DNA of 64,000 bases from Salipiger pentaromativorans (GTDB lineage Bacteria; Pseudomonadota; Alphaproteobacteria; Rhodobacterales; Rhodobacteraceae). This document shows positions 1 through 64,000 of this stretch, piece by piece (the first letter of the stretch is position 1; each line of letters starts with the position of its first letter). The position numbers and the translations under genes were made by a program. The DNA is taken from positions 53,170-117,169 of the forward strand of contig NZ_JAMDHK010000013.1 of NCBI RefSeq assembly GCF_024721115.1. The letters run 5' to 3'. The notes beneath the pieces are model-generated. The model saw only the letters and a program-made list of their open reading frames with translations, did no database searches and was not told where the DNA came from.

Positions 1-450
1 GACGAATTTGCTCACATCGCCGCCGAGACGCGCGATCTCCTTCACCAGCTTGGAGGCAATCGCCTGATGCCGGGCCTCGGCCATCAGGAACACCGTCTCG
101 ACGCTGTTGTCGAGCGCGCGGTTCATGCCGACCATCTGGAATTCATACTCGAAATCCGCCACCGCGCGCAGCCCGCGCACGATGATCTGCGCACCCACGT
201 CATGGGCGCAGTCGATCAGCAGATTCTCGAAGGGATGGGGCACGATCTCGGTGCCGGTCTCTTCCGAAAGCGCCCGGCATTCCAGCTCGATCATTTCAAC
301 GCGCTCTTCCAGCGTAAAGAGCGGGCCCTTGTCCCGGTTGATCGCGACACCGATCACCAGACGGTCGACAAGCGCCGCAGCGCGGCGAATAATGTCGATA
401 TGGCCCAGCGTGATCGGATCGAACGTGCCTGGATAAAGACCGATGCGCAT
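1..450 (-). CDS. coaD: Phosphopantetheine adenylyltransferase (CoaD), 3' end cut by window edge
   Basis: Penultimate step of coenzyme A synthesis: transfers AMP from ATP to 4'-phosphopantetheine in the cytoplasm. The 150 visible codons start MRIGLYPGTFDPITLGH, which contains the nucleotidyltransferase T-x-G-H motif (residues 14-17). The end carries VKEIARLGGDVS, the family's C-terminal ATP-site segment. The family is about 160-165 residues long, so only about 10-15 codons are missing past position 1. Transcription runs leftward out of the window. The 215 bp upstream to the CBS gene show no other gene and probably hold its promoter. Confidence 0.95.
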   Translation of the reverse strand, partial: MRIGLYPGTFDPITLGHIDIIRRAAALVDRLVIGVAINRDKGPLFTLEERVEMIELECRALSEETGTEIVPHPFENLLIDCAHDVGAQIIVRGLRAVADFEYEFQMVGMNRALDNSVETVFLMAEARHQAIASKLVKEIARLGGDVSKFV

Positions 451-665
451 GGGGGCTCCTCAACTTCCCGACTTTCGGCACGCAACAATATTACTTAAGG
501 GAATGCAACCCCCGAAACGGCCCGCACGCAGCGGAAAGAGGCGGAACACGCTGAAAGACCGGGGTTTTCCGGCATCGGCGCCGCTTGCGCCGGGCCATTG
601 TGCGATCTGCGATGGCCCGGCGCACGGTCCCGGACCGCGCGCCGCCGCCGCCTTTGGCACGGGCC

Positions 666-1100
666 TCAATAGCCCATGATCATGCCCTGAAGCGCCTCTT
701 TCTCCATCGCCAGTTCCGAGATCTGCGCCTTCACCACGTCGCCGATGGTGATGATGCCCACCATGACCCCGTCCTCGACCACGGGCATGTGACGGAAGCG
801 CCCCTCGGTCATCCGGGCAAGCACGACATTGCTGTCCTCGGCGCAGCTACAGACCTGCACCTTGCGGGTCATCAGCTCTTCGACGCGGGAACTCAGGCAG
901 GTTCCGCCCTCCGCCGCGACGCGGCGGACGATGTCCCGCTCCGACAGGATCCCCAGCGGCGTCTGCCCATCTTCCGAGATCACCACGCCGCCGATGCGCC
1001 GCTCGGCCAGCACCTTCGCGGCCGCAGCGATGCTGGCCCCCGGCGCCACCGTGACAACCCCGTCATCCGCCTTGTCCTTGAGAATCTGTTGCACCTGCAT
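666..1100 (-). CDS. CBS-domain protein
   Basis: A 144-residue protein made almost entirely of two CBS domains (about residues 5-65 and 75-135). Such tandem pairs bind adenosyl ligands (AMP, ATP, SAM) and act as energy sensors or redox partners. No catalytic domain is attached. A longer reading from 1166 is possible, but the ATG at 1100 has a clear GGAGGAG ribosome site just upstream and begins exactly at the domain (MQVQQILKDK). It follows the LysR gene on the same strand with a gap of about 60 bp and may be cotranscribed. The specific partner is unknown. Confidence 0.85.
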   Translation of the reverse strand: MQVQQILKDKADDGVVTVAPGASIAAAAKVLAERRIGGVVISEDGQTPLGILSERDIVRRVAAEGGTCLSSRVEELMTRKVQVCSCAEDSNVVLARMTEGRFRHMPVVEDGVMVGIITIGDVVKAQISELAMEKEALQGMIMGY

Positions 1101-1162
1101 TCGGCTCTCCTCCAATCGCGCTTCTGCATATGCATCCAGCGTCAACCCCCTGCGACAATCTG

Positions 1163-2059
1163 TCAAGTCAGACCTTCGAGCCGCGTCAATTCCCGCCGCA
1201 CGCCTTGCACCAGCGCCTGCGCAAAGGTGTTGAGCCGCCCGAGCCTGCGGTCGTCCGCGTGGCGGATGAGATAGAAGCTGCGGGTCAGCTCCACCTCCTT
1301 CGCCAGCACCTTTTTCAGCCCCGGCGCGGCAGGCAGCGCAAAATCGTGCACGATGCCCAGCCCCGCCCCCTGCCGCAGCCAGTGGAACTGCACCGAGACC
1401 GAATTCGACGCGAGCCCCACGCGCTCGAGCCCCAGATCCGCGAGATAATCCAGCTCCTTGTCGAAGATCATGTCGGGAATATAGCCGACGATGCGGTGCC
1501 GCGTCAGATCGTCCCGCGAGCGGATCGGCGGATGCCGGGCGAGATAGTCTTCGGAGGCGGCGAGGTGCAGCCGGTAATCGGTGAGCTTCTGCACCACCAG
1601 ACGCCCCGCCGTGGGCGCCGACACGCCGATGGCCAGATCCGCCTCGCGCCGCGACAGGTTCACGATGCGCGGCAGCGCCACGATCTGCACCTCCAGCTCG
1701 GGGTTCTCGGCGGTGATCTCGGCCACCACCTGCGGCAGCAGGAAATTCGCGCAGCCGTCCGGCGCGCCGATGCGAATCTGCCCCGAGAGCCCCTCGCCCG
1801 CGCCGCGCACCGCCTGAGTGCCCTGCCCCAGCGCCTGCTCGGCCGTCTCGGCATGGCTCAGCAGCCGCGCGCCCGCCTCGGTCAGCGCATAGCCCTGCGG
1901 GCTCTTGTCGAAAAGCGGTTGGCCCAGGCTCTCCTCCAGCCGCGCCACGCGCCGCCCCACCGTCGCGGGATCCATGCGCAGCACGCGGCCCGCGCCCGAC
2001 AGGCTGTCGCCGCGCGCCACGGCCAGGAATATCCGCAGATCGTCCCAGTTCTCCCGCAT
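1163..2059 (-). CDS. LysR-family transcriptional regulator
   Basis: 298 residues, normal for the family. Residues 1-60 form the winged helix-turn-helix (ARGDSLSGAGRVLRMDPATV, then GRRVARLEESLG). Residues 90-295 form the effector-binding domain. It is transcribed divergently from mmsA, with 104 bp between start codons, the classic arrangement for a LysR protein controlling its neighbour. The effector is therefore guessed to be a valine-pathway intermediate. The shared promoter region contains the inverted repeats GCAAAACCCTTTTGC and ATACCTCTGTAT as candidate operators. Family assignment is firm; target and ligand are inference. Confidence 0.88.
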   Translation of the reverse strand: MRENWDDLRIFLAVARGDSLSGAGRVLRMDPATVGRRVARLEESLGQPLFDKSPQGYALTEAGARLLSHAETAEQALGQGTQAVRGAGEGLSGQIRIGAPDGCANFLLPQVVAEITAENPELEVQIVALPRIVNLSRREADLAIGVSAPTAGRLVVQKLTDYRLHLAASEDYLARHPPIRSRDDLTRHRIVGYIPDMIFDKELDYLADLGLERVGLASNSVSVQFHWLRQGAGLGIVHDFALPAAPGLKKVLAKEVELTRSFYLIRHADDRRLGRLNTFAQALVQGVRRELTRLEGLT

Positions 2060-2077
2060 GGGCGCACCCCTATTTTT

Positions 2078-2108
2078 GCAAAACCCTTTTGCCCGAATAC
2101 CTCTGTAT
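2078..2108. promoter_or_regulatory. Candidate operators in the lysR-mmsA divergent promoter region
   Basis: Two short perfect inverted repeats lie here: GCAAAA-CCC-TTTTGC (2078-2092) and ATAC-CTCT-GTAT (2097-2108). They sit midway between the two divergent start codons, where a LysR regulator would bind. A 14-bp piece of the first repeat recurs in the hisI/NifU-like divergent region (54573-54586), so it may belong to a more general regulator. Confidence 0.4.
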
Positions 2109-2163
2109 CCGGCATTTCTGCAAGACTATGGTTTCGCCAAACCCGGCAACAGGAGGAGCGATC

Positions 2164-3663
2164 ATGAAAGAACTGACGCATTTCATCAACGGCGAGCACG
2201 TCAAGGGGACGTCCGGCCGTTTCACCGAGGTCTTCAACCCCGCCACCGGCGAGGCCATCGCCAAGGTGCCGCTGGCCACCGTGGAAGAGCTGAACGACGC
2301 GGTCGCAAAGGCCGCAGAGGCGCAGAAAGCCTGGGCCGCCACCAACCCGCAGCGCCGCGCGCGGGTGATGATGAAGTTCGGCGCCCTCATCAACGAGCAC
2401 ATGGACGAGCTGGCCGAGCTGGTCAGCCTTGAACATGGCAAGACCCTGCCCGACGGGCGCGGCGACGTGCAGCGCGGCCTTGAGGTGATCGAGGTTTGCA
2501 TGGGCGCGCCCAGCCTGCTGAAAGGCGAATACACCGACGATGGCGGGCCGGGCATCGACCTCTATTCCATGCGCCAGCCGCTGGGTGTGGTCGCGGGCAT
2601 CACGCCCTTCAACTTCCCCGCGATGATCCCGCTGTGGAAGATGGGCCCGGCGCTGGCCTGCGGCAACGCGATGATCCTGAAACCCTCCGAGCGCTGCCCC
2701 TCGACCTCGCTGCGGCTGGCCGAGCTGGTGATGGAGGCGGGCCTGCCCGCCGGTGTGCTCCAGGTGGTGAACGGCGACAAGGAAGTGGTCGACGCGATCC
2801 TCGACAACGAGACGGTGCAGGGCGTGGGCTTTGTCGGCTCGACCCCGATCGCGCAATATATCTATGGCCGTGCCGCCGCGAACGGCAAACGGGCGCAGTG
2901 CTTTGGCGGCGCCAAGAACCACATGATCATCATGCCCGACGCCGACATGGACAAGGCGGCGGATGCGCTGGTGGGCGCAGGCTTCGGCGCGGCGGGCGAA
3001 CGCTGCATGGCGATCTCGGTCGCGGTGCCGGTGGGCGAGGCAACCGCCGACGCACTGATCGAACGGCTGGTGCCGCGCATCGAGAAGCTGAAGGTCGGCC
3101 CCTACACCGCGGGCGAGGACGTGGATTACGGCCCGGTCATCACCGGCGCCGCCAAGGCGCGCATCGACGGTCTGGTCGATAGCGGCGTGGAACAGGGCGC
3201 CAAGCTGGTGGTCGACGGGCGCGGCTTCAAGATGCAGGGCTACGAGAACGGCTTCTTCGTCGGCCCCTCGCTCTTCGACAACGTGACGCCCGAGATGGAT
3301 ATCTACAAGGAAGAGATCTTTGGCCCGGTGCTGAGCCAGGTGCGCACCAGCTCCTATGACGAGGCGCTGAATCTGGTGATCGACAACCCCTATGGCAACG
3401 GCACGGCGATCTTCACCGCCGATGGCGACACCGCGCGCGACTTCGCGCACCGGGTCAATGTGGGCATGGTCGGCATCAACTTCCCGATCCCGGTGCCGCT
3501 GTCGTATCACACCTTCGGCGGCTGGAAGAAATCGGCCTTCGGCGATCTCAACCAGTACGGCCCGGATGCCTTCCGCTTCTACACCAAGACCAAGACCGTC
3601 ACGGCGCGCTGGTTCTCGGGGATCAAGGACGGCAGCCAGTTCAACTTCAAGGCCATGGACTGA
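2164..3663 (+). CDS. mmsA: Methylmalonate-semialdehyde dehydrogenase (CoA-acylating)
   Basis: Converts methylmalonate semialdehyde (from valine and thymine breakdown) or malonate semialdehyde to propionyl- or acetyl-CoA, NAD+ and CoA, and CO2. It is an aldehyde dehydrogenase superfamily member of 499 residues, the usual MmsA length. The catalytic cysteine lies in GERCMA (C281), and the segment from CFGGAKNHMIIMPDADMD is typical of MmsA rather than of other ALDHs. ATG 2164 is chosen because an AGGAGGAG ribosome site precedes it, although the frame stays open upstream. A strong terminator follows. mmsB and the rest of the valine pathway lie 4 kb downstream. Confidence 0.95.
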   Translation: MKELTHFINGEHVKGTSGRFTEVFNPATGEAIAKVPLATVEELNDAVAKAAEAQKAWAATNPQRRARVMMKFGALINEHMDELAELVSLEHGKTLPDGRGDVQRGLEVIEVCMGAPSLLKGEYTDDGGPGIDLYSMRQPLGVVAGITPFNFPAMIPLWKMGPALACGNAMILKPSERCPSTSLRLAELVMEAGLPAGVLQVVNGDKEVVDAILDNETVQGVGFVGSTPIAQYIYGRAAANGKRAQCFGGAKNHMIIMPDADMDKAADALVGAGFGAAGERCMAISVAVPVGEATADALIERLVPRIEKLKVGPYTAGEDVDYGPVITGAAKARIDGLVDSGVEQGAKLVVDGRGFKMQGYENGFFVGPSLFDNVTPEMDIYKEEIFGPVLSQVRTSSYDEALNLVIDNPYGNGTAIFTADGDTARDFAHRVNVGMVGINFPIPVPLSYHTFGGWKKSAFGDLNQYGPDAFRFYTKTKTVTARWFSGIKDGSQFNFKAMD

Positions 3664-3693
3664 CCGAAGGCCCGCCCGAGCGGCGAAACGATG

Positions 3694-3724
3694 GCCCCGG
3701 ACCAACCCAGGTCCGGGGCTTTTT
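3694..3724 (+). terminator. Rho-independent terminator of mmsA
   Basis: Perfect 10-bp stem GCCCCGGACC/GGTCCGGGGC with a 6-nt loop, followed by TTTTT, 31 bp after the mmsA stop. A similar GC arm recurs without a T-run at 48483-48503. Confidence 0.92.
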
Positions 3725-4083
3725 GCTGCGGGGACCGACTCGGGGGCTGGTGCCGTCCCGGCATTGCGACAGTGACACCCGTGTCGCAGAGACCTCTCAA
3801 GCTCGCCCCCCTGTCACCCGCCCGCTTCGGCCAACACCGGAGGGAAAATAAAAGACGCATATTTACAATACCTTCCATACCATTTCTCCACGCAGGACAG
3901 CCCCGCAAGCCACGGCTTTCACCAGGCGAAGCGCCCTTCCGGAAAAGATCCGCGAAACACCCCCGTTCAGGGGGTTGATTTTCAAAAGCCGTTCCCCCCA
4001 GTGTGTCCGCCCGCACGCCTGCGACCGGCGCGCGGAAATCGCACCGCCACCCGGCCCAACTCCACTGCCATACAAGACCCAGC
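3725..4083. other. Non-coding gap before the STAS-like gene pair
   Basis: About 360 bp with no convincing gene. It contains an unusually AT-rich patch for this genome (about 3841-3885, AAAATAAAAGACGC and following), probably promoter material for the downstream genes. A small C5/G5 hairpin lies near 3960-3975. Short open frames exist on both strands but lack ribosome sites and recognisable protein features. Confidence 0.5.
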
Positions 4084-4503
4084 ATGTCCGTCAGCTTTCA
4101 GATCCTCCCCGAATACGGCATCGTCTATGTCCGCTACGAAGGGTTCGTGCGCCTCGAAGACACGTTCCGGGCCTTTGGCGAATATCTCGAGCATCCGCAG
4201 GCCCGTGCCGGACAGAAACATCTGGTCGATCTGGCGCGCGTCACCGGCGTGGAAAGCAATTTCGCGAAGATGATGGAGCTGCAAGCCTTCAAGGCCGATG
4301 GATTCATCCAGAACGGCGCGGAGACGCTCATCGTCTATTACGCGCCGACCAAACTCTCCTACGAGATCTCGAGCTTCATCCTGCGCTCCTGGGAAGGCAT
4401 CGACGCCGTGGTGCCTCTGGTGCAGGAAAGCGAGGCGCAGGCGCTGGCGCTGCTGGGGCTCAGCCAGTCGAGCTTTGCCGCGCTGCTCGAGGGCACCGGC
4501 TAG
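4084..4503 (+). CDS. STAS/SpoIIAA-like small protein, paralogue 1
   Basis: A 139-residue soluble protein I do not recognise by name. It resembles small alphaproteobacterial proteins with a SpoIIAA/STAS-like fold (beta-alpha repeats, no catalytic motif). Visible landmarks are YVRYEGFVRLEDTF near the N-terminus, HLVDLARVTGVES in the middle and LIVYYAPTKLSYE. The same landmarks, in the same order and the same total length, occur in the next gene, so the two are tandem paralogues. ATG 4084 fits the start of similarity; an upstream in-frame ATG at 4003 gives an unlikely Arg/His-rich leader. Function unknown. Confidence 0.7.
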   Translation: MSVSFQILPEYGIVYVRYEGFVRLEDTFRAFGEYLEHPQARAGQKHLVDLARVTGVESNFAKMMELQAFKADGFIQNGAETLIVYYAPTKLSYEISSFILRSWEGIDAVVPLVQESEAQALALLGLSQSSFAALLEGTG

Positions 4504-4629
4504 CCGCCCGGAGCGCCCTCCCTCCCCCCGAAGATTGACAGACCACGCGGTGGAGCGCATGTTTCCCGGGTGTAAACATGTATCCGCCGCCTACCATTCG
4601 GTCAGGCCCCGTGGCGCGAAGGGTCCCAA

Positions 4630-5049
4630 ATGGCTGTGGACGTAGCCATCTTCGAACGGCGCAATCTCGCCTATCTCCGCTTTCACGGCCGGGTTACCCC
4701 GACCGACAGCCTGAACGCCCTCGACCGCGTGCTGTCGGATCCGCGCAGTCACCCCGATACGACGCAGCTCGCCGATCTGTCCTCGGTGGACGACATCTGT
4801 GCCGATTTCGTGCAGACCCTGACGCTGGTGGTGGCCGAAGCACGGCTCAGCAGCACGGTTCTGCCCGGCACGCGCTACGCCGTCTACGCCCCCGCCGATC
4901 TCACCTATGGCGCGGCACGGATGTATCACCAGATCGCGGAAACCGCGCTGCCCTACCAGATCGAGGTGTTCCGCGATCAACGCGGGGCGCTGGCCCATCT
5001 CTGCCAGCCCGAGCGCACGATCCCAGCATTCCTCATCGCCGCGGCGTGA
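4630..5049 (+). CDS. STAS/SpoIIAA-like small protein, paralogue 2
   Basis: 139 residues, the same length as the preceding gene and aligning with it end to end by eye: [13 protein letters not shown] against [23 protein letters not shown] against LVDLARVTGV, and [12 protein letters not shown] against LIVYYAPTKLSYE. It is therefore a diverged tandem duplicate. AAGGG lies 5 bp before the ATG. A TTGACA at 4535 could give it its own promoter. No transmembrane segment or catalytic signature is visible. Position before a YbdK-type ligase hints at a shared stress or redox role, but that is only proximity. Confidence 0.7.
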
Positions 5050-5167
5050 CGCCGGCCCCCGCAGGCGCGCCTTGCGCCGACGCACGCTCACCGGTGCCGC
5101 AGCCCGGGTCTTGCCGGAACCGCCCCGCTCTGCTTTGCTCCTGCCCGGGACAGCGAAGGGGGGCGGC

Positions 5168-6286
5168 ATGGAGACGCCGGAGTTCAGCCTCGGGATCGAA
5201 GAGGAATACCTGCTGGTCGATCGCGACAGCCTGGCGCTGGCGGAGGCCCCCAAGGCGCTGATGGCAGCCTGCGCCGCCGAGCTCGAAGGCCAGGTGAGCC
5301 CGGAATATCTGCAATGCCAGATCGAGATCGGCACCCGCCCCTGCGCCGACATCTCCGCCGCGCGCGCGGATCTGCTGCGCCTGCGCCGCACGGTCGCGGA
5401 CCAGGCGGCGCGCTTCAACCTCGCCCCCATCGCCGCCTCCTGCCACCCGCTGGCCGGCTGGAAGACCCAGCACCACACCGACAAGGACCGCTACAACAAC
5501 CTGCGCCGCGATCTCGGCGGCGTCGTGCGCCGGATGCTGATCTGCGGCATGCATGTGCATGTGGGGCTGGGCGACGACAATCTGCGCGCCGATCTCATGC
5601 GGCAGGCGAGCTATTTCCTGCCGCATCTGCTGGCGCTCTCCACCTCCTCACCCTTCTGGCAGGGGCAGGACACCGGGCTTGCGAGCTACCGGATCTCGGT
5701 CTTCGACAACCTGCCCCGCACCGGCCTGCCGCCGCATTTCACCAACTGGCAGGACTATCAGCGCTCGGTTCAGGCGCTGGTCGATCTCGGCGTGATCGAG
5801 GACGCCTCCAAGATCTGGTGGGATCTGCGGCCCTCGTCGCGGTTTCCGACTCTGGAAACGCGGATCATGGATGTGCAGCCGCGGCTCGAGGACGCGCTGA
5901 TGCTCGCCGCGCTGAACCAGTGCCTGATGCGCATGCTCTGGCGGCTCAGGCGGCGCAACCAGCGCTGGCGGATCTACGAGAATTTCCTCATCGGCGAAAA
6001 CCGCTGGCGGGCACAGCGCTATGGCGTGACCGAAGGGCTCATTGATTTCGGCGCCGCCCGCATCGTGCCCTTCGCCGATCTGATCGACGAGCTGATTGCG
6101 CTGCTGGCGGAGGATGCCGAGGCGCTCGGCTGTCTGCCCGAGCTGGAGCGCGCCCGCAAGGTCGTGGCCGAGGGCAATTCCGCGACCCGCCAGCGCGCGG
6201 TGGCCGAGGCGGCTCCGGGGGACGAGACCGCCCGCATGCGCGCGGTGGTCGCGCATCTGATCGAGGAATTCCACGCGGGGCTCTGA
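5168..6286 (+). CDS. YbdK-type carboxylate-amine ligase (glutamate-cysteine ligase 2 family)
   Basis: A 372-residue member of the GCS2 family, which resembles plant-type glutamate-cysteine ligase; E. coli YbdK has weak gamma-glutamylcysteine synthetase activity. Motifs seen: [10 protein letters not shown] (residues 7-16, metal/ATP-site glutamates), GMHVHVG, and [19 protein letters not shown], the family signature. ATG 5168 starts right at the domain; the frame is open further upstream but gives only Arg-rich sequence overlapping the previous gene. Physiological substrate unknown. It sits in a plus-strand run with the glycosyltransferase. Confidence 0.88.
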
Positions 6287-6358
6287 CCGCCCGGCCCCTT
6301 GCACGCCGGGCGCCGGGCGGGCACAAGGGCCCGGGCCAGAGCCGCCCCGGAGACCCCC

Positions 6359-7498
6359 ATGAAGACCTGCATCGTCACCTCCGATTTCTTCGTCCCGGGC
6401 GAGACCTTCATCAACCGCCACATCGAACATATCTTCGGCGGCGACACCTGCGTTCTGGCGGGGCGCTTCAACGGCACCGACCCTCTGGGCAAGCCGCTTT
6501 TCGTGCGCCGCGCTCCGCTCGGCCCCGCCGACCGGCTGCGCGCGCCCTTTGCCATGGGCTGGAATGCCGCGGTCGAGGGCACCGGCCGGCTGCCCTTCGG
6601 CGACAACCGCCGCCGGCTCGCGGACTGGCTCCGCGCGCAGAAGGTCGAGGTGATCCTCGCGGAATTCGGCACCCAGGCGCTGGTGGTGGCCAAGCTCGCC
6701 ACCGAGCTGAACCTGCCGGTCTTCACCTATTTCCGCGGCACCGATGCCAGCTTCGCCCTGCGCTCGCGCCAGATCGTGCGCGCCTACAGACGCATGATGC
6801 CCCGGCTCGACGGAGTGTTCTCGGTCAGCCAGTTCCTGCTCGACAATCTCGCCCGCCACGGCGTCAGCCATCCCAACGCCCATGTGGTGCCCTCGGGCGT
6901 GGACATCCGCCGCTTCACCCCCGGCGAGAAACGCCCCGGCTCCTTCCTCGCCGTGGGCCGCATGGTCGAAAAGAAGGCCCCCGAGGTGACGCTGCGCGCC
7001 TTCGCCAAGGCCGCGAAGGGCCGCGAGGCACATCTCACCTTCATCGGCGACGGCCCGCGGCTGGCGCCTTGCAAGGCGCTCGCCGCCGAGCTGGGCGTCG
7101 CGTCCCAGATCACCTTCACCGGCGCCCTGCCCCATGACGCGGTGCGCGAATATCTCAGCACGACCGAGGTCTTCCTCCAGCATTCGGTGACCGCGCAGAA
7201 CGGCAATACCGAGGGCCTGCCCACCGCCATCCAGGAGGCGCTGGCCTGTGGCTGCATCACGCTCTCGACCTGGCATGCCGGCATTCCCGAGGCGGTGGAA
7301 GACGGCGTCAACGGGTTGCTGGTGCCGGAATGGGACGAGGCGGGCTTTGCCACGCGCATCACCCAGCTCCTCGACATGACCGACCGCAGTGCCATGACCC
7401 GCGCCGCGCGCGAGACGGCGGTGGCGAAATTCGACAATGCGGTGCTGCTGAGCAAGGTCGAGACCGTGATCCGCACCACGCTCGCCGCCCGCGCCTGA
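6359..7498 (+). CDS. Family 1 (GT4-type) glycosyltransferase
   Basis: A 379-residue retaining glycosyltransferase with two Rossmann halves. The N-terminal half begins MKTCIVTSDFFVPGETFINRH. The C-terminal half has SGVDIRRFTPGEK, AVGRMVEKKAPEVTLRAFAK and the nucleotide-sugar E-x7-E region EGLPTAIQEALACG. The sequence resembles WcaL/colanic-acid-type transferases, suggesting a surface polysaccharide or glycolipid. No other polysaccharide gene is nearby, so donor and acceptor are unknown. It starts 72 bp after the YbdK-type gene and may be cotranscribed. Confidence 0.85.
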   Translation: MKTCIVTSDFFVPGETFINRHIEHIFGGDTCVLAGRFNGTDPLGKPLFVRRAPLGPADRLRAPFAMGWNAAVEGTGRLPFGDNRRRLADWLRAQKVEVILAEFGTQALVVAKLATELNLPVFTYFRGTDASFALRSRQIVRAYRRMMPRLDGVFSVSQFLLDNLARHGVSHPNAHVVPSGVDIRRFTPGEKRPGSFLAVGRMVEKKAPEVTLRAFAKAAKGREAHLTFIGDGPRLAPCKALAAELGVASQITFTGALPHDAVREYLSTTEVFLQHSVTAQNGNTEGLPTAIQEALACGCITLSTWHAGIPEAVEDGVNGLLVPEWDEAGFATRITQLLDMTDRSAMTRAARETAVAKFDNAVLLSKVETVIRTTLAARA

Positions 7499-7505
7499 CC
7501 CTCTG

Positions 7506-7555
7506 CCTTTCATCTTTCCGCAAATACTCGAAACGCGCGTGCCACAGGCACGCGC
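7506..7555 (-). repeat. Dispersed repeat GAGTATTT...GAAAGATGAAAGG with hairpin (copy 1)
   Basis: Read on the minus strand: a perfect 9-bp hairpin GCGCGTGCC-TGT-GGCACGCGC, then TTTCGAGTATTTGCGGAAAG and ATGAAAGG. The same tail recurs at 10888, 22835 and 54156 (minus). Here the element lies between two plus-strand genes, so it is not simply the terminator of either. Confidence 0.75.
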
Positions 7556-7672
7556 CCCCGGCGCCGGCGCCTCCGGCCGCGGCGCAATCCCTGCGCGCCC
7601 CCTTGCATCGCACCGCGACTCCCGGCACAATCTGAACAGTTGTTCAATTTCCATCGCGACAGGGAGGGTCCC

Positions 7673-8812
7673 ATGGATTTTGCGTTGAGCGAGGAGCAGG
7701 TCGCCATCTTCGATATGGCCTATGGTTTCGGCCAGGAGCGGATCGCCCCCTTTGCAGCGGAATGGGAGACGGCGGGGACAATCCCGAAGGAGCTCTGGAA
7801 AGAGGCCGGCGCGCTTGGCCTCGGCGGGATCTACGTGAGCGAAGAGAACGGCGGCTCCGGGCTCAGCCGGCTGGATGCGACGCTGATCTTCGAGGCGCTC
7901 TCCATGGCCTGCCCCTCGGTCGCCTCCTTCCTCTCGATCCACAACATGTGCGCGCGGATGATCGACGCCTATGGCTCCGAGGCGCTGCGCGCGCGGTTCC
8001 TCGACAGCGCCGTCAGCATGGACACCGTGCTCTCCTATTGCCTCACCGAACCCGGCGCGGGCTCGGATGCCGCCGCGCTGCGCACCCGGGCCGAAACCGG
8101 CGCTGCGGGCTATACGCTCACCGGCACCAAGGCGTTCATCTCCGGCGGCGGCTATTCCGATGCCTATATCGTCATGGCGCGGACCGGCGGCGAGGGCGCG
8201 CATGGCGTCTCGGCCATTCTGGTGGAGGACGGCACTGCGGGGCTCTCCTTCGGCGGGCTCGAACAGAAGATGGGCTGGAGGGCACAGCCCACGCGGCAGG
8301 TGCAGATGGATGGCTGCGCGGTGCCGGCGGGCAACCTGCTCGGGGAAGAGGGCAAGGGGTTCAGATACGCCATGGCCGGGCTCGATGGCGGCCGGCTCAA
8401 TATCTCGGCCTGCTCGCTCGGCGCGGCACAGGCGGCGCTCGACGCGACGCTCGCCTATATGGCCGAGCGACAGGCCTTCGGGCAGCGCCTCGACGCGTTC
8501 CAGGCCCTGCAGTTCCGGCTGGCGGATATGGAGATCGAGCTGCAGGCGGCGCGGGTCTTTCTGCGCCAGGCGGCCTGGAAGCTCGACCAGGGCGCGCCGG
8601 ATGCGACCAAATTCTGTGCCATGGCGAAGAAATTCGTCACCGAGGCGGGCTCCCGGGTCGCCGACCAGTGTCTGCAGCTTCACGGCGGCTATGGCTATCT
8701 GGCCGATTACGGCATCGAGAAGATCGTGCGCGATCTGCGCGTGCATCAGATCCTCGAGGGCACCAACGAGATCATGCGGCTGATCGTGGCGCGCGGGCTG
8801 GTGGCGGCATGA
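7673..8812 (+). CDS. Acyl-CoA dehydrogenase, probably isobutyryl-CoA dehydrogenase
   Basis: FAD enzyme of 379 residues that introduces the alpha-beta double bond in an acyl-CoA. Flanking genes for later valine steps point to isobutyryl-CoA to methacrylyl-CoA. Motifs: CLTEPGAGSDAAAL (residues 120-135 region), GGRLNISACSLGAAQAAL, and QILEGTNEIMR carrying the catalytic base Glu362 in the position typical of short- and branched-chain acyl-CoA dehydrogenases. ATG 7673 follows AGGGAGGG. Electrons would pass to ETF. Substrate is inferred from context; a short-chain or 2-methylbutyryl substrate is also possible. Confidence 0.9.
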   Translation: MDFALSEEQVAIFDMAYGFGQERIAPFAAEWETAGTIPKELWKEAGALGLGGIYVSEENGGSGLSRLDATLIFEALSMACPSVASFLSIHNMCARMIDAYGSEALRARFLDSAVSMDTVLSYCLTEPGAGSDAAALRTRAETGAAGYTLTGTKAFISGGGYSDAYIVMARTGGEGAHGVSAILVEDGTAGLSFGGLEQKMGWRAQPTRQVQMDGCAVPAGNLLGEEGKGFRYAMAGLDGGRLNISACSLGAAQAALDATLAYMAERQAFGQRLDAFQALQFRLADMEIELQAARVFLRQAAWKLDQGAPDATKFCAMAKKFVTEAGSRVADQCLQLHGGYGYLADYGIEKIVRDLRVHQILEGTNEIMRLIVARGLVAA

Positions 8813-8830
8813 CGGGCGGTCCGGCGCGCG

Positions 8831-8876
8831 GCAAATCTCTTCGAAGAGATTTGCAAATTCCTTGCAAGGAATTTGC
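8831..8876. repeat. 46-bp twin-palindrome element, copy 1
   Basis: Two perfect 24-bp palindromes overlap by a shared GC: half-site GCAAATCTCTTC with its mirror (8831-8854) and GCAAATTCCTTG with its mirror (8853-8876). It fills most of the gap between the acyl-CoA dehydrogenase and the hydrolase genes and could form two adjacent hairpins in RNA or a cruciform in DNA. Further copies are at 17158 and 33502. Confidence 0.9.
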
Positions 8877-8897
8877 CCCCGGCGGAGCGCTCCGGTC

Positions 8898-9929
8898 ATG
8901 AGCGACATCGACATCCGCAGAGAGGGCCGCGCCGGCCGCATCACGCTGACCCGCCCGGAGGCGCTGAACGCGCTCAGCTACGCCATGTGCCTGCGCGCCG
9001 AGGCCGCGCTGGACGCCTGGCGCGACGATCCCGAGGTGGCGCTGGTGCTGATCGACGCCACCGGCGACAAGGCGTTCTGCGCCGGCGGCGACATCGCCGA
9101 GATCTACCGCAGCGGCATCGCCGGCGATTACGACACCGGCCGGCGCTTCTGGCGCGACGAATACCGCATGAATGCCGGGATCGCCGACTATCCCAAACCC
9201 GTTGTCAGCTTCCTGCACGGTTTCGTCATGGGCGGCGGCGTCGGGCTTGGCGGGCATTGCGGACATCGCATCGTGGGCGAAAGCGCCCAGATCGCCATGC
9301 CGGAATGCGGCATCGGTTTCGTGCCCGATGTGGGCGGCTCGGCGCTGCTGGCCCGGGCGCCCGGACGGCTGGGAGAGTATCTCGGACTGACGGCCGCCCG
9401 CATGGGGCCCGGCGATGCGCTCCACGCGGGGTTTGCCGATCTCTTCGTGCCGCAGGCGGCCTGGCCCGCGCTGAAGGCACGGCTGGCCGAGACCGGCACG
9501 CTCTCGGCACTGGAGGAGGCGGCGGAGACCCCGCCGGCAAGCCCGCTCGCCGCCGCGCAGGCGCAGATCGACACGCTCTTCGGAAAGGCCACGCTGGCGG
9601 CGATCGTCGCGGGGCTGGAGGGCGCGACCGGGGATCTCGCCGGTCAGGCCCGCAAGGCGCTGGCGCGGAATTCGCCGCTGGCCATGGCGGTGACGCTGGA
9701 GATGCTGACCCGGCTGCGCGCCGGGGACGGCGACATCCGCAGCGCATTGCGGCAGGAATACCGGGTCTCGCACCGGGTGGCGGAACAGGGCGATTTCCTC
9801 GAGGGCATCCGCGCGCAGATCATCGACAAGGACCGCAGCCCGGTCTGGCGCTACAGGCTCGAGGAGGTGACACCGGAGCGCGTCGCGGCCATGCTGGCGC
9901 CGCTGGGAGAAGACGAGCTGGCGCTGTGA
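8898..9929 (+). CDS. 3-hydroxyisobutyryl-CoA hydrolase (enoyl-CoA hydratase family)
   Basis: Crotonase-fold enzyme of 343 residues. Its length, FCAGGDIAEIY, the oxyanion-hole loop FVMGGGVGLGGH and MPECGIGFVPDVGGS are typical of 3-hydroxyisobutyryl-CoA hydrolase rather than of ordinary (about 260-residue) enoyl-CoA hydratases. It releases free 3-hydroxyisobutyrate, the substrate of the next gene product, MmsB. ATG 8898 begins the domain; its ribosome site is weak and lies just past the twin-palindrome element, so translation could be affected by that structure. Part of the valine-degradation run acd-hibch-mmsB. Confidence 0.88.
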   Translation: MSDIDIRREGRAGRITLTRPEALNALSYAMCLRAEAALDAWRDDPEVALVLIDATGDKAFCAGGDIAEIYRSGIAGDYDTGRRFWRDEYRMNAGIADYPKPVVSFLHGFVMGGGVGLGGHCGHRIVGESAQIAMPECGIGFVPDVGGSALLARAPGRLGEYLGLTAARMGPGDALHAGFADLFVPQAAWPALKARLAETGTLSALEEAAETPPASPLAAAQAQIDTLFGKATLAAIVAGLEGATGDLAGQARKALARNSPLAMAVTLEMLTRLRAGDGDIRSALRQEYRVSHRVAEQGDFLEGIRAQIIDKDRSPVWRYRLEEVTPERVAAMLAPLGEDELAL

Positions 9930-9954
9930 TGCGCCGTTGTGGGAGGAGGAAACC

Positions 9955-10827
9955 ATGAAGATCGCATTCATCGGACTGGGCAATATGGGCGCGCCCATGG
10001 CCGCCAATCTGGCCGCTGCCGGCCATGAGGTCACCGGCTACGACGTGGCCGGGGCCGGCGCCGAGGGGGTGGCCCGGGCCGCCAGCGCGGTGGCGGCCGT
10101 CGCCGGTGCGGAGGTGGTGATCACCATGCTGCCCAACGGCGCGATCCTGCGCGCGGTGGCGGAGGAGGTGATCCCCGCCATGGCGCCGGGCGCGGTGCTG
10201 CTCGACTGTTCCACGGTCGATGTGGAAAGCGCCCGCGCGGTGGCGGAAGACTGTGAAGCCGCCGGGCGCGGCGCGCTGGACGCGCCGGTCTCGGGCGGCG
10301 TCGGCGGCGCGGCGGCGGGCACGCTGACCTTCATGGTGGGCGGTTCCGATGCGAGCTTTGCCATCGCGGAACCGCTTTTCGAGATCATAGGCCAGAAGGC
10401 GGTGCATTGCGGCCCCTCGGGCAATGGCCAGGCGGCGAAGATCTGCAACAACATGATCCTCGGCGTCACGATGATCGCGACCTGCGAGGCGTTTGCCCTG
10501 GCCGACAAGCTGGGCCTGTCGCGAGAGGCGATGTTCGATGTGGTCTCGACCTCCTCGGGCTATAGCTGGTCGATGAACGCCTATTGCCCGGCGCCGGGCG
10601 TGGGGCCGGTTTCGCCCGCCGACAATGGCTACAAACCGGGCTTCGCCGCCGAGCTGATGCTGAAGGATCTGGGGCTGTCGCAGCAGGCCGCCGAGGCCGC
10701 CGACGCCGACACGCCCATGGGTCAGCGCGCGCTGGAGCTCTACCGCAGCTATGTCGAGGAGGAAGGCGGCAGGGGCATGGACTTTTCCGCCATGCTGCCC
10801 CGGTTCGAGAAACGCCGGCGCGGATAG
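9955..10827 (+). CDS. mmsB: 3-hydroxyisobutyrate dehydrogenase
   Basis: NAD-dependent oxidation of 3-hydroxyisobutyrate to methylmalonate semialdehyde, the substrate of MmsA at the start of the cluster. 290 residues: N-terminal Rossmann GLGNMGAPMAANL (7-19), substrate-binding DAPVSGGVGGAAAGTLTFMV, and catalytic lysine in NGQAAKICNNMILG. The C-terminal YSWSMNAYCPAPG and DNGYKPGFAAELMLKDL are typical of true MmsB. A GGGAGGAGG ribosome site precedes ATG 9955, 25 bp after the hydrolase gene, so the genes are surely cotranscribed. A GarR-like paralogue lies at 29056. Confidence 0.95.
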   Translation: MKIAFIGLGNMGAPMAANLAAAGHEVTGYDVAGAGAEGVARAASAVAAVAGAEVVITMLPNGAILRAVAEEVIPAMAPGAVLLDCSTVDVESARAVAEDCEAAGRGALDAPVSGGVGGAAAGTLTFMVGGSDASFAIAEPLFEIIGQKAVHCGPSGNGQAAKICNNMILGVTMIATCEAFALADKLGLSREAMFDVVSTSSGYSWSMNAYCPAPGVGPVSPADNGYKPGFAAELMLKDLGLSQQAAEAADADTPMGQRALELYRSYVEEEGGRGMDFSAMLPRFEKRRRG

Positions 10828-10887
10828 GCGCGGCGCGGAGAGGCGCCGCCCGGCCACCGGGGCGGCGCCCTGCCCGGTTCCGACGGA

Positions 10888-10917
10888 TTTTCGAGTATTT
10901 CCGGAAAGATGAAAGGC
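10888..10917 (+). repeat. Dispersed repeat GAGTATTT...GAAAGATGAAAGG (copy 2)
   Basis: ATTTTCGAGTATTTCCGGAA followed by AGATGAAAGG, on the plus strand, just after a GC-rich inverted repeat (GGCGCCGCCC with GGGGCGGCGCC, about 10843-10870) downstream of mmsB. Hairpin plus T-rich tail may terminate the valine operon. Confidence 0.7.
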
Positions 10918-11005
10918 AAAGTGCCGCGCCGGACCCTCTGCGGTTTGTGGCCTTTCCCCCGCGCGCGATCCGGGGCAATGTCGCGGCCAAGGAGGTGCCT
11001 TCCGC

Positions 11006-11659
11006 ATGACCTGGACCGAGACCGTCCCCGAAACCGCCGCCCTGTCGCCCCACAGCCGTCAGGCGCTCGACCGGCTTCACCCGTTCGACGCGCCGCGCGG
11101 CACCGTGCTGTTCCGCCCCGGCGATGCGGTGCAGGGCTTTGTCGTGGTGATCGCGGGGCGGGTCGAGGTGTTTCTGACCGGCCCCACCGGGCGCGACATC
11201 CTGCTTTACGGCGTGGAGCCCGGGCAGAGCTGCATTCAGTCGACCCTGGGGCTTCTGGGCGGCGAGGAATATTCCGGCGAGGCGGTGACCCGCAACGACT
11301 GCCGTCTGGTCATGATCCCCCGGCCGCTGTTCCTGCGGCTGATGGAGGAGGATGGCGCCTTTCGCGGATTTGTCTTCCAGGCCTTCGCGCAGAGGATGCA
11401 AAGCATGATGCATCTGCTTGAAAAGGTAGCCTTTCAGAGGGTCGAATGCCGGCTGGCCAGAACCCTGATCGACGAGTCCGAAGCGGGTGTTCTGCGCGCC
11501 ACCCATGCCGAGATCGCCACCCGGATCGGCTCGGCCCGCGAGGTGGTCTCGCGGCGGCTCGACGCGCTGGCGCGGCGCGGGATCGTGGCGCTCGACCGCG
11601 GCGCGGTGCGGCTGCTCGACGCCGACACGCTGCGCGGCATTGCCGAGGCCGAGAGCTGA
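11006..11659 (+). CDS. Crp/Fnr-family transcriptional regulator
   Basis: 217 residues. A cyclic-nucleotide-binding-type beta-roll spans about residues 20-125 and a C-terminal winged HTH about 150-210 (THAEIATRIGSAREVVSRRL). It lacks the N-terminal cysteine set of FNR, so it does not carry a 4Fe-4S oxygen sensor of that type; the lone cysteines are in the beta-roll. Similar proteins respond to stress or redox cues. A perfect AGGAGGTG ribosome site precedes the ATG. Downstream FrnE-like and channel genes are on the same strand and may be its targets, which is inference only. Confidence 0.85.
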   Translation: MTWTETVPETAALSPHSRQALDRLHPFDAPRGTVLFRPGDAVQGFVVVIAGRVEVFLTGPTGRDILLYGVEPGQSCIQSTLGLLGGEEYSGEAVTRNDCRLVMIPRPLFLRLMEEDGAFRGFVFQAFAQRMQSMMHLLEKVAFQRVECRLARTLIDESEAGVLRATHAEIATRIGSAREVVSRRLDALARRGIVALDRGAVRLLDADTLRGIAEAES

Positions 11660-11716
11660 AGGCAGTCGATTCCGCCGCGCGGCCCTGCTAGGAAGGCCGG
11701 AAAAGGAACATTCCGA

Positions 11717-12367
11717 ATGGTCACGCTCGACATCTTCTCCGACCCGATCTGCCCCTGGTGCTATATCGGCAAGACGCTGCTGGACCGCGCGCTCGAGGCG
11801 GCGCCGGGCCATCCCTTCACCCTGCGCTGGCGGCCCTTCATGCTGAACCCGCAGATGCCCGCCGGCGGCATGGACCGGCGGCTCTATCTGGAGGAGAAGT
11901 TCGGCGGCCAGGACCGTGCGGTCGCGGCCTATCTGCCGGTGGCGGAACATGCGAAGGCGGCCGGGCTGACGCTCAATCTCGACGCCATCGCCCGCACCCC
12001 GGCGACGCTCGACGCGCAGCGGCTGATCCATTGGGCCGGGATCGAGGGGGTGCAGACGGCGGTCGTCTCGGCGCTGTTCCGCGCCTATTTCACCGAGGGG
12101 CGCGACATCGGCGATGCGGAGGTTCTGGGCGACATCGCCGATGCCTGCGGGCTCGACGCCAGCCTGATCCTGCGGCTTCTGGCCTCGGATGCCGACCGGC
12201 GCGAGATCGTCGAGATGGACGCCGCCGCCCGTGGCATGGGCGTGACCTCGGTGCCCACCTTCGTGGTCGCGGGCCAGCACGCGGTGCCGGGCGCGCAGCC
12301 GACCGAACTCTGGCAGCGGGTCATCGCCGAGCTGGGCGGAGACGGCGCGCGGGAGGCGCGGGCATGA
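11717..12367 (+). CDS. DsbA-family oxidoreductase, FrnE-like
   Basis: 216 residues with a thioredoxin fold interrupted by a helical insert. The redox motif CPWC is at residues 12-15 in FSDPICPWCYIGK, the hallmark of the FrnE/2-hydroxychromene-2-carboxylate isomerase branch of DsbA proteins. There is no signal peptide, so it acts in the cytoplasm, unlike DsbA. A cis-Pro loop is present at VTSVPTFVVAG. The related Deinococcus FrnE is a cytoplasmic disulfide isomerase tied to oxidative stress. It lies 57 bp after the Crp-type regulator. Confidence 0.85.
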   Translation: MVTLDIFSDPICPWCYIGKTLLDRALEAAPGHPFTLRWRPFMLNPQMPAGGMDRRLYLEEKFGGQDRAVAAYLPVAEHAKAAGLTLNLDAIARTPATLDAQRLIHWAGIEGVQTAVVSALFRAYFTEGRDIGDAEVLGDIADACGLDASLILRLLASDADRREIVEMDAAARGMGVTSVPTFVVAGQHAVPGAQPTELWQRVIAELGGDGAREARA

Positions 12368-12386
12368 GCCCCGCCCCCCGGCAAAG

Positions 12387-12758
12387 ATGAAACGGCTGCG
12401 CATCCTGACCCTGGTGGCGACGGTGCTGGGCATCATCGCGCTCGGCACGGTCTATTTCCGCCTGGTCGAAGGCTGGAGCTGGCTGGATTCCTATTTCTTC
12501 ACCGTGGTGACGCTCTCGACCGTCGGCTATGGCAATCACATTCCGATCACCGTGGCCGGCAAGATCGGCACCACCGTATTCATCCTGCTCGGCCTCGGGA
12601 TCTTTGCGGTGGCGGTACAGCAATTCGGCCTCTTCGCCATGCGCAAACGCGAAGAACATACCGAATGGCTGATCGCCAAGCTCGATCTCGACAAAGAGGC
12701 CGCAAACGAGGATGCCCCCGCCTCGCAGCAACCGGAGCCGCCGGCGAACCGCGACTGA
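12387..12758 (+). CDS. Small two-TM potassium channel
   Basis: 123 residues with the minimal K+ channel layout: TM1 about 5-24, pore helix 35-45, selectivity filter TVGYGN at 45-50, TM2 about 57-80, then a charged cytoplasmic tail ending in a Pro/Glu-rich stretch. It would work as a tetramer in the inner membrane. No RCK or ligand domain is attached. It starts 19 bp after the FrnE-like gene, so it is likely cotranscribed. Family assignment is clear; gating signal unknown. Confidence 0.88.
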   Translation: MKRLRILTLVATVLGIIALGTVYFRLVEGWSWLDSYFFTVVTLSTVGYGNHIPITVAGKIGTTVFILLGLGIFAVAVQQFGLFAMRKREEHTEWLIAKLDLDKEAANEDAPASQQPEPPANRD

Positions 12759-12926
12759 CTGGCGGCGAGACATGCAATTAACGCATAGCGGATATACCCA
12801 CTATGCGAGACACAAGACGGTTGTGCACCCGAAGCAGTTTCCGATAGCCCGGTTGGTAGCGATAACCCGACACAATCCCCTGCGACAGTCCTGCCTGCGG
12901 GGCCGTTTATTGAGGCTTTGAGTTTT

Positions 12927-14135
12927 ATGCGGTCATCCCCTGGAAGATTGGAATTCATCGCGCTGCTTGCGATGCTCTTTGCGACGATTGCCTTTTCCAT
13001 CGACGCCATGCTCCCCGCCCTGCCCGAAATCGCGGCAGAGCTGACACCCGACGATCTCAACCGCGCGCAGCTTGTGGTGACCAGCTTCGTGCTGGGCATG
13101 GGGCTCGGCACGCTGTTCACCGGCCCGCTGTCCGATACGTTCGGGCGCAAGCCGGTGATCCTGGCCGGCGCGGTGCTTTATATCGCCATGTCGCTGGTTG
13201 CCGCGCAGGAGGATACGCTCGAGATGCTGCTGGTCGCCCGGCTGCTTCAGGGCCTCGGCGCAGCCGGCCCGCGTGTGGTGGCGCTGGCCATCATCCGCGA
13301 TCTCTATGCCGGCCGGGATATGGCCCGCATCATGTCCTTCATCATGATGATCTTCACGCTGTTTCCGGCGCTCGCCCCGTCGATCGGCGCGGTGATCATC
13401 GAGCTGTCGAGTTGGCGCGGGATCTTCATCGCCTTCGTGCTGTTTGCCACGGTGGCCTCGCTCTGGCTGATGCTGCGGCTGCCCGAGACCCTGCCCCGCG
13501 CGCAACGCCGCCCCTTCCGCCTGACGACGCTCTGGGCGGCGATGCGCGAGCTGCTGAGCCACCCGGTGGTGCGGATCTCGATCGGCGTGCAGGCGCTGGT
13601 CTTTGCGATGCTGTTCTCGATGATCTCGACGGTGCAGCCGATCTACGATATCAGCTTCGGCCGCGCCGAGAGCTTCCCGGTCTGGTTCGGCGCGATTGCC
13701 GTTCTCGCCGCCTCGGGCAGCGTGCTGAATGCCTCGCTGGTCATGCGGCTGGGGATGCGCTTTCTGGTGACCGCCATGCTGGCGGTGCAGGCGGTGATGG
13801 CCGGCATCACGCTGCTGGCCTTTGCCGGCGGCGTCTCGGGCACCCCGGCCTTTGCGGTGTTCCTGGTCTGGCAGCTTGCGGTGTTCTTCCAGATGGGGCT
13901 GATCGTCGGCAATGTGAACGCCATCGCCATGGAGCCGGTGGGCCATATCGCCGGGCTCGCCGCTTCGGTCATCGGTGCCATCGCCACGGTGATGGCGGTG
14001 ATCATCGCGATCCCCACCGGGCTGATGTTCGACGGCACGCCGCTGCCGCTGGCGGCGGGAATCTTTGTCGAGGCGGTGCTGGCGCTGCTGCTGATGCGCT
14101 ATCTGGCCCGTATCGAGGCGGCGCTGCCGGTCTGA
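12927..14135 (+). CDS. MFS drug-resistance transporter, Bcr/CflA type
   Basis: 402 residues with about 12 predicted transmembrane helices. N-terminal sequence around [12 protein letters not shown] followed by [19 protein letters not shown] is the MFS motif A in the form typical of Bcr/CflA proton-driven efflux pumps. The ATG at 12927 sits 11 bp after TGAGG and is preferred over a TTG at 12918. Its last 37 bp overlap the convergent chemoreceptor gene. An inverted repeat CGCATAG/CTATGCG (12782-12807) in the upstream gap may be an operator. Substrate unknown. Confidence 0.88.
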
Positions 14136-15694
14136 GGCCGCGGCGGGGCATCCGCCGGCTCCGGAGCCGTCTCGGGCCGCGGACGGAAGCGGAAGGCGCG
14201 CATCTCGTTCAGAAGCGCCTGCGCGTGATCGCGCAGGCGCAGGCCCATCGCCGCCATCTCCTCGCTCAGCCCGGCACTGTCCTGGGTTTCGGCGTCGAGC
14301 CGCGCCACGGTGTCTGAAAGCTGCCGCATGCCGCCCGACTGGCTGCGGCTGTCGTCGCGAATGGCGGCGATCATCGCGCTGACCGTGCTCACCTCCTCGA
14401 CGATGGAGGACAGCCGTCCGCCCGCCTCGTCCACAAGCTGCGCCCCGCTGGTCACCTGCGCCTCGCTGTCGAGGATCAGCGTCCGGACCCCGGCGGCGGC
14501 TTCGGCGGTGCGCTGCGCAAGCTGCCGCACCTCGGCGGCGACCACCGCAAAGCCCTTGCCGCTCGCGCCCGCGCGCGCGGCCTCGACCCCGGCATTGAGC
14601 GCCAGAAGATTGGTCTGAAAGGAAATATCGTCGATCAGGTCGATGATCTTGCCAACCTCCGCCGAACTGCGCCGCAGACGCGCCATCGCCGCGATCGCCT
14701 CATCCGTCACCCGCCCGCCGGCCTCGGCGGCATCGCGCGCGGCGCGCGCACGATCCGAGGCAGTGCCGGCCTGGTCGGCGGTTTCGTTCAGGCCGCGCGT
14801 CAGCTCGGACAGGGTCTGCGCCGCGCTGCTGAGCGCCAGCGCCTGACGTTCGCCCCGCGCCGAAAGATCGCCGGTGACGCTGCCCAGCCCCTCCGCCTCG
14901 GCCTCGAAACTGCGGGCCATGTCATGGGCGCCGCGCAGCGCCTCGTCGAGCTGCGCGACCGCGCGGTTGAAATCCAGCCGCAGCGCATCGAAGGCGGCGG
15001 GCATCGGCGCCTCGATCCCGCAGGCGAGATCGCGGCCGGCCAGCGTCTGCAAATGCCGGTTGAAGAGCGCCACCACCTGCCGCGTTTCCTGCGCGCTGGC
15101 CTCGGCCCGCGCCTGCGCATCCGCCGCGCGGCGGCTTTCCTCCGCAAGCAGCGCACGGCTTTCGTCGATCCGCGCGCGGGCGGCGCTGCGTTGCAGGATG
15201 GCCATGGTCAGGATCGCCACCTCCATCGCGACCACACCGCCGTGAAACGCCGCCCGCATGACATTCTCGAAAAGATCGGTAGAGGGAAACAGCAGCGCCG
15301 GCGCCAGCAGGATCAGCACGGCATGATAGAGCCCCAGCGCCGCCGCCGCGCCGAACAGTACCGAAATCCGCCCGAGGATCGAGACCCCCGCGAGCATCAC
15401 GAAATAGATCATATGCGTGTCGAGCTGCCAGGGATGCGCCCGGTAGATCCCGGTGAGCAGCAGCGCCTGCGTCAGCACGATCATCGCGATGACCCAGTCG
15501 CGCGCCAGAGGCGGCAGCCGCAACGCCGCCCCCGCCAGCGCGATCAGCGCCAGAGAGCCGAGCGTGGCCAGCATCCCGGTGTCGCCGAGATAGAGATCGG
15601 TCACCAGATCGACCGGCAGCAGCATCACCGCCAGGCAGATCAGCAGCGCCGGTTCGCTCATCCCCCGCACCCGGTCGAGCAGCGCCGCGATCAT
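14099..15694 (-). CDS. Methyl-accepting chemotaxis protein with multi-pass membrane N-terminus
   Basis: 531 residues. Residues 1-175 contain about six hydrophobic helices with short loops and no periplasmic sensor domain, so the stimulus is probably sensed within the membrane. A coiled-coil region follows, then the MCP signalling domain, with its hairpin tip in [20 protein letters not shown], a signature that binds CheA/CheW. The C-terminus is proline-rich ([17 protein letters not shown]) and lacks an obvious CheR-docking pentapeptide. The 3' end overlaps the MFS gene by 37 bp tail to tail. No other chemotaxis gene is adjacent. Confidence 0.9.
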
Positions 15695-15895
15695 GGCCCG
15701 CCCCGGGCCGCAACCCGCCCCCGACCGGGCGAAAAAGACAGGAAATATGCACAGAGAACGCCCGACATGGCACAGAATTAGTCACCTGCACCTTTCAATC
15801 CGGTTACCCGCCGCATGTTTTCAGAGCAAAATCGGGAAAATTCGGTATACAAATGCATACACACCTTTTCGACTCCCGCAATCTGCGCTAAGGCG

Positions 15896-15907
15896 TCGGA
15901 TATCCGA
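15896..15907. promoter_or_regulatory. Palindrome upstream of icd
   Basis: Perfect 12-bp palindrome TCGGATATCCGA, 27 bp before the icd start. A second imperfect repeat, GTATACAAATGCATAC, lies at about 15846-15861. Either could be an operator for icd or for the divergent chemoreceptor gene. Confidence 0.35.
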
Positions 15908-15934
15908 TGCTATCAGCCACGAAAGGTGTGCCGC

Positions 15935-17149
15935 ATGTCGAAGATCAAGGTCGAGAACCCCATCGTCGAAATGGACGGGGACGAAATGACCCGGATCATC
16001 TGGGACTTCATCAAGAAAAAGCTGATCCTGCCCTATCTGGACATCGACCTGCTTTATTACGATCTCGGCATCGAGAGCCGCGATGCCACCGACGACCAGA
16101 TCACCATCGACGCCGCCGAGAAGACCAAGGAGGTGGGCGTCGCGGTGAAATGCGCCACCATCACCCCCGACGAGGGCCGGGTCGAGGAATTCGGCCTCAA
16201 GAAGATGTGGAAATCGCCCAACGGCACGATCCGCAACATCCTGGGCGGCGTGGTGTTCCGCCAGCCGATCATCTGCCGGAACGTACCGCGACTGGTGCCC
16301 GGCTGGACCAAGCCCATCGTGATCGGCCGCCATGCCTTTGGCGACCAGTACAAGGCCACCGACATGAAATTCCCCGGCCCGGGCACGCTGACGATGAAAT
16401 TCGTCGGCGACGACGGCACGGTGATCGAGGAAGAGGTCTACAAGGCCCCCTCCTCGGGCGTCTATATGGGCATGTACAACCTCGACCAGTCGATCGCCGA
16501 TTTTGCCCGCGCCTCGATGAACTACGCGCTGGATCTGGGCTGGCCGCTGTATCTGTCGACCAAGAACACCATTCTGAAACAGTATGACGGCCAGTTCATG
16601 ATCCTGTTCCAGAAGATCTTCGACGAGGAATTCGCCGACAAGTTCAAGGCCAAGGGCATCTGGTACGAACACCGGCTGATCGACGACATGGTGGCCTGCT
16701 GCATGAAGTGGAACGGCGGCTTCGTCTGGGCCTGCAAGAACTACGATGGCGATGTGCAGTCCGACACCGTGGCGCAGGGCTTCGGCTCGCTGGGGCTGAT
16801 GACCTCGCAGCTCATGACACCGGATGGCAAGATCGTCGAGGCCGAGGCCGCGCATGGCACGGTGACGCGGCATTACCGCCAGCATCAGGAGGGCAAGCAG
16901 ACCTCGACCAACTCCATCGCCTCGATCTACGCCTGGACCGGCGGGCTCAAGCACCGCGCCAAGCTCGACGGCAACGAGGCGCTGATGCGCTTCGCCTCGA
17001 CGCTGGAAAAGGTCATCGTCGAGACGGTGGAGGCCGGCTGGATGACCAAGGACCTGGCGCTGCTGGTGGGACCGGACCAGAAATGGCTGACCACCATGGG
17101 CTTTCTCGAAAAGATCGACGAGAATCTCAACAAGGCGCTGGCGGGCTGA
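15935..17149 (+). CDS. icd: NADP-dependent isocitrate dehydrogenase
   Basis: TCA-cycle enzyme, isocitrate to 2-oxoglutarate with NADPH, cytoplasmic. 404 residues, the length of the eukaryote-like homodimeric type II IDH common in Alphaproteobacteria, not the E. coli type. Motifs: [15 protein letters not shown] (residues 13-27), [17 protein letters not shown], and [16 protein letters not shown] with the NADP-specific region. ATG 15935 matches the family N-terminus ([17 protein letters not shown]); the frame is open further upstream but that part shows no family similarity. It is monocistronic, with a twin-palindrome element 8 bp after the stop. Confidence 0.97.
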
Positions 17150-17157
17150 ACGGGGCG

Positions 17158-17203
17158 GCAAATTCCTTCGCAGGAATTTGCAAAAGTCTTCGAAGACTTT
17201 TGC
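17158..17203. repeat. 46-bp twin-palindrome element, copy 2
   Basis: Left palindrome 17158-17181 (arms GCAAATTCCTTC and GCAGGAATTTGC, one mismatch). Right palindrome 17180-17203 (half-site GCAAAAGTCTTC and its exact mirror). They share the central GC at 17180-17181. It lies immediately after icd. The arm sequences differ from copies 1 and 3 but pairing is retained. Confidence 0.9.
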
Positions 17204-17341
17204 GCGCGGGGCGGAGATCCGGCGCGCCCGGGGCAGATCCTGCCCCGGGCGCGCACAGTCTCTGATCGTCCGCCCCGGCAGCCCCACCCGCGACGCGGGG
17301 TTATCGCGTCAGGGATCTTGACCGGTCTTGCGACCCGCGTC

Positions 17342-17974
17342 ATGGCTCCGGATATGCTGCTTCTCGAAAATCCCCCGCCGGACCGGCACACGCTCTGGGA
17401 GGATATCCAGGCCATCGTCACCGGCACCACGCTGGTGGCGCTGTCGATCCAGTTCCTGCGCGCCTCCGAGCTTTTCACCGGGCAGATCGCCGGGCTGTCG
17501 CTGGTACTCTCCTACCCGACCGGCCTGCCCTTCGGCGCGATCTTCTTCCTGCTCAACCTGCCCTTCTACGTGCTGGCCGTCCGCCAGCTCGGCTGGCGCT
17601 TCACCATCAAGAGCTTTCTGTCGGTGGCGCTGATGTCGACCATCGCCGAGACGCTGCCGCTGGTGCTGACGATCAACCATCTGCATCCGGCGCTCGGCGC
17701 GGCGCTGTCGGGCATGCTGGCGGGGGTGGGGCTGCTGCTGCTCTTCCGCCACGGCGCGACGCTGGGCGGGGTGGGCATCGTCGCGCTCTGGGCGCAGGAC
17801 GCGCGCGGCATCAAGGCCGGTCACGTGCAACTGGGCTTCGACCTCTGCGTCTTCACCCTCGCGCTGTTTCTCTTCGACTGGGAGCAAGTGCTCTGGTCGC
17901 TCTTCGGGGCGCTGGTGCTGAACCTGCTGATCACCGTGAACCACCGGCGCGACCGCTATATCGCGCGCTCCTGA
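17342..17974 (+). CDS. YitT-family membrane protein
   Basis: 210 residues with five to six hydrophobic helices, e.g. TLVALSIQFLRASELFTGQI, GAIFFLLNLPFYVLAV and SGMLAGVGLLLLFRHGAT. The pattern GQIAGLSLVLSYPTGLPFG and GATLGGVGIVALW matches the YitT/DUF161 membrane family, whose function is unknown. A TTG start at 17318 would add eight residues; ATG 17342 is chosen although neither has a clear ribosome site. A cytoplasmic stub of about 20 residues precedes the first helix. Confidence 0.8.
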   Translation: MAPDMLLLENPPPDRHTLWEDIQAIVTGTTLVALSIQFLRASELFTGQIAGLSLVLSYPTGLPFGAIFFLLNLPFYVLAVRQLGWRFTIKSFLSVALMSTIAETLPLVLTINHLHPALGAALSGMLAGVGLLLLFRHGATLGGVGIVALWAQDARGIKAGHVQLGFDLCVFTLALFLFDWEQVLWSLFGALVLNLLITVNHRRDRYIARS

Positions 17975-18023
17975 CCCCTGACGGGCGTGCCGCCCCCGCG
18001 GGGAGACGGGGGCGGACGCGCTG

Positions 18024-18260
18024 TCAGCCCGCTTCCGGCAGGCTGCCGAGCTCACGCGCCGCCGCGACTTCCTCTTCGTTCAGAAGCCCGTCGCCATCGG
18101 CGTCCATGGAGATGAACCCGTCGGTCGACACCTCGGGCCAGATCGCCTGGACCTCGTCCACCGAGAGCATCCCGTCGCCATTCGTGTCCGCCTCCTCGGC
18201 GGCCAGGGCGGGCAATGCGGTGGCGGCCAGGGCGATCAGGGTCAGCATCTGTTTCGTCAT
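18024..18260 (-). CDS. Secreted EF-hand calcium-binding protein
   Basis: 78 residues. A signal peptide (1-20, cleavage after LPALA) would export it to the periplasm. Two EF-hand loops follow: DTNGDGMLSVDE (25-36) and DADGDGLLNEEE (53-64), each with acidic residues at the calcium-ligand positions 1, 3, 5 and 12. An AGGGAG ribosome site precedes the ATG. It is divergent from an ECF sigma factor, 246 bp apart. Function unknown, perhaps calcium buffering or sensing in the envelope. Confidence 0.85.
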   Translation of the reverse strand: MTKQMLTLIALAATALPALAAEEADTNGDGMLSVDEVQAIWPEVSTDGFISMDADGDGLLNEEEVAAARELGSLPEAG

Positions 18261-18506
18261 AGGTATCGTCTCCCTTTCGTGGGTCGTGAGTGGTGACGAA
18301 AGCGCCTTTCCGGCGGCTTTCACGGGGTATGAGGCGCAAAACCCGCTCCGCGTCCCGCCCCGGTCGCTGCCGCAGCGCAGCGCGCGGCGCCCCGCCGAAA
18401 TCCCGCCAAGGCCTGCGCGGGGGGCCGCCCAAACAAGACCGGGGAAAGCCGCTCGGCGGAAATCCCCCGTCTGGCCGGGGATTTTCCCGGCCCCATACTC
18501 CCGGAC

Positions 18507-18962
18507 ATGGATATGAGCTCTGACCATCTCACCCGCCTGCGTGCCCGCGCGCGCCGCCTGACCCGTTCCCGAAGCGAGGCCGACGACCTCGTTCAGGAGG
18601 CGCTTCTGGGCTATCTCGAACAATGCGGGAAAGGGGCCGAGATCGCGGCCCCCCTGCCCTATATGATGACCGCCCTGCGCCACGCCGCCGCCGCGCGCCG
18701 CCGCCAGTCCCTGCGCCTGGCGCCGCTCGACAGCGCCGAGGAACCCAGCACCGCAGATGCCGAACTGCCCTGTTTCACGGCCGAGGTGCTGCGGGCCATC
18801 GACGACCTGCCCGAGAGCGACCGGCGGCTGCTGCGCCGGGTGATCGCGGGCGAGACGCAGCCTGCGGTCCTGGCGCGCGAGATGGGGCTGCCTCCCGGCA
18901 CGGTGATGTCGCGTCTCGCCCGCGCCCGGCGCCGCCTGCGCACCGCTCTGGGAGAGGCGTAG
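18507..18962 (+). CDS. ECF-type RNA polymerase sigma factor
   Basis: 151 residues, short for the family. Sigma region 2 is around 10-70 (RSRSEADDLVQEALLGYLEQ), region 4 around 95-148 (PESDRRLLRRVIAGETQPAV, then LAREMGLPPGTVMSRLARAR). No anti-sigma gene is adjacent; the neighbours are a divergent periplasmic EF-hand protein and, convergently, the aldolase. A second ATG two codons in is possible. The stop codon TAG falls at the start of a dispersed GTAGGGTGGGCA repeat. Regulon unknown. Confidence 0.85.
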   Translation: MDMSSDHLTRLRARARRLTRSRSEADDLVQEALLGYLEQCGKGAEIAAPLPYMMTALRHAAAARRRQSLRLAPLDSAEEPSTADAELPCFTAEVLRAIDDLPESDRRLLRRVIAGETQPAVLAREMGLPPGTVMSRLARARRRLRTALGEA

Positions 18963-18985
18963 GGTGGGCAATCTGCCCACCGCCC
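18960..18985. repeat. Dispersed repeat GTAGGGTGGGCA.TCTGCCCACCGCC (copy 1)
   Basis: TGGGCAATCTGCCCA hairpin within a 26-bp unit. The same unit is inverted at 23973-23997 and 48451-48476. It overlaps the sigma factor stop codon. Confidence 0.75.
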
Positions 18986-18995
18986 CCGCGCCTCA

Positions 18996-19028
18996 AAACG
19001 CAAGAAGCGCGCCGCAATCGCGGCGCGC
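18996..19028 (-). terminator. Terminator of the aldolase gene
   Basis: Read on the minus strand: a perfect 9-bp stem GCGCGCCGC/GCGGCGCGC with a 4-nt loop (19007-19028), followed by TTCTTGCGTTTT. It lies 41 bp after the aldolase stop. Confidence 0.7.
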
Positions 19029-19069
19029 CTCCGGACATCCACAGTCCGCGTCGCGAAGGACGCGCCGCC

Positions 19070-19963
19070 TCAGAGCGAGGCCTGATAGATCTTGTCGATA
19101 TTGCTGCCGAGCAGCGCGTTGAACGCGTCGTCCGACTGCTTCTTCGACAGGCCCTCGGCCAGTGCGCGGCTGAAGGACGCGATCATCTTCGGCTGCTTGG
19201 CGAGCTTCTCGCAGGCCACATCGGTCGAATAGCCGCCCGAGAGCGCCACCACGCGCACCACACGCGGATGGTCGGCCAGCGCGTCGTAAAGCCCGTCAAC
19301 CGTCGGAATGGTGAGCTTCAGCATCACATCGTCGCCCTCGGGCAGCGCGTCAAGCTCGGCCGCGATGGCGGCTTTCAACATCTCCTCGGCCTCGGCCTTG
19401 GTGGACGAGTTGATATCGACCTCGGGCTCGATGATCGGCACCAGACCGGCGGCGACCACGGTCTTGCCCACTTCGAACTGCTGCGCGACCACCGCCTTGA
19501 TGCCGGCCTCGTTGGCCTCGTGGATCACCGAACGTTCCTTGGTGCCGAAGATGCCAAAGGTCGCCTTGGCCTCGGCCAGCAGTTCCTCGAGCCCCGGCAT
19601 CGGCTTCATCAGCTGCACGCCGTCTGCCTTGTCGGCCAGCCCCTTGTCGATCTTCAGGAAGGGCACAACGCCGCGCTTTTCCCAAAGGTACTGCGCGGTC
19701 GGGATGCCCTCGATCTCAGCGCGCATGGTGCGCTCGAAAAGGATCGCGCCCAGCACCTTGGCGTCGGTGAACTCCGGCGCGGTGATGATGCGGGTGCGCA
19801 TCTTGTGGATCTCGCCATACATCTCGGCTTCGCCGTTGTACTCGTCCTCTTCCACGCCGTAGAGCTTCAGCGCCTTCGGGGTCGATCCGCCCGACTGGTC
19901 AAGCGCCGCGATAAAGCCCTGGCCCGTCGCCATCTTCTGTTTCTGTTCTTCGAAAACGCTCAT
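19070..19963 (-). CDS. fda: Class I fructose-bisphosphate aldolase
   Basis: Reversible cleavage of fructose 1,6-bisphosphate to DHAP and glyceraldehyde 3-phosphate by a Schiff-base lysine. 297 residues, matching the short bacterial class I aldolases of staphylococci and roseobacters. Motifs: MATGQGFIAALDQSGGSTPKAL region (residues 11-32), VVPFLKIDKGLADK, and GLVPIIEPEVDI. Cytoplasmic, glycolysis/gluconeogenesis. Monocistronic, with its own terminator and a perfect 20-bp palindrome 27 bp upstream of the ATG, suggesting sugar- or catabolite-responsive repression. Confidence 0.95.
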   Translation of the reverse strand: MSVFEEQKQKMATGQGFIAALDQSGGSTPKALKLYGVEEDEYNGEAEMYGEIHKMRTRIITAPEFTDAKVLGAILFERTMRAEIEGIPTAQYLWEKRGVVPFLKIDKGLADKADGVQLMKPMPGLEELLAEAKATFGIFGTKERSVIHEANEAGIKAVVAQQFEVGKTVVAAGLVPIIEPEVDINSSTKAEAEEMLKAAIAAELDALPEGDDVMLKLTIPTVDGLYDALADHPRVVRVVALSGGYSTDVACEKLAKQPKMIASFSRALAEGLSKKQSDDAFNALLGSNIDKIYQASL

Positions 19964-19989
19964 GAGGAACCCTCTCTCCCATGCTGAAA

Positions 19990-20009
19990 ATGCCTGTCGC
20001 GACAGGCAT
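19990..20009. promoter_or_regulatory. Perfect 20-bp palindrome upstream of the aldolase gene
   Basis: ATGCCTGTCGCGACAGGCAT is a complete palindrome centred on CGCG. It sits 27-46 bp before the aldolase start codon, where a repressor would block the promoter or early transcription. A central CG is typical of LacI-family operators, but no such regulator is encoded nearby. Confidence 0.55.
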
Positions 20010-20068
20010 AAACCAAGGCCAAAGGGTTGGATAGGTGGCGACGCCGGGTTTAACGCTAACGTCCGCCG

Positions 20069-21421
20069 CTAACGGCGCTCCACCGCCAGGTGAATCCCGT
20101 CGCGGGCGCGCACGGTCAGAAAGGCCACCGGCTCGGGCACCTTGCCGGGCAGCGCGGTGAGTTTCAGATCGCGCAGGATGAGCGAGAGCATCAGCACCCC
20201 CTCGACCATGGCAAAGCCCGCCCCGGTGCAGACGCGCGGCCCGGCGGAAAACGGCATATAGGCCTCGCGCATGCACTGCCGGCCGTTCTCGGTGCCCCAG
20301 CGTGCCGGGTCGAACCCGTCGGGATTGTCCCAGAGCCGTTCGTGCCGGTGCTGGTGCCAGGGGCTCAGCACCACCTGCGCGCCCTTCGGCAGCGTGCGGT
20401 CACGGAACCGCTCGGGACAGGTCGTCTCGCGCACCATCATCGGCACCGGCGGGTAGAGCCGCAGCGCCTCGCGGAACACGTCGCGCGAGAGCTTGAGTTT
20501 CGAGATGTCAGCAAAATCGGGCGCATCGCCGAGGATCTGCGCCTCTTCCGCCAGCCGCTCCTGCCACTCCGGGTGCGTCGCCACGAGATAGAGCGCCCAG
20601 GCCAGCGCCGAGGCGCTGGTCTCGTGGCCCGCCAGAAAGAAGATCGCCACCTGATCGACCATTTCTTCGGTGGAGAAGGTCTCGCCGGTTTCCGGGTCGG
20701 CGGTGGTCATGATCTTGGTCGCCAGATCGTCGGGCGCCCGGCCCGCCGCGATCTCCGTCCTGCGCCGTTCGGTCAGCTCGGTAATGAGGCCGCGAATGCG
20801 TTTCGCCGCCGCCTTTGTGTCGGCACGGAAAAAGCGCGGCATCCAGCGCGGCAGCGGCAGGAAGGCGGCGAGGTTGAGGATCGGCTGGGTGCGCTGATAG
20901 GCGCGGAATTCGTGAAACACCTTCTGCGCCAGCGCATCCTCGATCGGGATGGAAAACAGCGTGCGAAAGATGATGTCGGCGGCGGCATGGGAGGTCTGCT
21001 CCTCGATCTCCACCACCTCGCCCGCGCGCGCCGTCAGCCGCGCCAGCGCCGCCTGCGCCGCCTCCCACATCGCCGGATAGGTCTCGCGCAGCCGCCCGCC
21101 CTCGAAGGCCGGGTCGATGATGCGCCGCTGCCGCTGCCAGAGCGCGCCGTTGGTCAGAAACACCGAGTCGCCGAGCAGCGGGCGCAGCCCCTCCGAAATG
21201 CGGCCCGATTTGGGGAAATCGAGCGGCCGGTCCTTCAGCACGGTCTTCACCAGATCCGGCTGGTTGACCAGATACGACCGGAAGAAGGGCGTTTTGAACT
21301 CTGCCATCCAGGCGCGGTAGAGCCGCGCCGGTTGCGCCGAGAGGATGTCCTCCCGGAAGAGCTTCACATAGCGGCGCAGCGAAACACGGTCGGGGCGCGA
21401 TCTCGGTTTCGGCGGGATCAC
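20069..21421 (-). CDS. Cytochrome P450
   Basis: Haem monooxygenase of 450 residues with no membrane anchor. Helix I oxygen-activation motif AGHETSAS, the K-helix E-x-x-R in REALRLYPPVPMMVRET, and the haem loop FSAGPRVCTG with cysteine ligand C398 are all intact. The start is GTG 21421, whose GTGA overlaps the stop of the upstream hydrolase gene, so translation is coupled. The substrate is not evident; the EALRLYPP style is like fatty-acid or terpene-type P450s. No ferredoxin or reductase gene is adjacent, so electrons must come from elsewhere. Confidence 0.92.
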   Translation of the reverse strand: MIPPKPRSRPDRVSLRRYVKLFREDILSAQPARLYRAWMAEFKTPFFRSYLVNQPDLVKTVLKDRPLDFPKSGRISEGLRPLLGDSVFLTNGALWQRQRRIIDPAFEGGRLRETYPAMWEAAQAALARLTARAGEVVEIEEQTSHAAADIIFRTLFSIPIEDALAQKVFHEFRAYQRTQPILNLAAFLPLPRWMPRFFRADTKAAAKRIRGLITELTERRRTEIAAGRAPDDLATKIMTTADPETGETFSTEEMVDQVAIFFLAGHETSASALAWALYLVATHPEWQERLAEEAQILGDAPDFADISKLKLSRDVFREALRLYPPVPMMVRETTCPERFRDRTLPKGAQVVLSPWHQHRHERLWDNPDGFDPARWGTENGRQCMREAYMPFSAGPRVCTGAGFAMVEGVLMLSLILRDLKLTALPGKVPEPVAFLTVRARDGIHLAVERR

Positions 21422-22656
21422 GGTGCCACCGAGGTGAATTTCGACACCGCCACGTCGATGCGGCTGTTCGACGGCGGGCGCTCCGCATAGCGGCTGGCGA
21501 GGCTGAGCGGCCCGGCGGTGATCTGGAAATAATCGTAATCGAGCGGCCGATCGAAGGCGCAGAGATATTGGAAATGCAGCCGGAAGAACCGCCAGCGCAG
21601 GGCTTTCCAGCGTTCGGGGCTGAGCGATTTGGTGAACTGCGCCGAAAACACCAGCGGCCAGCGCTTGCCCGCAGGCGCCACGCCCGAGACCGCCACCGGA
21701 TCGCAAAGCGCAAAGGCGCAGCCATCGCCCGGTGCGGTGACGTCGACCCAGGTCAGCTCGTTGCGCATGGACAGATAGGCGAGATCGGCACGCAGCCGGT
21801 AGGCGTCGCGCAGAAAGGAGACCATGGGCACCACCTGGCCGAGGCTCAGAAAGGCGAGACGCGGGCCGCGCGCGGGCACCCGGCCCTGCCGGATGAGATC
21901 GGCAAGGATCGACACCGCCAGATGCGCGCCCGAACTGTGGCCCACCACCAGCACCTCATCGGCATCCGAGCGCAGCGCCTCGGCGATGGTTTCGGTGAAG
22001 GCCGCCATGCGCGCCTCCAGCTCGGGCGGGTTGGCGCCCCGGAACTGCGCCGAATAGGCGTAATCGTGCATGAGGTAATAGGCGAAAAGCTTGCCGTCCT
22101 TGCGCTTGAACCAGCGCAGCAGCAGCACCGCCACCGCGCCCCAGGCGCCCAGGCCCAGCAATACCGCGACGCCCCCCAGCCAAGGACGCAACAGCTGGAC
22201 CCCGGCATAGACGGCCCATCCCACCAGCAGCGCGAAAATCAATTGCAGCAGCAGCATCCCCACCGGGTAAAGCGCCGCGATCACCGGCCCCTTGCGCAGC
22301 AGCATGAGCCGCCGCAGCGCGCCGGTGGCGATATATTCCCAGGCCGTGCGCATCAGTTGCAGATAGGTCGCGGGGATCGAGGTCGCCATGCTGTCGCGCA
22401 CGATGTCGGACCAGACCAGCACCTCCACATCCGCCTCGACCGCCGCGCCCCGCATCTCGGCCGACACATGCCAGCCATAGGGACCCTTGGTGGTCTTGGG
22501 GGTCAGCCCGATGTCATAGCCGGAAATCTCCGCCTGTGCCGCGCCCTCCTTGCGGTAGAGCTCGCGGTAGCGGCGCGGGTGAATCGGATCGTAACCGGGG
22601 ATGTAGAACACCCGGCGCCGCCTCACCTCCTGCACCTCATGCGGGTCGTTGCCCAT
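21418..22656 (-). CDS. Membrane-associated alpha/beta-hydrolase-like protein coupled to P450
   Basis: 412 residues, not recognised as a named family. The N-terminus has VFYIPGYDPIHPRRYRELY, the central part has two hydrophobic helices (about 128-152 and 160-182), and the C-terminal half carries VLVVGHSSGAHLAV, a G-x-S-x-G nucleophile elbow (S241) typical of lipases and esterases. It is thus probably an inner-membrane hydrolase facing the cytoplasm. Its stop overlaps the P450 start (GTGA), implying that the two act on the same lipid-like or ester substrate. Catalytic Asp/His cannot be assigned by eye. Confidence 0.75.
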   Translation of the reverse strand: MGNDPHEVQEVRRRRVFYIPGYDPIHPRRYRELYRKEGAAQAEISGYDIGLTPKTTKGPYGWHVSAEMRGAAVEADVEVLVWSDIVRDSMATSIPATYLQLMRTAWEYIATGALRRLMLLRKGPVIAALYPVGMLLLQLIFALLVGWAVYAGVQLLRPWLGGVAVLLGLGAWGAVAVLLLRWFKRKDGKLFAYYLMHDYAYSAQFRGANPPELEARMAAFTETIAEALRSDADEVLVVGHSSGAHLAVSILADLIRQGRVPARGPRLAFLSLGQVVPMVSFLRDAYRLRADLAYLSMRNELTWVDVTAPGDGCAFALCDPVAVSGVAPAGKRWPLVFSAQFTKSLSPERWKALRWRFFRLHFQYLCAFDRPLDYDYFQITAGPLSLASRYAERPPSNSRIDVAVSKFTSVAP

Positions 22657-22693
22657 CTCTCTGCCTTCTTTGCCTCGATCCAGTCTTTATCAG

Positions 22694-22864
22694 CTCTTGT
22701 GGGCAAGAGTGTGGCGCGGATGGGCGCGGGCGCTGTCGTCTTTTCGCGTATTTCGAAAGAGAAGAAGACGAGGCGCGCGCCTGTGTTTCTTCTCTTTGAA
22801 AAATACGCCCGCCGGAGGCCTGCCAGACAGAGCGGTTTTTTGAGTATTTGGGGAAAGATGAAAC
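22694..22864. repeat. Stack of hairpins and dispersed repeats between hydrolase and ccdA genes
   Basis: This gap holds a CTCTTG/CAAGAG hairpin (22694-22709); a repeat arm TTCGCGTATTTCGAAAGAGA (22742-22761); a 12-bp palindrome AGGCGCGCGCCT (22771-22782); the inverted partner arm TTCTTCTCTTTGAAAAATAC (22786-22805); and a plus-strand copy of the GAGTATTT...GAAAGATGAAA repeat (22835-22864). The arms at 22742 and 22786 are inverted relatives of that repeat family. No gene fits here. Confidence 0.75.
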
Positions 22865-22869
22865 CCGGA

Positions 22870-23622
22870 TCAGCCCAGTTCCCCCAGCGCCGGGAAGGTT
22901 TCCAGCAGCCAGAAGGAAAAGGCCGAGAAGGCGCCGGTCAGCAGCATGAGCCCCACGGCGATCAGAAGCCCGCCCATGATCTTCTCGATGAGCGCCATAT
23001 GGCGCTTGAGCCGGTTCATCACCCCCATGGCGCGGCTCAGGAACACCGCTGCCAGCAGAAAGGGCAGCCCCAGCCCTGCCGCATAGGTCGCCAGCAGCAG
23101 CGTGCCGCGCGCCACCGAGGTTTCGGAGGCGGCCATGGAGAGGATCGCGCCAAGCTGCGGACCGATGCAGGGCGTCCAGCCGAAGGCGAAGGCGAGCCCG
23201 AGCAGATAGGCCCCGAAGGCCGAGCCGCCGGTGTCGCCGGTGTCGATCCGCGCCTCGCGGTCGAGGAAGGGGATGCGGAAGACATGCAGGAAATGCAGCC
23301 CGAAGACGATCACCACCACACCCGAGATCCGCGCCAGCAGGATCTGGTTCTGCAAAAAGAACATGCCCAGCCAGGAGGCGGTGAAGCCCAGCAGCACGAA
23401 GACCGTCGAGAGCCCCATGACAAAGAACAGCGCCGCCAGAAAGGCGCGCAGCCGGGCGCGGCCACCCGCCTCCATCTCGGCCAGGCTGACGCCGGACATG
23501 AAGGCCAGATAGGGCGGCACGATGGGCAGCACGCAGGGGCTCAGGAACGAGATGATCCCTGCGGCGAGCGCCACGAACATGGCCGGCAGAAGGCTGGCGT
23601 CGATGAGGTCGATTCCGAACAT
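22870..23622 (-). CDS. ccdA: Cytochrome c biogenesis / thiol transporter CcdA
   Basis: 250 residues with six predicted helices. Moves reducing equivalents from cytoplasmic thioredoxin to periplasmic thiol proteins for cytochrome c maturation and similar uses. Landmarks: SFLSPCVLPIVPPYLAFMSG (about 26-45), with the first redox cysteine in SPCVLP, and AFGWTPCIGPQLGAIL, with the second in TPCIGP. The spacing and length fit the short CcdA/DsbD-beta type. It is divergent from tusA, which also handles sulfur, 92 bp away. Confidence 0.92.
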   Translation of the reverse strand: MFGIDLIDASLLPAMFVALAAGIISFLSPCVLPIVPPYLAFMSGVSLAEMEAGGRARLRAFLAALFFVMGLSTVFVLLGFTASWLGMFFLQNQILLARISGVVVIVFGLHFLHVFRIPFLDREARIDTGDTGGSAFGAYLLGLAFAFGWTPCIGPQLGAILSMAASETSVARGTLLLATYAAGLGLPFLLAAVFLSRAMGVMNRLKRHMALIEKIMGGLLIAVGLMLLTGAFSAFSFWLLETFPALGELG

Positions 23623-23714
23623 ATGCCGCTGATAGAAGATATTCGCGCCCCCGTCACGCGGCGCGGGGTCACATCCCCGTGGACAGGCCGTAACGCGCGG
23701 CGTAAGCGGACGGC

Positions 23715-23939
23715 ATGGAAGAGCTCGATGCCACGGGGCTGCTCTGCCCCCTGCCCGTTCTGAAGACCCGCAAGCACCTGCTGGCGCTGGCGCCCGGCGC
23801 GCTGCTGCGCGTGCGCACCGACGATCCGGTGGCGGTGGTGGATATGCCGCATTTCTGCGCCGAGGCGGGGCACGGGCTGGAATCGCAGGACGAGGACGGC
23901 ACGGTCATGATCTGGGTGATCCGGCGCGGCGCGTTTTAG
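23715..23939 (+). CDS. TusA-family sulfurtransferase
   Basis: 74 residues, full length for the TusA/SirA fold. The sulfur-carrying cysteine is C11 in TGLLCPLPVLKTRK (the C-P-x-P motif). These proteins pass persulfide sulfur to tRNA thiolation, molybdenum cofactor or other acceptors. It is alone on its strand, divergent from ccdA and convergent with rne; the shared terminator at 24001 ends it. mnmA, a classical sulfur acceptor for tRNA, is at the other end of the window. Exact partner unknown. Confidence 0.88.
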   Translation: MEELDATGLLCPLPVLKTRKHLLALAPGALLRVRTDDPVAVVDMPHFCAEAGHGLESQDEDGTVMIWVIRRGAF

Positions 23940-23972
23940 GCGCGGAGTCGCGCGGCGCGACGCTAGAGGGCG

Positions 23973-23997
23973 GCGGTGGGCAGATTGCCCACCCTAC
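23973..23997. repeat. Dispersed repeat GGCGGTGGGCAGATTGCCCACCCTAC (copy 2)
   Basis: Inverted relative to the copy at 18960: TGGGCAGATTGCCCA hairpin with CGG and CCTAC flanks, between tusA and its terminator. Confidence 0.75.
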
Positions 23998-24000
23998 AAG

Positions 24001-24033
24001 AAAAAAGCCCCGGAAACGCTCCGGGGCTTTTTT
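24001..24033. terminator. Bidirectional terminator between tusA and rne
   Basis: Stem GCCCCGGA/TCCGGGGC, loop AACGC, with A6 on the left and T6 on the right, so it can end both the plus-strand tusA transcript and the minus-strand rne transcript. Confidence 0.93.
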
Positions 24034-24052
24034 CGTCATTCTTCGCGGGCGC

Positions 24053-27004
24053 TCAGCGACCGATCGACCACCAGCCGCGGCGCTTGGGCTTGTCGTCGTC
24101 TTCCGGCGCATCGCCAGCCTCCGCCGTCTCGGCCACCGGCTCGGGCTCGGGCGCCGGTTCCGGCGCGACCTCCGCCTCGGGCTCTGCGGCAGGCGGCTCC
24201 TCGACCGGCGCTTCGGCCTCGGCGACCGGCACGGGGTCCGGCTCCGCAACGGGCTCGGGTGCCACGGCCTCCTCGGGCTCCGCGACCGGCACGGCCTCCT
24301 CTGCGGCAGGCTCGGCCGGGGCCTCGTCCATCGCCGGGGCCGGCTCTTCCGGCGCCGCTTCGGGCTCGGCCAGGGCAGCTTCGGGCTCGGTCACCGTTTC
24401 CGGCTCCGCCGCACCCTCGGCGGTCTCAGGCGCAGGCTCCGCGTCCGGTGCGGCGGCTTCCTCCACAGGCGTCTCGACCGCCACAGGGACCTCGGCCTCC
24501 GGGCTCTCGGCGACAGCCTCGGCGCTTTCCGGCTTCGGCTCGGATTTTTTCGAGCGCGAGCGCGACCGGGTGCGCTTGGGTTTGGCCGGGGCCGGCTCTT
24601 CCTCGGCGGGCGCAGCCTCCTCGGTGGAGACGGTATCTTCGGCGACAGCAACCTGCTCGGCCTGCGCGGTAACCTCGGCAGGTGCGGCACGTTCCTCCGA
24701 AACGCTCTCCGCCTCTGCGTCGGCACCCGCGCCCGCATCGCCTTCGCCCTCGTCGGACCCGTTCTCGTCCTCCTCGCCGTTCTCCTTGGATTTCGAGCGC
24801 GACCGGCGACGCCGGCGGCGGCGCTTCTTGGGCTTGCTATCGTCCTCGGACGCGGGCGTCTCGGCGACGGCCTCCTCCTCGTCCTCTTCCTCGGCGGCGG
24901 TATCCTCGTCGATCTGATCCATCAGCGTGGTATCGACCGAGACCACCGGCGCCACGACCTCGGGGACGTTGCGGGTGGCGGTCTTGAATTTCTCCATGGA
25001 GAAATCAGGGCTCACCAGATGCAGATCCCCCTCGATGCGCACGGACATACCGTAGCGCGCCTCGATCTGGGCCACATGCTCGCGCTTCTGGTTCATCAGA
25101 TAGTTGGCAATGGCCACCGGACATTTCACCAGCACCTCGCGCGAACGGCCGCGGGTGCCCTCTTCCTCGATCTGGCGCAGGATGTTCAGCGCCATATTGT
25201 CGTCGGAGCGGATAAGGCCGGTGCCGTGGCAAGCCGGGCACGGCTGCGTCGTCGCCTCGATCATGCCGGGGCGCAGGCGCTGGCGCGACATCTCGAGCAG
25301 ACCGAAGCCCGAGATCCGGCCCACCTGGATGCGGGCGCGGTCGGTCTTGAGCTTGTCCTTCAGCTTCTTCTCGACGGCGGCGTTGTTCTTGCGCTCTTCC
25401 ATGTCGATGAAGTCGATCACGATCAGACCGGCGAGGTCGCGCAGACGGAGCTGGCGGGCCACCTCCTCGGCGGCTTCCAGGTTGGTCTTGAGCGCGGTCT
25501 CCTCGATCGAGCCTTCCTTGGTGGCCCGGCCGGAGTTCACGTCGATGGCGACCAGCGCCTCGGTGACACCGATGACGATATAGCCGCCGGATTTGAGCTG
25601 CACCGTCGGGTTGAACATCGAGCTGAGATAGCTTTCCACCTGATAGCGGGCGAAGAGCGGCATCTGCTCGACGTAATGTTTCACGTTCTTGGCGTGGGAC
25701 GGCATGATCATTTTCATGAAGTCCTTGGCGATGCGGTAGCCGCGCTCGCCCTCCACCAGAACCTCGTCGATCTCGCGGTTGTAAAGGTCGCGGATCGAGC
25801 GTTTGATCAGGTCGCCCTCTTCATAGATCTTCGCAGGCGCAATGCTTTTCAGCGTCAGCTCGCGGATCTGTTCCCAGAGCCGCTGAAGATATTCGTAATC
25901 GCGCTTGATCTCGGTCTTGGTGCGCTTGGCACCGGCGGTGCGGATGATCAGCCCCGCGCCCTTGGGCACGTCGATTTCCTGCGCGATCTGCTTGAGCTTG
26001 GAGCGGTCGGTGGCGTTGGTGATCTTGCGCGAGATGCCGCCGCCACGGGCGGTGTTGGGCATCAGCACGCAGTAGCGGCCCGCCAGCGACAGGTAGGTGG
26101 TGAGCGCCGCGCCCTTGTTGCCGCGCTCTTCCTTGACGACCTGCACCAGCATGATCTGGCGCACCTTGACGACTTCCTGAATCTTGTACTTCCGCGGGCG
26201 CGGCTTGCGCTTGGGGCGGATGTCTTCCTCGGTGTCGTCATCGGCCACCGACTCGATGCTGTCGTCGCGGGCGGCGTGATCGTCGTCGCCGTCGTCGTCC
26301 TCATCCTCGTCGGAGGAGTCGTCCTCGCTTTCGGTTTCGTCCGAAGCCTCGGCCTCCTCTGCCGCCGCTGCGGGCTCAGCCCCGGCGGGCGGGGTCTCTT
26401 CGGAGGGCGCGGCCTCATCGGCGCTGCCCGCCTCTTCGGCCGGAACGGCGCTGTCCTCGGCGGGTTCCTCGACCGGCGTTTCCTCGACCAGCTCCATCGG
26501 CGAGAGACCCTCGGCAGTATCGTCGCCGGTTTCCTCGTCGGCCAGGTCGATGGTCTCCATCCCCTGGATCTCGGAGACTTCCGCCGTGGCCGTCTTGTCG
26601 TCGGTCTTGGTCTTTTCCGCCTTGGAGCGCGAGCGCGACCGCGAGCGGCGCGACCGCGAGGAGCGCGAGCGGGATTTCTCCTTATCGCCCTCGTCCTCTT
26701 CCTCGGCCTCCGCGGCAAGCGCGGCCTCTTCCTCCATCAGCGCCTGACGGTCGGCGACGGGGATCTGGTAATAATCGGGATGGATTTCCGAGAAGGCGAG
26801 GAAGCCGTGGCGGTTTCCGCCGTAATCCACAAAGGCCGCCTGGAGCGAAGGCTCCACCCGCGTCACCTTGGCGAGATAGATGTTCCCCGCTAGCTGACGC
26901 TTGTTCTCCGATTCGAAGTCGAATTCCTCGACCTTGTTTCCGTCGACCACCACAACGCGGGTTTCCTCCGCGTGGGTGGCGTCGATGAGCATTTTCTTTG
27001 CCAT
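24053..27004 (-). CDS. rne: Ribonuclease E with acidic/RS-rich S1 insertion
   Basis: Endoribonuclease that starts mRNA decay and processes rRNA and sRNA targets. 983 residues. The N-terminal S1 domain starts about residue 35 but is split by an insertion of about 180 residues (91-270) with RS repeats (SRSRSSRSRRSRSRSRSK, 111-128) and long Glu/Asp runs. The catalytic core keeps VAIDVNSGRATKEGSIEETA and IVIDFIDM, and the zinc link keeps CPACHGTG. The C-terminal third is an Ala/Glu/Pro-rich scaffold interrupted by basic patches, ending RRGWWSIGR, for degradosome partners. Start ATG 27004 gives the family N-terminus (MAKKMLIDATH). Confidence 0.95.
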   Translation of the reverse strand: MAKKMLIDATHAEETRVVVVDGNKVEEFDFESENKRQLAGNIYLAKVTRVEPSLQAAFVDYGGNRHGFLAFSEIHPDYYQIPVADRQALMEEEAALAAEAEEEDEGDKEKSRSRSSRSRRSRSRSRSKAEKTKTDDKTATAEVSEIQGMETIDLADEETGDDTAEGLSPMELVEETPVEEPAEDSAVPAEEAGSADEAAPSEETPPAGAEPAAAAEEAEASDETESEDDSSDEDEDDDGDDDHAARDDSIESVADDDTEEDIRPKRKPRPRKYKIQEVVKVRQIMLVQVVKEERGNKGAALTTYLSLAGRYCVLMPNTARGGGISRKITNATDRSKLKQIAQEIDVPKGAGLIIRTAGAKRTKTEIKRDYEYLQRLWEQIRELTLKSIAPAKIYEEGDLIKRSIRDLYNREIDEVLVEGERGYRIAKDFMKMIMPSHAKNVKHYVEQMPLFARYQVESYLSSMFNPTVQLKSGGYIVIGVTEALVAIDVNSGRATKEGSIEETALKTNLEAAEEVARQLRLRDLAGLIVIDFIDMEERKNNAAVEKKLKDKLKTDRARIQVGRISGFGLLEMSRQRLRPGMIEATTQPCPACHGTGLIRSDDNMALNILRQIEEEGTRGRSREVLVKCPVAIANYLMNQKREHVAQIEARYGMSVRIEGDLHLVSPDFSMEKFKTATRNVPEVVAPVVSVDTTLMDQIDEDTAAEEEDEEEAVAETPASEDDSKPKKRRRRRRRSRSKSKENGEEDENGSDEGEGDAGAGADAEAESVSEERAAPAEVTAQAEQVAVAEDTVSTEEAAPAEEEPAPAKPKRTRSRSRSKKSEPKPESAEAVAESPEAEVPVAVETPVEEAAAPDAEPAPETAEGAAEPETVTEPEAALAEPEAAPEEPAPAMDEAPAEPAAEEAVPVAEPEEAVAPEPVAEPDPVPVAEAEAPVEEPPAAEPEAEVAPEPAPEPEPVAETAEAGDAPEDDDKPKRRGWWSIGR

Positions 27005-27344
27005 GTTGTCCGTCTGCACGGCGCAAGCGCCCCAGCTCCTCCGGGAGGGGGACGAAGAGGTGTTGCGGCGTGGCTTGTCTGGGCGAGTTGCGGCGTGCAG
27101 GCACGGGAAGACAATCTGTCTTCACCCGGGTGCCTGCATTGCGTCGCACGCTTCATCGCGTTTCTTCTCCGACGCATGTCCGGGCATCGCCCGGCTGCGC
27201 CTGTTTACGGCCCGTCGCCTGTCAGGCGATCCGAGCGGTCTTCGGGTGGCCTTGCGGCCCGATCGGCCTGCTCCGGGTCCTCGGTGGGATCGCGCCGGCG
27301 CAGCGAAACTCTGGTGGTCTCGTATGTGCAGAGACCTGTCCGCC
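27005..27344 (-). promoter_or_regulatory. Long rne 5' leader with a strong hairpin
   Basis: If transcription begins just after the proposed promoter, the leader is about 335 nt. It contains a long hairpin at 27097-27137 (outer stem GCAGGCAC/GTGCCTGC, inner stem GAAGACA/TGTCTTC) and several GC-rich inverted repeats. The E. coli rne leader (about 360 nt) lets RNase E cleave its own mRNA; a similar autoregulatory role is inferred here. Confidence 0.5.
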
Positions 27345-27374
27345 AGCATAAGGGACGGGGTGTGGAAAAGACAA
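27345..27374 (-). promoter_or_regulatory. Candidate sigma-70-type promoter of rne
   Basis: On the minus strand TTGTCT (27374-27369) is followed after 18 bp by TATGCT (27350-27345). This is the best housekeeping promoter match in the gap upstream of rne. Confidence 0.5.
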
Positions 27375-27541
27375 TATGGAATATGACGGGGCGGTAAAGA
27401 ACGACGGGGAGCCGGGGCCGGGTCATGCATACGACCCGGCAGAGGGGGCGCCGGGTGCCGTCGAACCGCCCGCGGATGGCGAGCGCTCGGACCTTGGGTT
27501 CAAGCCAAGGCGACCGCTGCTGCACACGGCACGCATGTCAG
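27375..27541. other. Remaining gap between rne promoter and MFS transporter gene
   Basis: No gene seen. A tRNA T-arm-like hairpin (CCTTGG-GTTCAAG-CCAAGG, about 27492-27510) is present but no cloverleaf can be built around it. Confidence 0.5.
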
Positions 27542-28831
27542 CTATTCGGCTCCGGCGGCCAGGCGCTTGGCCAGCGCCAAATTCAATGCCATCGCCATCA
27601 GCAGAAAGACCGCGCCAAGACTCCACGCAACGGATGTGGAGTATATCTCGGCGACGGCACCGGCCATGACCAACCCAATTGCAGCCCCCAATTGTTGTAT
27701 GAGGGATCGCAGCGACAGCATGGTCGACCTCTGACGATCTTCAACACAGCGATGCAGGATGCTGCTTGCGGGGGTCTCGCTTGCTCCGAGCGTGATGGAA
27801 TATGCAAGAAAGACGACAATAAATCCCAAAAGGCTCCCCTGCATTGCCAGTGCGACCTGAACCACCCCAAGACCTGCAAAAATTGCCGCAAGCGTCACTG
27901 CGTGGCGGCGCCGGAAGACCCGGCTGATATGGGGGGACAGCGATGCGCCAAAGGCGATTGAGAAAAAGTAGCCCGCGGTCAAGGCTCCGATCGCGGTGTT
28001 GGCATAGCCGTCGTCCAACATGGGCTTTGCGTATGTCGGCCAGATGACCTCGACCGGGTTTGTCGCCATCAGAAACAGCGCGAGCGCCGCCAGAAGCGTG
28101 GATAATGTCGGGTGTTTCAGCGCAAGAAGACCGGCCTCGGCAATCACCGAGGGAACGCTGGCGAACCCTTGTCTTAGGGTCGTCAGTTTGAGCGGGCGCG
28201 GCTTTTCGGCGATGGCGAGCATGGTGTAAACCAATACGCCGACCATCGCGGCGAAACTTGCCGCGTAGGAAACATCGTAGACGCTGATCCCATACGCCAA
28301 GCCTGTTGCGCCAATTGCGTCTGGCAGGAGCCCTCCCAAAATGGCGCCAATGGCAAGGCCCATTGCATTGGCCCATTGCGCCTTTGCCAGAGCGGGTTGG
28401 ACATCCACATTTGGCGCGGCGGCTTTGAACGTTTCGACGAACCATGCATCGAGTGTGCCTGAGCGAAGGGAACGTCCGAACCCGATGAACGCAAACGAAA
28501 GGGCCAGGACACGAAAGTCGCTCGATGAAAGGAAAAGCGCCAACGAGATCAGACTGGCGATGACCGCTGCAAGAAAAACCGGCTTGCGACCAATGCTGTC
28601 GGCCAGGCCGCCGAACGGAAGTTCCATCGCCATGGCGGTAAGGGAATAGACCCCGAACAGAAGCGAGATCTGAAACAGGTCCATGCCGCGATCCGCCAGC
28701 GCGAGCGCGACGACAGCGACCGTCAGCCCCATGGCAAACCGGTCGAGAAACTGGTGTATTTGAAACACCCGAATGTGCCGTCGCGCTGTGTCCGTCAGAG
28801 CCTTGAACGAGAACTCGATTTCCGTTGCCAT
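27542..28831 (-). CDS. MFS transporter of atypical composition
   Basis: 429 residues with about 12 hydrophobic helices. Motif A appears as PFGGLADSIGRKPVFLAA between helices 2 and 3. It is a general major facilitator whose substrate cannot be read. Unlike its neighbours, many codons end in A or T (e.g. GCA, AAA, ATT, GTT runs around 27840-27900 and 28380-28470), so base composition drops relative to the flanks. This suggests more recent acquisition. It stands alone between rne and a reductase gene, with no mobile element remnants seen. Confidence 0.82.
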   Translation of the reverse strand: MATEIEFSFKALTDTARRHIRVFQIHQFLDRFAMGLTVAVVALALADRGMDLFQISLLFGVYSLTAMAMELPFGGLADSIGRKPVFLAAVIASLISLALFLSSSDFRVLALSFAFIGFGRSLRSGTLDAWFVETFKAAAPNVDVQPALAKAQWANAMGLAIGAILGGLLPDAIGATGLAYGISVYDVSYAASFAAMVGVLVYTMLAIAEKPRPLKLTTLRQGFASVPSVIAEAGLLALKHPTLSTLLAALALFLMATNPVEVIWPTYAKPMLDDGYANTAIGALTAGYFFSIAFGASLSPHISRVFRRRHAVTLAAIFAGLGVVQVALAMQGSLLGFIVVFLAYSITLGASETPASSILHRCVEDRQRSTMLSLRSLIQQLGAAIGLVMAGAVAEIYSTSVAWSLGAVFLLMAMALNLALAKRLAAGAE

Positions 28832-29055
28832 GGCCGAAGCATCTGCCTTTTCACACCTGTTCGCAACGGCTTGCCGGCAGGAAGGGGACTTAGCGCTGCG
28901 TGGACTCAGTCAATCCCGCGACCGCAGCGAATGGCAGGTTTGTCCCGAATTGCGCCCCTTACGCATCTTGCCGGAGCACACCCCTTATGAAACGCCACGC
29001 TACGGACTCTCCTGAGTGACCCGCGAGAGCCGGGCCAACGCCCGGCCCCGTCAGC
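28832..29055. other. Gap upstream of the MFS gene
   Basis: 224 bp without a gene. Contains the MFS promoter region and, near the end, a perfect GCCGGGC-CAAC-GCCCGGC hairpin (29029-29046) about 10 bp after the following minus-strand gene's stop, without a T-run. Confidence 0.45.
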
Positions 29056-29928
29056 TCAGTCGAACGCCTTCAGCCGCCTGATCAGGCTCGACGTGTCCCA
29101 ACGCCCGCCGCCCATGGCCTGCACGTCCTTATAGAACTGATCGACCAGCGCGGTGACCGGCAGCGCCGCGCCGGTTTCCTCGGCCGTCGCGAGGCAGATG
29201 GCGAGATCCTTGCGCATCCAATCCACCGCAAACCCGTGCTCGAACTTGCCGTCCAGCATCGTCTCGTAGCGGTTCACCATCTGCCAGGAGCCCGCAGCAC
29301 CGCCACCGATCACCTCGACCACCGCGCGCCCGTCGATGCCCGCCTTCTCGGCAAAGGCCAGCCCTTCGGACAGCCCCTGCACCAGACCCGCGATGCAGAT
29401 CTGGTTGACCATCTTGCATTTCTGCCCGGCGCCGCTGTCGCCGATGCGCTTGCAGAGCTTGGCATAGGCGCCGATCACCGGCTCGGCCATGTCATAGTCG
29501 GGCGCATCGCCGCCGCACATCACCACAAGCTGGCCGTTCTCGGCCCCCGCCTGCCCGCCCGAGACCGGCGCATCGACAAAGCCGAAGCCGTTTTCCTTGG
29601 CGACTGCATATAATTCCACCGTCACCATCGAACTGACAGTGGTGTGATCGACAAAGATCGCGCCCTCGGACATGCCGGCGAAGGCGCCGTCCTCACCCAG
29701 ACAGACGCTGCGCAGATCGTCGTCATTGCCGACACAGGCCATGATGAATTCCGCGCCTTCGGCGGCTTCACGCGGTGTCGGCGCCATCTTGCCGCCATGC
29801 TCGGCCACCCAGGCCTCGGCCTTGGCTGCGGTGCGGTTGTAGACCGTCACCTCGTGACCGGCGGAAACCATATGCCCCGCCATCGGATAGCCCATCACCC
29901 CGAGCCCCAGAAACGCGCATTTCGCCAT
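29056..29928 (-). CDS. NAD(P)-dependent beta-hydroxyacid dehydrogenase (GarR/GlyR-like)
   Basis: 290 residues of the 3-hydroxyisobutyrate dehydrogenase superfamily: Rossmann GLGVMGYPMAGHM (7-19), DAPVSGGQAGAENGQLVVM, catalytic lysine region GAGQKCKMVNQI. The C-terminus (KFEHGFAVDWMRKDLAICL) is closer to tartronate- or succinic-semialdehyde reductases than to the MmsB encoded at 9955. Likely role: reduction of a small semialdehyde or its reverse. It is divergent from the penicillin-acylase gene, 118 bp apart. Substrate unresolved. Confidence 0.85.
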   Translation of the reverse strand: MAKCAFLGLGVMGYPMAGHMVSAGHEVTVYNRTAAKAEAWVAEHGGKMAPTPREAAEGAEFIMACVGNDDDLRSVCLGEDGAFAGMSEGAIFVDHTTVSSMVTVELYAVAKENGFGFVDAPVSGGQAGAENGQLVVMCGGDAPDYDMAEPVIGAYAKLCKRIGDSGAGQKCKMVNQICIAGLVQGLSEGLAFAEKAGIDGRAVVEVIGGGAAGSWQMVNRYETMLDGKFEHGFAVDWMRKDLAICLATAEETGAALPVTALVDQFYKDVQAMGGGRWDTSSLIRRLKAFD

Positions 29929-30046
29929 GGTTCAACCTCCCGTTATCGCTGACGTCAGAAGACTTGTCGCCCCTTGCCCGCCCCTTGGCAAGGGGACGGC
30001 GGCACGCTAAGCCCCCGAAAGACCGGACAACGCGGAGCATTCCTGC

Positions 30047-32518
30047 ATGGCGACACTCTTTCGATGGCTTCTCAGGCTCGCCTCGGCGGCGATCTTTCTG
30101 ACCGTCATCGTGGTGGCGCTGGTCTATTACCTGGCCTCGCGCTCGCTGCCAGACTACGACAAGGAGCTGGCCGTCGCCGGCACCGACGCCGAGATCGAGA
30201 TCGTGCGCGACAACGCCGCCGTGCCGCATATCTTCGCCCAGACCGACGCGGATGCCTATTTCGGCCTGGGCTATGCCCATGCCCAGGACCGGCTGTGGCA
30301 GATGGTGCTGATGCGGCGCAGCGTGCAGGGACGGCTGTCCGAGCTGTTCGGGCGGCGCACGCTCGACACCGATATCCTGATGCGGCGGCTGGATCTCTAC
30401 CCGCTGGCGGTGCGCTCGGTGCTGGCGCAGGACGCCGAGACGATGGCGGCCCTGCGCGCCTATGCCGCCGGGGTCAACGCGCGGATCGCCGAGATCAATG
30501 CCGAAAGCCTCGGCCGGGGGGCACCGGAGTTCTTCGTCTTCAACGCCCCCATCGCGCCCTGGCAGCCGGCGGATTCCATCGCGCTGATCAAGCTGATGTC
30601 GCTGCAGCTCTCGGGCCAGTTCCGCGACGAGATCCTGCGCGCCCGCACCTCGCTGCTGCTGCCCGATCCGGACCGGCTGGCCGACATCCTGCCCGATGCG
30701 CCGGGCAGCGGCATTGCCGCCCTGCCCGATTACGCCAGCCTGTTCCCCGGCAAGACCCTGCCGCGCTACGCCGAAACCGCCGGCCCCCGCCCTACCGCGC
30801 TGCTACCGCTGGTGCCCGAGCGCGGCATGGCCGGCGCCTCCAACGCCTGGGCGGCGGCGCCCGCGCGCTCCGCCGGCGGCGGCACGTTGCTGGCCAACGA
30901 CCCGCATCTGGGCTTTACCGCGCCCTCCACCTGGTATCTGGCGCGGTTGCAGCTCTCCTCCGGCGGGGTGATCGGCGGCACGATCCCCGGCATCCCGGCG
31001 ATCATGCTGGGCCGCTCGCAGCGCCTCGCCTGGGGGATCACCTCGTCCTATCTCGACGATCAGGATCTCTTCATCGAAGAGCTGAACCCCGAAAACCCCG
31101 AGCAATACCGCACCCCCGACGGCTGGAAACGCTTCGAGACGCGCCGCTCGATCGTCGAGATCAAGGACGAGCAACCGGTCACCGTCACGCTGCGCTGGAC
31201 CGAGAACGGCCCGGTCCTGCCCCGAAGCCGCTTCGATCTCGAGGCGATCACCCCGCCCGGCCATGTGGTGGCGATGAGCTGGACCGCGTTGTCCGATGCC
31301 GATACCTCGATCGGCGGGGCGCTGCGGCTGATGACCGCCGGCAGCGTCGAAGAGGCGCTGGCCGCCGCGCCGCTTTATGTGGCCCCCTCGCAGATGCTGA
31401 CGGTGATCGACCGCGACCATGTCGCGCTGAAGCTGGTGGGGGCGATGCCCCGCCGCGACGCGCGGCACCAGAGCCAGGGCCGCCTGCCCGCGCCCGGCTG
31501 GATCGCCGAGAACCGCTGGCAGGGCATGCTGCCCGACGCCTCGAACCCGGTCTGGGTGGATCCGGCGGGGGGCATCGTCGGCAACACCAACAACAAGATC
31601 ATCGACCGCCCCTTCCCGCTGCATGTGAGCTACGACTGGGGCGACAGCCAGCGGATCATGCGCTGGACCCAGCTCATGCAGGGCCGGCAGGTGCACACGC
31701 GCGACAGCTTTATCGAGGCACAGCTCGACACCGTCTCGCCCGCCGCGCGCACGCTCTTGCCGCTGATCGGGCGCGATCTGTGGTACACTGGCGAGGCCGC
31801 CCCCGCCGGCACGCCCGAGCGTCAGCGCCAGCGCGCGCTGGATCTTCTGGCCAACTGGAACGGCGAGATGAACGAACATCTGCCCGAACCGCTGATCTAT
31901 GCCGCCTGGCTGCGCGCATTGCAGGATCGGCTGATCCGCGACGAGCTGGGCCCGCTGGCGGATGCCTATGACCATGTGGAGCCGCTCTTCATCGAACGGG
32001 TCTACCGCAACGTCGACGGCGCCAGCGTCTGGTGCGACGTGATCCGCTCGGTCGCGGTGGAAAGCTGCACCGACATCGCCCGGCTGGCGCTGGACGACGC
32101 GCTAGTCTGGATCGGCGAGACCTATGGCACCGCGCTGGAAAGCCTGCGCTGGGGCGATGCGCATCAGGCGCTGCACAAACATACGGTGCTGGGCGACATC
32201 CCGGTGCTGCGCTATTTCGTGAACATCCGGCAAAGCACCTCGGGCGGCGATTTCACCCTCGAACGCGGGCGGACCTCGGGGCAGGATCCCGAGCCCTTCC
32301 TCAGCGTGCATGGCGCCACCTATCGCGGCGTCTACGATTTCGCAGATCCCGACAGTTCGGTGTTCATCAGCTCAACCGGGCAGTCGGGGCATTTCCTGTC
32401 GCGCCATTACGACGATCTGGGCACGCTCTGGCGGCGCGGGGAATATATCCCGATGTCGCTGGACGAGGATCTGGCCCGGGCCGCCTCGATCGGGGTGACC
32501 CGTCTGGTGAGGCCGTGA
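30047..32518 (+). CDS. Penicillin acylase-family (Ntn) hydrolase, membrane anchored
   Basis: 823 residues, full length for the family. Residues 13-30 form an uncleaved-looking hydrophobic anchor, so the enzyme body faces the periplasm. The precursor is expected to self-cleave before Ser265 in GMAGASNAW, giving alpha and beta chains with Ser as both N-terminal residue and nucleophile. WGITSSYLDDQDLFIEELNP and the conserved NTNNKI region (beta-chain Asn) are present. Family members cleave penicillins, acyl-homoserine lactones or other amides; substrate here unknown. The stop overlaps the next gene's start (GTGA). Confidence 0.92.
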   Translation: MATLFRWLLRLASAAIFLTVIVVALVYYLASRSLPDYDKELAVAGTDAEIEIVRDNAAVPHIFAQTDADAYFGLGYAHAQDRLWQMVLMRRSVQGRLSELFGRRTLDTDILMRRLDLYPLAVRSVLAQDAETMAALRAYAAGVNARIAEINAESLGRGAPEFFVFNAPIAPWQPADSIALIKLMSLQLSGQFRDEILRARTSLLLPDPDRLADILPDAPGSGIAALPDYASLFPGKTLPRYAETAGPRPTALLPLVPERGMAGASNAWAAAPARSAGGGTLLANDPHLGFTAPSTWYLARLQLSSGGVIGGTIPGIPAIMLGRSQRLAWGITSSYLDDQDLFIEELNPENPEQYRTPDGWKRFETRRSIVEIKDEQPVTVTLRWTENGPVLPRSRFDLEAITPPGHVVAMSWTALSDADTSIGGALRLMTAGSVEEALAAAPLYVAPSQMLTVIDRDHVALKLVGAMPRRDARHQSQGRLPAPGWIAENRWQGMLPDASNPVWVDPAGGIVGNTNNKIIDRPFPLHVSYDWGDSQRIMRWTQLMQGRQVHTRDSFIEAQLDTVSPAARTLLPLIGRDLWYTGEAAPAGTPERQRQRALDLLANWNGEMNEHLPEPLIYAAWLRALQDRLIRDELGPLADAYDHVEPLFIERVYRNVDGASVWCDVIRSVAVESCTDIARLALDDALVWIGETYGTALESLRWGDAHQALHKHTVLGDIPVLRYFVNIRQSTSGGDFTLERGRTSGQDPEPFLSVHGATYRGVYDFADPDSSVFISSTGQSGHFLSRHYDDLGTLWRRGEYIPMSLDEDLARAASIGVTRLVRP

Positions 32519-33462
32519 CCGGCGCTGTGCCTGGAGAGGACCATCTGGACAAGGCCACCGCGCGGGCCCGCGCCCGCGCCGCGCTGGAGACGCGGCACCC
32601 CGGCCAGAGCTTCGGTCTGGGCTGTCTGAAGAATGTCGAGACACCGCTGCCCGCGCAGGTGTTCTGCGCTGCCACGCCCGATAGGCGACTCACGGTCAAG
32701 GTCTTTGCCCGCGATCTGGCCGAGAAGGCCCGCGCGCAGGCCGCGCGGCAGCGCGAGCTGGCCGCGGCGCTGCCCGGACAGGTCGCGGACTGGCTGTTCT
32801 TCGACGAGACGGCGCTGGTTCTGGGCATGTCCTATGTGGACGGGCCCAGCCTGGCGGCGCTCTGGCCGCATCTGGATGCGGCCAGAGCCGGGCAACGGCT
32901 GGAAGAGGCCGGGCGCTGGCTCGCGGCCTTTCACGGGCTCACCCGCGTCGCGCACCCGTTCCGGCCGAAGGGCCAGATCGCCTGGCTGAACCGGCTGCTG
33001 GAGCAGCACGCGGACGGACGGCGGCAGATCCCGCAGATCGCGCAGTTCCGCGGCGAGGTCGAAACGCTCGAGGCGATGTTCCGCGCGGTGCGGGGCAAAC
33101 CCGCGCAGCGCGCCGTCACCCACCGCGATCTGCACCTGTCGAACCTCATGGTCACGGAGCGCGGTCTGGTCGGGCTCGATTTCGAGAACGACAAGCCGGA
33201 CGAGCCCCTGCGCGATCTGGTGGTGCTGCTGATCGACGCGCTGGCCCGGCACGGCAAGGCTGCCGATCCCGTCCCGGCGGCAGAGGCGCTGCGGCGCGGC
33301 TATGGTCCGACCGGCACCGATCCGCAGGCGCTGCTGTTCCTGCAGCGGCTCTTCGCCCTCGGGGTCTGGGCGGCCACCCCGTCCGAGCCCTCGCTGCACC
33401 AGACCGCGCGCTATCTGGCCGCGCGCCGGATCGTCGAGGCCGCGACCCCGCTGTTTCGCTGA
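32515..33462 (+). CDS. APH-type phosphotransferase (aminoglycoside/choline kinase family)
   Basis: 315 residues starting at GTG 32515, which overlaps the acylase stop as GTGA; the frame is open further upstream but inside the acylase gene. Kinase core motifs: H-x-D-x4-N as THRDLHLSNLMV (H203, D205, N210) and the metal-binding DFE at D222 (GLDFENDKPDE). The N-terminal nucleotide loop is less clear. Such proteins phosphorylate hydroxyls on small molecules or lipids. Coupling to the acylase suggests a shared amide or amino-alcohol substrate, which is inference. Confidence 0.82.
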   Translation: MTGAVPGEDHLDKATARARARAALETRHPGQSFGLGCLKNVETPLPAQVFCAATPDRRLTVKVFARDLAEKARAQAARQRELAAALPGQVADWLFFDETALVLGMSYVDGPSLAALWPHLDAARAGQRLEEAGRWLAAFHGLTRVAHPFRPKGQIAWLNRLLEQHADGRRQIPQIAQFRGEVETLEAMFRAVRGKPAQRAVTHRDLHLSNLMVTERGLVGLDFENDKPDEPLRDLVVLLIDALARHGKAADPVPAAEALRRGYGPTGTDPQALLFLQRLFALGVWAATPSEPSLHQTARYLAARRIVEAATPLFR

Positions 33463-33501
33463 CCCGCGCCGGGCCCCTGCCCGTGCATCCCCACCCGCGC
33501 C

Positions 33502-33547
33502 GCAAATTCCTTTAAAGGAATTTGCAAGAATTTTCGAAAATTCTTGC
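33502..33547. repeat. 46-bp twin-palindrome element, copy 3
   Basis: Perfect palindromes GCAAATTCCTTT plus mirror (33502-33525) and GCAAGAATTTTC plus mirror (33524-33547), sharing a GC. It lies in the convergent gap between the kinase gene and hflX, 10 bp from the hflX stop. Confidence 0.9.
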
Positions 33548-33556
33548 CCGCCCCGC

Positions 33557-34831
33557 TCAGAGCGTTTCGAACTGGGCGCGGTCCTTCGCCGACCAGCGCA
33601 GCAGCAGGACAAAACCGTCCTCCTCCTGCCGCTCCTCCAGCACCAGCCCCTTGTCGAACAGCCAGGCCCGTTTGCGCCCGTCGCCGAACCCCAGACGCAG
33701 TTCCTCGTCCAGAGTGTCGCCCTGCAGCCGCTGGGTCACCGCTGCCAGAAACCCGTCCAGCCCGTCGCCGGTCAGCGCCGACACTGCAAAGACCTCCTCG
33801 TCCCGCGCGGCGCGCGCCAGCACCGCCGCCCGCGCCTCCGGGTCCAGCCGGTCGGTCTTGTTCCAGACCTCGATCTGCGGCACCGCCTCATCGACGCCAA
33901 GCGCCGCGAGGATCGCCGCCACATCCCCGGCCTGTTCCTCGGTGTTGGGATGCGAGATGTCGCGCACATGCACGATGATGTCGGCGGCCAGAACCTCTTC
34001 CAGCGTGGCGCGGAAGGCCGCAACCAGCTCGGTCGGCAGGTCCGAAATGAACCCCACCGTGTCCGACAGGATCACCTCGATCCCCGTGGGCAGCCGCACT
34101 GCCCGCATGGTCGGGTCCAGGGTCGCGAAAAGCATGTCCTTGGCCATCACCTCGGCACCGGTCAACCGGTTGAACAGCGTCGATTTTCCCGCGTTGGTAT
34201 AGCCCACCAGCGCGACGATCGGATAGGGCACCTTGGCGCGCGCCTTGCGGTGCAGATCGCGGGTCTTGACCACCCTATCGAGCTGGCGGCGCAGCCGCAC
34301 GAGCTGCTCGTCGATGGCGCGGCGGTCCGCCTCGATCTGGGTTTCGCCGGGCCCCCCGACAAAGCCCAGCCCCCCGCGCTGGCGTTCCAGGTGGGTCCAA
34401 GCCCGCACCAGCCGGGTGCGCTGATAGGAGAGCGCCGCCATCTCGACCTGCAACACGCCTTCGCGGGTGGCCGCCCGGTCGGAGAAGATCTCGAGGATCA
34501 GCCCGGTCCGGTCGAGCAGCTTGACGCCCCACTCCTTCTCCAGATTGCGCTGCTGCACCGGCGAGACCGGCCCGTCGACCAGCACCAGCTCGGCCTCGGC
34601 AGCCCCGATCTGCGCCTTCAGCTCGGCGATCTTGCCCGAGCCGAAAAGCGTGCCAGGATGCGGATCGCGCAGCGGCACGACCGCGCTGCCCACGACCTCG
34701 AGATCGGGGAGCGCGGCGGCCAGGGCCACGGCCTCTTCAAGCGCCATCTCCGCATCGCGGCGGTCGCGGTCAGAGCGGATGTCGGGATGCAGGACCCAGG
34801 CGCGGGTCACATGCGCGGCGTGTTCCTTCAA
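33557..34831 (-). CDS. hflX: GTPase HflX
   Basis: 424-residue ribosome-associated GTPase that splits stalled or stressed ribosomes. The N-terminal domain (1-200) has [14 protein letters not shown] and the [19 protein letters not shown] signature. The G domain has G1 GYTNAGKS (210-217), [10 protein letters not shown] (G3) and NKTD (G4). The start is TTG at 34831, overlapping the hfq TGA; an AAGGA then lies downstream, so GTG 34810 is an alternative start. hfq-hflX is the usual pairing, giving coupled expression of an RNA chaperone and a ribosome rescue factor. Confidence 0.95.
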
Positions 34832-35067
34832 TCGTTGCCGTCGCCGTCATACAGGTTGATCGGCTGCGACGGCATGATCGTCGAAATCGCATGCTTGTAG
34901 ACAAGCTGCGACTGCCCGTCGCGGCGCAGAAGCACGCAGAAATTGTCGAACCAGGTGATGACGCCCTGCAATTTGACGCCATTGATCAGGAATACCGTGA
35001 CCGGAACCTTGGTTTTGCGGACATGGTTGAGAAATGCGTCCTGAAGGTTTTGTCTGTCCGAAGCCAT
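34828..35067 (-). CDS. hfq: RNA chaperone Hfq
   Basis: 79-residue hexameric Sm-like protein that pairs small RNAs with mRNAs. Sm1 and Sm2 motifs are intact: [20 protein letters not shown] (residues 24-43) and [10 protein letters not shown] (57-66). The N-terminus [18 protein letters not shown] matches the family, so ATG 35067 is preferred to the in-frame ATG at 35100. The short acidic C-terminal tail is typical of Rhodobacteraceae Hfq. It is followed directly by hflX. Confidence 0.97.
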
Positions 35068-35225
35068 TGATTTTGCCTTTATTCTTGCCCTCCGCCGCAA
35101 GGCGGCCTTCCCTCTTCCGGGCGAGTATGTATCGCGCGTGCGGGAACTTCCAGTGCAAAAATCCGGGCATTGCCCAAAAGCCGGGCGGGGCTTTGCTCAT
35201 TGCCTGCCGGGCAGGCAGGTGCGGC

Positions 35226-36740
35226 TCAGTCGCGCCAGATGTCCGGCGTCAGCAGCACGATGATCGCCAGAAGTTCGAGCCGCCCCAGCACCATCGCGGC
35301 ACAGATCGTCAGCTTGGCACCGGCGGTCAGCGCCGCCAGATCCACCGGCTGTTCGGCGGCGGCAAAGATCAGCGGGCCGCAATTGGTGAGCCCGGCGATG
35401 GTCAGCACCATGGCATTCTCGAAATCGATCCCGAACAGGCCGAAGATCAGCGAGAAGGCCGCGATGGACATGGCGAACAGCATGAAGAAGACCCAGGCGA
35501 TGAACGCCCCCTGCCGGCGGATCCGCCGCGCCATCACCCCCGAGCGCCCGACCGAGGACGGGTGCACCAGCCGTTCCAGCTCGCGCTTGCCGGCAAGGTA
35601 GAGCGCATAGATCCGCAGCAGCTTGACCCCGCCGGCGGTGGTGGCCACCCCGCCCCCGACGATGGCAAGCCCCATGAGGATCAGCCCCGGCGTCGGCAGG
35701 CCCGACCAGCCGCGCGCCTCGGCCCAGTCGGCGCTGACGAATCCGGTGGTGGAGAGAAAGGAGAGCGCGGTGAACACCCCGCCCCAGAGCGCCCGCAGCC
35801 CGAGCAGCCAGTTCTGTTCCTCCCCCACCTCGAACGCGGCGATCCAGTGCCGCAGGAACAGCACCGCCGGCACCATGGCGGCAATGACGATCCCCATGCG
35901 GAACTCGGGGTCCTGTCCCAGCCCGGGACGGTGCGATCCGCCGGTATCGCCCGAAAAGGTCAGCCGCGACAGCGCGAAGAACAGGAAGCAGAAGACGATC
36001 ATCTCGCCGGCGAGCCCGCTCGGCGCCTGCATCGGCCCGCCGATGGGCGAAATCCCCGAGGTCGCCATGGTGGACATGGCATGGCTCAGCGCCACCAGCG
36101 GCGGATCGCCGGCCAGCAGCAGCATGATCCACAGCGCCAGCGTCAGCCCCGCATAGATCGGCACCAGCAGCCGCGCCGAGGCCGACAGCCGCTGCGCCGG
36201 GTCCGACAGGTCGCGCCGGGCGGCGCCGGCATCGACGCTCTGCCCCGGTTCGCCGCGCGCGGTGACCTCGAAACCGCCCAGCGTCAGCGGCGCCAGGATC
36301 GCCGCCGCCGCGACCCACATCAGCAGGCCGCCCATCCAGCCCACCTGCGCCCGCCAGAGATGCTCGGACGAGGACAGCCGGTCGGGCGCGAAAAGCGTCG
36401 CGCCGGTGGTGGTCAGGCTCGAGATCATCTCGACGAAGGCGTTGAGGAAGGTGGTCGTCCGCACCGCTTCGTGAAACGGCACCGCCAGCACCGCCGGCAG
36501 CAGCACGAAGGCCGCCATCAGCGCAAAGAGCTGTCGCGAAGCCGAGCGGTTATGCGGCCGTGTCGCCTGGGCAATGGCGACCAGCGCGGTCACCACCATC
36601 CCCACCAGCGCCGAATAGAAGAAGCTGCGCGCGTCGTGGAATTCCTCCTCGGCCAGCGCCACCGCCGCGGGCAGGATCATCGACGCGCTGGCGAGCCCCG
36701 TCAGCAGCAAGATCAACGGCATGCGGGTCAGAGCGCGCAT
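35226..36740 (-). CDS. trkH: Trk potassium uptake protein TrkH
   Basis: 504 residues with about ten membrane helices, the K+-translocating subunit of the Trk system. The first selectivity-filter segment is visible as SSLTTTGATLF; later ones follow as MSTMATSGISPIGG, SFLSTTGFVSADW and GLTNCGPLI, so all four P-loops are present. It begins 3 bp after the trkA stop, so the two are cotranscribed and the proteins act together at the inner membrane. Confidence 0.94.
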   Translation of the reverse strand: MRALTRMPLILLLTGLASASMILPAAVALAEEEFHDARSFFYSALVGMVVTALVAIAQATRPHNRSASRQLFALMAAFVLLPAVLAVPFHEAVRTTTFLNAFVEMISSLTTTGATLFAPDRLSSSEHLWRAQVGWMGGLLMWVAAAAILAPLTLGGFEVTARGEPGQSVDAGAARRDLSDPAQRLSASARLLVPIYAGLTLALWIMLLLAGDPPLVALSHAMSTMATSGISPIGGPMQAPSGLAGEMIVFCFLFFALSRLTFSGDTGGSHRPGLGQDPEFRMGIVIAAMVPAVLFLRHWIAAFEVGEEQNWLLGLRALWGGVFTALSFLSTTGFVSADWAEARGWSGLPTPGLILMGLAIVGGGVATTAGGVKLLRIYALYLAGKRELERLVHPSSVGRSGVMARRIRRQGAFIAWVFFMLFAMSIAAFSLIFGLFGIDFENAMVLTIAGLTNCGPLIFAAAEQPVDLAALTAGAKLTICAAMVLGRLELLAIIVLLTPDIWRD

Positions 36741-36743
36741 CGG

Positions 36744-38120
36744 TCAGAAAAAGTCGATCGACACCTGGAGGAGCCGTTCGACCTCCGGCACGTCGCTGGC
36801 CATGGCAAACAGAACGATGCGGTCGCCATCCTCGATCCGCAGCCCGCCGGTGATCTTGACCACCTCCTCGCCCTTGCGCACGGCGCCCACGAGGACACCT
36901 TCGGGGAAGTCGATCTCGCGGATGGACTTGCCGGCCATCGAGGAGGTCGACAGCACCTCGGCCTCGATCACCTCGGCCTCGGCATCGCCGATGGAATAGA
37001 CCGACCGCACCCGCCCGTGGCGGATGTGGCGCAGGATCGAGCTGACGGTGGTGGCGCGCGGGTTGATATAGGCGTCGACGCCCAGCGGCTCCATCAGCGG
37101 GATCATCGTGGGATCGTTGACCAGCGCGATGGCGAAGGGGCAGCCTTCGGCCTTGGCACGCACGGCGGCGAGCATGTTCGTCTTGTCGTCGTCGGTGACG
37201 CAGAGCACCGCATCGGCACGGTCGATGCCCGCCTCGGCCAGCAGCGCCGAATCCAGCCCGTCGCCATGCAGCACGATGGTGCGCTCCAGCGCGTCGGCGG
37301 CCCGCTCGGCGCGCTTGCGGTCGCGTTCGATCACCTTGGCACGGATGCGTTCGGTGCGCGCCTCGAGGGCGCTGGCCACCGCGAGGCCGACATTGCCGCC
37401 GCCGATCACCACCACGCGCTCCTGCTTGCGCTGCGACTTGCCGAAGATCTCGAGCGTGCGGCGGATGTCGTCCTTGTGGACGACCACATAGCAGGAATCG
37501 CCGACGAAAAGCTGATCGCCCGGTTCCGGCGCGAACAGCGTGCCCTCGCGGCGCACGCCCACCACCACCGAGCGCAGGGTCGAGAACAGATCGGAAAGCT
37601 GCCGCAGCGGCGTGTTGACCACCGGGCAATCCTCTTCGATGGTCAGCCCGAGAAGCTGCGCGCCACCGTCGAGAAACCGTTCCGTATCGAAGGCGGCAGG
37701 GGCAGAGAGGCGCTGCTGCGCCGCCTCGGCCACCTCGCGTTCGGGGCTGATCACCACGTCGATGGGCATGTGATCGCGGCGGTAAAGGTCGGAATAGATC
37801 GCTGTCAGATAGCTTTGCGAGCGCAGCCGCGCGACCTTGCGGGGGATGGCAAAGATCGAATGGGCCACCTGACAGGTGACCATGTTGACCTCGTCGGAAT
37901 AGGTGGCGGCGATGATCATGTCGGCATCGCGCGCACCGGCCTTTTCCAGAACGTCCGGATAAGAGGCAAAGCCCGCGATCCCCTGCACGTCGAGCGTGTC
38001 GGTGGCGCGGCGCACCAGATCGGGGTTGCTGTCGACGACGGTGACGTCGTTGCGCTCGCCCGAGAGATGCCGGGCGATCTGCCAGCCGACCTGCCCCGCA
38101 CCGCAAATGATGACCTTCAT
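36744..38120 (-). CDS. trkA: Trk potassium uptake regulator TrkA
   Basis: 458-residue peripheral regulator with two RCK units. The first has the nucleotide motif CGAGQVGWQIARHLSGE (residues 5-21) and the second IGGGNVGLAVASAL (about 235-248); each is followed by a TrkA-C domain. It binds NAD(H) and ATP and gates TrkH. ATG 38120 is chosen over 38162 because it starts precisely at the Rossmann strand (MKVIICGAGQVG) after a GAGGAGCG ribosome site. In many alphaproteobacteria trkA follows ntrYX, as here with one lipoprotein gene between. Confidence 0.95.
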   Translation of the reverse strand: MKVIICGAGQVGWQIARHLSGERNDVTVVDSNPDLVRRATDTLDVQGIAGFASYPDVLEKAGARDADMIIAATYSDEVNMVTCQVAHSIFAIPRKVARLRSQSYLTAIYSDLYRRDHMPIDVVISPEREVAEAAQQRLSAPAAFDTERFLDGGAQLLGLTIEEDCPVVNTPLRQLSDLFSTLRSVVVGVRREGTLFAPEPGDQLFVGDSCYVVVHKDDIRRTLEIFGKSQRKQERVVVIGGGNVGLAVASALEARTERIRAKVIERDRKRAERAADALERTIVLHGDGLDSALLAEAGIDRADAVLCVTDDDKTNMLAAVRAKAEGCPFAIALVNDPTMIPLMEPLGVDAYINPRATTVSSILRHIRHGRVRSVYSIGDAEAEVIEAEVLSTSSMAGKSIREIDFPEGVLVGAVRKGEEVVKITGGLRIEDGDRIVLFAMASDVPEVERLLQVSIDFF

Positions 38121-38290
38121 GCGCTCCTCGCCTCTGGTCCCAACGTCTTTGTGGCATGACACGCAGGCGCCGGACGGTCAACGCCCCGCAGTCCCCGTCC
38201 CGCCGCGGCGGGTCGCCCGCCGGTCCGGATGCCGTTTCGCCATGCGCCGCGCCCGTCCCTCACCGGAGCAGGCCCCGGTCGAACACGGGC

Positions 38291-38908
38291 CTATCCGCCG
38301 GCCAGCGCCTTTTCCTTCCAGGCCCGGTGCCAGGCCCGCACCGCCTCGCGCGTTTCCCAGGTGTAGCGCGGATCCTCGGTCACCTGGCCGAACCAGAGCC
38401 GCCCCTGCCCCAGCCGCCAGGGATCGAGGATCACCCCCGTTTCCATCGGCCGGCCCCGGGCGGTCACGATGACCGTGGCATGTTCCAGGCTGAGGTTGCG
38501 CGCATTGGCGATGGCCCGGTGCAGTTCGAGCGTCCGGAACGCCTCGGCATGCAGCGCGATCTCCATCGCATCGGCCCAGTCCTGGCACACGCCCTTGTCC
38601 CGGAACCCGTTCACCACCTTGAAATTATGCACCAGCGGCGCATCCACGACCCGCCACTCCCGCGCCCAGGCCAGCGGTTCCAGCACCGCGATCCGTGCCG
38701 CGCGCGCCGCCTCCTGCGGATCGACATCCGGCCCCAGCGCCCGCAGCGCCGCCGTGACCTCGGCAATCTGCGCCTCCTGCGCCTCGGCAACCTGCCCGCT
38801 GGTCGCGAAACTCAGGCTGTCGGGCGCAACCGGCGCCTCGCAGCCCGCCAGCAGCGCCACGCAGAGCCCGAGACCGGCGAGCCAGCCGCCCCGCATCGGC
38901 TTCGACAT
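38291..38908 (-). CDS. Lipoprotein with transglutaminase/cysteine-protease-like C-H-D motif
   Basis: 205 residues. A lipoprotein signal peptide ends in the lipobox LLAGC (C23), so the protein is lipid-anchored in the periplasm. The domain has GVCQDWADAMEIAL (C108), LEHATVIVT (H143) and VILDPW (D162), the order and spacing of a transglutaminase-like Cys-His-Asp triad. ATG 38908 is 10 bp after the ntrX stop, with AAGG upstream; the longer reading from 38953 would overlap ntrX. Named function unknown; it could be a peptidase or a cell-wall enzyme. Confidence 0.75.
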   Translation of the reverse strand: MSKPMRGGWLAGLGLCVALLAGCEAPVAPDSLSFATSGQVAEAQEAQIAEVTAALRALGPDVDPQEAARAARIAVLEPLAWAREWRVVDAPLVHNFKVVNGFRDKGVCQDWADAMEIALHAEAFRTLELHRAIANARNLSLEHATVIVTARGRPMETGVILDPWRLGQGRLWFGQVTEDPRYTWETREAVRAWHRAWKEKALAGG

Positions 38909-38918
38909 GTGCTGCGCC

Positions 38919-40337
38919 TTATCCGACCTTCTGGACATGATCCTCGTCCACATAGGCGATACGCCCGCCGGATTTCGATCCGGTCACCACGCCCAGCGAT
39001 TTCAGCTTGCGGTGCAGCGCCGAGCGCTCCATCCCTACAAAGGCCGCGGTGCGCGAGATATTCCCGCCGAAGCGGTTGATCTGGGTCAGCAGATATTCAC
39101 GCTCGAACGCCTCGCGCGCCTCGCGCAGCGGCAGGGTCGCCAGCGTGCCCGAAAGCACCACGCGCCCCTCTTCGTCGCCGTCCACCGGCGCCTCCTGCGG
39201 CAATTCGCGCGCCTCGATGGGGCCGCTGCCTTCGCCCAGGATCAGCACCCGCTCCACCAGGTTCTTGAGCTGGCGCACATTGCCTGGCCAGATCATCGTC
39301 TGCATCAGCGCCACCGCATCCTCGCTCAGCGTCCGCAGCGGCAGGCCCTGCGCCTTGTTGCAGGCGTCGATGAAATGCTCCGCCAGCAGCGGAATGTCCT
39401 CGCGCCGGTCCTCGAGCGAGGGCACCGCGATCGGCACCACGTTCAGCCGGTGATAGAGCTCCTGACGGAAGCGGCCCGCCGCGATCTCCTCGTCGAGATC
39501 GCGATTGGTCGAGGAGATCACCCGCAGATCCACCCGCACCTTGTCGGCGCCGCCGACGCGGACAAAGGACTGATCGACCAGCACGCGCAGGATCTTGGAC
39601 TGGGTGCCAAGCGGCATATCCGCCACCTCGTCGAAATAGACCACCCCGCCATGCGCCTGCTCGAGCAGCCCCGGCTCGATGCCGCGCTCGGGCGTCTCGC
39701 GCCCGAACAGCACCTCTTCCATGGTCTCGGGCTCGACGCCTGCGCAGTTCACCGTGATGAACGGCCCCGCCGCGCGGCCCGAATTGGAATGGATGTAGCG
39801 CGCCGCCACCTCCTTGCCGCAGCCCGCCGGGCCGGTCAGCATCACCCGCCCGTTCGATTTCGTCACCTTCTCGAGCTGGCTGAGCAGCGCGCGGAAGGCG
39901 GCGCTGTCGCCCACCATCTGGGCCACCTCGGTCTCGCGCCGCTTGAGCTTCTGGTTCTCGCGCCGCAGCCGCGAGGTCTCCATCGCGCGGCGGATCACCA
40001 CCAGCAACTGGTCAATGTTGAAGGGCTTTTCGATGAAATCGTAAGCACCCTGCTTGATCGCGGCGACCGCGATCTCGATGTTGCCGTGGCCCGAGATGAT
40101 GATGATCGGAATATCCGGGTTGTCGCGCTTGACGGTCTTCAGGATGTCGATCCCGTCCATCTTGCTGTCCTTCAGCCAGATGTCGAGGATCATCAGGCCG
40201 GGCGGTTCGGAATTGACCTCCGACATGGCCTCGGTCGAATTCGACGCAAGCCGCGTGGTATAGCCTTCGTCCTCGAGGATGTCCCCGATCAGCTCGCGAA
40301 TGTCGCGCTCGTCGTCGACGATCAGGATGTCGCTCAT
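38919..40337 (-). CDS. ntrX: Nitrogen/redox response regulator NtrX
   Basis: 472 residues: receiver domain (1-120, phospho-acceptor D52 in LMILDIWL), AAA+ domain (about 140-370) and a Fis-type HTH at the C-terminus (NISRTAAFVGMERSALHRKL). The Walker A is GPAGCGKE rather than the usual GESGTGKE. The sigma-54 contact loop GAFTGA is missing (LFGRETPERG stands there), so it is unlikely to activate sigma-54 promoters. Its start overlaps the ntrY stop as ATGA. NtrYX is known to act in nitrogen metabolism, redox and envelope control. Confidence 0.95.
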   Translation of the reverse strand: MSDILIVDDERDIRELIGDILEDEGYTTRLASNSTEAMSEVNSEPPGLMILDIWLKDSKMDGIDILKTVKRDNPDIPIIIISGHGNIEIAVAAIKQGAYDFIEKPFNIDQLLVVIRRAMETSRLRRENQKLKRRETEVAQMVGDSAAFRALLSQLEKVTKSNGRVMLTGPAGCGKEVAARYIHSNSGRAAGPFITVNCAGVEPETMEEVLFGRETPERGIEPGLLEQAHGGVVYFDEVADMPLGTQSKILRVLVDQSFVRVGGADKVRVDLRVISSTNRDLDEEIAAGRFRQELYHRLNVVPIAVPSLEDRREDIPLLAEHFIDACNKAQGLPLRTLSEDAVALMQTMIWPGNVRQLKNLVERVLILGEGSGPIEARELPQEAPVDGDEEGRVVLSGTLATLPLREAREAFEREYLLTQINRFGGNISRTAAFVGMERSALHRKLKSLGVVTGSKSGGRIAYVDEDHVQKVG

Positions 40338-42631
40338 GTCTGCCCCTCTAACTCTGAAATGACTCTGTGCATATGGGCCGGCCGCGCCGGCGCGAGCCCG
40401 AGCGGCAGGCGGATCACCGCCATCGCCCCGGCATGGGTCGCACCGTCGAATAGCGGCGCGTCTTCGAGAACCAGGCTGCCGCCATGCTCCTCGATGATCT
40501 TCTTCACGATGGGCAGGCCAAGGCCGGTGCCCTTGTCGCGGGTGGTCACATAGGGCTCGAAAAGCCGCGCCCGGTCCTCGGGCAGCCCGATGCCATTGTC
40601 CATGATGCGGATCAGCGCCCGCCCGTCATCGTCTTCGAGAGAGACGCGGATCTCCGGGGAATAGCCTTTGGGAACGCCGTTTTCCGTCAGGGTTTCAATG
40701 GCCTCTCCGGCGTTCTTGATAAGGTTGGTCAGGGCCTGCCCGATCATCGTCGCGTCCAGCTCGGCGGGCATCTCGCCCTCCGGGAAATCGGTGACAAAGC
40801 GCACATCGGGCTGGCCGGTCTCCTGCAACAGCACCGCGCCGCGCAGCAGCGCCACCACGTCCTCGGGCTTGCGCTCGGGCTCGGGCATGCGGGCGAACTT
40901 GCTGAACTCGTCGACGATCCGCCGCAGATCCTCGGTCTGGCGCACGATGACCTCGGTCATCTGGTCCAGCTTCTCGGCATCCTCGGCCTCCATCGTGCGG
41001 CCGAACTTGCGCTTGATGCGCTCGGCCGACAGCCGGATCGGGGTGAGCGGGTTCTTGATCTCATGCGCGATGCGCCGCGCCACGTCGCCCCAGGCGGCCA
41101 TGCGCTGCGCGCTGACCAGATCGGTCACATCGTCGAAGGCGACCACATAGCCCTCGAGCGAGCCATTGTCCCGCCGTCGCACAGACATGCGCACCAGAAG
41201 ATGTTCCAGCCGCCCCTCGCGGCTGACCTTCACCTCTTCCTGCGCGGTCTCGTGCCCGCTGTCGCGCAGCTTTGCGAAAAGCGCGCCGAACTCCGGCACC
41301 GCCACGGTGATCGGCACTTCGGATTTGGTCTCGTGCCAGCCCAGCAGCCGTTCCGCCGAGCGGTTCACGAAAGTCACCCGCCCGGTATCGTCGAGCCCCA
41401 CCACCCCGGAGGTCACCGAGGAGAGCACGGAATCGAACAGCCGCTGGCGGCGTTCGATCTGGCGGGTGTTTTCCAGCAGCGTCTCGCGCTGCGCCTTGAG
41501 CTGCCGGGTCATCTGGTTGAAATAGCGCCCGAGCATCGAAATCTCGTCGTCGCCCTCGTCCTCGATGACCTGCACATCCAGATCGCCGGCGCCGACCCGC
41601 TGCGCGGCGCCGGTGAGCCGCCCCACCGGCTGCGCCAGCCGCTCGGCGAACCACAGGCCCAGCCAGGTGGCCGCCAGGATCAGCAGCATCGCAAAGCCAA
41701 GATAAAGCAGCGCAAAATCGAAGAGCCGCCGGCCGCGTTCGCTTTCCTGCTGCTGATAGAACTGTGCGGTGGCCTGGGTCTCGTCGAGCAGGTTCAGCAG
41801 GTTCCCGTCCACATCGCGGCTGACATAAAGATAGCGGTCGGCAAAGGCCGTCAGCGGGATCATCGCCCGCAGCTCGTGGTTGTCCCAATCCGGGATCAGC
41901 ACCATGCCCTGCTCGTCCGCCTGGGCGATCTGGGCAATGGTGGGCTGCTCGTAATCGAAGAGATACGACCGCTCGCCCCGCGCCCGGATCTCGCCCGCAC
42001 CGTCGATCACATAGGCCTCGCGCAGACCGCGCTGGATCTGCCCCTGCCCTTGTTGAAGAATCTGCCGTATATCCCCATCGTCCAAGGCAAAATTCGCCCG
42101 GCGCGCGGCATCCAGAAAGCGCCCCAGCGCCTCCACGTCCTCGGAAAGCCCGCGGCGCTGCTCGGCCTCATAGGCTTCGGCGGCGGCAAGCGAGGCGCCC
42201 ACCACGTTCTGCACGCGGCTCGAGAACCAGGTTTCCAGACCGATATTGATGGTGAGCACCGCAAACACCGCAACGGTGACGGTGGGCAGCAGCGCCATCA
42301 GCGCGAAGACGCCGGTCAGCCGCAGGTGCAGCCGCGAGCCCGCCGATTGCGCCCGGCGGTCGGAGATCATCCGCGCCACCCGCGCCAGCACCAGCGCCGC
42401 CAGCAGCAGGACATAGACCAGATCGGCCAGCAGCACGAGCCGCAGGCTCATCTCGGTGCCCCGCCCGCTGTCGAGCGGACCCAGCACCATGAAGGTTGCC
42501 AGCGCCAGCACCGGCCCCAGCAGCACGAGCCCCAGCGTGGCCGCGTTCTGCACCCGCCGCTGTCGCCGCAAACGGCTGAGCCGGGACCACGTCATGCGAC
42601 GCGCACCAGATTTCCGTGCCCGCGTGGCCAC
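40334..42631 (-). CDS. ntrY: Sensor histidine kinase NtrY
   Basis: 765 residues: N-terminal helices (about 30-54, 62-84, 103-130), a periplasmic loop to about 305, another helix (308-328), HAMP (about 329-382), PAS (about 395-510), then HisKA with H523 in [20 protein letters not shown] and an HATPase domain. GTG 42631 has TGAGG seven bases upstream and is preferred to ATG 42595. Partner of NtrX, translationally coupled to it. A 110-bp gap separates it from ntrC. Confidence 0.95.
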   Translation of the reverse strand: MATRARKSGARRMTWSRLSRLRRQRRVQNAATLGLVLLGPVLALATFMVLGPLDSGRGTEMSLRLVLLADLVYVLLLAALVLARVARMISDRRAQSAGSRLHLRLTGVFALMALLPTVTVAVFAVLTINIGLETWFSSRVQNVVGASLAAAEAYEAEQRRGLSEDVEALGRFLDAARRANFALDDGDIRQILQQGQGQIQRGLREAYVIDGAGEIRARGERSYLFDYEQPTIAQIAQADEQGMVLIPDWDNHELRAMIPLTAFADRYLYVSRDVDGNLLNLLDETQATAQFYQQQESERGRRLFDFALLYLGFAMLLILAATWLGLWFAERLAQPVGRLTGAAQRVGAGDLDVQVIEDEGDDEISMLGRYFNQMTRQLKAQRETLLENTRQIERRQRLFDSVLSSVTSGVVGLDDTGRVTFVNRSAERLLGWHETKSEVPITVAVPEFGALFAKLRDSGHETAQEEVKVSREGRLEHLLVRMSVRRRDNGSLEGYVVAFDDVTDLVSAQRMAAWGDVARRIAHEIKNPLTPIRLSAERIKRKFGRTMEAEDAEKLDQMTEVIVRQTEDLRRIVDEFSKFARMPEPERKPEDVVALLRGAVLLQETGQPDVRFVTDFPEGEMPAELDATMIGQALTNLIKNAGEAIETLTENGVPKGYSPEIRVSLEDDDGRALIRIMDNGIGLPEDRARLFEPYVTTRDKGTGLGLPIVKKIIEEHGGSLVLEDAPLFDGATHAGAMAVIRLPLGLAPARPAHMHRVISELEGQT

Positions 42632-42741
42632 AGAGATACCTCACAAGGATGTGCTGCTCGAAGCAGCGGACCGCCATATCTTGTGGCTTCTTTGCCGCTT
42701 CGCGAAAAACGAAGCAGCGCGGCCACATCTATGTGACCCTT

Positions 42742-44115
42742 TTACATCAGTTTGCGGCGGCGTGTCACGCGAATATCCAGATCGGTGATCTTCTTGCGCA
42801 GGGTATTGCGGTTGATTCCCAGCAGATCGGCGCATTTCGCCTGATTGCCGCCGGTGGCCTCCAGCGCGATCTCGATCAGAGGCGCCTCGACCTCCTTGAG
42901 AATGCGCGCGTAGAGCCCCGGCGGCGGCAGCATGTTGCCGTGCAGGTCGAAATAGCGGCGCAGGTGACGGGCCACCGAGGTGCCCAGTTTCTCCGCGTCG
43001 CCGCCGCGCAGGATCGGGCCGGTATCGGGCTGGTTGCCCAGCACCGCCTCGACCTCGGACCGGCTGATTTCCTCGGCGCGCGAGGTCAGGCTCAGGCGCC
43101 GCACGGAGTTTTCGAGCTGCCGCACGTTGCCCGGCCAGCTATAGGCGCGGAACAGCTCGGCGGCATCCCGCGACAGCCAGCGCTTGGGCGCGCCCTCGCG
43201 CTCGGCACGGGCCAGGAAATGGTCGGTCAGCAGCGCGATGTCCTCGACTCGCTCGCGCAGGCTCGGCACGTTGATCGTGGCGCCGGAGAGCCGGTAATAA
43301 AGATCCTGCCGGACGCGCCCGTCTTCCATCGCCTGCGCCAGATCGCCCTGCGAGGTGGCCATGAAGCGCGGCACATGTTCGCCGGGGATGTCCATCATGC
43401 GCACCACGCGCGCCTGGATCTCGTCCGAGATGTCGGTGATCTCGTCAATGAGCAGCGTGCCGCCCTTGACCCGCGCCAGCACCCGCGCGGGGCCTTCGAG
43501 ATCGGACAGGTCGGCGCCGGTCACGGTGATGAAGGGCAAGGTGCGGCGGTCGGAGAAATCGTGGATCGCGCGCGCGATCAGCGATTTGCCCGTGCCGCTC
43601 TCGCCCGAGATCAGCACCGGCAGATCGGTGTTCATGACCCGCGCAACGAGACGGTAAAGCGCCTGCATCGCGGGCGTCTTGCCGACCAGCGGCAGTTCGT
43701 CCGGCCCGTCGGCACCGATCGTTGCCACATCCTCGCGCTTGGGCGCGCGGTTGCGATTGTCGAGCGCCTTGGCGGTGCGCTTCATCAGATCCGGCAGGTC
43801 GAAGGGCTTGGGCAGGTAATCGTAGGCCTCGGCCTCGGCGGCCTGGATCGCCGTCATGATGGTGTTCTGCGCCGAGATCACGATGACCGGCAGGTCGGGC
43901 CGGTCCTGATGAATTTTCGGGAGCATTTCCAGACCGTTGCCATCGGGCATGACCACGTCCGAGATGACCACGTCGCCCTTGCCCTCGCCGACCCATCGCA
44001 TCAGCGTGGTGAGCGAGCTGGTTGCATGTACCTTACATCCCGCGCGCGTCAGCGCCTGGGTCAGAACCGTACGGATCGTGCGGTCATCATCTGCGACCAG
44101 AACCGTGCCATCCAT
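42742..44115 (-). CDS. ntrC: Nitrogen regulator NtrC, GAFTGA-less type
   Basis: 457 residues: receiver (D53 in [10 protein letters not shown]), AAA+ domain with Walker A GESGTGKS, and a Fis-type HTH ([19 protein letters not shown]). Between [12 protein letters not shown] and [12 protein letters not shown] the usual ESELFGHEKGAFTGA stretch is absent, as in Rhodobacter capsulatus NtrC, which is known to activate sigma-70 promoters instead of sigma-54. It overlaps the ntrB stop (TAATG). It is expected to control ammonium-assimilation genes outside this window. Confidence 0.95.
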
Positions 44116-45200
44116 TATTTCTTCTCCTCTGTCTCGCGCGGGGCGCGGGGAAGCGAAATCCGAAAGACCGTGCGGCCGGGCACAGACTCCACGGAAATCC
44201 AGCCGTCATGATCCGATATGATTTTGGAGACCAGCGCGAGGCCCAGCCCCGTACCGTTTTCCTTGCCCGACACGAAGGGATCGAAGATGTCGCCCTTGAT
44301 GTCGTCGGGCAGGCCGGGGCCGTCGTCGATCACCTCGACCTGAAGGGGGAGCTTCTGCGTCGTGCCGTCCGCGCGGCGCATCCGGAAGGAATGTTCAAAG
44401 AACGTGTGCAGCCGGATCGTACCGCCTTCTTTCGGGTCGGCGGCTTCTGCCGCGTTCTTCAGGAGGTTCAACACCACCTGCAACAGCTGGTCGGGATCGC
44501 CGAAGGCCAGCGGCAGCGAGGGGTCGTAATCCTCGATGAATTTCATATGCGCGCCGACGCCGAGCTGGGTGGAGCGCCGCGCGCGGTCGAGCACGTCGTG
44601 AATATTGACGGGCTTTTTCTCGGGCGCCGAGAGATTGCCGAACTGCTCGACCTGTTCGAGCAGCTTCACGATGCGGCGGGTCTCGGCCACGATGAGATCT
44701 GTGAGTTCGAGATCGTCCTTGGAGAGAGACATCGACAGAAGCTGCGCCGCCCCGGCGATACCCGCGAGCGGGTTCTTGATCTCGTGCGCCAGCATCTCGG
44801 CCATGCCGATGGCCGATTTCGCGGCGGATTTCACCGAATGGCTCTGGGTCATGCGCCCCGCCAGCTCACGCGGGGAAATCAGCATAATGAACCAGCCGGG
44901 ATAGTTCTGCACCGGCGCCAGTTGCAGGTTGCAGACCAGCGGCGGGCGCGAGCCGGTGCCCACGTCGACATCGTTCACAAACAGCGGCGTGCCGTTTTCA
45001 CGCGCCCGCGCCAGGCTTTCTTCCAGCGGCGCGTCCACCGCCAGCCGGTCCCAGATCGGCTGACCGATCAGCCATTTGGCCGAGTTGTTCATAAAGCCCT
45101 CGGCCGCCGGGTTCATGTCGGCGATGCGCTCCTCGGCATCCAGCAGGATCGCCGGAACCGGCAGCGAGGACCAGAGCTGCATCTGAAGCTCGTTGTTCAT
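44115..45200 (-). CDS. ntrB: Nitrogen sensor histidine kinase NtrB
   Basis: 361 residues, cytoplasmic. A PAS domain spans 1-115. The HisKA phospho-acceptor is H139 in [20 protein letters not shown], and the HATPase domain contains DDGPGLPDD and [12 protein letters not shown]. It phosphorylates or dephosphorylates NtrC under PII control. Its ATG overlaps the dusB stop (ATGA) and its stop overlaps the ntrC start, so dusB-ntrB-ntrC are translationally coupled. Confidence 0.96.
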
Positions 45201-46180
45201 GCCGCCTCCATCAACGCCTCTTCCAGCGCCGGTTTGAGAAGCGACAGAACGCGCGAGGGATCGCGCTCGGTGAGGATCTCACGGCGCGGCTCCGGGGCCG
45301 TGCCCGCCGCGTCCATGTACCAGCCCAGATGCTTGCGGGCGCATTTCGCCCCCAGCTCCGGCCCGTAAAAGCCGATCATTGCGTCGTAATGCTCCTGAAC
45401 AATGTCTGTCAGCGCCGCCCCCTGCGGCACCTGCGGCGCGGGCGCGCCGTAAACCTCATGCGCGATCTCGGCCAGCCGCCAGGGCGCGCCCTGCGCACCG
45501 CGTCCCACCATCACGCCATCGGCGCCGGAGAGGCGCAGCGCCTCGCGCGCGCTGGCCGCGTCCACGATGTCGCCATTGGCGATCACCGGCACCGAGACCG
45601 CCGCTTTCACCGCGCGGATCGCCGCCCAGTCGGCGCGGCCCTTGTAGAACTGGCAGCGCGTGCGGCCGTGAATCACGATCATCCGCACCCCCGCCGCCTC
45701 GGCCCGCTTCGCAAGACCTGCGGCGTTCAGCGTGTCGCCATCCCAGCCGAGCCGTGTTTTCAGCGTCACCGGCACGTCGACCGCCTCCACCACCGCCTCG
45801 ATCAGCCGCAGCGCGTGGTCGGGCTCACGCATCAGCGCCGAGCCGGAATAGCCGCCGGTGACCTTCTTGGCCGGGCAGCCCATGTTGATGTCGATGACCC
45901 TGGCGCCCATGTCCGCCACCATACGCGCGGCCTCGGCCATGGGTTCGGGCGCACGGCCCGCGATCTGCACCGAGGTGTTCTCGATCCCCGCGCCCAGCTC
46001 GGCCTTTTCACGGGTGCCGGGGCGCGCGGTGAGGAATTCGCCGCTCGCGATCATCTCGGACACGACAAGACCCGCCCCCCAGCGCGCCACCAGGGTTCGG
46101 AACGGCAAGTCCGTAATGCCCGCCAGCGGGGCCAGCAGAACAGGTGGAGAGATCGACCTGTCACCCAGAGGGAAACTCAA
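45197..46180 (-). CDS. dusB: tRNA-dihydrouridine synthase DusB (NifR3)
   Basis: 327-residue FMN enzyme that reduces uridine in the tRNA D-loop. Motifs: LAPLAGITDLPFR (17-29), VIDINMGCPAKKVTGGYSGS, the catalytic-cysteine region IHGRTRCQFYKGRADW, and the FMN-phosphate loop GADGVMVGRGAQGAPW. In Rhodobacter this gene was named nifR3 and heads the nifR3-ntrB-ntrC operon, exactly as here. The promoter for the ntr genes should therefore lie in 46181-46355, shared divergently with ispDF. Confidence 0.96.
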   Translation of the reverse strand: MSFPLGDRSISPPVLLAPLAGITDLPFRTLVARWGAGLVVSEMIASGEFLTARPGTREKAELGAGIENTSVQIAGRAPEPMAEAARMVADMGARVIDINMGCPAKKVTGGYSGSALMREPDHALRLIEAVVEAVDVPVTLKTRLGWDGDTLNAAGLAKRAEAAGVRMIVIHGRTRCQFYKGRADWAAIRAVKAAVSVPVIANGDIVDAASAREALRLSGADGVMVGRGAQGAPWRLAEIAHEVYGAPAPQVPQGAALTDIVQEHYDAMIGFYGPELGAKCARKHLGWYMDAAGTAPEPRREILTERDPSRVLSLLKPALEEALMEAA

Positions 46181-46355
46181 GCGCCTATTCCTTGTGCAGA
46201 TGCTTGGGAGGTAACCTGCCGCCGCCGCTCATTCAATCGTTCCGGCCCTTTAAAGCCCCTTCACAACGCAGTTTGCACAATTTTTAAGCGCGACGCCAGA
46301 GCGCATTGCGCAGCGCCGGGGCAGTGCCTAGAGAGGCCGGTAAGGAGCGAGGCCC

Positions 46356-47489
46356 ATGGACACAGCCGTTATCATCGTCGCCGCCGGGCGCGGCACCCGT
46401 GCCGGGGGCGATCTGCCCAAGCAATGGCGCGAGATCGCGGGCAAACCCGTGGCGCGCTGGACGCTGGAGGCGTTTGCCCACCTGCCCCGGCTTCTGCTGG
46501 TGATTCATCCCGACGACCGCGCCCGTGCAACCGCCGTCTGCGCGGGCCTGCCGGTGACGCTGGTCGAGGGCGCCGGGGACCGCGCCGGATCGGTGCGCGC
46601 GGGGCTGGCGGCACTGGCGGGCGATCCGCCCGCGCGGGTGCTGATTCACGATGTGGCGCGGCCCTGCGTGCCGCGCACGGTGATCGACGCGGTGTGCGCC
46701 GCGCTGGACCATGCGCCGGGCGCCGCCCCGGCGCTTGCGGTGACCGATGCGCTCTGGACCGGCGCCGGCGGCCATGTGACCGGCACCCGCGACCGCGCCG
46801 GGCTTTTCCGGGCGCAGACGCCGCAGGGCTTTCGCTACGACGCCATCGCGTCCGCCCATGCCGCCCATCCGGGCGGCGCGGCGGACGATGTCGAGGTGGC
46901 GCGCGCCGCGGGGCTGGACGTGGCCATCGTTCCGGGCGAGGAACGCAATCTCAAGATCACCGGCCCCGAGGATTTCGCGCGGGCCGACGCGCTTTTGAAG
47001 GAGCAGAGAATGGATATTCGCCTGGGCAACGGCTTTGACGTGCACCGCTTCGGCGAGGGCGATCATGTGGTGCTGTGCGGCGTGGCGGTGCCGCACGGGC
47101 GCGGTCTTCAGGGCCATTCCGACGCCGATGTCGGCATGCATGCGGTCACCGATGCGCTTTACGGCGCCATGGCCGAAGGCGACATCGGCCGGCACTTCCC
47201 GCCCAGCGATCCGCAGTGGAAAGGCGCCGCGTCAGAGATCTTTCTGCGCCACGCGGTGGATCTGGCGGTCTCCAGGGGGTTTGCCATCTCCAATATCGAC
47301 GTGACGCTGATCTGCGAGCGCCCCAAGATCACCCCGCACGCCCCCGCGATGATCGCGGAGATGGCGCGGATCATGGGGCTCTCCGCCGACCGCGTCTCGG
47401 TCAAGGCGACCACCTCCGAGCGGCTGGGCTTTACCGGGCGCGAAGAGGGAATCGCCGCCATCGCAACAGCCACGCTGGTGAGATCATGA
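46356..47489 (+). CDS. ispDF: Bifunctional IspD/IspF isoprenoid enzyme
   Basis: 377 residues with two enzymes of the MEP pathway fused. Residues 1-218 are IspD, CTP:MEP cytidylyltransferase ([28 protein letters not shown]). From Met219 comes IspF, 2,4-cyclodiphosphate synthase ([11 protein letters not shown], metal ligands in [28 protein letters not shown]). The internal ATG at the junction could also start a separate IspF. Cytoplasmic; makes precursors for quinones, carotenoids and bactoprenol. The stop overlaps the pgpA start as ATGA. Confidence 0.97.
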
Positions 47490-47971
47490 AAGCCATCGCT
47501 TCGTTCTTCTATGTCGGATTCCTGAAACCCGCCCCGGGCACCTGGGGCTCGCTCGCCGCCCTGCCCGTCGCCTATGCGCTGCTGCTGGCGGGCGGGTTCT
47601 GGCTGCTGCTGATCGCCACGCTGCTGGCCTTTGTCCTCGGACTGCTGGCCACCAAGGCCGTGACCGAGGGGGCCGACGACCATGACCCTTCGTGGATCGT
47701 CATCGACGAGGTGGTGGGCCAGTGGATCGCGCTTTTCCCGGTGGGTTATGGCGCGGCGATGATGGGGGTGGAGATCTGGCGGCTTTATCCCGGCTGGATC
47801 ACCGGGTTTCTGTTCTTCCGGCTCTTCGACATCTGGAAACCCTGGCTGGTGGGCAGGGCCGACCGGCGCGGCGATGCGCTGGGGGTGATGCTGGATGACG
47901 TGATTGCGGGCGTGTTTTCTGCTATCGTCAGCATTGCGCTTGCCGCGCTTGCCCATGGAGTCCTGATGTGA
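47486..47971 (+). CDS. pgpA: Phosphatidylglycerophosphatase A
   Basis: 161 residues with several membrane helices. Dephosphorylates phosphatidylglycerol phosphate to phosphatidylglycerol at the inner membrane. Family landmarks: [37 protein letters not shown] and [10 protein letters not shown] followed by [10 protein letters not shown]. Middle gene of the overlapping ispDF-pgpA-cinA set (ATGA before, GTGA after). Confidence 0.94.
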
Positions 47972-48447
47972 CCGAAGTCCTCGCCCGAGAGATCCTCATG
48001 CGCGCCCGCGAACAGGGCGTCACCGTCACCACCGCCGAAAGCTGCACCGGCGGCATGGTCTCGGCGGCGCTGACCGATGTGGCGGGCTCGTCGGACATCT
48101 TTCACCGGGGCTTTGTCACCTATTCCAACGCCGCCAAGCAGGAGATGCTGGGGGTGCATGCGGAAACGCTTTCGGTGCACGGGGCGGTGTCGGAAGAGGT
48201 GGTGCGCGAGATGGCCGAGGGCGCGCGGCGCGCGGCGGCAGCGGATCTTGCGGTGGCGATCTCGGGCATCGCGGGCCCCGGCGGATCGGAGCACAAGCCC
48301 GAGGGCATGGTGTGTTTCGCGCTCGCCCGCGAGGGCGAGACGGTCACCGAGACGGTGGAATTCGGCGCTCTGGGCCGCGCCAATGTGCGCGCGGCGGCCA
48401 CGCATCACGCGCTGGAGCTGCTGCGGAGCGCGCTGGCGGGAGAGTGA
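47968..48447 (+). CDS. CinA C-terminal-type nicotinamide-nucleotide amidase
   Basis: 159 residues consisting only of the CinA C-terminal (PncC) domain, which deamidates NMN to nicotinic acid mononucleotide in pyridine nucleotide salvage. Motifs: TAESCTGGMVSAAL (about residues 22-35), FVTYSNAAKQEMLGV and SGIAGPGGSEHKPEGMV. The N-terminal molybdopterin-binding-like CinA half is absent, as in E. coli PncC/YgaD. GTG start overlaps the pgpA stop. A dispersed repeat follows the stop. Confidence 0.92.
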   Translation: MTEVLAREILMRAREQGVTVTTAESCTGGMVSAALTDVAGSSDIFHRGFVTYSNAAKQEMLGVHAETLSVHGAVSEEVVREMAEGARRAAAADLAVAISGIAGPGGSEHKPEGMVCFALAREGETVTETVEFGALGRANVRAAATHHALELLRSALAGE

Positions 48448-48450
48448 GGG

Positions 48451-48503
48451 GCGGTGGGCAGGATTGCCCACCCTACGCCCCTGCCCCGGACCAGGTCCGG
48501 GGC
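48451..48503. repeat. Composite dispersed repeat after the cinA-type gene
   Basis: GCGGTGGGCAGGATTGCCCA with CCCTACG (48451-48476, third copy of the GGTGGGCA family) is followed directly by a perfect GCCCCGGACC-A-GGTCCGGGGC hairpin (48483-48503). The latter has nearly the same arms as the mmsA terminator but no T-run. It lies in a convergent gap. Confidence 0.75.
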
Positions 48504-48519
48504 GGGTGTCACGCGCCAC

Positions 48520-48972
48520 TCAAGCCGTGCCGTAAAGCTCCGCCGCACGGCGTTCGAAGGCGCGCACGATGCGCTGCATCGCCTCGTAAAAGAACATCCC
48601 CGCCGCGCCCTGAAGGATACGGTTCTTGAACTCAAAATCGACGAAGAAATGCACGTCGACCCCGCCCTCGGCACTGTCTTCGAAGCGCCATTTCGAGATC
48701 ATGTGCCGGAACGGCCCGTCGAGATATTCCGTGTCGATCCGGTTCTCGCCCGGCCACAAGGTCACCCGGCTGCCAAAGCGTTCGCGGAAGACTTTGAACG
48801 AGATCACCAGATCGGCCAGCATCACCTCGTGATCGGCATGCTCCTCGCGCGAGCGGATGCGCGCGGCGGCGGTCCAGGGCAGGAACTGCGGGTAGGATGC
48901 GACATCGGCCACGAGGTCGTACATCTGCTGCGCGCTGTAAGGCAGGTGTTTTGTCTCGGAATGGGTCGGCAT
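48520..48972 (-). CDS. COQ10/RatA-type START-domain protein
   Basis: 150 residues, SRPBCC/START fold: [25 protein letters not shown] at the N-terminus, [20 protein letters not shown] in the middle. The family includes eukaryotic Coq10, which helps ubiquinone function in respiration, and bacterial RatA, reported to bind 50S ribosomal subunits in E. coli. In Alphaproteobacteria the COQ10 role is more likely. ATG 48972 fits the family start. Monocistronic, divergent from hpt. Confidence 0.87.
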
Positions 48973-49053
48973 GTCGCTGGTCCGGCGGTCCTTTATCGCG
49001 TGACAGTGGGTCCCCATTTCGTATGCTGGGCGCGGCTTTGCAAGGGGGTTGGG

Positions 49054-49596
49054 ATGACAGAGCGGCCATATGTCGTAGACGAGATGATCTCGGCCAAATC
49101 CATCGCCGCGCGGATCGAGGCGCTGGCGCGCGAGATCGGGCGCGAATTCCGGGACACCGACAAGCTGGTGGTCGTGGGGCTTTTGCGCGGCAGCTTCGTC
49201 TTCATCGCCGATCTGGTGCGCGAGATCGACCTGCCCGTCGAGGTGGATTTCCTCGAAGCCTCCTCCTATGGCGACGCCATGCAGTCGAGCCGCGAGGTGC
49301 GCATCCTCAAGGACCTGCGCTCGCCCATCGAAGGCCGCGACGTGCTGGTGGTCGAGGACATCGTCGACACGGGCTTTACCCTCAGCCACGTTCTGCGCCT
49401 GCTGAAATCGCGCGAGCCGCGCAAGCTGCGCACCATCGCGCTTCTCGACAAACCGGCGCGGCGCGAGGTCGATCTGCGCGCCGACTGGACCGGATTCGAG
49501 ATCCCCGACGAATTTGTCGTGGGCTATGGCATCGACTACGCGCAGCGCAACCGCAACCTGCCCTTCATCGGCAAGGTGCGCTTTCCCGAGGGCTGA
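49054..49596 (+). CDS. hpt: Hypoxanthine phosphoribosyltransferase
   Basis: 180-residue purine salvage enzyme (hypoxanthine or guanine plus PRPP to IMP or GMP). PRPP-binding loop [14 protein letters not shown] and the flexible loop [11 protein letters not shown] are present, along with [20 protein letters not shown] near the C-terminus that contacts the base. A GGGGGTTGGG stretch precedes ATG 49054. The next small gene starts 1 bp after the stop. Confidence 0.94.
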
Positions 49597-49597
49597 G

Positions 49598-49783
49598 ATG
49601 AATTTCCTCTGGCTCCTGCGCATGGCCAAATGGGCCCGCAACCCGCCCTCTGCGGGCCGCGTCAAGCTGGTGCTGGCGGTGATCGCCATCTGCCTCGCGC
49701 TCTACGCGATCGAACGCTGGGTGGGCTGGCCCGAGGCGCTGAGCACCGAGCGGGTGCGGGTGCCGACCCGCGTGATGCCCTGA
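49598..49783 (+). CDS. Small single-pass membrane protein downstream of hpt
   Basis: 61 residues, unnamed. Basic N-terminus (MNFLWLLRMAKWARNPPSAG), one transmembrane helix (VKLVLAVIAICLALYAIERW, about 22-41), then a short tail. The start follows the hpt stop as TGAGATG, so translation is coupled. Predicted inner-membrane protein with the N-terminus inside. Function unknown. Confidence 0.75.
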   Translation: MNFLWLLRMAKWARNPPSAGRVKLVLAVIAICLALYAIERWVGWPEALSTERVRVPTRVMP

Positions 49784-50042
49784 CCGCCGGCATCACATCT
49801 GCGCGAGGATCGCGTCAGAAAATCGCCCCACGATTGATCCACTCGCCTTCCCTTAGGTCAACATCCTGCTGTTTCCGCTGGGAAATCCCGCTCCGGCGTT
49901 GAGATCACCGCGCGCATTGCCCGCCCCCGGCACCACCGCAGAGCGCGATTGCCAGACGGCTGCACTCCGGAAAGACTGGATATGCTCCGTGGCCCTGCCG
50001 GGTCTGCTCGGGCGAACGCGTCACACAAAAGGGGGGAGACCC
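49784..50042. other. Gap upstream of the cytochrome c556-type gene
   Basis: 259 bp without a recognisable gene; it presumably holds the cytochrome promoter. A strong GGGGGGAG ribosome site ends it. Confidence 0.5.
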
Positions 50043-50501
50043 ATGACCCGATTTCTGACCGGCCTCGCGGCCATTGCGATCTGCACCGCCGGTGCCGTCC
50101 AGGCGCAGGACTTCAGCGCCCCGCTCAAGGCGCGGCAGGGCCAGTTCCGCATTCTGGCGATCAACCTCGGCACATTGGGCGGCATGGCCCAGGGCAAGAT
50201 CGACTATGACGCCGAGGCCGCGCAGATGGCCGCCGACTCACTGGTCGCCGTGACGATGATCCACGAAGGTCCGCTCTGGCCCGAAGGCTCGTCCGAGATG
50301 GACATCGACGGCACCCGCGCCAAGGCCGAGATCTGGGACAATTGGGAGGATTTCGCCTCGAAATGGTCCGCGCTCGGCGCGGCGGCCGAAGGTATGCAGA
50401 CCGTTGCGGCCACCGGACAGGAGGCGCTCGGCCCCGCTCTGGGACAGCTCGGCGCGGCCTGCAAGGCCTGCCACGACAGCTACCGCGCGCCGGAATCCTG
50501 A
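50043..50501 (+). CDS. Periplasmic cytochrome c556/c'-type protein
   Basis: 152 residues. Signal peptide 1-22 (cleavage after AVQA), then a four-helix-bundle cytochrome with the haem-binding CKACH at residues 140-144, close to the C-terminus, as in cytochromes c' and c556. Only one haem site. Function is likely electron transfer or small-gas (NO) binding; the sixth-ligand residue cannot be assigned by eye. The diheme cytochrome gene follows 4 bp later. Confidence 0.88.
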   Translation: MTRFLTGLAAIAICTAGAVQAQDFSAPLKARQGQFRILAINLGTLGGMAQGKIDYDAEAAQMAADSLVAVTMIHEGPLWPEGSSEMDIDGTRAKAEIWDNWEDFASKWSALGAAAEGMQTVAATGQEALGPALGQLGAACKACHDSYRAPES

Positions 50502-50505
50502 CGCC

Positions 50506-51405
50506 GTGCGCCGGCTGATCGGCGGTCTGGCCCTGGCGGGCCTGTTTGCCGCCGGGGCCGCCTGGGTGCTGAGCGCGCCCCGGCCCCTGCCCGGCGGCAG
50601 CTTTGCCGGGGTTGCGGGCGACGCGTCCCGTGGCGCGCAGGTGTTCACCGCCGCGGGCTGCGCCTCCTGCCACCATGCGCCCGACGCCGAGGGCGAGGCC
50701 AAGCTGGTCTTGACGGGCGGCCAGCGCTTCGTCTCGGATTTCGGCACCTTCCTGGCGCCAAATATTTCGCCCGATCCCGACCACGGGATCGGCGGCTGGT
50801 CCGAGGAAGATTTCGCCAATGCGGTGCTGCGCGGTGTCTCGCCCGAGGGCGCGCATCTCTACCCCGCCTTCCCCTACACCGCCTATACCCGCATGGACGA
50901 CCGCGATCTGGCCGACCTCTGGGCCTATATGCAGACCCTGCCCGCCTCGGACACGCCCAGCCTGCCGCATGAGCTGGGCTTTCCCTTCAACATCCGCCGC
51001 AGTCTCGGGTTCTGGAAGCTGCTCTATTTCAACGACGACTGGGTGATGCCCGAGGCCGAGGGCCAGCAGATGGTCCGGGGCCGCTATCTGGTCGAGGCGC
51101 TGGCGCATTGCGGCGAGTGCCACACCCCGCGCGACATGCTGGGCGGGCTCGACACATCGCGCTGGCTGACCGGCGCGCCCAATCCCAACGGGCGCGGCAC
51201 GATTCCGGGGCTGACGCCGGATCACCTGAGCTGGGACGCGAGCGAGATCGCCTACTACCTCGAAACCGGCTTCACCCCCGATTTCGACAGCGTCGGCGGA
51301 CATATGGTTGAGGTGGTGGAGAATTTCTCGCAGCTCTCGGCCGAGGACCGCGCGGCGGTGGCGGCCTATCTCAAGGCGCTGCCCGAGGGCGGGGAGATGC
51401 GTTAA
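50506..51405 (+). CDS. Diheme cytochrome c, membrane anchored
   Basis: 299 residues from GTG 50506. A hydrophobic N-terminal segment (4-22) serves as anchor or signal. Two class I cytochrome c domains have haem motifs CASCH (52-56) and CGECH (202-206) and downstream Met candidates. Similar diheme subunits serve alcohol/aldehyde dehydrogenases or nicotinate-type dehydrogenases, but no dehydrogenase is adjacent. Here it pairs with the c556-type cytochrome, presumably as one electron path in the periplasm. Confidence 0.85.
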   Translation: MRRLIGGLALAGLFAAGAAWVLSAPRPLPGGSFAGVAGDASRGAQVFTAAGCASCHHAPDAEGEAKLVLTGGQRFVSDFGTFLAPNISPDPDHGIGGWSEEDFANAVLRGVSPEGAHLYPAFPYTAYTRMDDRDLADLWAYMQTLPASDTPSLPHELGFPFNIRRSLGFWKLLYFNDDWVMPEAEGQQMVRGRYLVEALAHCGECHTPRDMLGGLDTSRWLTGAPNPNGRGTIPGLTPDHLSWDASEIAYYLETGFTPDFDSVGGHMVEVVENFSQLSAEDRAAVAAYLKALPEGGEMR

Positions 51406-51718
51406 GACGTTCGTTCCGAGAAGGGTCGCTCCACAAGCGCAACGGAAGCCGGGCCCGGCGGCTGCCCGTGGGGTGCCGCTCTGCCCGTTGAATCCCTTGA
51501 TCTATCCCGCCCAGATTCGAAGGACCTCTCGACTATGCGCGAACGTCACCAAAGCGGCAGCCCGCCGGGACGGGCAGCCGCTGGGCCCGGCGGCGCTCCG
51601 CGCCTTGTTCCGGGCCAAGGACGTGGGGATGGAGCATGCTCCACTAGCAAATGATCTTTCACCACGCCCACCGCTTTCCCCCTTAACACCGCCCCCATGA
51701 TCCCCTATCTGCCCCGAC
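51406..51718. other. Structured gap upstream of trmFO
   Basis: No convincing gene. Contains a 21-nt inverted repeat (51448-51468 and 51571-51591, 20 of 21 positions paired) with a spacer of about 100 bp, and a perfect 14-bp palindrome TGGAGCATGCTCCA (51630-51643) about 75 bp before trmFO. Probably the trmFO promoter and leader. Confidence 0.5.
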
Positions 51719-53071
51719 ATGACACAAAGATTGCATATCGTCGGCGGCGGCATGGCCGGATCCGAGGCGGCCTGGCAGGCGGCCAATATGGGCGTTCCCG
51801 TGGTGCTCCACGAGATGCGCCCCAAGGTCGAGACCTTTGCCCACCGCACCGGCAACCTGGCGGAAATGGTCTGTTCCAACTCCTTCCGTTCGGACGATGA
51901 CGAGCAGAACGCCGTGGGGCTGCTGCATTGGGAGATGCGGCAGGCGAACGGGCTGATCATGCGCAGCGCCCAGACCCACCGCCTGCCCGCGGGCGGCGCG
52001 CTGGCGGTCGACCGCGACGCGTTTTCGCAAACGGTGACCGAGGCGCTGACGGCGCATCCGAACATCGACATCTCGGGCGAGGAGATCACCGAACTGCCCG
52101 AGGACGGCCAGTGGATCATCGCCACCGGCCCGCTCACCTCGGACGCGCTGGGAAAAGCCATCGCAGCAGAGACCGGCGCCGAGGCGCTCGCCTTTTTCGA
52201 CGCCATCGCCCCCATCGTCTATGCGGACAGCATCGACATGGGCAAAGCCTGGCTGCAATCGCGCTACGACAAGGGCGAGACCGAGGAAGAGCGCCGCGCC
52301 TATATCAACTGCCCGATGGACAAGGCCCAGTACGAGGCCTTCATCGACGCGCTTCTGGCCGCCGACAAGACCGTGTTCCACGAGGGCGAAACCGCCAGCT
52401 ATTTCGACGGCTGTCTGCCCATCGAAGTCATGGCCGAGCGTGGCCGCGAGACGCTCCGCCACGGCCCGATGAAGCCGGTGGGGCTCACCAACCCGCACCA
52501 GCCCGACATCAAGGCTCATGCGGTGGTGCAGCTGCGCCGCGACAATGCGCTGGGCACGCTCTACAATATCGTCGGCTTCCAGACGAAGATGAAGTATGGC
52601 GCGCAAGCGGATGTTTTCAAAATGATTCCCGGCCTCGAAAACGCCCGGTTCGCGCGTCTCGGCGGCATCCACCGCAACACCTTCCTGAACTCCCCCACGC
52701 TGCTAGACGCGCAGATGCGGCTGCGCTCGAAGCCGCATATCCGCTTTGCCGGGCAGATCACCGGGGTCGAGGGCTATGTGGAAAGCTCGGCCATGGGGCT
52801 TGCCGCGGGCCGCATGGCCGCCGCCCAGATCCTCGGTCGCCCGCTGGCGGATATCCCGCAGGACACCGCCCATGGCGCACTCATCCACCACATCACCGGC
52901 GGCGCCGAGGCCAAGACCTTTCAGCCGATGAACGTGAACTTCGGCCTCTTCCGCCCGGTCGACGGGCTGAAGGGTGGCCGCCGGGGCCGCGTCGCCCGCT
53001 ACAAGGCCTATACCGACCGCGCCAAGGCCGAGTGGCAGGGCTGGCTCGCCGCGCAGGAGGTGCCCGCATGA
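51719..53071 (+). CDS. trmFO: Methylene-THF:tRNA (uracil-54-C5) methyltransferase TrmFO
   Basis: 450-residue FAD enzyme that makes ribothymidine at tRNA position 54 using methylenetetrahydrofolate, replacing SAM-dependent TrmA. FAD-binding [20 protein letters not shown] near the N-terminus, [20 protein letters not shown] and the conserved cysteine in VCSNSFRSD. The C-terminal region [20 protein letters not shown] is also typical. The stop overlaps the start of a small membrane protein (ATGA). Confidence 0.96.
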
Positions 53072-53286
53072 ATTATGTACTCGCGCTCTTCCTGCCGCCG
53101 CTGTCGATCCTGCTGACCGGCCGCCCGATCCTCGCCATCGTGGTGTTCCTGATCTGGATTCCGGCGATCATCTTCTCCGGCGGGCTCACCCATCCGATGT
53201 TCATCCTGCTCGCCTGGGTGCTGATCTACCAGTCCGGCGAGGAACGCCGCACCCGCCGCATCGAACGCGCCTATCGCGACGAGTGA
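53068..53286 (+). CDS. Small two-helix membrane protein, YqaE/Pmp3-like
   Basis: 72 residues: [20 protein letters not shown], then [20 protein letters not shown] and a short charged tail ([15 protein letters not shown]). The FLPPLSILL start and two-helix layout resemble Pmp3/YqaE proteolipids, though typical members are about 50 residues, so the match is tentative. It overlaps trmFO (ATGA) and gluQRS (TGATG) and is therefore expressed with tRNA-modification genes. Function unknown. Confidence 0.65.
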
Positions 53287-54143
53287 TGCGCAGCCGCTTC
53301 GCGCCCTCGCCCACCGGCCCGCTGCATCTGGGCCATGCCTATTCCGCCCTGCTCGCCTCCGACATGGCCCACGCCGCAGGCGGCAGCTTCCTGCTGCGCA
53401 TCGACGATCTCGACCAGAGCCGCTCCCGCCCCGAATGGGAGGTCCAGCTCAAGGAAGATCTGCACTGGCTCGGCCTCGACTGGCCCGAGCCCTGCCGCCG
53501 CGAATCCGAGCATCTCGCCGACTACGAGGCCGCGCTCGACCGGCTCTGGCAGATGGGCCTGCTCTACCCCTGCACCTGCACGCGCCGCGACATCCGCGAG
53601 GCGCTGTCGGCCCCGCAGGAAGGCACACCGCGCACCGGTCCCGACGGGCTGGTCTATCCCGGCACCTGCCGCCCGCCCGCGCCGCCCTCGGGTCCGCGCC
53701 CGCGGGACGGCACGCTGCGCCTCGACATGGCCCGCGCCTGCGTCGCGCTCTCCGCGCCCCTGAGCTTCACCGAAACCGGCGCCGGACCGGAGGGCGAGAC
53801 CGGCCCGATCACGACCGGCATTGAAAAGATGATCGACAGCATCGGCGACGTGGTCTTGGCCCGCAGGGAGATGGGCGCCGCCTATCACCTCGCTGTCGTC
53901 GTGGACGATGCCGCGCAAGAGATCACCCATGTGATCCGGGGCCGCGATCTCTTCGAGGCCACCCGCATCCACGTCCTGCTCCAGCGCCTGCTGGCCCTGC
54001 CCACCCCGGTCTATCATCACCACCGGCTGATCCGCGACGACCAGGGCAAGCGCCTCGCCAAGCGCGACGACGCCCGCGCCATCGCGCTCTACCGCGGCGA
54101 CGGCAAGAGCCCGCAGGACATCCGCGTCCTGGTCGGGCTCTGA
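53286..54143 (+). CDS. gluQRS: Glutamyl-Q tRNA(Asp) synthetase
   Basis: 285-residue paralogue of glutamyl-tRNA synthetase lacking the anticodon-binding domain. It attaches glutamate to the queuosine base of tRNA(Asp). HIGH-type motif RFAPSPTGPLHLGHA (4-18), KMSKS-like KRLAKRD, and a zinc-type cysteine set YPCTCTRRDI with YPGTCR. Third gene of an overlapping set with trmFO, both concerned with tRNA modification. Confidence 0.94.
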   Translation: MRSRFAPSPTGPLHLGHAYSALLASDMAHAAGGSFLLRIDDLDQSRSRPEWEVQLKEDLHWLGLDWPEPCRRESEHLADYEAALDRLWQMGLLYPCTCTRRDIREALSAPQEGTPRTGPDGLVYPGTCRPPAPPSGPRPRDGTLRLDMARACVALSAPLSFTETGAGPEGETGPITTGIEKMIDSIGDVVLARREMGAAYHLAVVVDDAAQEITHVIRGRDLFEATRIHVLLQRLLALPTPVYHHHRLIRDDQGKRLAKRDDARAIALYRGDGKSPQDIRVLVGL

Positions 54144-54155
54144 CCCGCCCACAGC

Positions 54156-54202
54156 CCTTTCATCTTTCTGAAAATACTCAAAAAAAACGGCGCGCAGCGC
54201 CG
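54156..54202 (-). terminator. hisI terminator fused to dispersed repeat (copy 4)
   Basis: On the minus strand, CGGCGC-TGC-GCGCCG (54202-54188) is followed by a run of eight Ts and then GAGTATTTTCAGAAAGATGA, the dispersed repeat also found at 7506, 10888 and 22835. The hairpin plus U-run ends hisI. Confidence 0.8.
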
Positions 54203-54205
54203 CCC

Positions 54206-54568
54206 TCAGCCGTCCATCGGCGCCATGATCTCCACCTCGGCGCCGTCCCTCAGCGCCGTGTAGAAACAGGACCGCCGGTTGGTGTGGCAGGCCGGGCCCG
54301 TCTGGCGCACCAGCGCCAGCAGGCAGTCGCGATCGCAATCCACCCGCAGTTCCACCAGTTCCTGCACATGGCCCGAGCTTTCGCCCTTCACCCAGAAGGA
54401 TGCCCGCGAGCGCGACCAATAGGTCACCCGGCCGGTCTCCAGCGTCTTGGCGACAGCCTCGGCGTTCATCCAGGCCATCATCAGCACCTCGCCGGTCTCC
54501 GCCTCCTGCGCGATGCAGGGGATGAGACCGCGCGCGTCATAGACCAAAGTCTCGGGATCGAAGCTCAT
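54206..54568 (-). CDS. hisI: Phosphoribosyl-AMP cyclohydrolase
   Basis: 120-residue zinc enzyme, third step of histidine synthesis (opens the PR-AMP ring). Signature [20 protein letters not shown] with metal ligands in [12 protein letters not shown] and [13 protein letters not shown]. No HisE domain is fused. The start at ATG 54568 matches the family; longer readings run into the divergent gene. The other his genes are not in this window. Divergent from the NifU-like gene, 67 bp apart. Confidence 0.95.
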
Positions 54569-54572
54569 GACA

Positions 54573-54586
54573 CAAAACCCTTTTGC
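54573..54586. promoter_or_regulatory. Shared inverted repeat CAAAACCCTTTTGC
   Basis: Same 14 bases as 2079-2092 in the lysR-mmsA region, again between two divergent genes. CAAAA/TTTTG arms with a CCC loop suggest a small operator. Confidence 0.35.
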
Positions 54587-54635
54587 AGCGCGTGGATCAG
54601 ACCTATCTATGGAAAGCATCCGGAAAGGGAAAGCC

Positions 54636-55088
54636 ATGTCCGCCGAGACCGACCTGATCAAGCTCTATTCCCAGCGCATCCTCGCGCTCGCCGCCGACAT
54701 CCCGCGGACGGGCCGGCTCGAGGCACCCGATGCCAGCGTCAAGAAACGTTCGCCGCTCTGCGGCTCGACCGTCACCGTGGACCTGCGGATGGAGGACGGG
54801 CGCGTCGCCGATTACGCCCAGGACGTGAAGGCCTGCGCACTCGGTCAGGCCGCCGCCTCGGTGGTGGGCGGCGCGATCGTCGGCTGCACCCCGCAGCAGA
54901 TCGCCGAAGCGCGCGACGCGCTGCGCGCCATGCTCAAGGAAGACGGCCCCACCCCGCCCGCGCCCTTCGACGATCTCGAAGTGCTGCGCCCGGCGCAATC
55001 CTACAAGAACCGCCACGCCTCGATCCTGCTGACGCTCGACGCCGCGGCAGAGGCCGCCGCCCAGGCTCAGGAAGCGCAGAGCGCTTAA
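54636..55088 (+). CDS. IscU/NifU-like iron-sulfur scaffold homologue
   Basis: 150 residues of the IscU/NifU N-terminal fold. Two scaffold cysteines are present (C42 in SPLCGST, C67 in VKACALG). At the third position, where IscU has HCS, the sequence reads RHAS (Ala128), so the standard three-cysteine cluster site is incomplete. It may be a trafficking or specialised scaffold rather than a general one. ATG 54636 begins the domain. It ends 24 bp before a chemoreceptor gene. Confidence 0.82.
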
Positions 55089-55099
55089 GCTGATCTTGA
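55085..55099 (+). promoter_or_regulatory. CtrA-like site before the soluble chemoreceptor gene
   Basis: TTAA-GCTGATC-TTGA matches the CtrA consensus TTAA-N7-TTAA at 7 of 8 positions. It overlaps the stop of the NifU-like gene, 14 bp before the chemoreceptor ATG. Confidence 0.35.
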
Positions 55100-55112
55100 C
55101 CTTTTGGGGTCT

Positions 55113-56546
55113 ATGCCGGTGCCGAAACAGCACGGTACCGGTATGCAACACGATCCTTCCCTGTCGGCGCCCGATGCGGCGCGCGAACTCTCGAGCCTGA
55201 CCCGCGGCGCCACGGCGCTGGGACGTGAGGTGGTGGACATCGCCGGCTTTCTGCAAGCGCTCGACGCGCGCAGCCGCAGCCAGCTCACCGCGCTGTCCGA
55301 GGTCGGACAGGCCAGCGACAATGTCGCCGCCGCCAATGGCCGGGTCTCGTCGAATGTGCGCGCCGTGGCGCAAAGCGCGGCGGAGGCCGGGGAGCGGGTG
55401 GAAAACTCCATCGGCACGCTCGCCCGCTCGGGCAAGGCAGCGCGCGAACTGGCGCGCTGGGTCAAGTCGGTGCATGCCGAAAACGATCTGGTCGAGGAGA
55501 TGCTGGGCGCGGTGAAGACCTCGAACAGCCAGATCGCTTCCATCGCGAGCCAGGTGAACATCCTCGCCGTCAATGCCAAGATCGAGGCCGCGCGCGCCGG
55601 TGATGCCGGGCGCGGCTTTGCCATCGTGGCCGAGGCGATCAACGAGCTGAGCCAGCAGACCGGCGCGGCGGTCAACGCGATCTCGGCCACCATCGCACGC
55701 ATGTCCGACTGGATCGAAGAGCTGAACTCCGGTGCCCTGCACACCTCGCAGGAGGCCGAGACCGTGCTCTCCGGCTCCGAGGCGGCGGATGCCGCCCTGT
55801 CCGAGATCCGCGACCGCATGGGCACGCTGCGCGGCGCCACCGCGCGCATCGCCGAGGATATGGAACGCGCCAGCGCCGCCGTCGAAGAGCTGCGCCCCAC
55901 GGTGGCCGGCATTCAAAGCTCCATCGGCGAGGTCGCGCGCGGCGTGGACGAGGCATCGCGCCGCTGCGACCGGCTGGTGGACGGCTCCGAGGCGATCCTG
56001 CAACATGCGGTGGCCATCGGCGGCACCGGTGAGGATGCGGCGATGATTGCCCTGGTGCGCGATCTCGCCGCCCGCGTCTCGCAAAGTTTCGACGCGGCGC
56101 TGACGGCGGGGCGAATCTCCATGCAGGCGCTGTTCGATACGCAGTACAAACCGATTCCCGGCAGCGATCCGCAGCAGCTTCTGGCCGCCTTCACCCCGCT
56201 CACCGATGCGCTGCTGCCGCCGATCCAGGAGCCGGTTCTGGCGCGGGATTCGCGCATCGTGTTCTGTGCGGCGGTTGACCGGAACGGCTATCTGCCCACC
56301 CACAACGCCAAGTTTTCGCAGCCGCAGGGCAAGGATCCGGTGTGGAACGCCGCCAACAGCCGCAACCGCCGCCTTTTCGACGACCGGGTCGGTCTCAAGG
56401 CCGGGCGCAACACCAAACCGTTTCTGCTACAGGTCTACCGCCGCGACATGGGCGGCGGCACTTTCGTGATGATGAAGGATCTCTCGGCGCCGATCTCGGT
56501 GCGCGGCCGGCACTGGGGCGGGCTGCGGCTGGCCTACCGGTTCTGA
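55113..56546 (+). CDS. Soluble methyl-accepting chemotaxis protein
   Basis: 477 residues with no transmembrane helix. The MCP signalling region is at about 50-260, with the hairpin tip in [20 protein letters not shown]. The C-terminal module (about 340-477) contains [19 protein letters not shown] and [20 protein letters not shown], a Cache-like sensory domain placed after the signalling domain, the reverse of classical receptors. It probably senses a cytoplasmic or redox signal. ATG 55113 has GGGG just upstream; ATG 55143 is the alternative. Confidence 0.85.
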
Positions 56547-56559
56547 CCGGGGCCAAAAG

Positions 56560-56596
56560 AAAAAACCGCCGCACTCCGCGGGAACGGAGGCGGCGG
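56560..56596 (-). terminator. Terminator of the small membrane-peptide transcript
   Basis: On the minus strand CCGCCGC..CCG pairs with CGG...GCGGCGG around a short loop, followed by TTTTTT (plus-strand A run 56560-56565). It is oriented to end minus-strand transcription coming from 56751. Confidence 0.75.
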
Positions 56597-56750
56597 CGAG
56601 TAGCGTGTCTTTTCGGGGAGCCGGGCCGGTGCTTGCTTCCGGAGATCAGGCAGGCCGGACGCACAAGGCGGGGACAGTCGCAGCGCATCGGGGACAGGTG
56701 ATGCGGGACGGCCCGGGTGAAAGACCGCAGGCAGAAAACGTCGATCTCTT

Positions 56751-56876
56751 TCAGAAACTCGGCAGGTGCAGCGCGCCGACAAGGATCACCACCAGAGAAA
56801 TGCCGCCGATCAGATCCTGAATCAGCGTGGCCTCTGCACGCGAAAGAGCCTGGCGAAGCGTATCGAGCATGGTCAT
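56751..56876 (-). CDS. 41-residue membrane peptide preceded by a LexA-type box
   Basis: Small open frame too short for usual gene finding. Peptide: MTMLDTLRQALSRAEATLIQ, then DLIGGISLVVILVGALHLPSF, i.e. an amphipathic, charged first half and one hydrophobic helix (about 22-38). AGGGA precedes the ATG; ATG 56870 (39 residues) and ATG 56903 (50 residues) are alternatives. A GAAC-N7-GAAC box lies 57 bp upstream and a terminator follows, so it is its own transcription unit downstream of recG. Size and layout resemble SOS-induced membrane peptides such as TisB, but no homology is claimed. Confidence 0.6.
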   Translation of the reverse strand: MTMLDTLRQALSRAEATLIQDLIGGISLVVILVGALHLPSF

Positions 56877-56932
56877 GATCCCTGTCTGGCGTTTGTTGCT
56901 CATTTGTTCTCATGTTCCTTACCTCATGTAAA

Positions 56933-56947
56933 GAACTTTTTGAGAAC
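56933..56947 (-). promoter_or_regulatory. SOS (LexA) box, alphaproteobacterial type
   Basis: GAAC-TTTTTGA-GAAC (minus strand GTTC-TCAAAAA-GTTC) fits the GTTC-N7-GTTC LexA operator of Alphaproteobacteria exactly. Additional GAAC words nearby (56954, 56986) and GTTC words (56906, 56914) have other spacings. It lies just upstream of the small membrane-peptide frame. Confidence 0.6.
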
Positions 56948-57022
56948 ATCCGAGAACATTTCACAGACATTCCGGAATATCCCGGGAACATCCGGAGTGT
57001 CAGAACGCCTTGACCGACCCTC

Positions 57023-61401
<4,379 letters not shown>

Positions 61402-61453
61402 TCACGCCGTCTGGCGCAAGTGATAGGGCGCGCGGGCGGCGGCGTCCAGCCGC

Positions 61454-62170
61454 TCAGGCGCTGGCGGCGATGACCGGCGGTTCGCCGGCGCCCGGCTCGG
61501 GATCGCGCAGCACATAGCCCCGGCCCCAGACCGTCTCGATGTAGTTTTCGTTGCCTGTCGCCTCGGAGAGTTTCTTGCGCAGCTTGCAGATGAACACGTC
61601 GATGATCTTGAGCTCGGGCTCGTCCATGCCGCCATAAAGATGGTTGAGGAACATCTCCTTGGTCAGCGTCGTGCCCTTGCGCAGCGACAGCAGCTCGAGC
61701 ATCTGGTATTCCTTTCCGGTCAGATGTACCGGCTTGCCGCCCACTTCCACCGTCTTGGCATCGAGATTGACCGAGATCTTGCCGGTGCGGATCACCGATT
61801 GCGAATGCCCCTTGGACCGGCGAATGATCGCGTGAATGCGCGCCACCAGCTCGTCGCGGTGGAAGGGTTTCGTCAGATAATCGTCGGCGCCGAAGCCGAA
61901 GCCCTTGATCTTGTTCTCGGTATCGTCGGCCCCTGACAGGATCAGGATCGGCGTGTTGATCCGCGACAGGCGCAACTGCCGCAGCACCTCGTGACCGTCG
62001 ATGTCGGGCAGGTTGAGATCGAGAAGGATCAGATCGTAATCGTAGAGCTTGGCAAGGTCGATGCCCTCTTCCCCCAGATCGGTCGCATAGACATTCAGGT
62101 TGGCGTGGGTCAGCATCAGTTCGATGCTTTTCGACGTGGTCGGATCGTCTTCCACCAGAAGGATGCGCAT
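61454..62170 (-). CDS. ctrA: Cell-cycle/motility response regulator CtrA
   Basis: 238 residues: receiver domain with D51 in [10 protein letters not shown] and an OmpR-type winged helix ([20 protein letters not shown], then [13 protein letters not shown]). The sequence is closely CtrA-like ([20 protein letters not shown]). In Rhodobacterales CtrA controls flagella, gene transfer agents and related traits and is not essential. The C-terminus is ASA rather than the AA degradation tag of Caulobacter. A TTAA-N7-TTAC site 54 bp upstream suggests autoregulation. Confidence 0.96.
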
Positions 62171-62223
62171 GGGCTGTTCTCCGCTTGTTCTGTCCCGTTG
62201 GACCCGACCCTGTCGGAAATAGG

Positions 62224-62238
62224 TTAATGCTTCTTTAC
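62224..62238. promoter_or_regulatory. CtrA-like box upstream of ctrA
   Basis: TTAA-TGCTTCT-TTAC, 7 of 8 consensus positions of TTAA-N7-TTAA, between ctrA and sciP. Confidence 0.5.
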
Positions 62239-62287
62239 TGTAGACAAACGCAGAGTCATTTCAACCGCAGGTTGCCGTGCGCAACAC

Positions 62288-62587
62288 TCAGTCTGCGGAT
62301 GTGTCGGGCCCGGGCGCGCGGAACCGCTGCACCAGCGTCGCTTTCAGCGCCTCCTCGCCATGGCAGGCCACCGCGCGGAGCCATTCGCCCAGCTCCTCGG
62401 CGCTGAGCCCGTATCGGTCAAGCGCTTGTTTTTCCGACAACAAACCGTAGCGCACTGCCTTCACCACGGCCGCCTTGCGCGAGGCCACCCAACGCCGGGT
62501 TTCGACGGGCGGCAGATCGGCGCGGGTCATGATCGTGCCGTCCGGGAGGGTCACCGCGCGCGGGCCGTCGATTTTTTTCAGATACAT
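62288..62587 (-). CDS. sciP: CtrA inhibitor SciP (DUF1153)
   Basis: 99-residue helix-turn-helix protein that in Caulobacter binds CtrA and blocks CtrA-dependent transcription. Recognisable start MYLKKIDGPRAVTLPDGTIM and core RRWVASRKAAVVKAVRYGLL followed by a second HTH-like helix pair. Position directly upstream of ctrA on the same strand supports the regulatory pairing. A TTTA-N7-TTAA site lies 50 bp upstream. Confidence 0.93.
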   Translation of the reverse strand: MYLKKIDGPRAVTLPDGTIMTRADLPPVETRRWVASRKAAVVKAVRYGLLSEKQALDRYGLSAEELGEWLRAVACHGEEALKATLVQRFRAPGPDTSAD

Positions 62588-62636
62588 TTGTCTTGTCCCA
62601 GTCGTTCCGGCTGAGAGCTATTTGACCGCGCCCGAT

Positions 62637-62651
62637 TTAACGGCATCTAAA
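62637..62651. promoter_or_regulatory. CtrA-like box between sciP and mnmA
   Basis: On the minus strand TTTA-GATGCCG-TTAA (7 of 8 consensus positions), 50 bp before the sciP start and 62 bp before the mnmA start. Confidence 0.4.
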
Positions 62652-62712
62652 ACCGCCCCTTGAGAGTGCATCGCATTTTCCTATATTCCCGCCTTATCCC
62701 CAGGAGATTCAG

Positions 62713-63855
62713 ATGCCCCTCGACGCCCAGAACCTCAATTCGCTCGGCCTGCCGAAGCCGCCGTCCGAGACGCGCGTGGTCGTCGCCATGTCCGGCGGCG
62801 TGGACAGTTCGGTCGTGGCGGCGATGCTGGCCGAGGAAGGCTATGACGTGGTGGGCGTGACGCTTCAGCTTTACGACCATGGCGCCGCGCTGGCCAAGAA
62901 AGGCGCCTGCTGCGCCGGGATCGACATTCACGATGCGCGCCGCGTGGCCGAGCAGATGGGTTTTCCGCATTACGTGCTGGATTACGAGAACATCTTCCGC
63001 GACGCGGTGATCGACGAATTCGCCGAAAGCTATCTGGGCGGCGCCACGCCGGTGCCCTGTATCCGCTGCAACGAGCGGGTGAAGTTCAAGGACCTGCTGG
63101 AAACCGCCAAGGATCTCGACGCCGATTGCATGGCCACCGGCCATTACATCCAGCGCATGACCGGCGCCCATGGCCCCGAACTGCATGCGGCGGCGGATGC
63201 CAACCGCGACCAGAGCTATTTCCTGTTCTCGACCACGCCCGAACAGCTCTCCTTCCTGCGCTTCCCGCTGGGCCATCTGAAGAGCAAGGCCGAAACCCGC
63301 GCGCTGGCGGCGAAATACGGGCTGAGCGTGGCGGACAAGCCCGACAGTCAGGACATCTGTTTCGTGCCCGACGGCAACTATGCCTCGGTGATCGAAAAGC
63401 TGCGCCCCGGCGCCGCCGAGCCGGGCGAGATCGTGCATGCCGACGGACGGGTTCTGGGGGAACACCGGGGGGTGATCCATTACACCATCGGCCAGCGCCG
63501 GGGGCTCGGCATCGGCGGGCTGAGCGATCCGCTTTACGTGGTGAAGCTGGATGTCGATGCCAAGCGCGTGGTGGTGGGGCCGAAAGAGATGCTCGCCACC
63601 CGCAAGGTGCCGGTGCGCGAGATCAACTGGCTGGGCGACGAACCCTTCACCTCGCGCAAGGAATGGCCGCTTTCGGTCAAGGTGCGCTCCACCCGCCCCC
63701 CGCGCGAAGCGGTGATCCGTCCGCTTTCCGAGACCGAGGCCGAGGTCGAGCTGCTGGTGGCGGAGGAAGGCGTGTCGCCGGGCCAGGCCTGCGTGTTCTA
63801 CGATCCCGACAGCAGCCGCATCTTCGGCGGCGGCTGGATCTGGCGCGGGTACTGA
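62713..63855 (+). CDS. mnmA: tRNA 2-thiouridylase MnmA
   Basis: 380 residues. Adds sulfur to U34 of Lys, Glu and Gln tRNAs. PP-loop [15 protein letters not shown] (25-39). Catalytic cysteines are in [11 protein letters not shown] (C119 is the likely nucleophile) and [13 protein letters not shown] family-typical ATGHYI region and C-terminal beta-barrel are present. An N-terminal extension of about 20 residues before the PP-loop is common in alphaproteobacterial MnmA. Divergent from sciP. Confidence 0.95.
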
Positions 63856-64000
63856 GAGGCCGGGGCTAGCCGGCAGACTCTTTCAATCTCAACGCTATTG
63901 GACCCGGCTGCCGTCGGTCCTGTAGAACCGGGGCGCCATGGCAGGCGCGCCCGGGCGGCAGGGCTCACCGTCCGGCGCCCTTCCGGTTCAGAAAGGTATG
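63856..64000. other. Right-edge non-coding stretch
   Basis: 145 bp after mnmA: a small GCCGG/CCGGC hairpin near 63863-63878 and nothing else recognisable. The last bases AGAAAGGTATG could be a ribosome site and start codon of a gene beyond the window, but this cannot be tested. Confidence 0.4.

Follow-up and report, generated by a model that had tools for sequence, protein, structure and literature searches.

Described SOS-controlled peptides and 3′ RNAs

Tiny membrane proteins under SOS control are known, and so are small RNAs from the 3′ end of LexA-controlled mRNAs; the two have been described separately. TisB, of the E. coli pair TisB/IstR-1, is an SOS-controlled single-helix peptide. The tisAB leader is long, and Pfam holds a TisB model. 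The dicBF operon of the E. coli Qin prophage encodes two inhibitors of division, one a small protein and the other an sRNA, under the control of DicA. DinQ, of the E. coli pair DinQ/AgrB, is an SOS-regulated toxic peptide with a single transmembrane segment (PMC3567139, available sections). In Caulobacter crescentus, SidA is a 29-aa SOS-induced inhibitor of division that sits in the inner membrane and acts through FtsW (PMC4211646, PMC12700426, both in excerpt). Deletion of lexA in Caulobacter causes filamentation because of sidA (PMC12700426), and these excerpts mention no 3′ RNA for SidA. In Klebsiella pneumoniae, DinR, a processed sRNA from the 3′ part of the LexA-controlled dinI mRNA, blocks ftsZ according to the accessible part of PMC10907235; dinI encodes a modulator of the RecA filament, and the pairing region of DinR is Klebsiella-specific. 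Finally, in the available text of PMC8625941 and PMC10253847, ccaF1-CcsR1-4 of Rhodobacter sphaeroides consists of a small-protein gene followed by 3′-UTR RNAs and a terminator. There, ccaF1 encodes a DUF1127 RNA-binding protein and the promoter is of the RpoHI/RpoHII type.

We analysed a stretch of 64,000 nucleotides (the window) of Salipiger pentaromativorans, a member of the same family as R. sphaeroides. The minus strand of this 5.28-Mb genome carries a unit that resembles the above systems in different respects. Like SidA, it is alphaproteobacterial, has GTTC-N7-GTTC control and encodes a tiny membrane protein. With TisB and DinQ it shares SOS-type control of a single-helix peptide. As for DinR, a conserved RNA lies at the 3′ end of a small-protein mRNA with LexA boxes; in contrast to DinR, the RNA recurs in most of the family and its loops carry repeated motifs, pairing with ftsZ being only suggestive. 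One operon for a small protein and an RNA also recalls dicBF, whereas no plasmid or phage record matched the peptide described here. We give about even odds to the reading that this SOS operon produces a SidA-like membrane peptide and a 3′-UTR RNA, that it probably restrains division and that it is kept across most Rhodobacteraceae.

Genomic setting of the unit

The gene order on the minus strand is ctrA, ligA, recG and then the unit. The genes at 61454-62170 and 59110-61386, which we take from their sequences to be ctrA and ligA respectively, are followed by recG (57023-59113; NCBIfam NF008164), the end of which lies 65 nt before the extra half site described below. Comparisons were made with 98 distinct relatives. 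These were obtained from 114 peptide-holding loci (L031-L060, L062-L065 and 80 named loci, the latter being the best 80 of 106 relatives, with 147 matched stretches) by removal of 16 duplicates; L061, which repeats the window, was excluded, as were L066 and L067, both weak. L032, the locus of genome G088 from the same genus, duplicates that of Salipiger bermudensis (L116). A second set, chosen by the RNA, comprised 40 consecutive loci from the RNA match list, with E from 1.4e-11 to 4.9e-10. The RecG C-terminal motif was found upstream of the unit in 94 of the 98 relatives and in 35 of the 40 RNA-chosen loci, which bears out the position after recG proposed in a preliminary description of the locus.

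At its other end, the unit is closed by an intrinsic terminator at 56560-56597 (minus strand), whose 3′ arm contains a bulged base and which the consensus scan called in part. A pattern search found a GC-rich stem, mostly GCCGCC...GGCGG, followed by a T-run 89-250 nt past the stop codon in 98/98 relatives. The minus-strand terminator of the preliminary description is thus real. On the plus strand, a gene of the methyl-accepting type (55104-56546; Pfam MCPsignal) runs towards the unit, and the two have the terminator region in common.

The neighbourhood also allows a reading in which the peptide serves DNA repair or transfer, as a partner of RecG, of competence or of the gene transfer agent, rather than division. 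Both the place after ctrA-ligA-recG and the frequency of the RecG end upstream fit such a role, and both LexA and CtrA have a bearing on the gene transfer agents of Rhodobacter (PMC6473078, in the text available). However, the unit has boxes and a terminator of its own, and a single-helix membrane peptide would be an unlikely helicase partner, so that a role of this kind appears quite improbable. The word recG is absent from the Dinoroseobacter shibae LexA paper just cited (PMC6473078), and in the available text of PMC2864571 it occurs only in the reference list.

A further perfect GAAC-N7-GAAC of the window, at 62176-62190 (minus strand), overlaps the ribosome-binding site of ctrA. By eye, this box is exact in 8/20 genomes of the genus and, among 14 ctrA leaders of the family, is found only in the window's own locus. 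Because it is so rare, it may be a chance product built on the GGAG site.

LexA-type boxes and promoter

The perfect GAAC-N7-GAAC reported at 56933-56947 in the preliminary description is present in the plus-strand reading. On the transcribed minus strand it reads GTTCTCAAAAAGTTC, a GTTC-N7-GTTC box (box 1) directly upstream of a TTTAC element. Alone, a single box proves nothing, since GAAC-N7-GAAC occurs 2 times in the 64-kb window as compared to 1.25 expected, and 112 times in the genome as compared to 67 for the pattern read backwards. The case is settled by conservation: among the 98 distinct relatives, 94 have box 1 no further than 170 nt ahead of the frame, and it occurs in only 1/1696 random 170-nt windows from the same loci.

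Two features went beyond that description. First, an extra GTTC half site at 56954-56957 (minus strand) gives GTTC-N6-GTTC-N7-GTTC, a triple found in 83/98 relatives and in 36 of the 40 loci chosen by RNA. Second, an imperfect LexA-like box, GAAC-N7-CAAC, lies at 56895-56909 (minus strand), 38 bp after box 1. This box 2 is present in 88/98 relatives (2/1696 random windows). The two boxes are paired at 37-39 bp in 84 of the 98, the distance being exactly 38 bp in 78; the pair was found in 0/1696 random windows. From 56895 to 56957, the window thus displays half sites spaced by 10 and 11 bp and, 38 bp further, the imperfect box in inverted orientation. An operator as elaborate as this points to repression that is extra-tight or cooperative.

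The base profile of 95 loci (three were dropped, having no anchor) shows a near-invariant GTTCTTTAC, then TGAGAACAAA, then a GGCAAC-type end. TTTACA, at 56927-56932 (minus strand), is near-invariant, each base of TTTAC being kept in at least 96% of these loci. It would be the –35 element, with the boxes bracketing the core promoter. This assignment is not secured, because the consensus promoter scan picks a different site, at 57003-56976, upstream of both boxes. This sigma-70-like match (56976-57003, minus strand; CTGACA-16-GATATT, 9 of 12) offers the unit an alternative start site. Under either reading, the boxes would be placed where a repressor can act.

The same type of box was then looked at in front of known SOS genes. 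GAAC-N7-GAAC lies within 260 bp in the lexA promoter of 30/30 loci read. In recA promoters, a box of either reading was found in 24/30 loci, including 17/17 from Rhodobacteraceae; the 6 loci without a box are all from other families. The window's own genome has this box at both lexA and recA promoters. A regulator other than LexA might in principle bind the GTTC repeats, since one spacing between half sites is N6 and the imperfect box is inverted. Against it, GTTC-N7-GTTC is the box of lexA and recA in the same genome, and it is the published LexA consensus of Caulobacter (GTTCN7GTTC; PMC12700426, in excerpt), which makes another regulator very improbable. The LexA-type control put forward initially is well supported by these comparisons, and SOS control of the unit is, from the sequences, highly probable; LexA would bind the boxes and DNA damage would induce the unit.

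A membrane peptide under purifying selection

The 41-codon frame of the preliminary description exists (56754-56876 plus stop, minus strand). Homologues begin at the next ATG, at 56870, which gives a 39-aa frame (56751-56870 with the stop codon). The start at 56876, giving 41 aa, is possible. A third ATG, at 56903 inside box 2, is an unlikely start.

Using tblastn at E≤1, a peptide match was obtained in 334/394 family genomes, many of them weak matches to a single query. Conservation of the frame itself was assessed on 153 pairs of 70 loci having 72-95% nucleotide identity. The pooled pN/pS was 0.29 in the frame, as compared to 1.33 and 2.70 in the shifted frames. Hence, by sequence comparison, the frame is under purifying selection, and conservation of the peptide across much of Rhodobacteraceae, which the preliminary description had asked to be checked, is supported within the scope of these matches. 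A translated peptide is well supported and nearly certain.

AlphaFold2 predicts a single helix spanning residues 2-38 (mean pLDDT 89), and the best 17-residue Kyte-Doolittle mean is 2.30 over 98 loci, in agreement with the one hydrophobic helix first proposed. In the part preceding the hydrophobic stretch, the net charge is near 0 (mean 0.11), which favours no particular topology in the membrane. Among 30 aligned members, D19, G22, L34 and P37 are invariant.

No relative of the peptide was recognized. Searches of Pfam with 30 members at E≤0.1 gave no match beyond chance, DUF1127 included, and the same holds for NCBIfam and PHROGs. In a class sample of 385 genomes, the peptide profile gave 7 matches, 5 of them within the family and 2 weak ones outside Rhodobacteraceae, which lie inside long frames and are not convincing. 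Nor did the profile point to a relation with SidA in this class sample. Likeness to SidA is therefore one of size and control only, the peptide having no relative in Pfam or NCBIfam.

These data also bear on a role of the TisB or DinQ kind, in which the SOS peptide would depolarise or disturb the inner membrane, and thereby slow metabolism or favour persistence, with no specific target in the divisome. Size, the single helix and LexA-type control all fit, DinQ being a toxic peptide under SOS regulation (PMC3567139, available sections). On the other hand, the 30 members have no Pfam match beyond chance, and the four invariant residues would suggest a specific contact instead of generic pore formation. 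Moreover, only 68-131 nt separate box 1 from the ATG, which leaves no room for a long leader of the tisAB kind. The detailed TisB-like layout of the preliminary description was consequently not upheld, and we hold a generic membrane action to be a minor possibility. A peptide acting on division, as SidA does, is the reading that we tentatively retain.

A conserved structured RNA in the 3′ region

The preliminary description had left about 150 nt downstream of the frame as coding for nothing obvious. The region is indeed noncoding; it is not empty, since a conserved structured RNA runs from the stop codon up to and including the terminator stem (56564-56753, minus strand). This changes the picture to that of a unit made of a peptide and an RNA.

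A covariance model, seeded with 24 sequences including the window, matches the 3′ region in 98/98 loci, the 99th match being a weak second one in L082, and 286/394 family genomes; two matches were noted only in G235, G293, G335 and G340. Outside Rhodobacteraceae, 8 of 289 class-sample genomes gave weak matches (23-29 bits over 57-116 nt), which were taken as chance. Rfam returned nothing at gathering score for 14 loci, and a permissive search with the window piece gave nothing convincing (best E 1.3).

The RNA contains a repeated motif. YCUGYCY occurs 2.8 times per RNA between the stop codon and the terminator, dinucleotide shuffles giving 0.31 and the reverse complement 0.01; the motif is absent from 4/98 RNAs. 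The reversed motif occurs 1.44 times per RNA, a control that is not independent because CCUGUCC reads the same backwards. In the window, a first CUGCCUG is located at 56728-56734 and a last one at 56647-56653 (both minus strand), the first being predicted single-stranded in most loci folded. Between them, the hairpin CGCAUC-[ACCUGUCCCC]-GAUGCG (56684-56705, minus strand; covarying helix 2) carries the motif in its loop. The mean predicted unpaired probability is 0.77 for the motif and 0.37 for the rest of the RNA body, and is higher for the motif in 91 of the 93 loci that have it in the body.

Covariation was examined in several ways. In an unfitted alignment of 24 sequences, two-sided changes were seen in 19 cells, where shuffling gave 5.2 on average. 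The number of pairs with double changes, 5 for a shuffled 3.1, is not exceptional, 31/500 shuffles having reached it. With 99 model-fitted rows, 229 such cells were counted against 56, slid controls giving at most 34; this alignment (A4) leans towards the structure to which it was fitted. Hairpin 1 and the outer stem were detected by column pairing. On plain alignments, RNAalifold detected hardly any structure besides the terminator. Over 20 loci, the folding-energy z was –4.3 with the terminator and only modest without it (mean –1.5). Overall, the sequence data make a functional 3′ RNA likely.

Co-occurrence of promoter, peptide and RNA

The 40 loci chosen by RNA provided a view of the unit from its other end. 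Box 1 is present in 38 of them, box 2 in 33, and both are paired in 32. A frame resembling the peptide family was seen by eye in 40/40, the strict peptide motif being found in 24. Seven genomes with the RNA and without a peptide match were opened; by eye, all 7 contain a diverged peptide with an upstream GTTC-N7-GTTC.

No peptide match was obtained in 60 of the 394 family genomes. Among those opened, 12 keep a diverged unit; others may lack it. The promoter was searched in 17 of 20 listed genomes without a peptide match, along with two known positives; G001, G015 and G077 were left out as they have the RNA. At 0-1 mismatch, the promoter was found together with a very diverged frame in both positives and in 5/17 genomes (G023, G030, G040, G045 and G056). 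G054 also matches the promoter, with 1 mismatch, yet no frame of this kind was noticed. The remaining promoter matches look like chance. Taken together, the comparison supports the initial proposal of a terminated unit for a single-helix peptide conserved across much of Rhodobacteraceae.

Among the five diverged units found by their promoter, G040 alone has an RNA that can be made out clearly by eye. The loci L315, L317 and L319 keep the promoter and a diverged peptide with no clear 3′ RNA by eye, and may serve as natural RNA-less variants. Persistence of promoter and peptide where the RNA decays speaks against an RNA that is essential in every genome. It also touches the question of whether nothing but the peptide is produced, with the 3′ RNA working only in cis, by shielding the mRNA or adjusting its decay. 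Such a role is favoured by the four of five diverged units with promoter and frame where no RNA is evident by eye, and by target tests with ctrA, ftsZ and the unit's own leader that established none. What a stability element would need is, however, exceeded by the repeated single-stranded motifs (2.8 per RNA) and covarying stems, and 3′-UTR sRNAs have precedents in Rhodobacter, among them ccaF1-CcsR1-4 (PMC8625941, PMC10253847, in the parts available). We consider a purely cis-acting RNA to be less likely than not.

Candidate targets of the RNA

For an RNA with a function of its own, as we favour, several targets were considered. In the genus, ctrA leaders contain in many cases GACAGG or GGGACAGG, the complement of a loop motif. 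In the family set (14 leaders of 30 loci, the window's included, 16 being dropped as their start pattern was unmatched), GACAGG was found in 4/14, for a shuffle mean of 0.7 and a largest value of 4, and RGRCAGR in 2/14 as compared to 1.4 in shuffles. The mean duplex z was –0.04 for 12 same-genome leaders placed by match coordinates. With GACAGG within reach of the shuffles and this duplex value, a general role of ctrA as target was rejected. The same verdict applies to pairing of the RNA within its own transcript (5′ leader and frame), where RGRCAGR was found in 5/98 as compared to 10.7 in shuffles.

In the leaders of the 30 best-scoring ftsZ loci, GGACAGG occurs in 7, where shuffles give 0.8 and at most 4; for RGRCAGR the count is 13, with 5.8 and at most 11 in shuffles. 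The ftsZ ribosome-binding site ACAGGCGG is present in 27/39 leaders and in 1/290 other starts surveyed, the latter having been chosen by script from loci around the unit and representing few genes, repeated. In the form ACAGGCGG(AC), as at L360 in the window's own genome, this site is unusually fixed across the family, which suggests that it is regulated by something. The RNA loops can pair with it: CYGCCUG is found in 86/98 RNAs. The common form CUGCCUG (83/98) leaves a G-U pair with CAGGCGG; CCGCCUG is found in only 17/98.

Pairing was ranked in 38 of the 39 genomes with an ftsZ leader; G034, whose RNA match lies about 400 kb from its ctrA, was left out. The median fraction of other Shine-Dalgarno regions pairing as well as ftsZ was 19%, and ftsZ ranked in the top 5% in 7/38 genomes. 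Its mean duplex z of –0.85 is weak (–0.04 for the ctrA control). The case for ftsZ as RNA target is suggestive only, and we judge pairing there to be rather unlikely.

Proposed function and significance

The mechanism that we favour can be outlined as follows. In undamaged cells, LexA would occupy the two boxes at the promoter and keep transcription off. Upon DNA damage, LexA would be removed and a transcript of roughly 340 nt would be made. Its frame would be translated into a peptide of 39-45 residues, with a short amphipathic start, one transmembrane helix and a conserved LHLP-like tail. In the inner membrane, this peptide may hold back the late divisome, in the way of Caulobacter SidA. The 3′ half would be a structured RNA holding CUGCCUG and CCUGUCC single-stranded, in the manner of a base-pairing sRNA or of a protein-binding RNA. 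It may form a second layer by pairing with mRNAs, among which ftsZ is the best candidate tested. For the promoter elements, the peptide topology and the release and targets of the RNA, we infer this scheme from sequence features; a division brake by the peptide is our best guess by analogy, held tentatively at slightly short of even odds. A bifunctional SOS checkpoint, in which a divisome-braking peptide would be joined by a multi-loop sRNA from the same transcript, with CUGCCUG/CCUGUCC loops shutting the conserved ACAGGCGG ribosome-binding site in ftsZ or in several mRNAs of this kind, is an unlikely extension of it. If true, division would be stopped at the protein and RNA levels at once.

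Open PMC literature, in the parts available, yielded no recognisable description of the peptide or of the RNA. The Paracoccus sRNA survey PMC5107571 may hold the RNA. UdsC of R. sphaeroides, from the 3′ UTR of RSP_7527, was set aside, as it is RpoHII-dependent and 67 nt long, and the accessible text of PMC9779115 mentions neither recG nor LexA. Within this literature, both the peptide and RNA family and the presence of the two kinds of product in one unit are new.

The literature available to us gave no answer to how Rhodobacteraceae halt division upon DNA damage. These bacteria are abundant in the sea and make gene transfer agents. For their response to damage, the unit described here is a small, deletable candidate, and its RNA, if acting in trans, would be a deeply conserved LexA-controlled sRNA.
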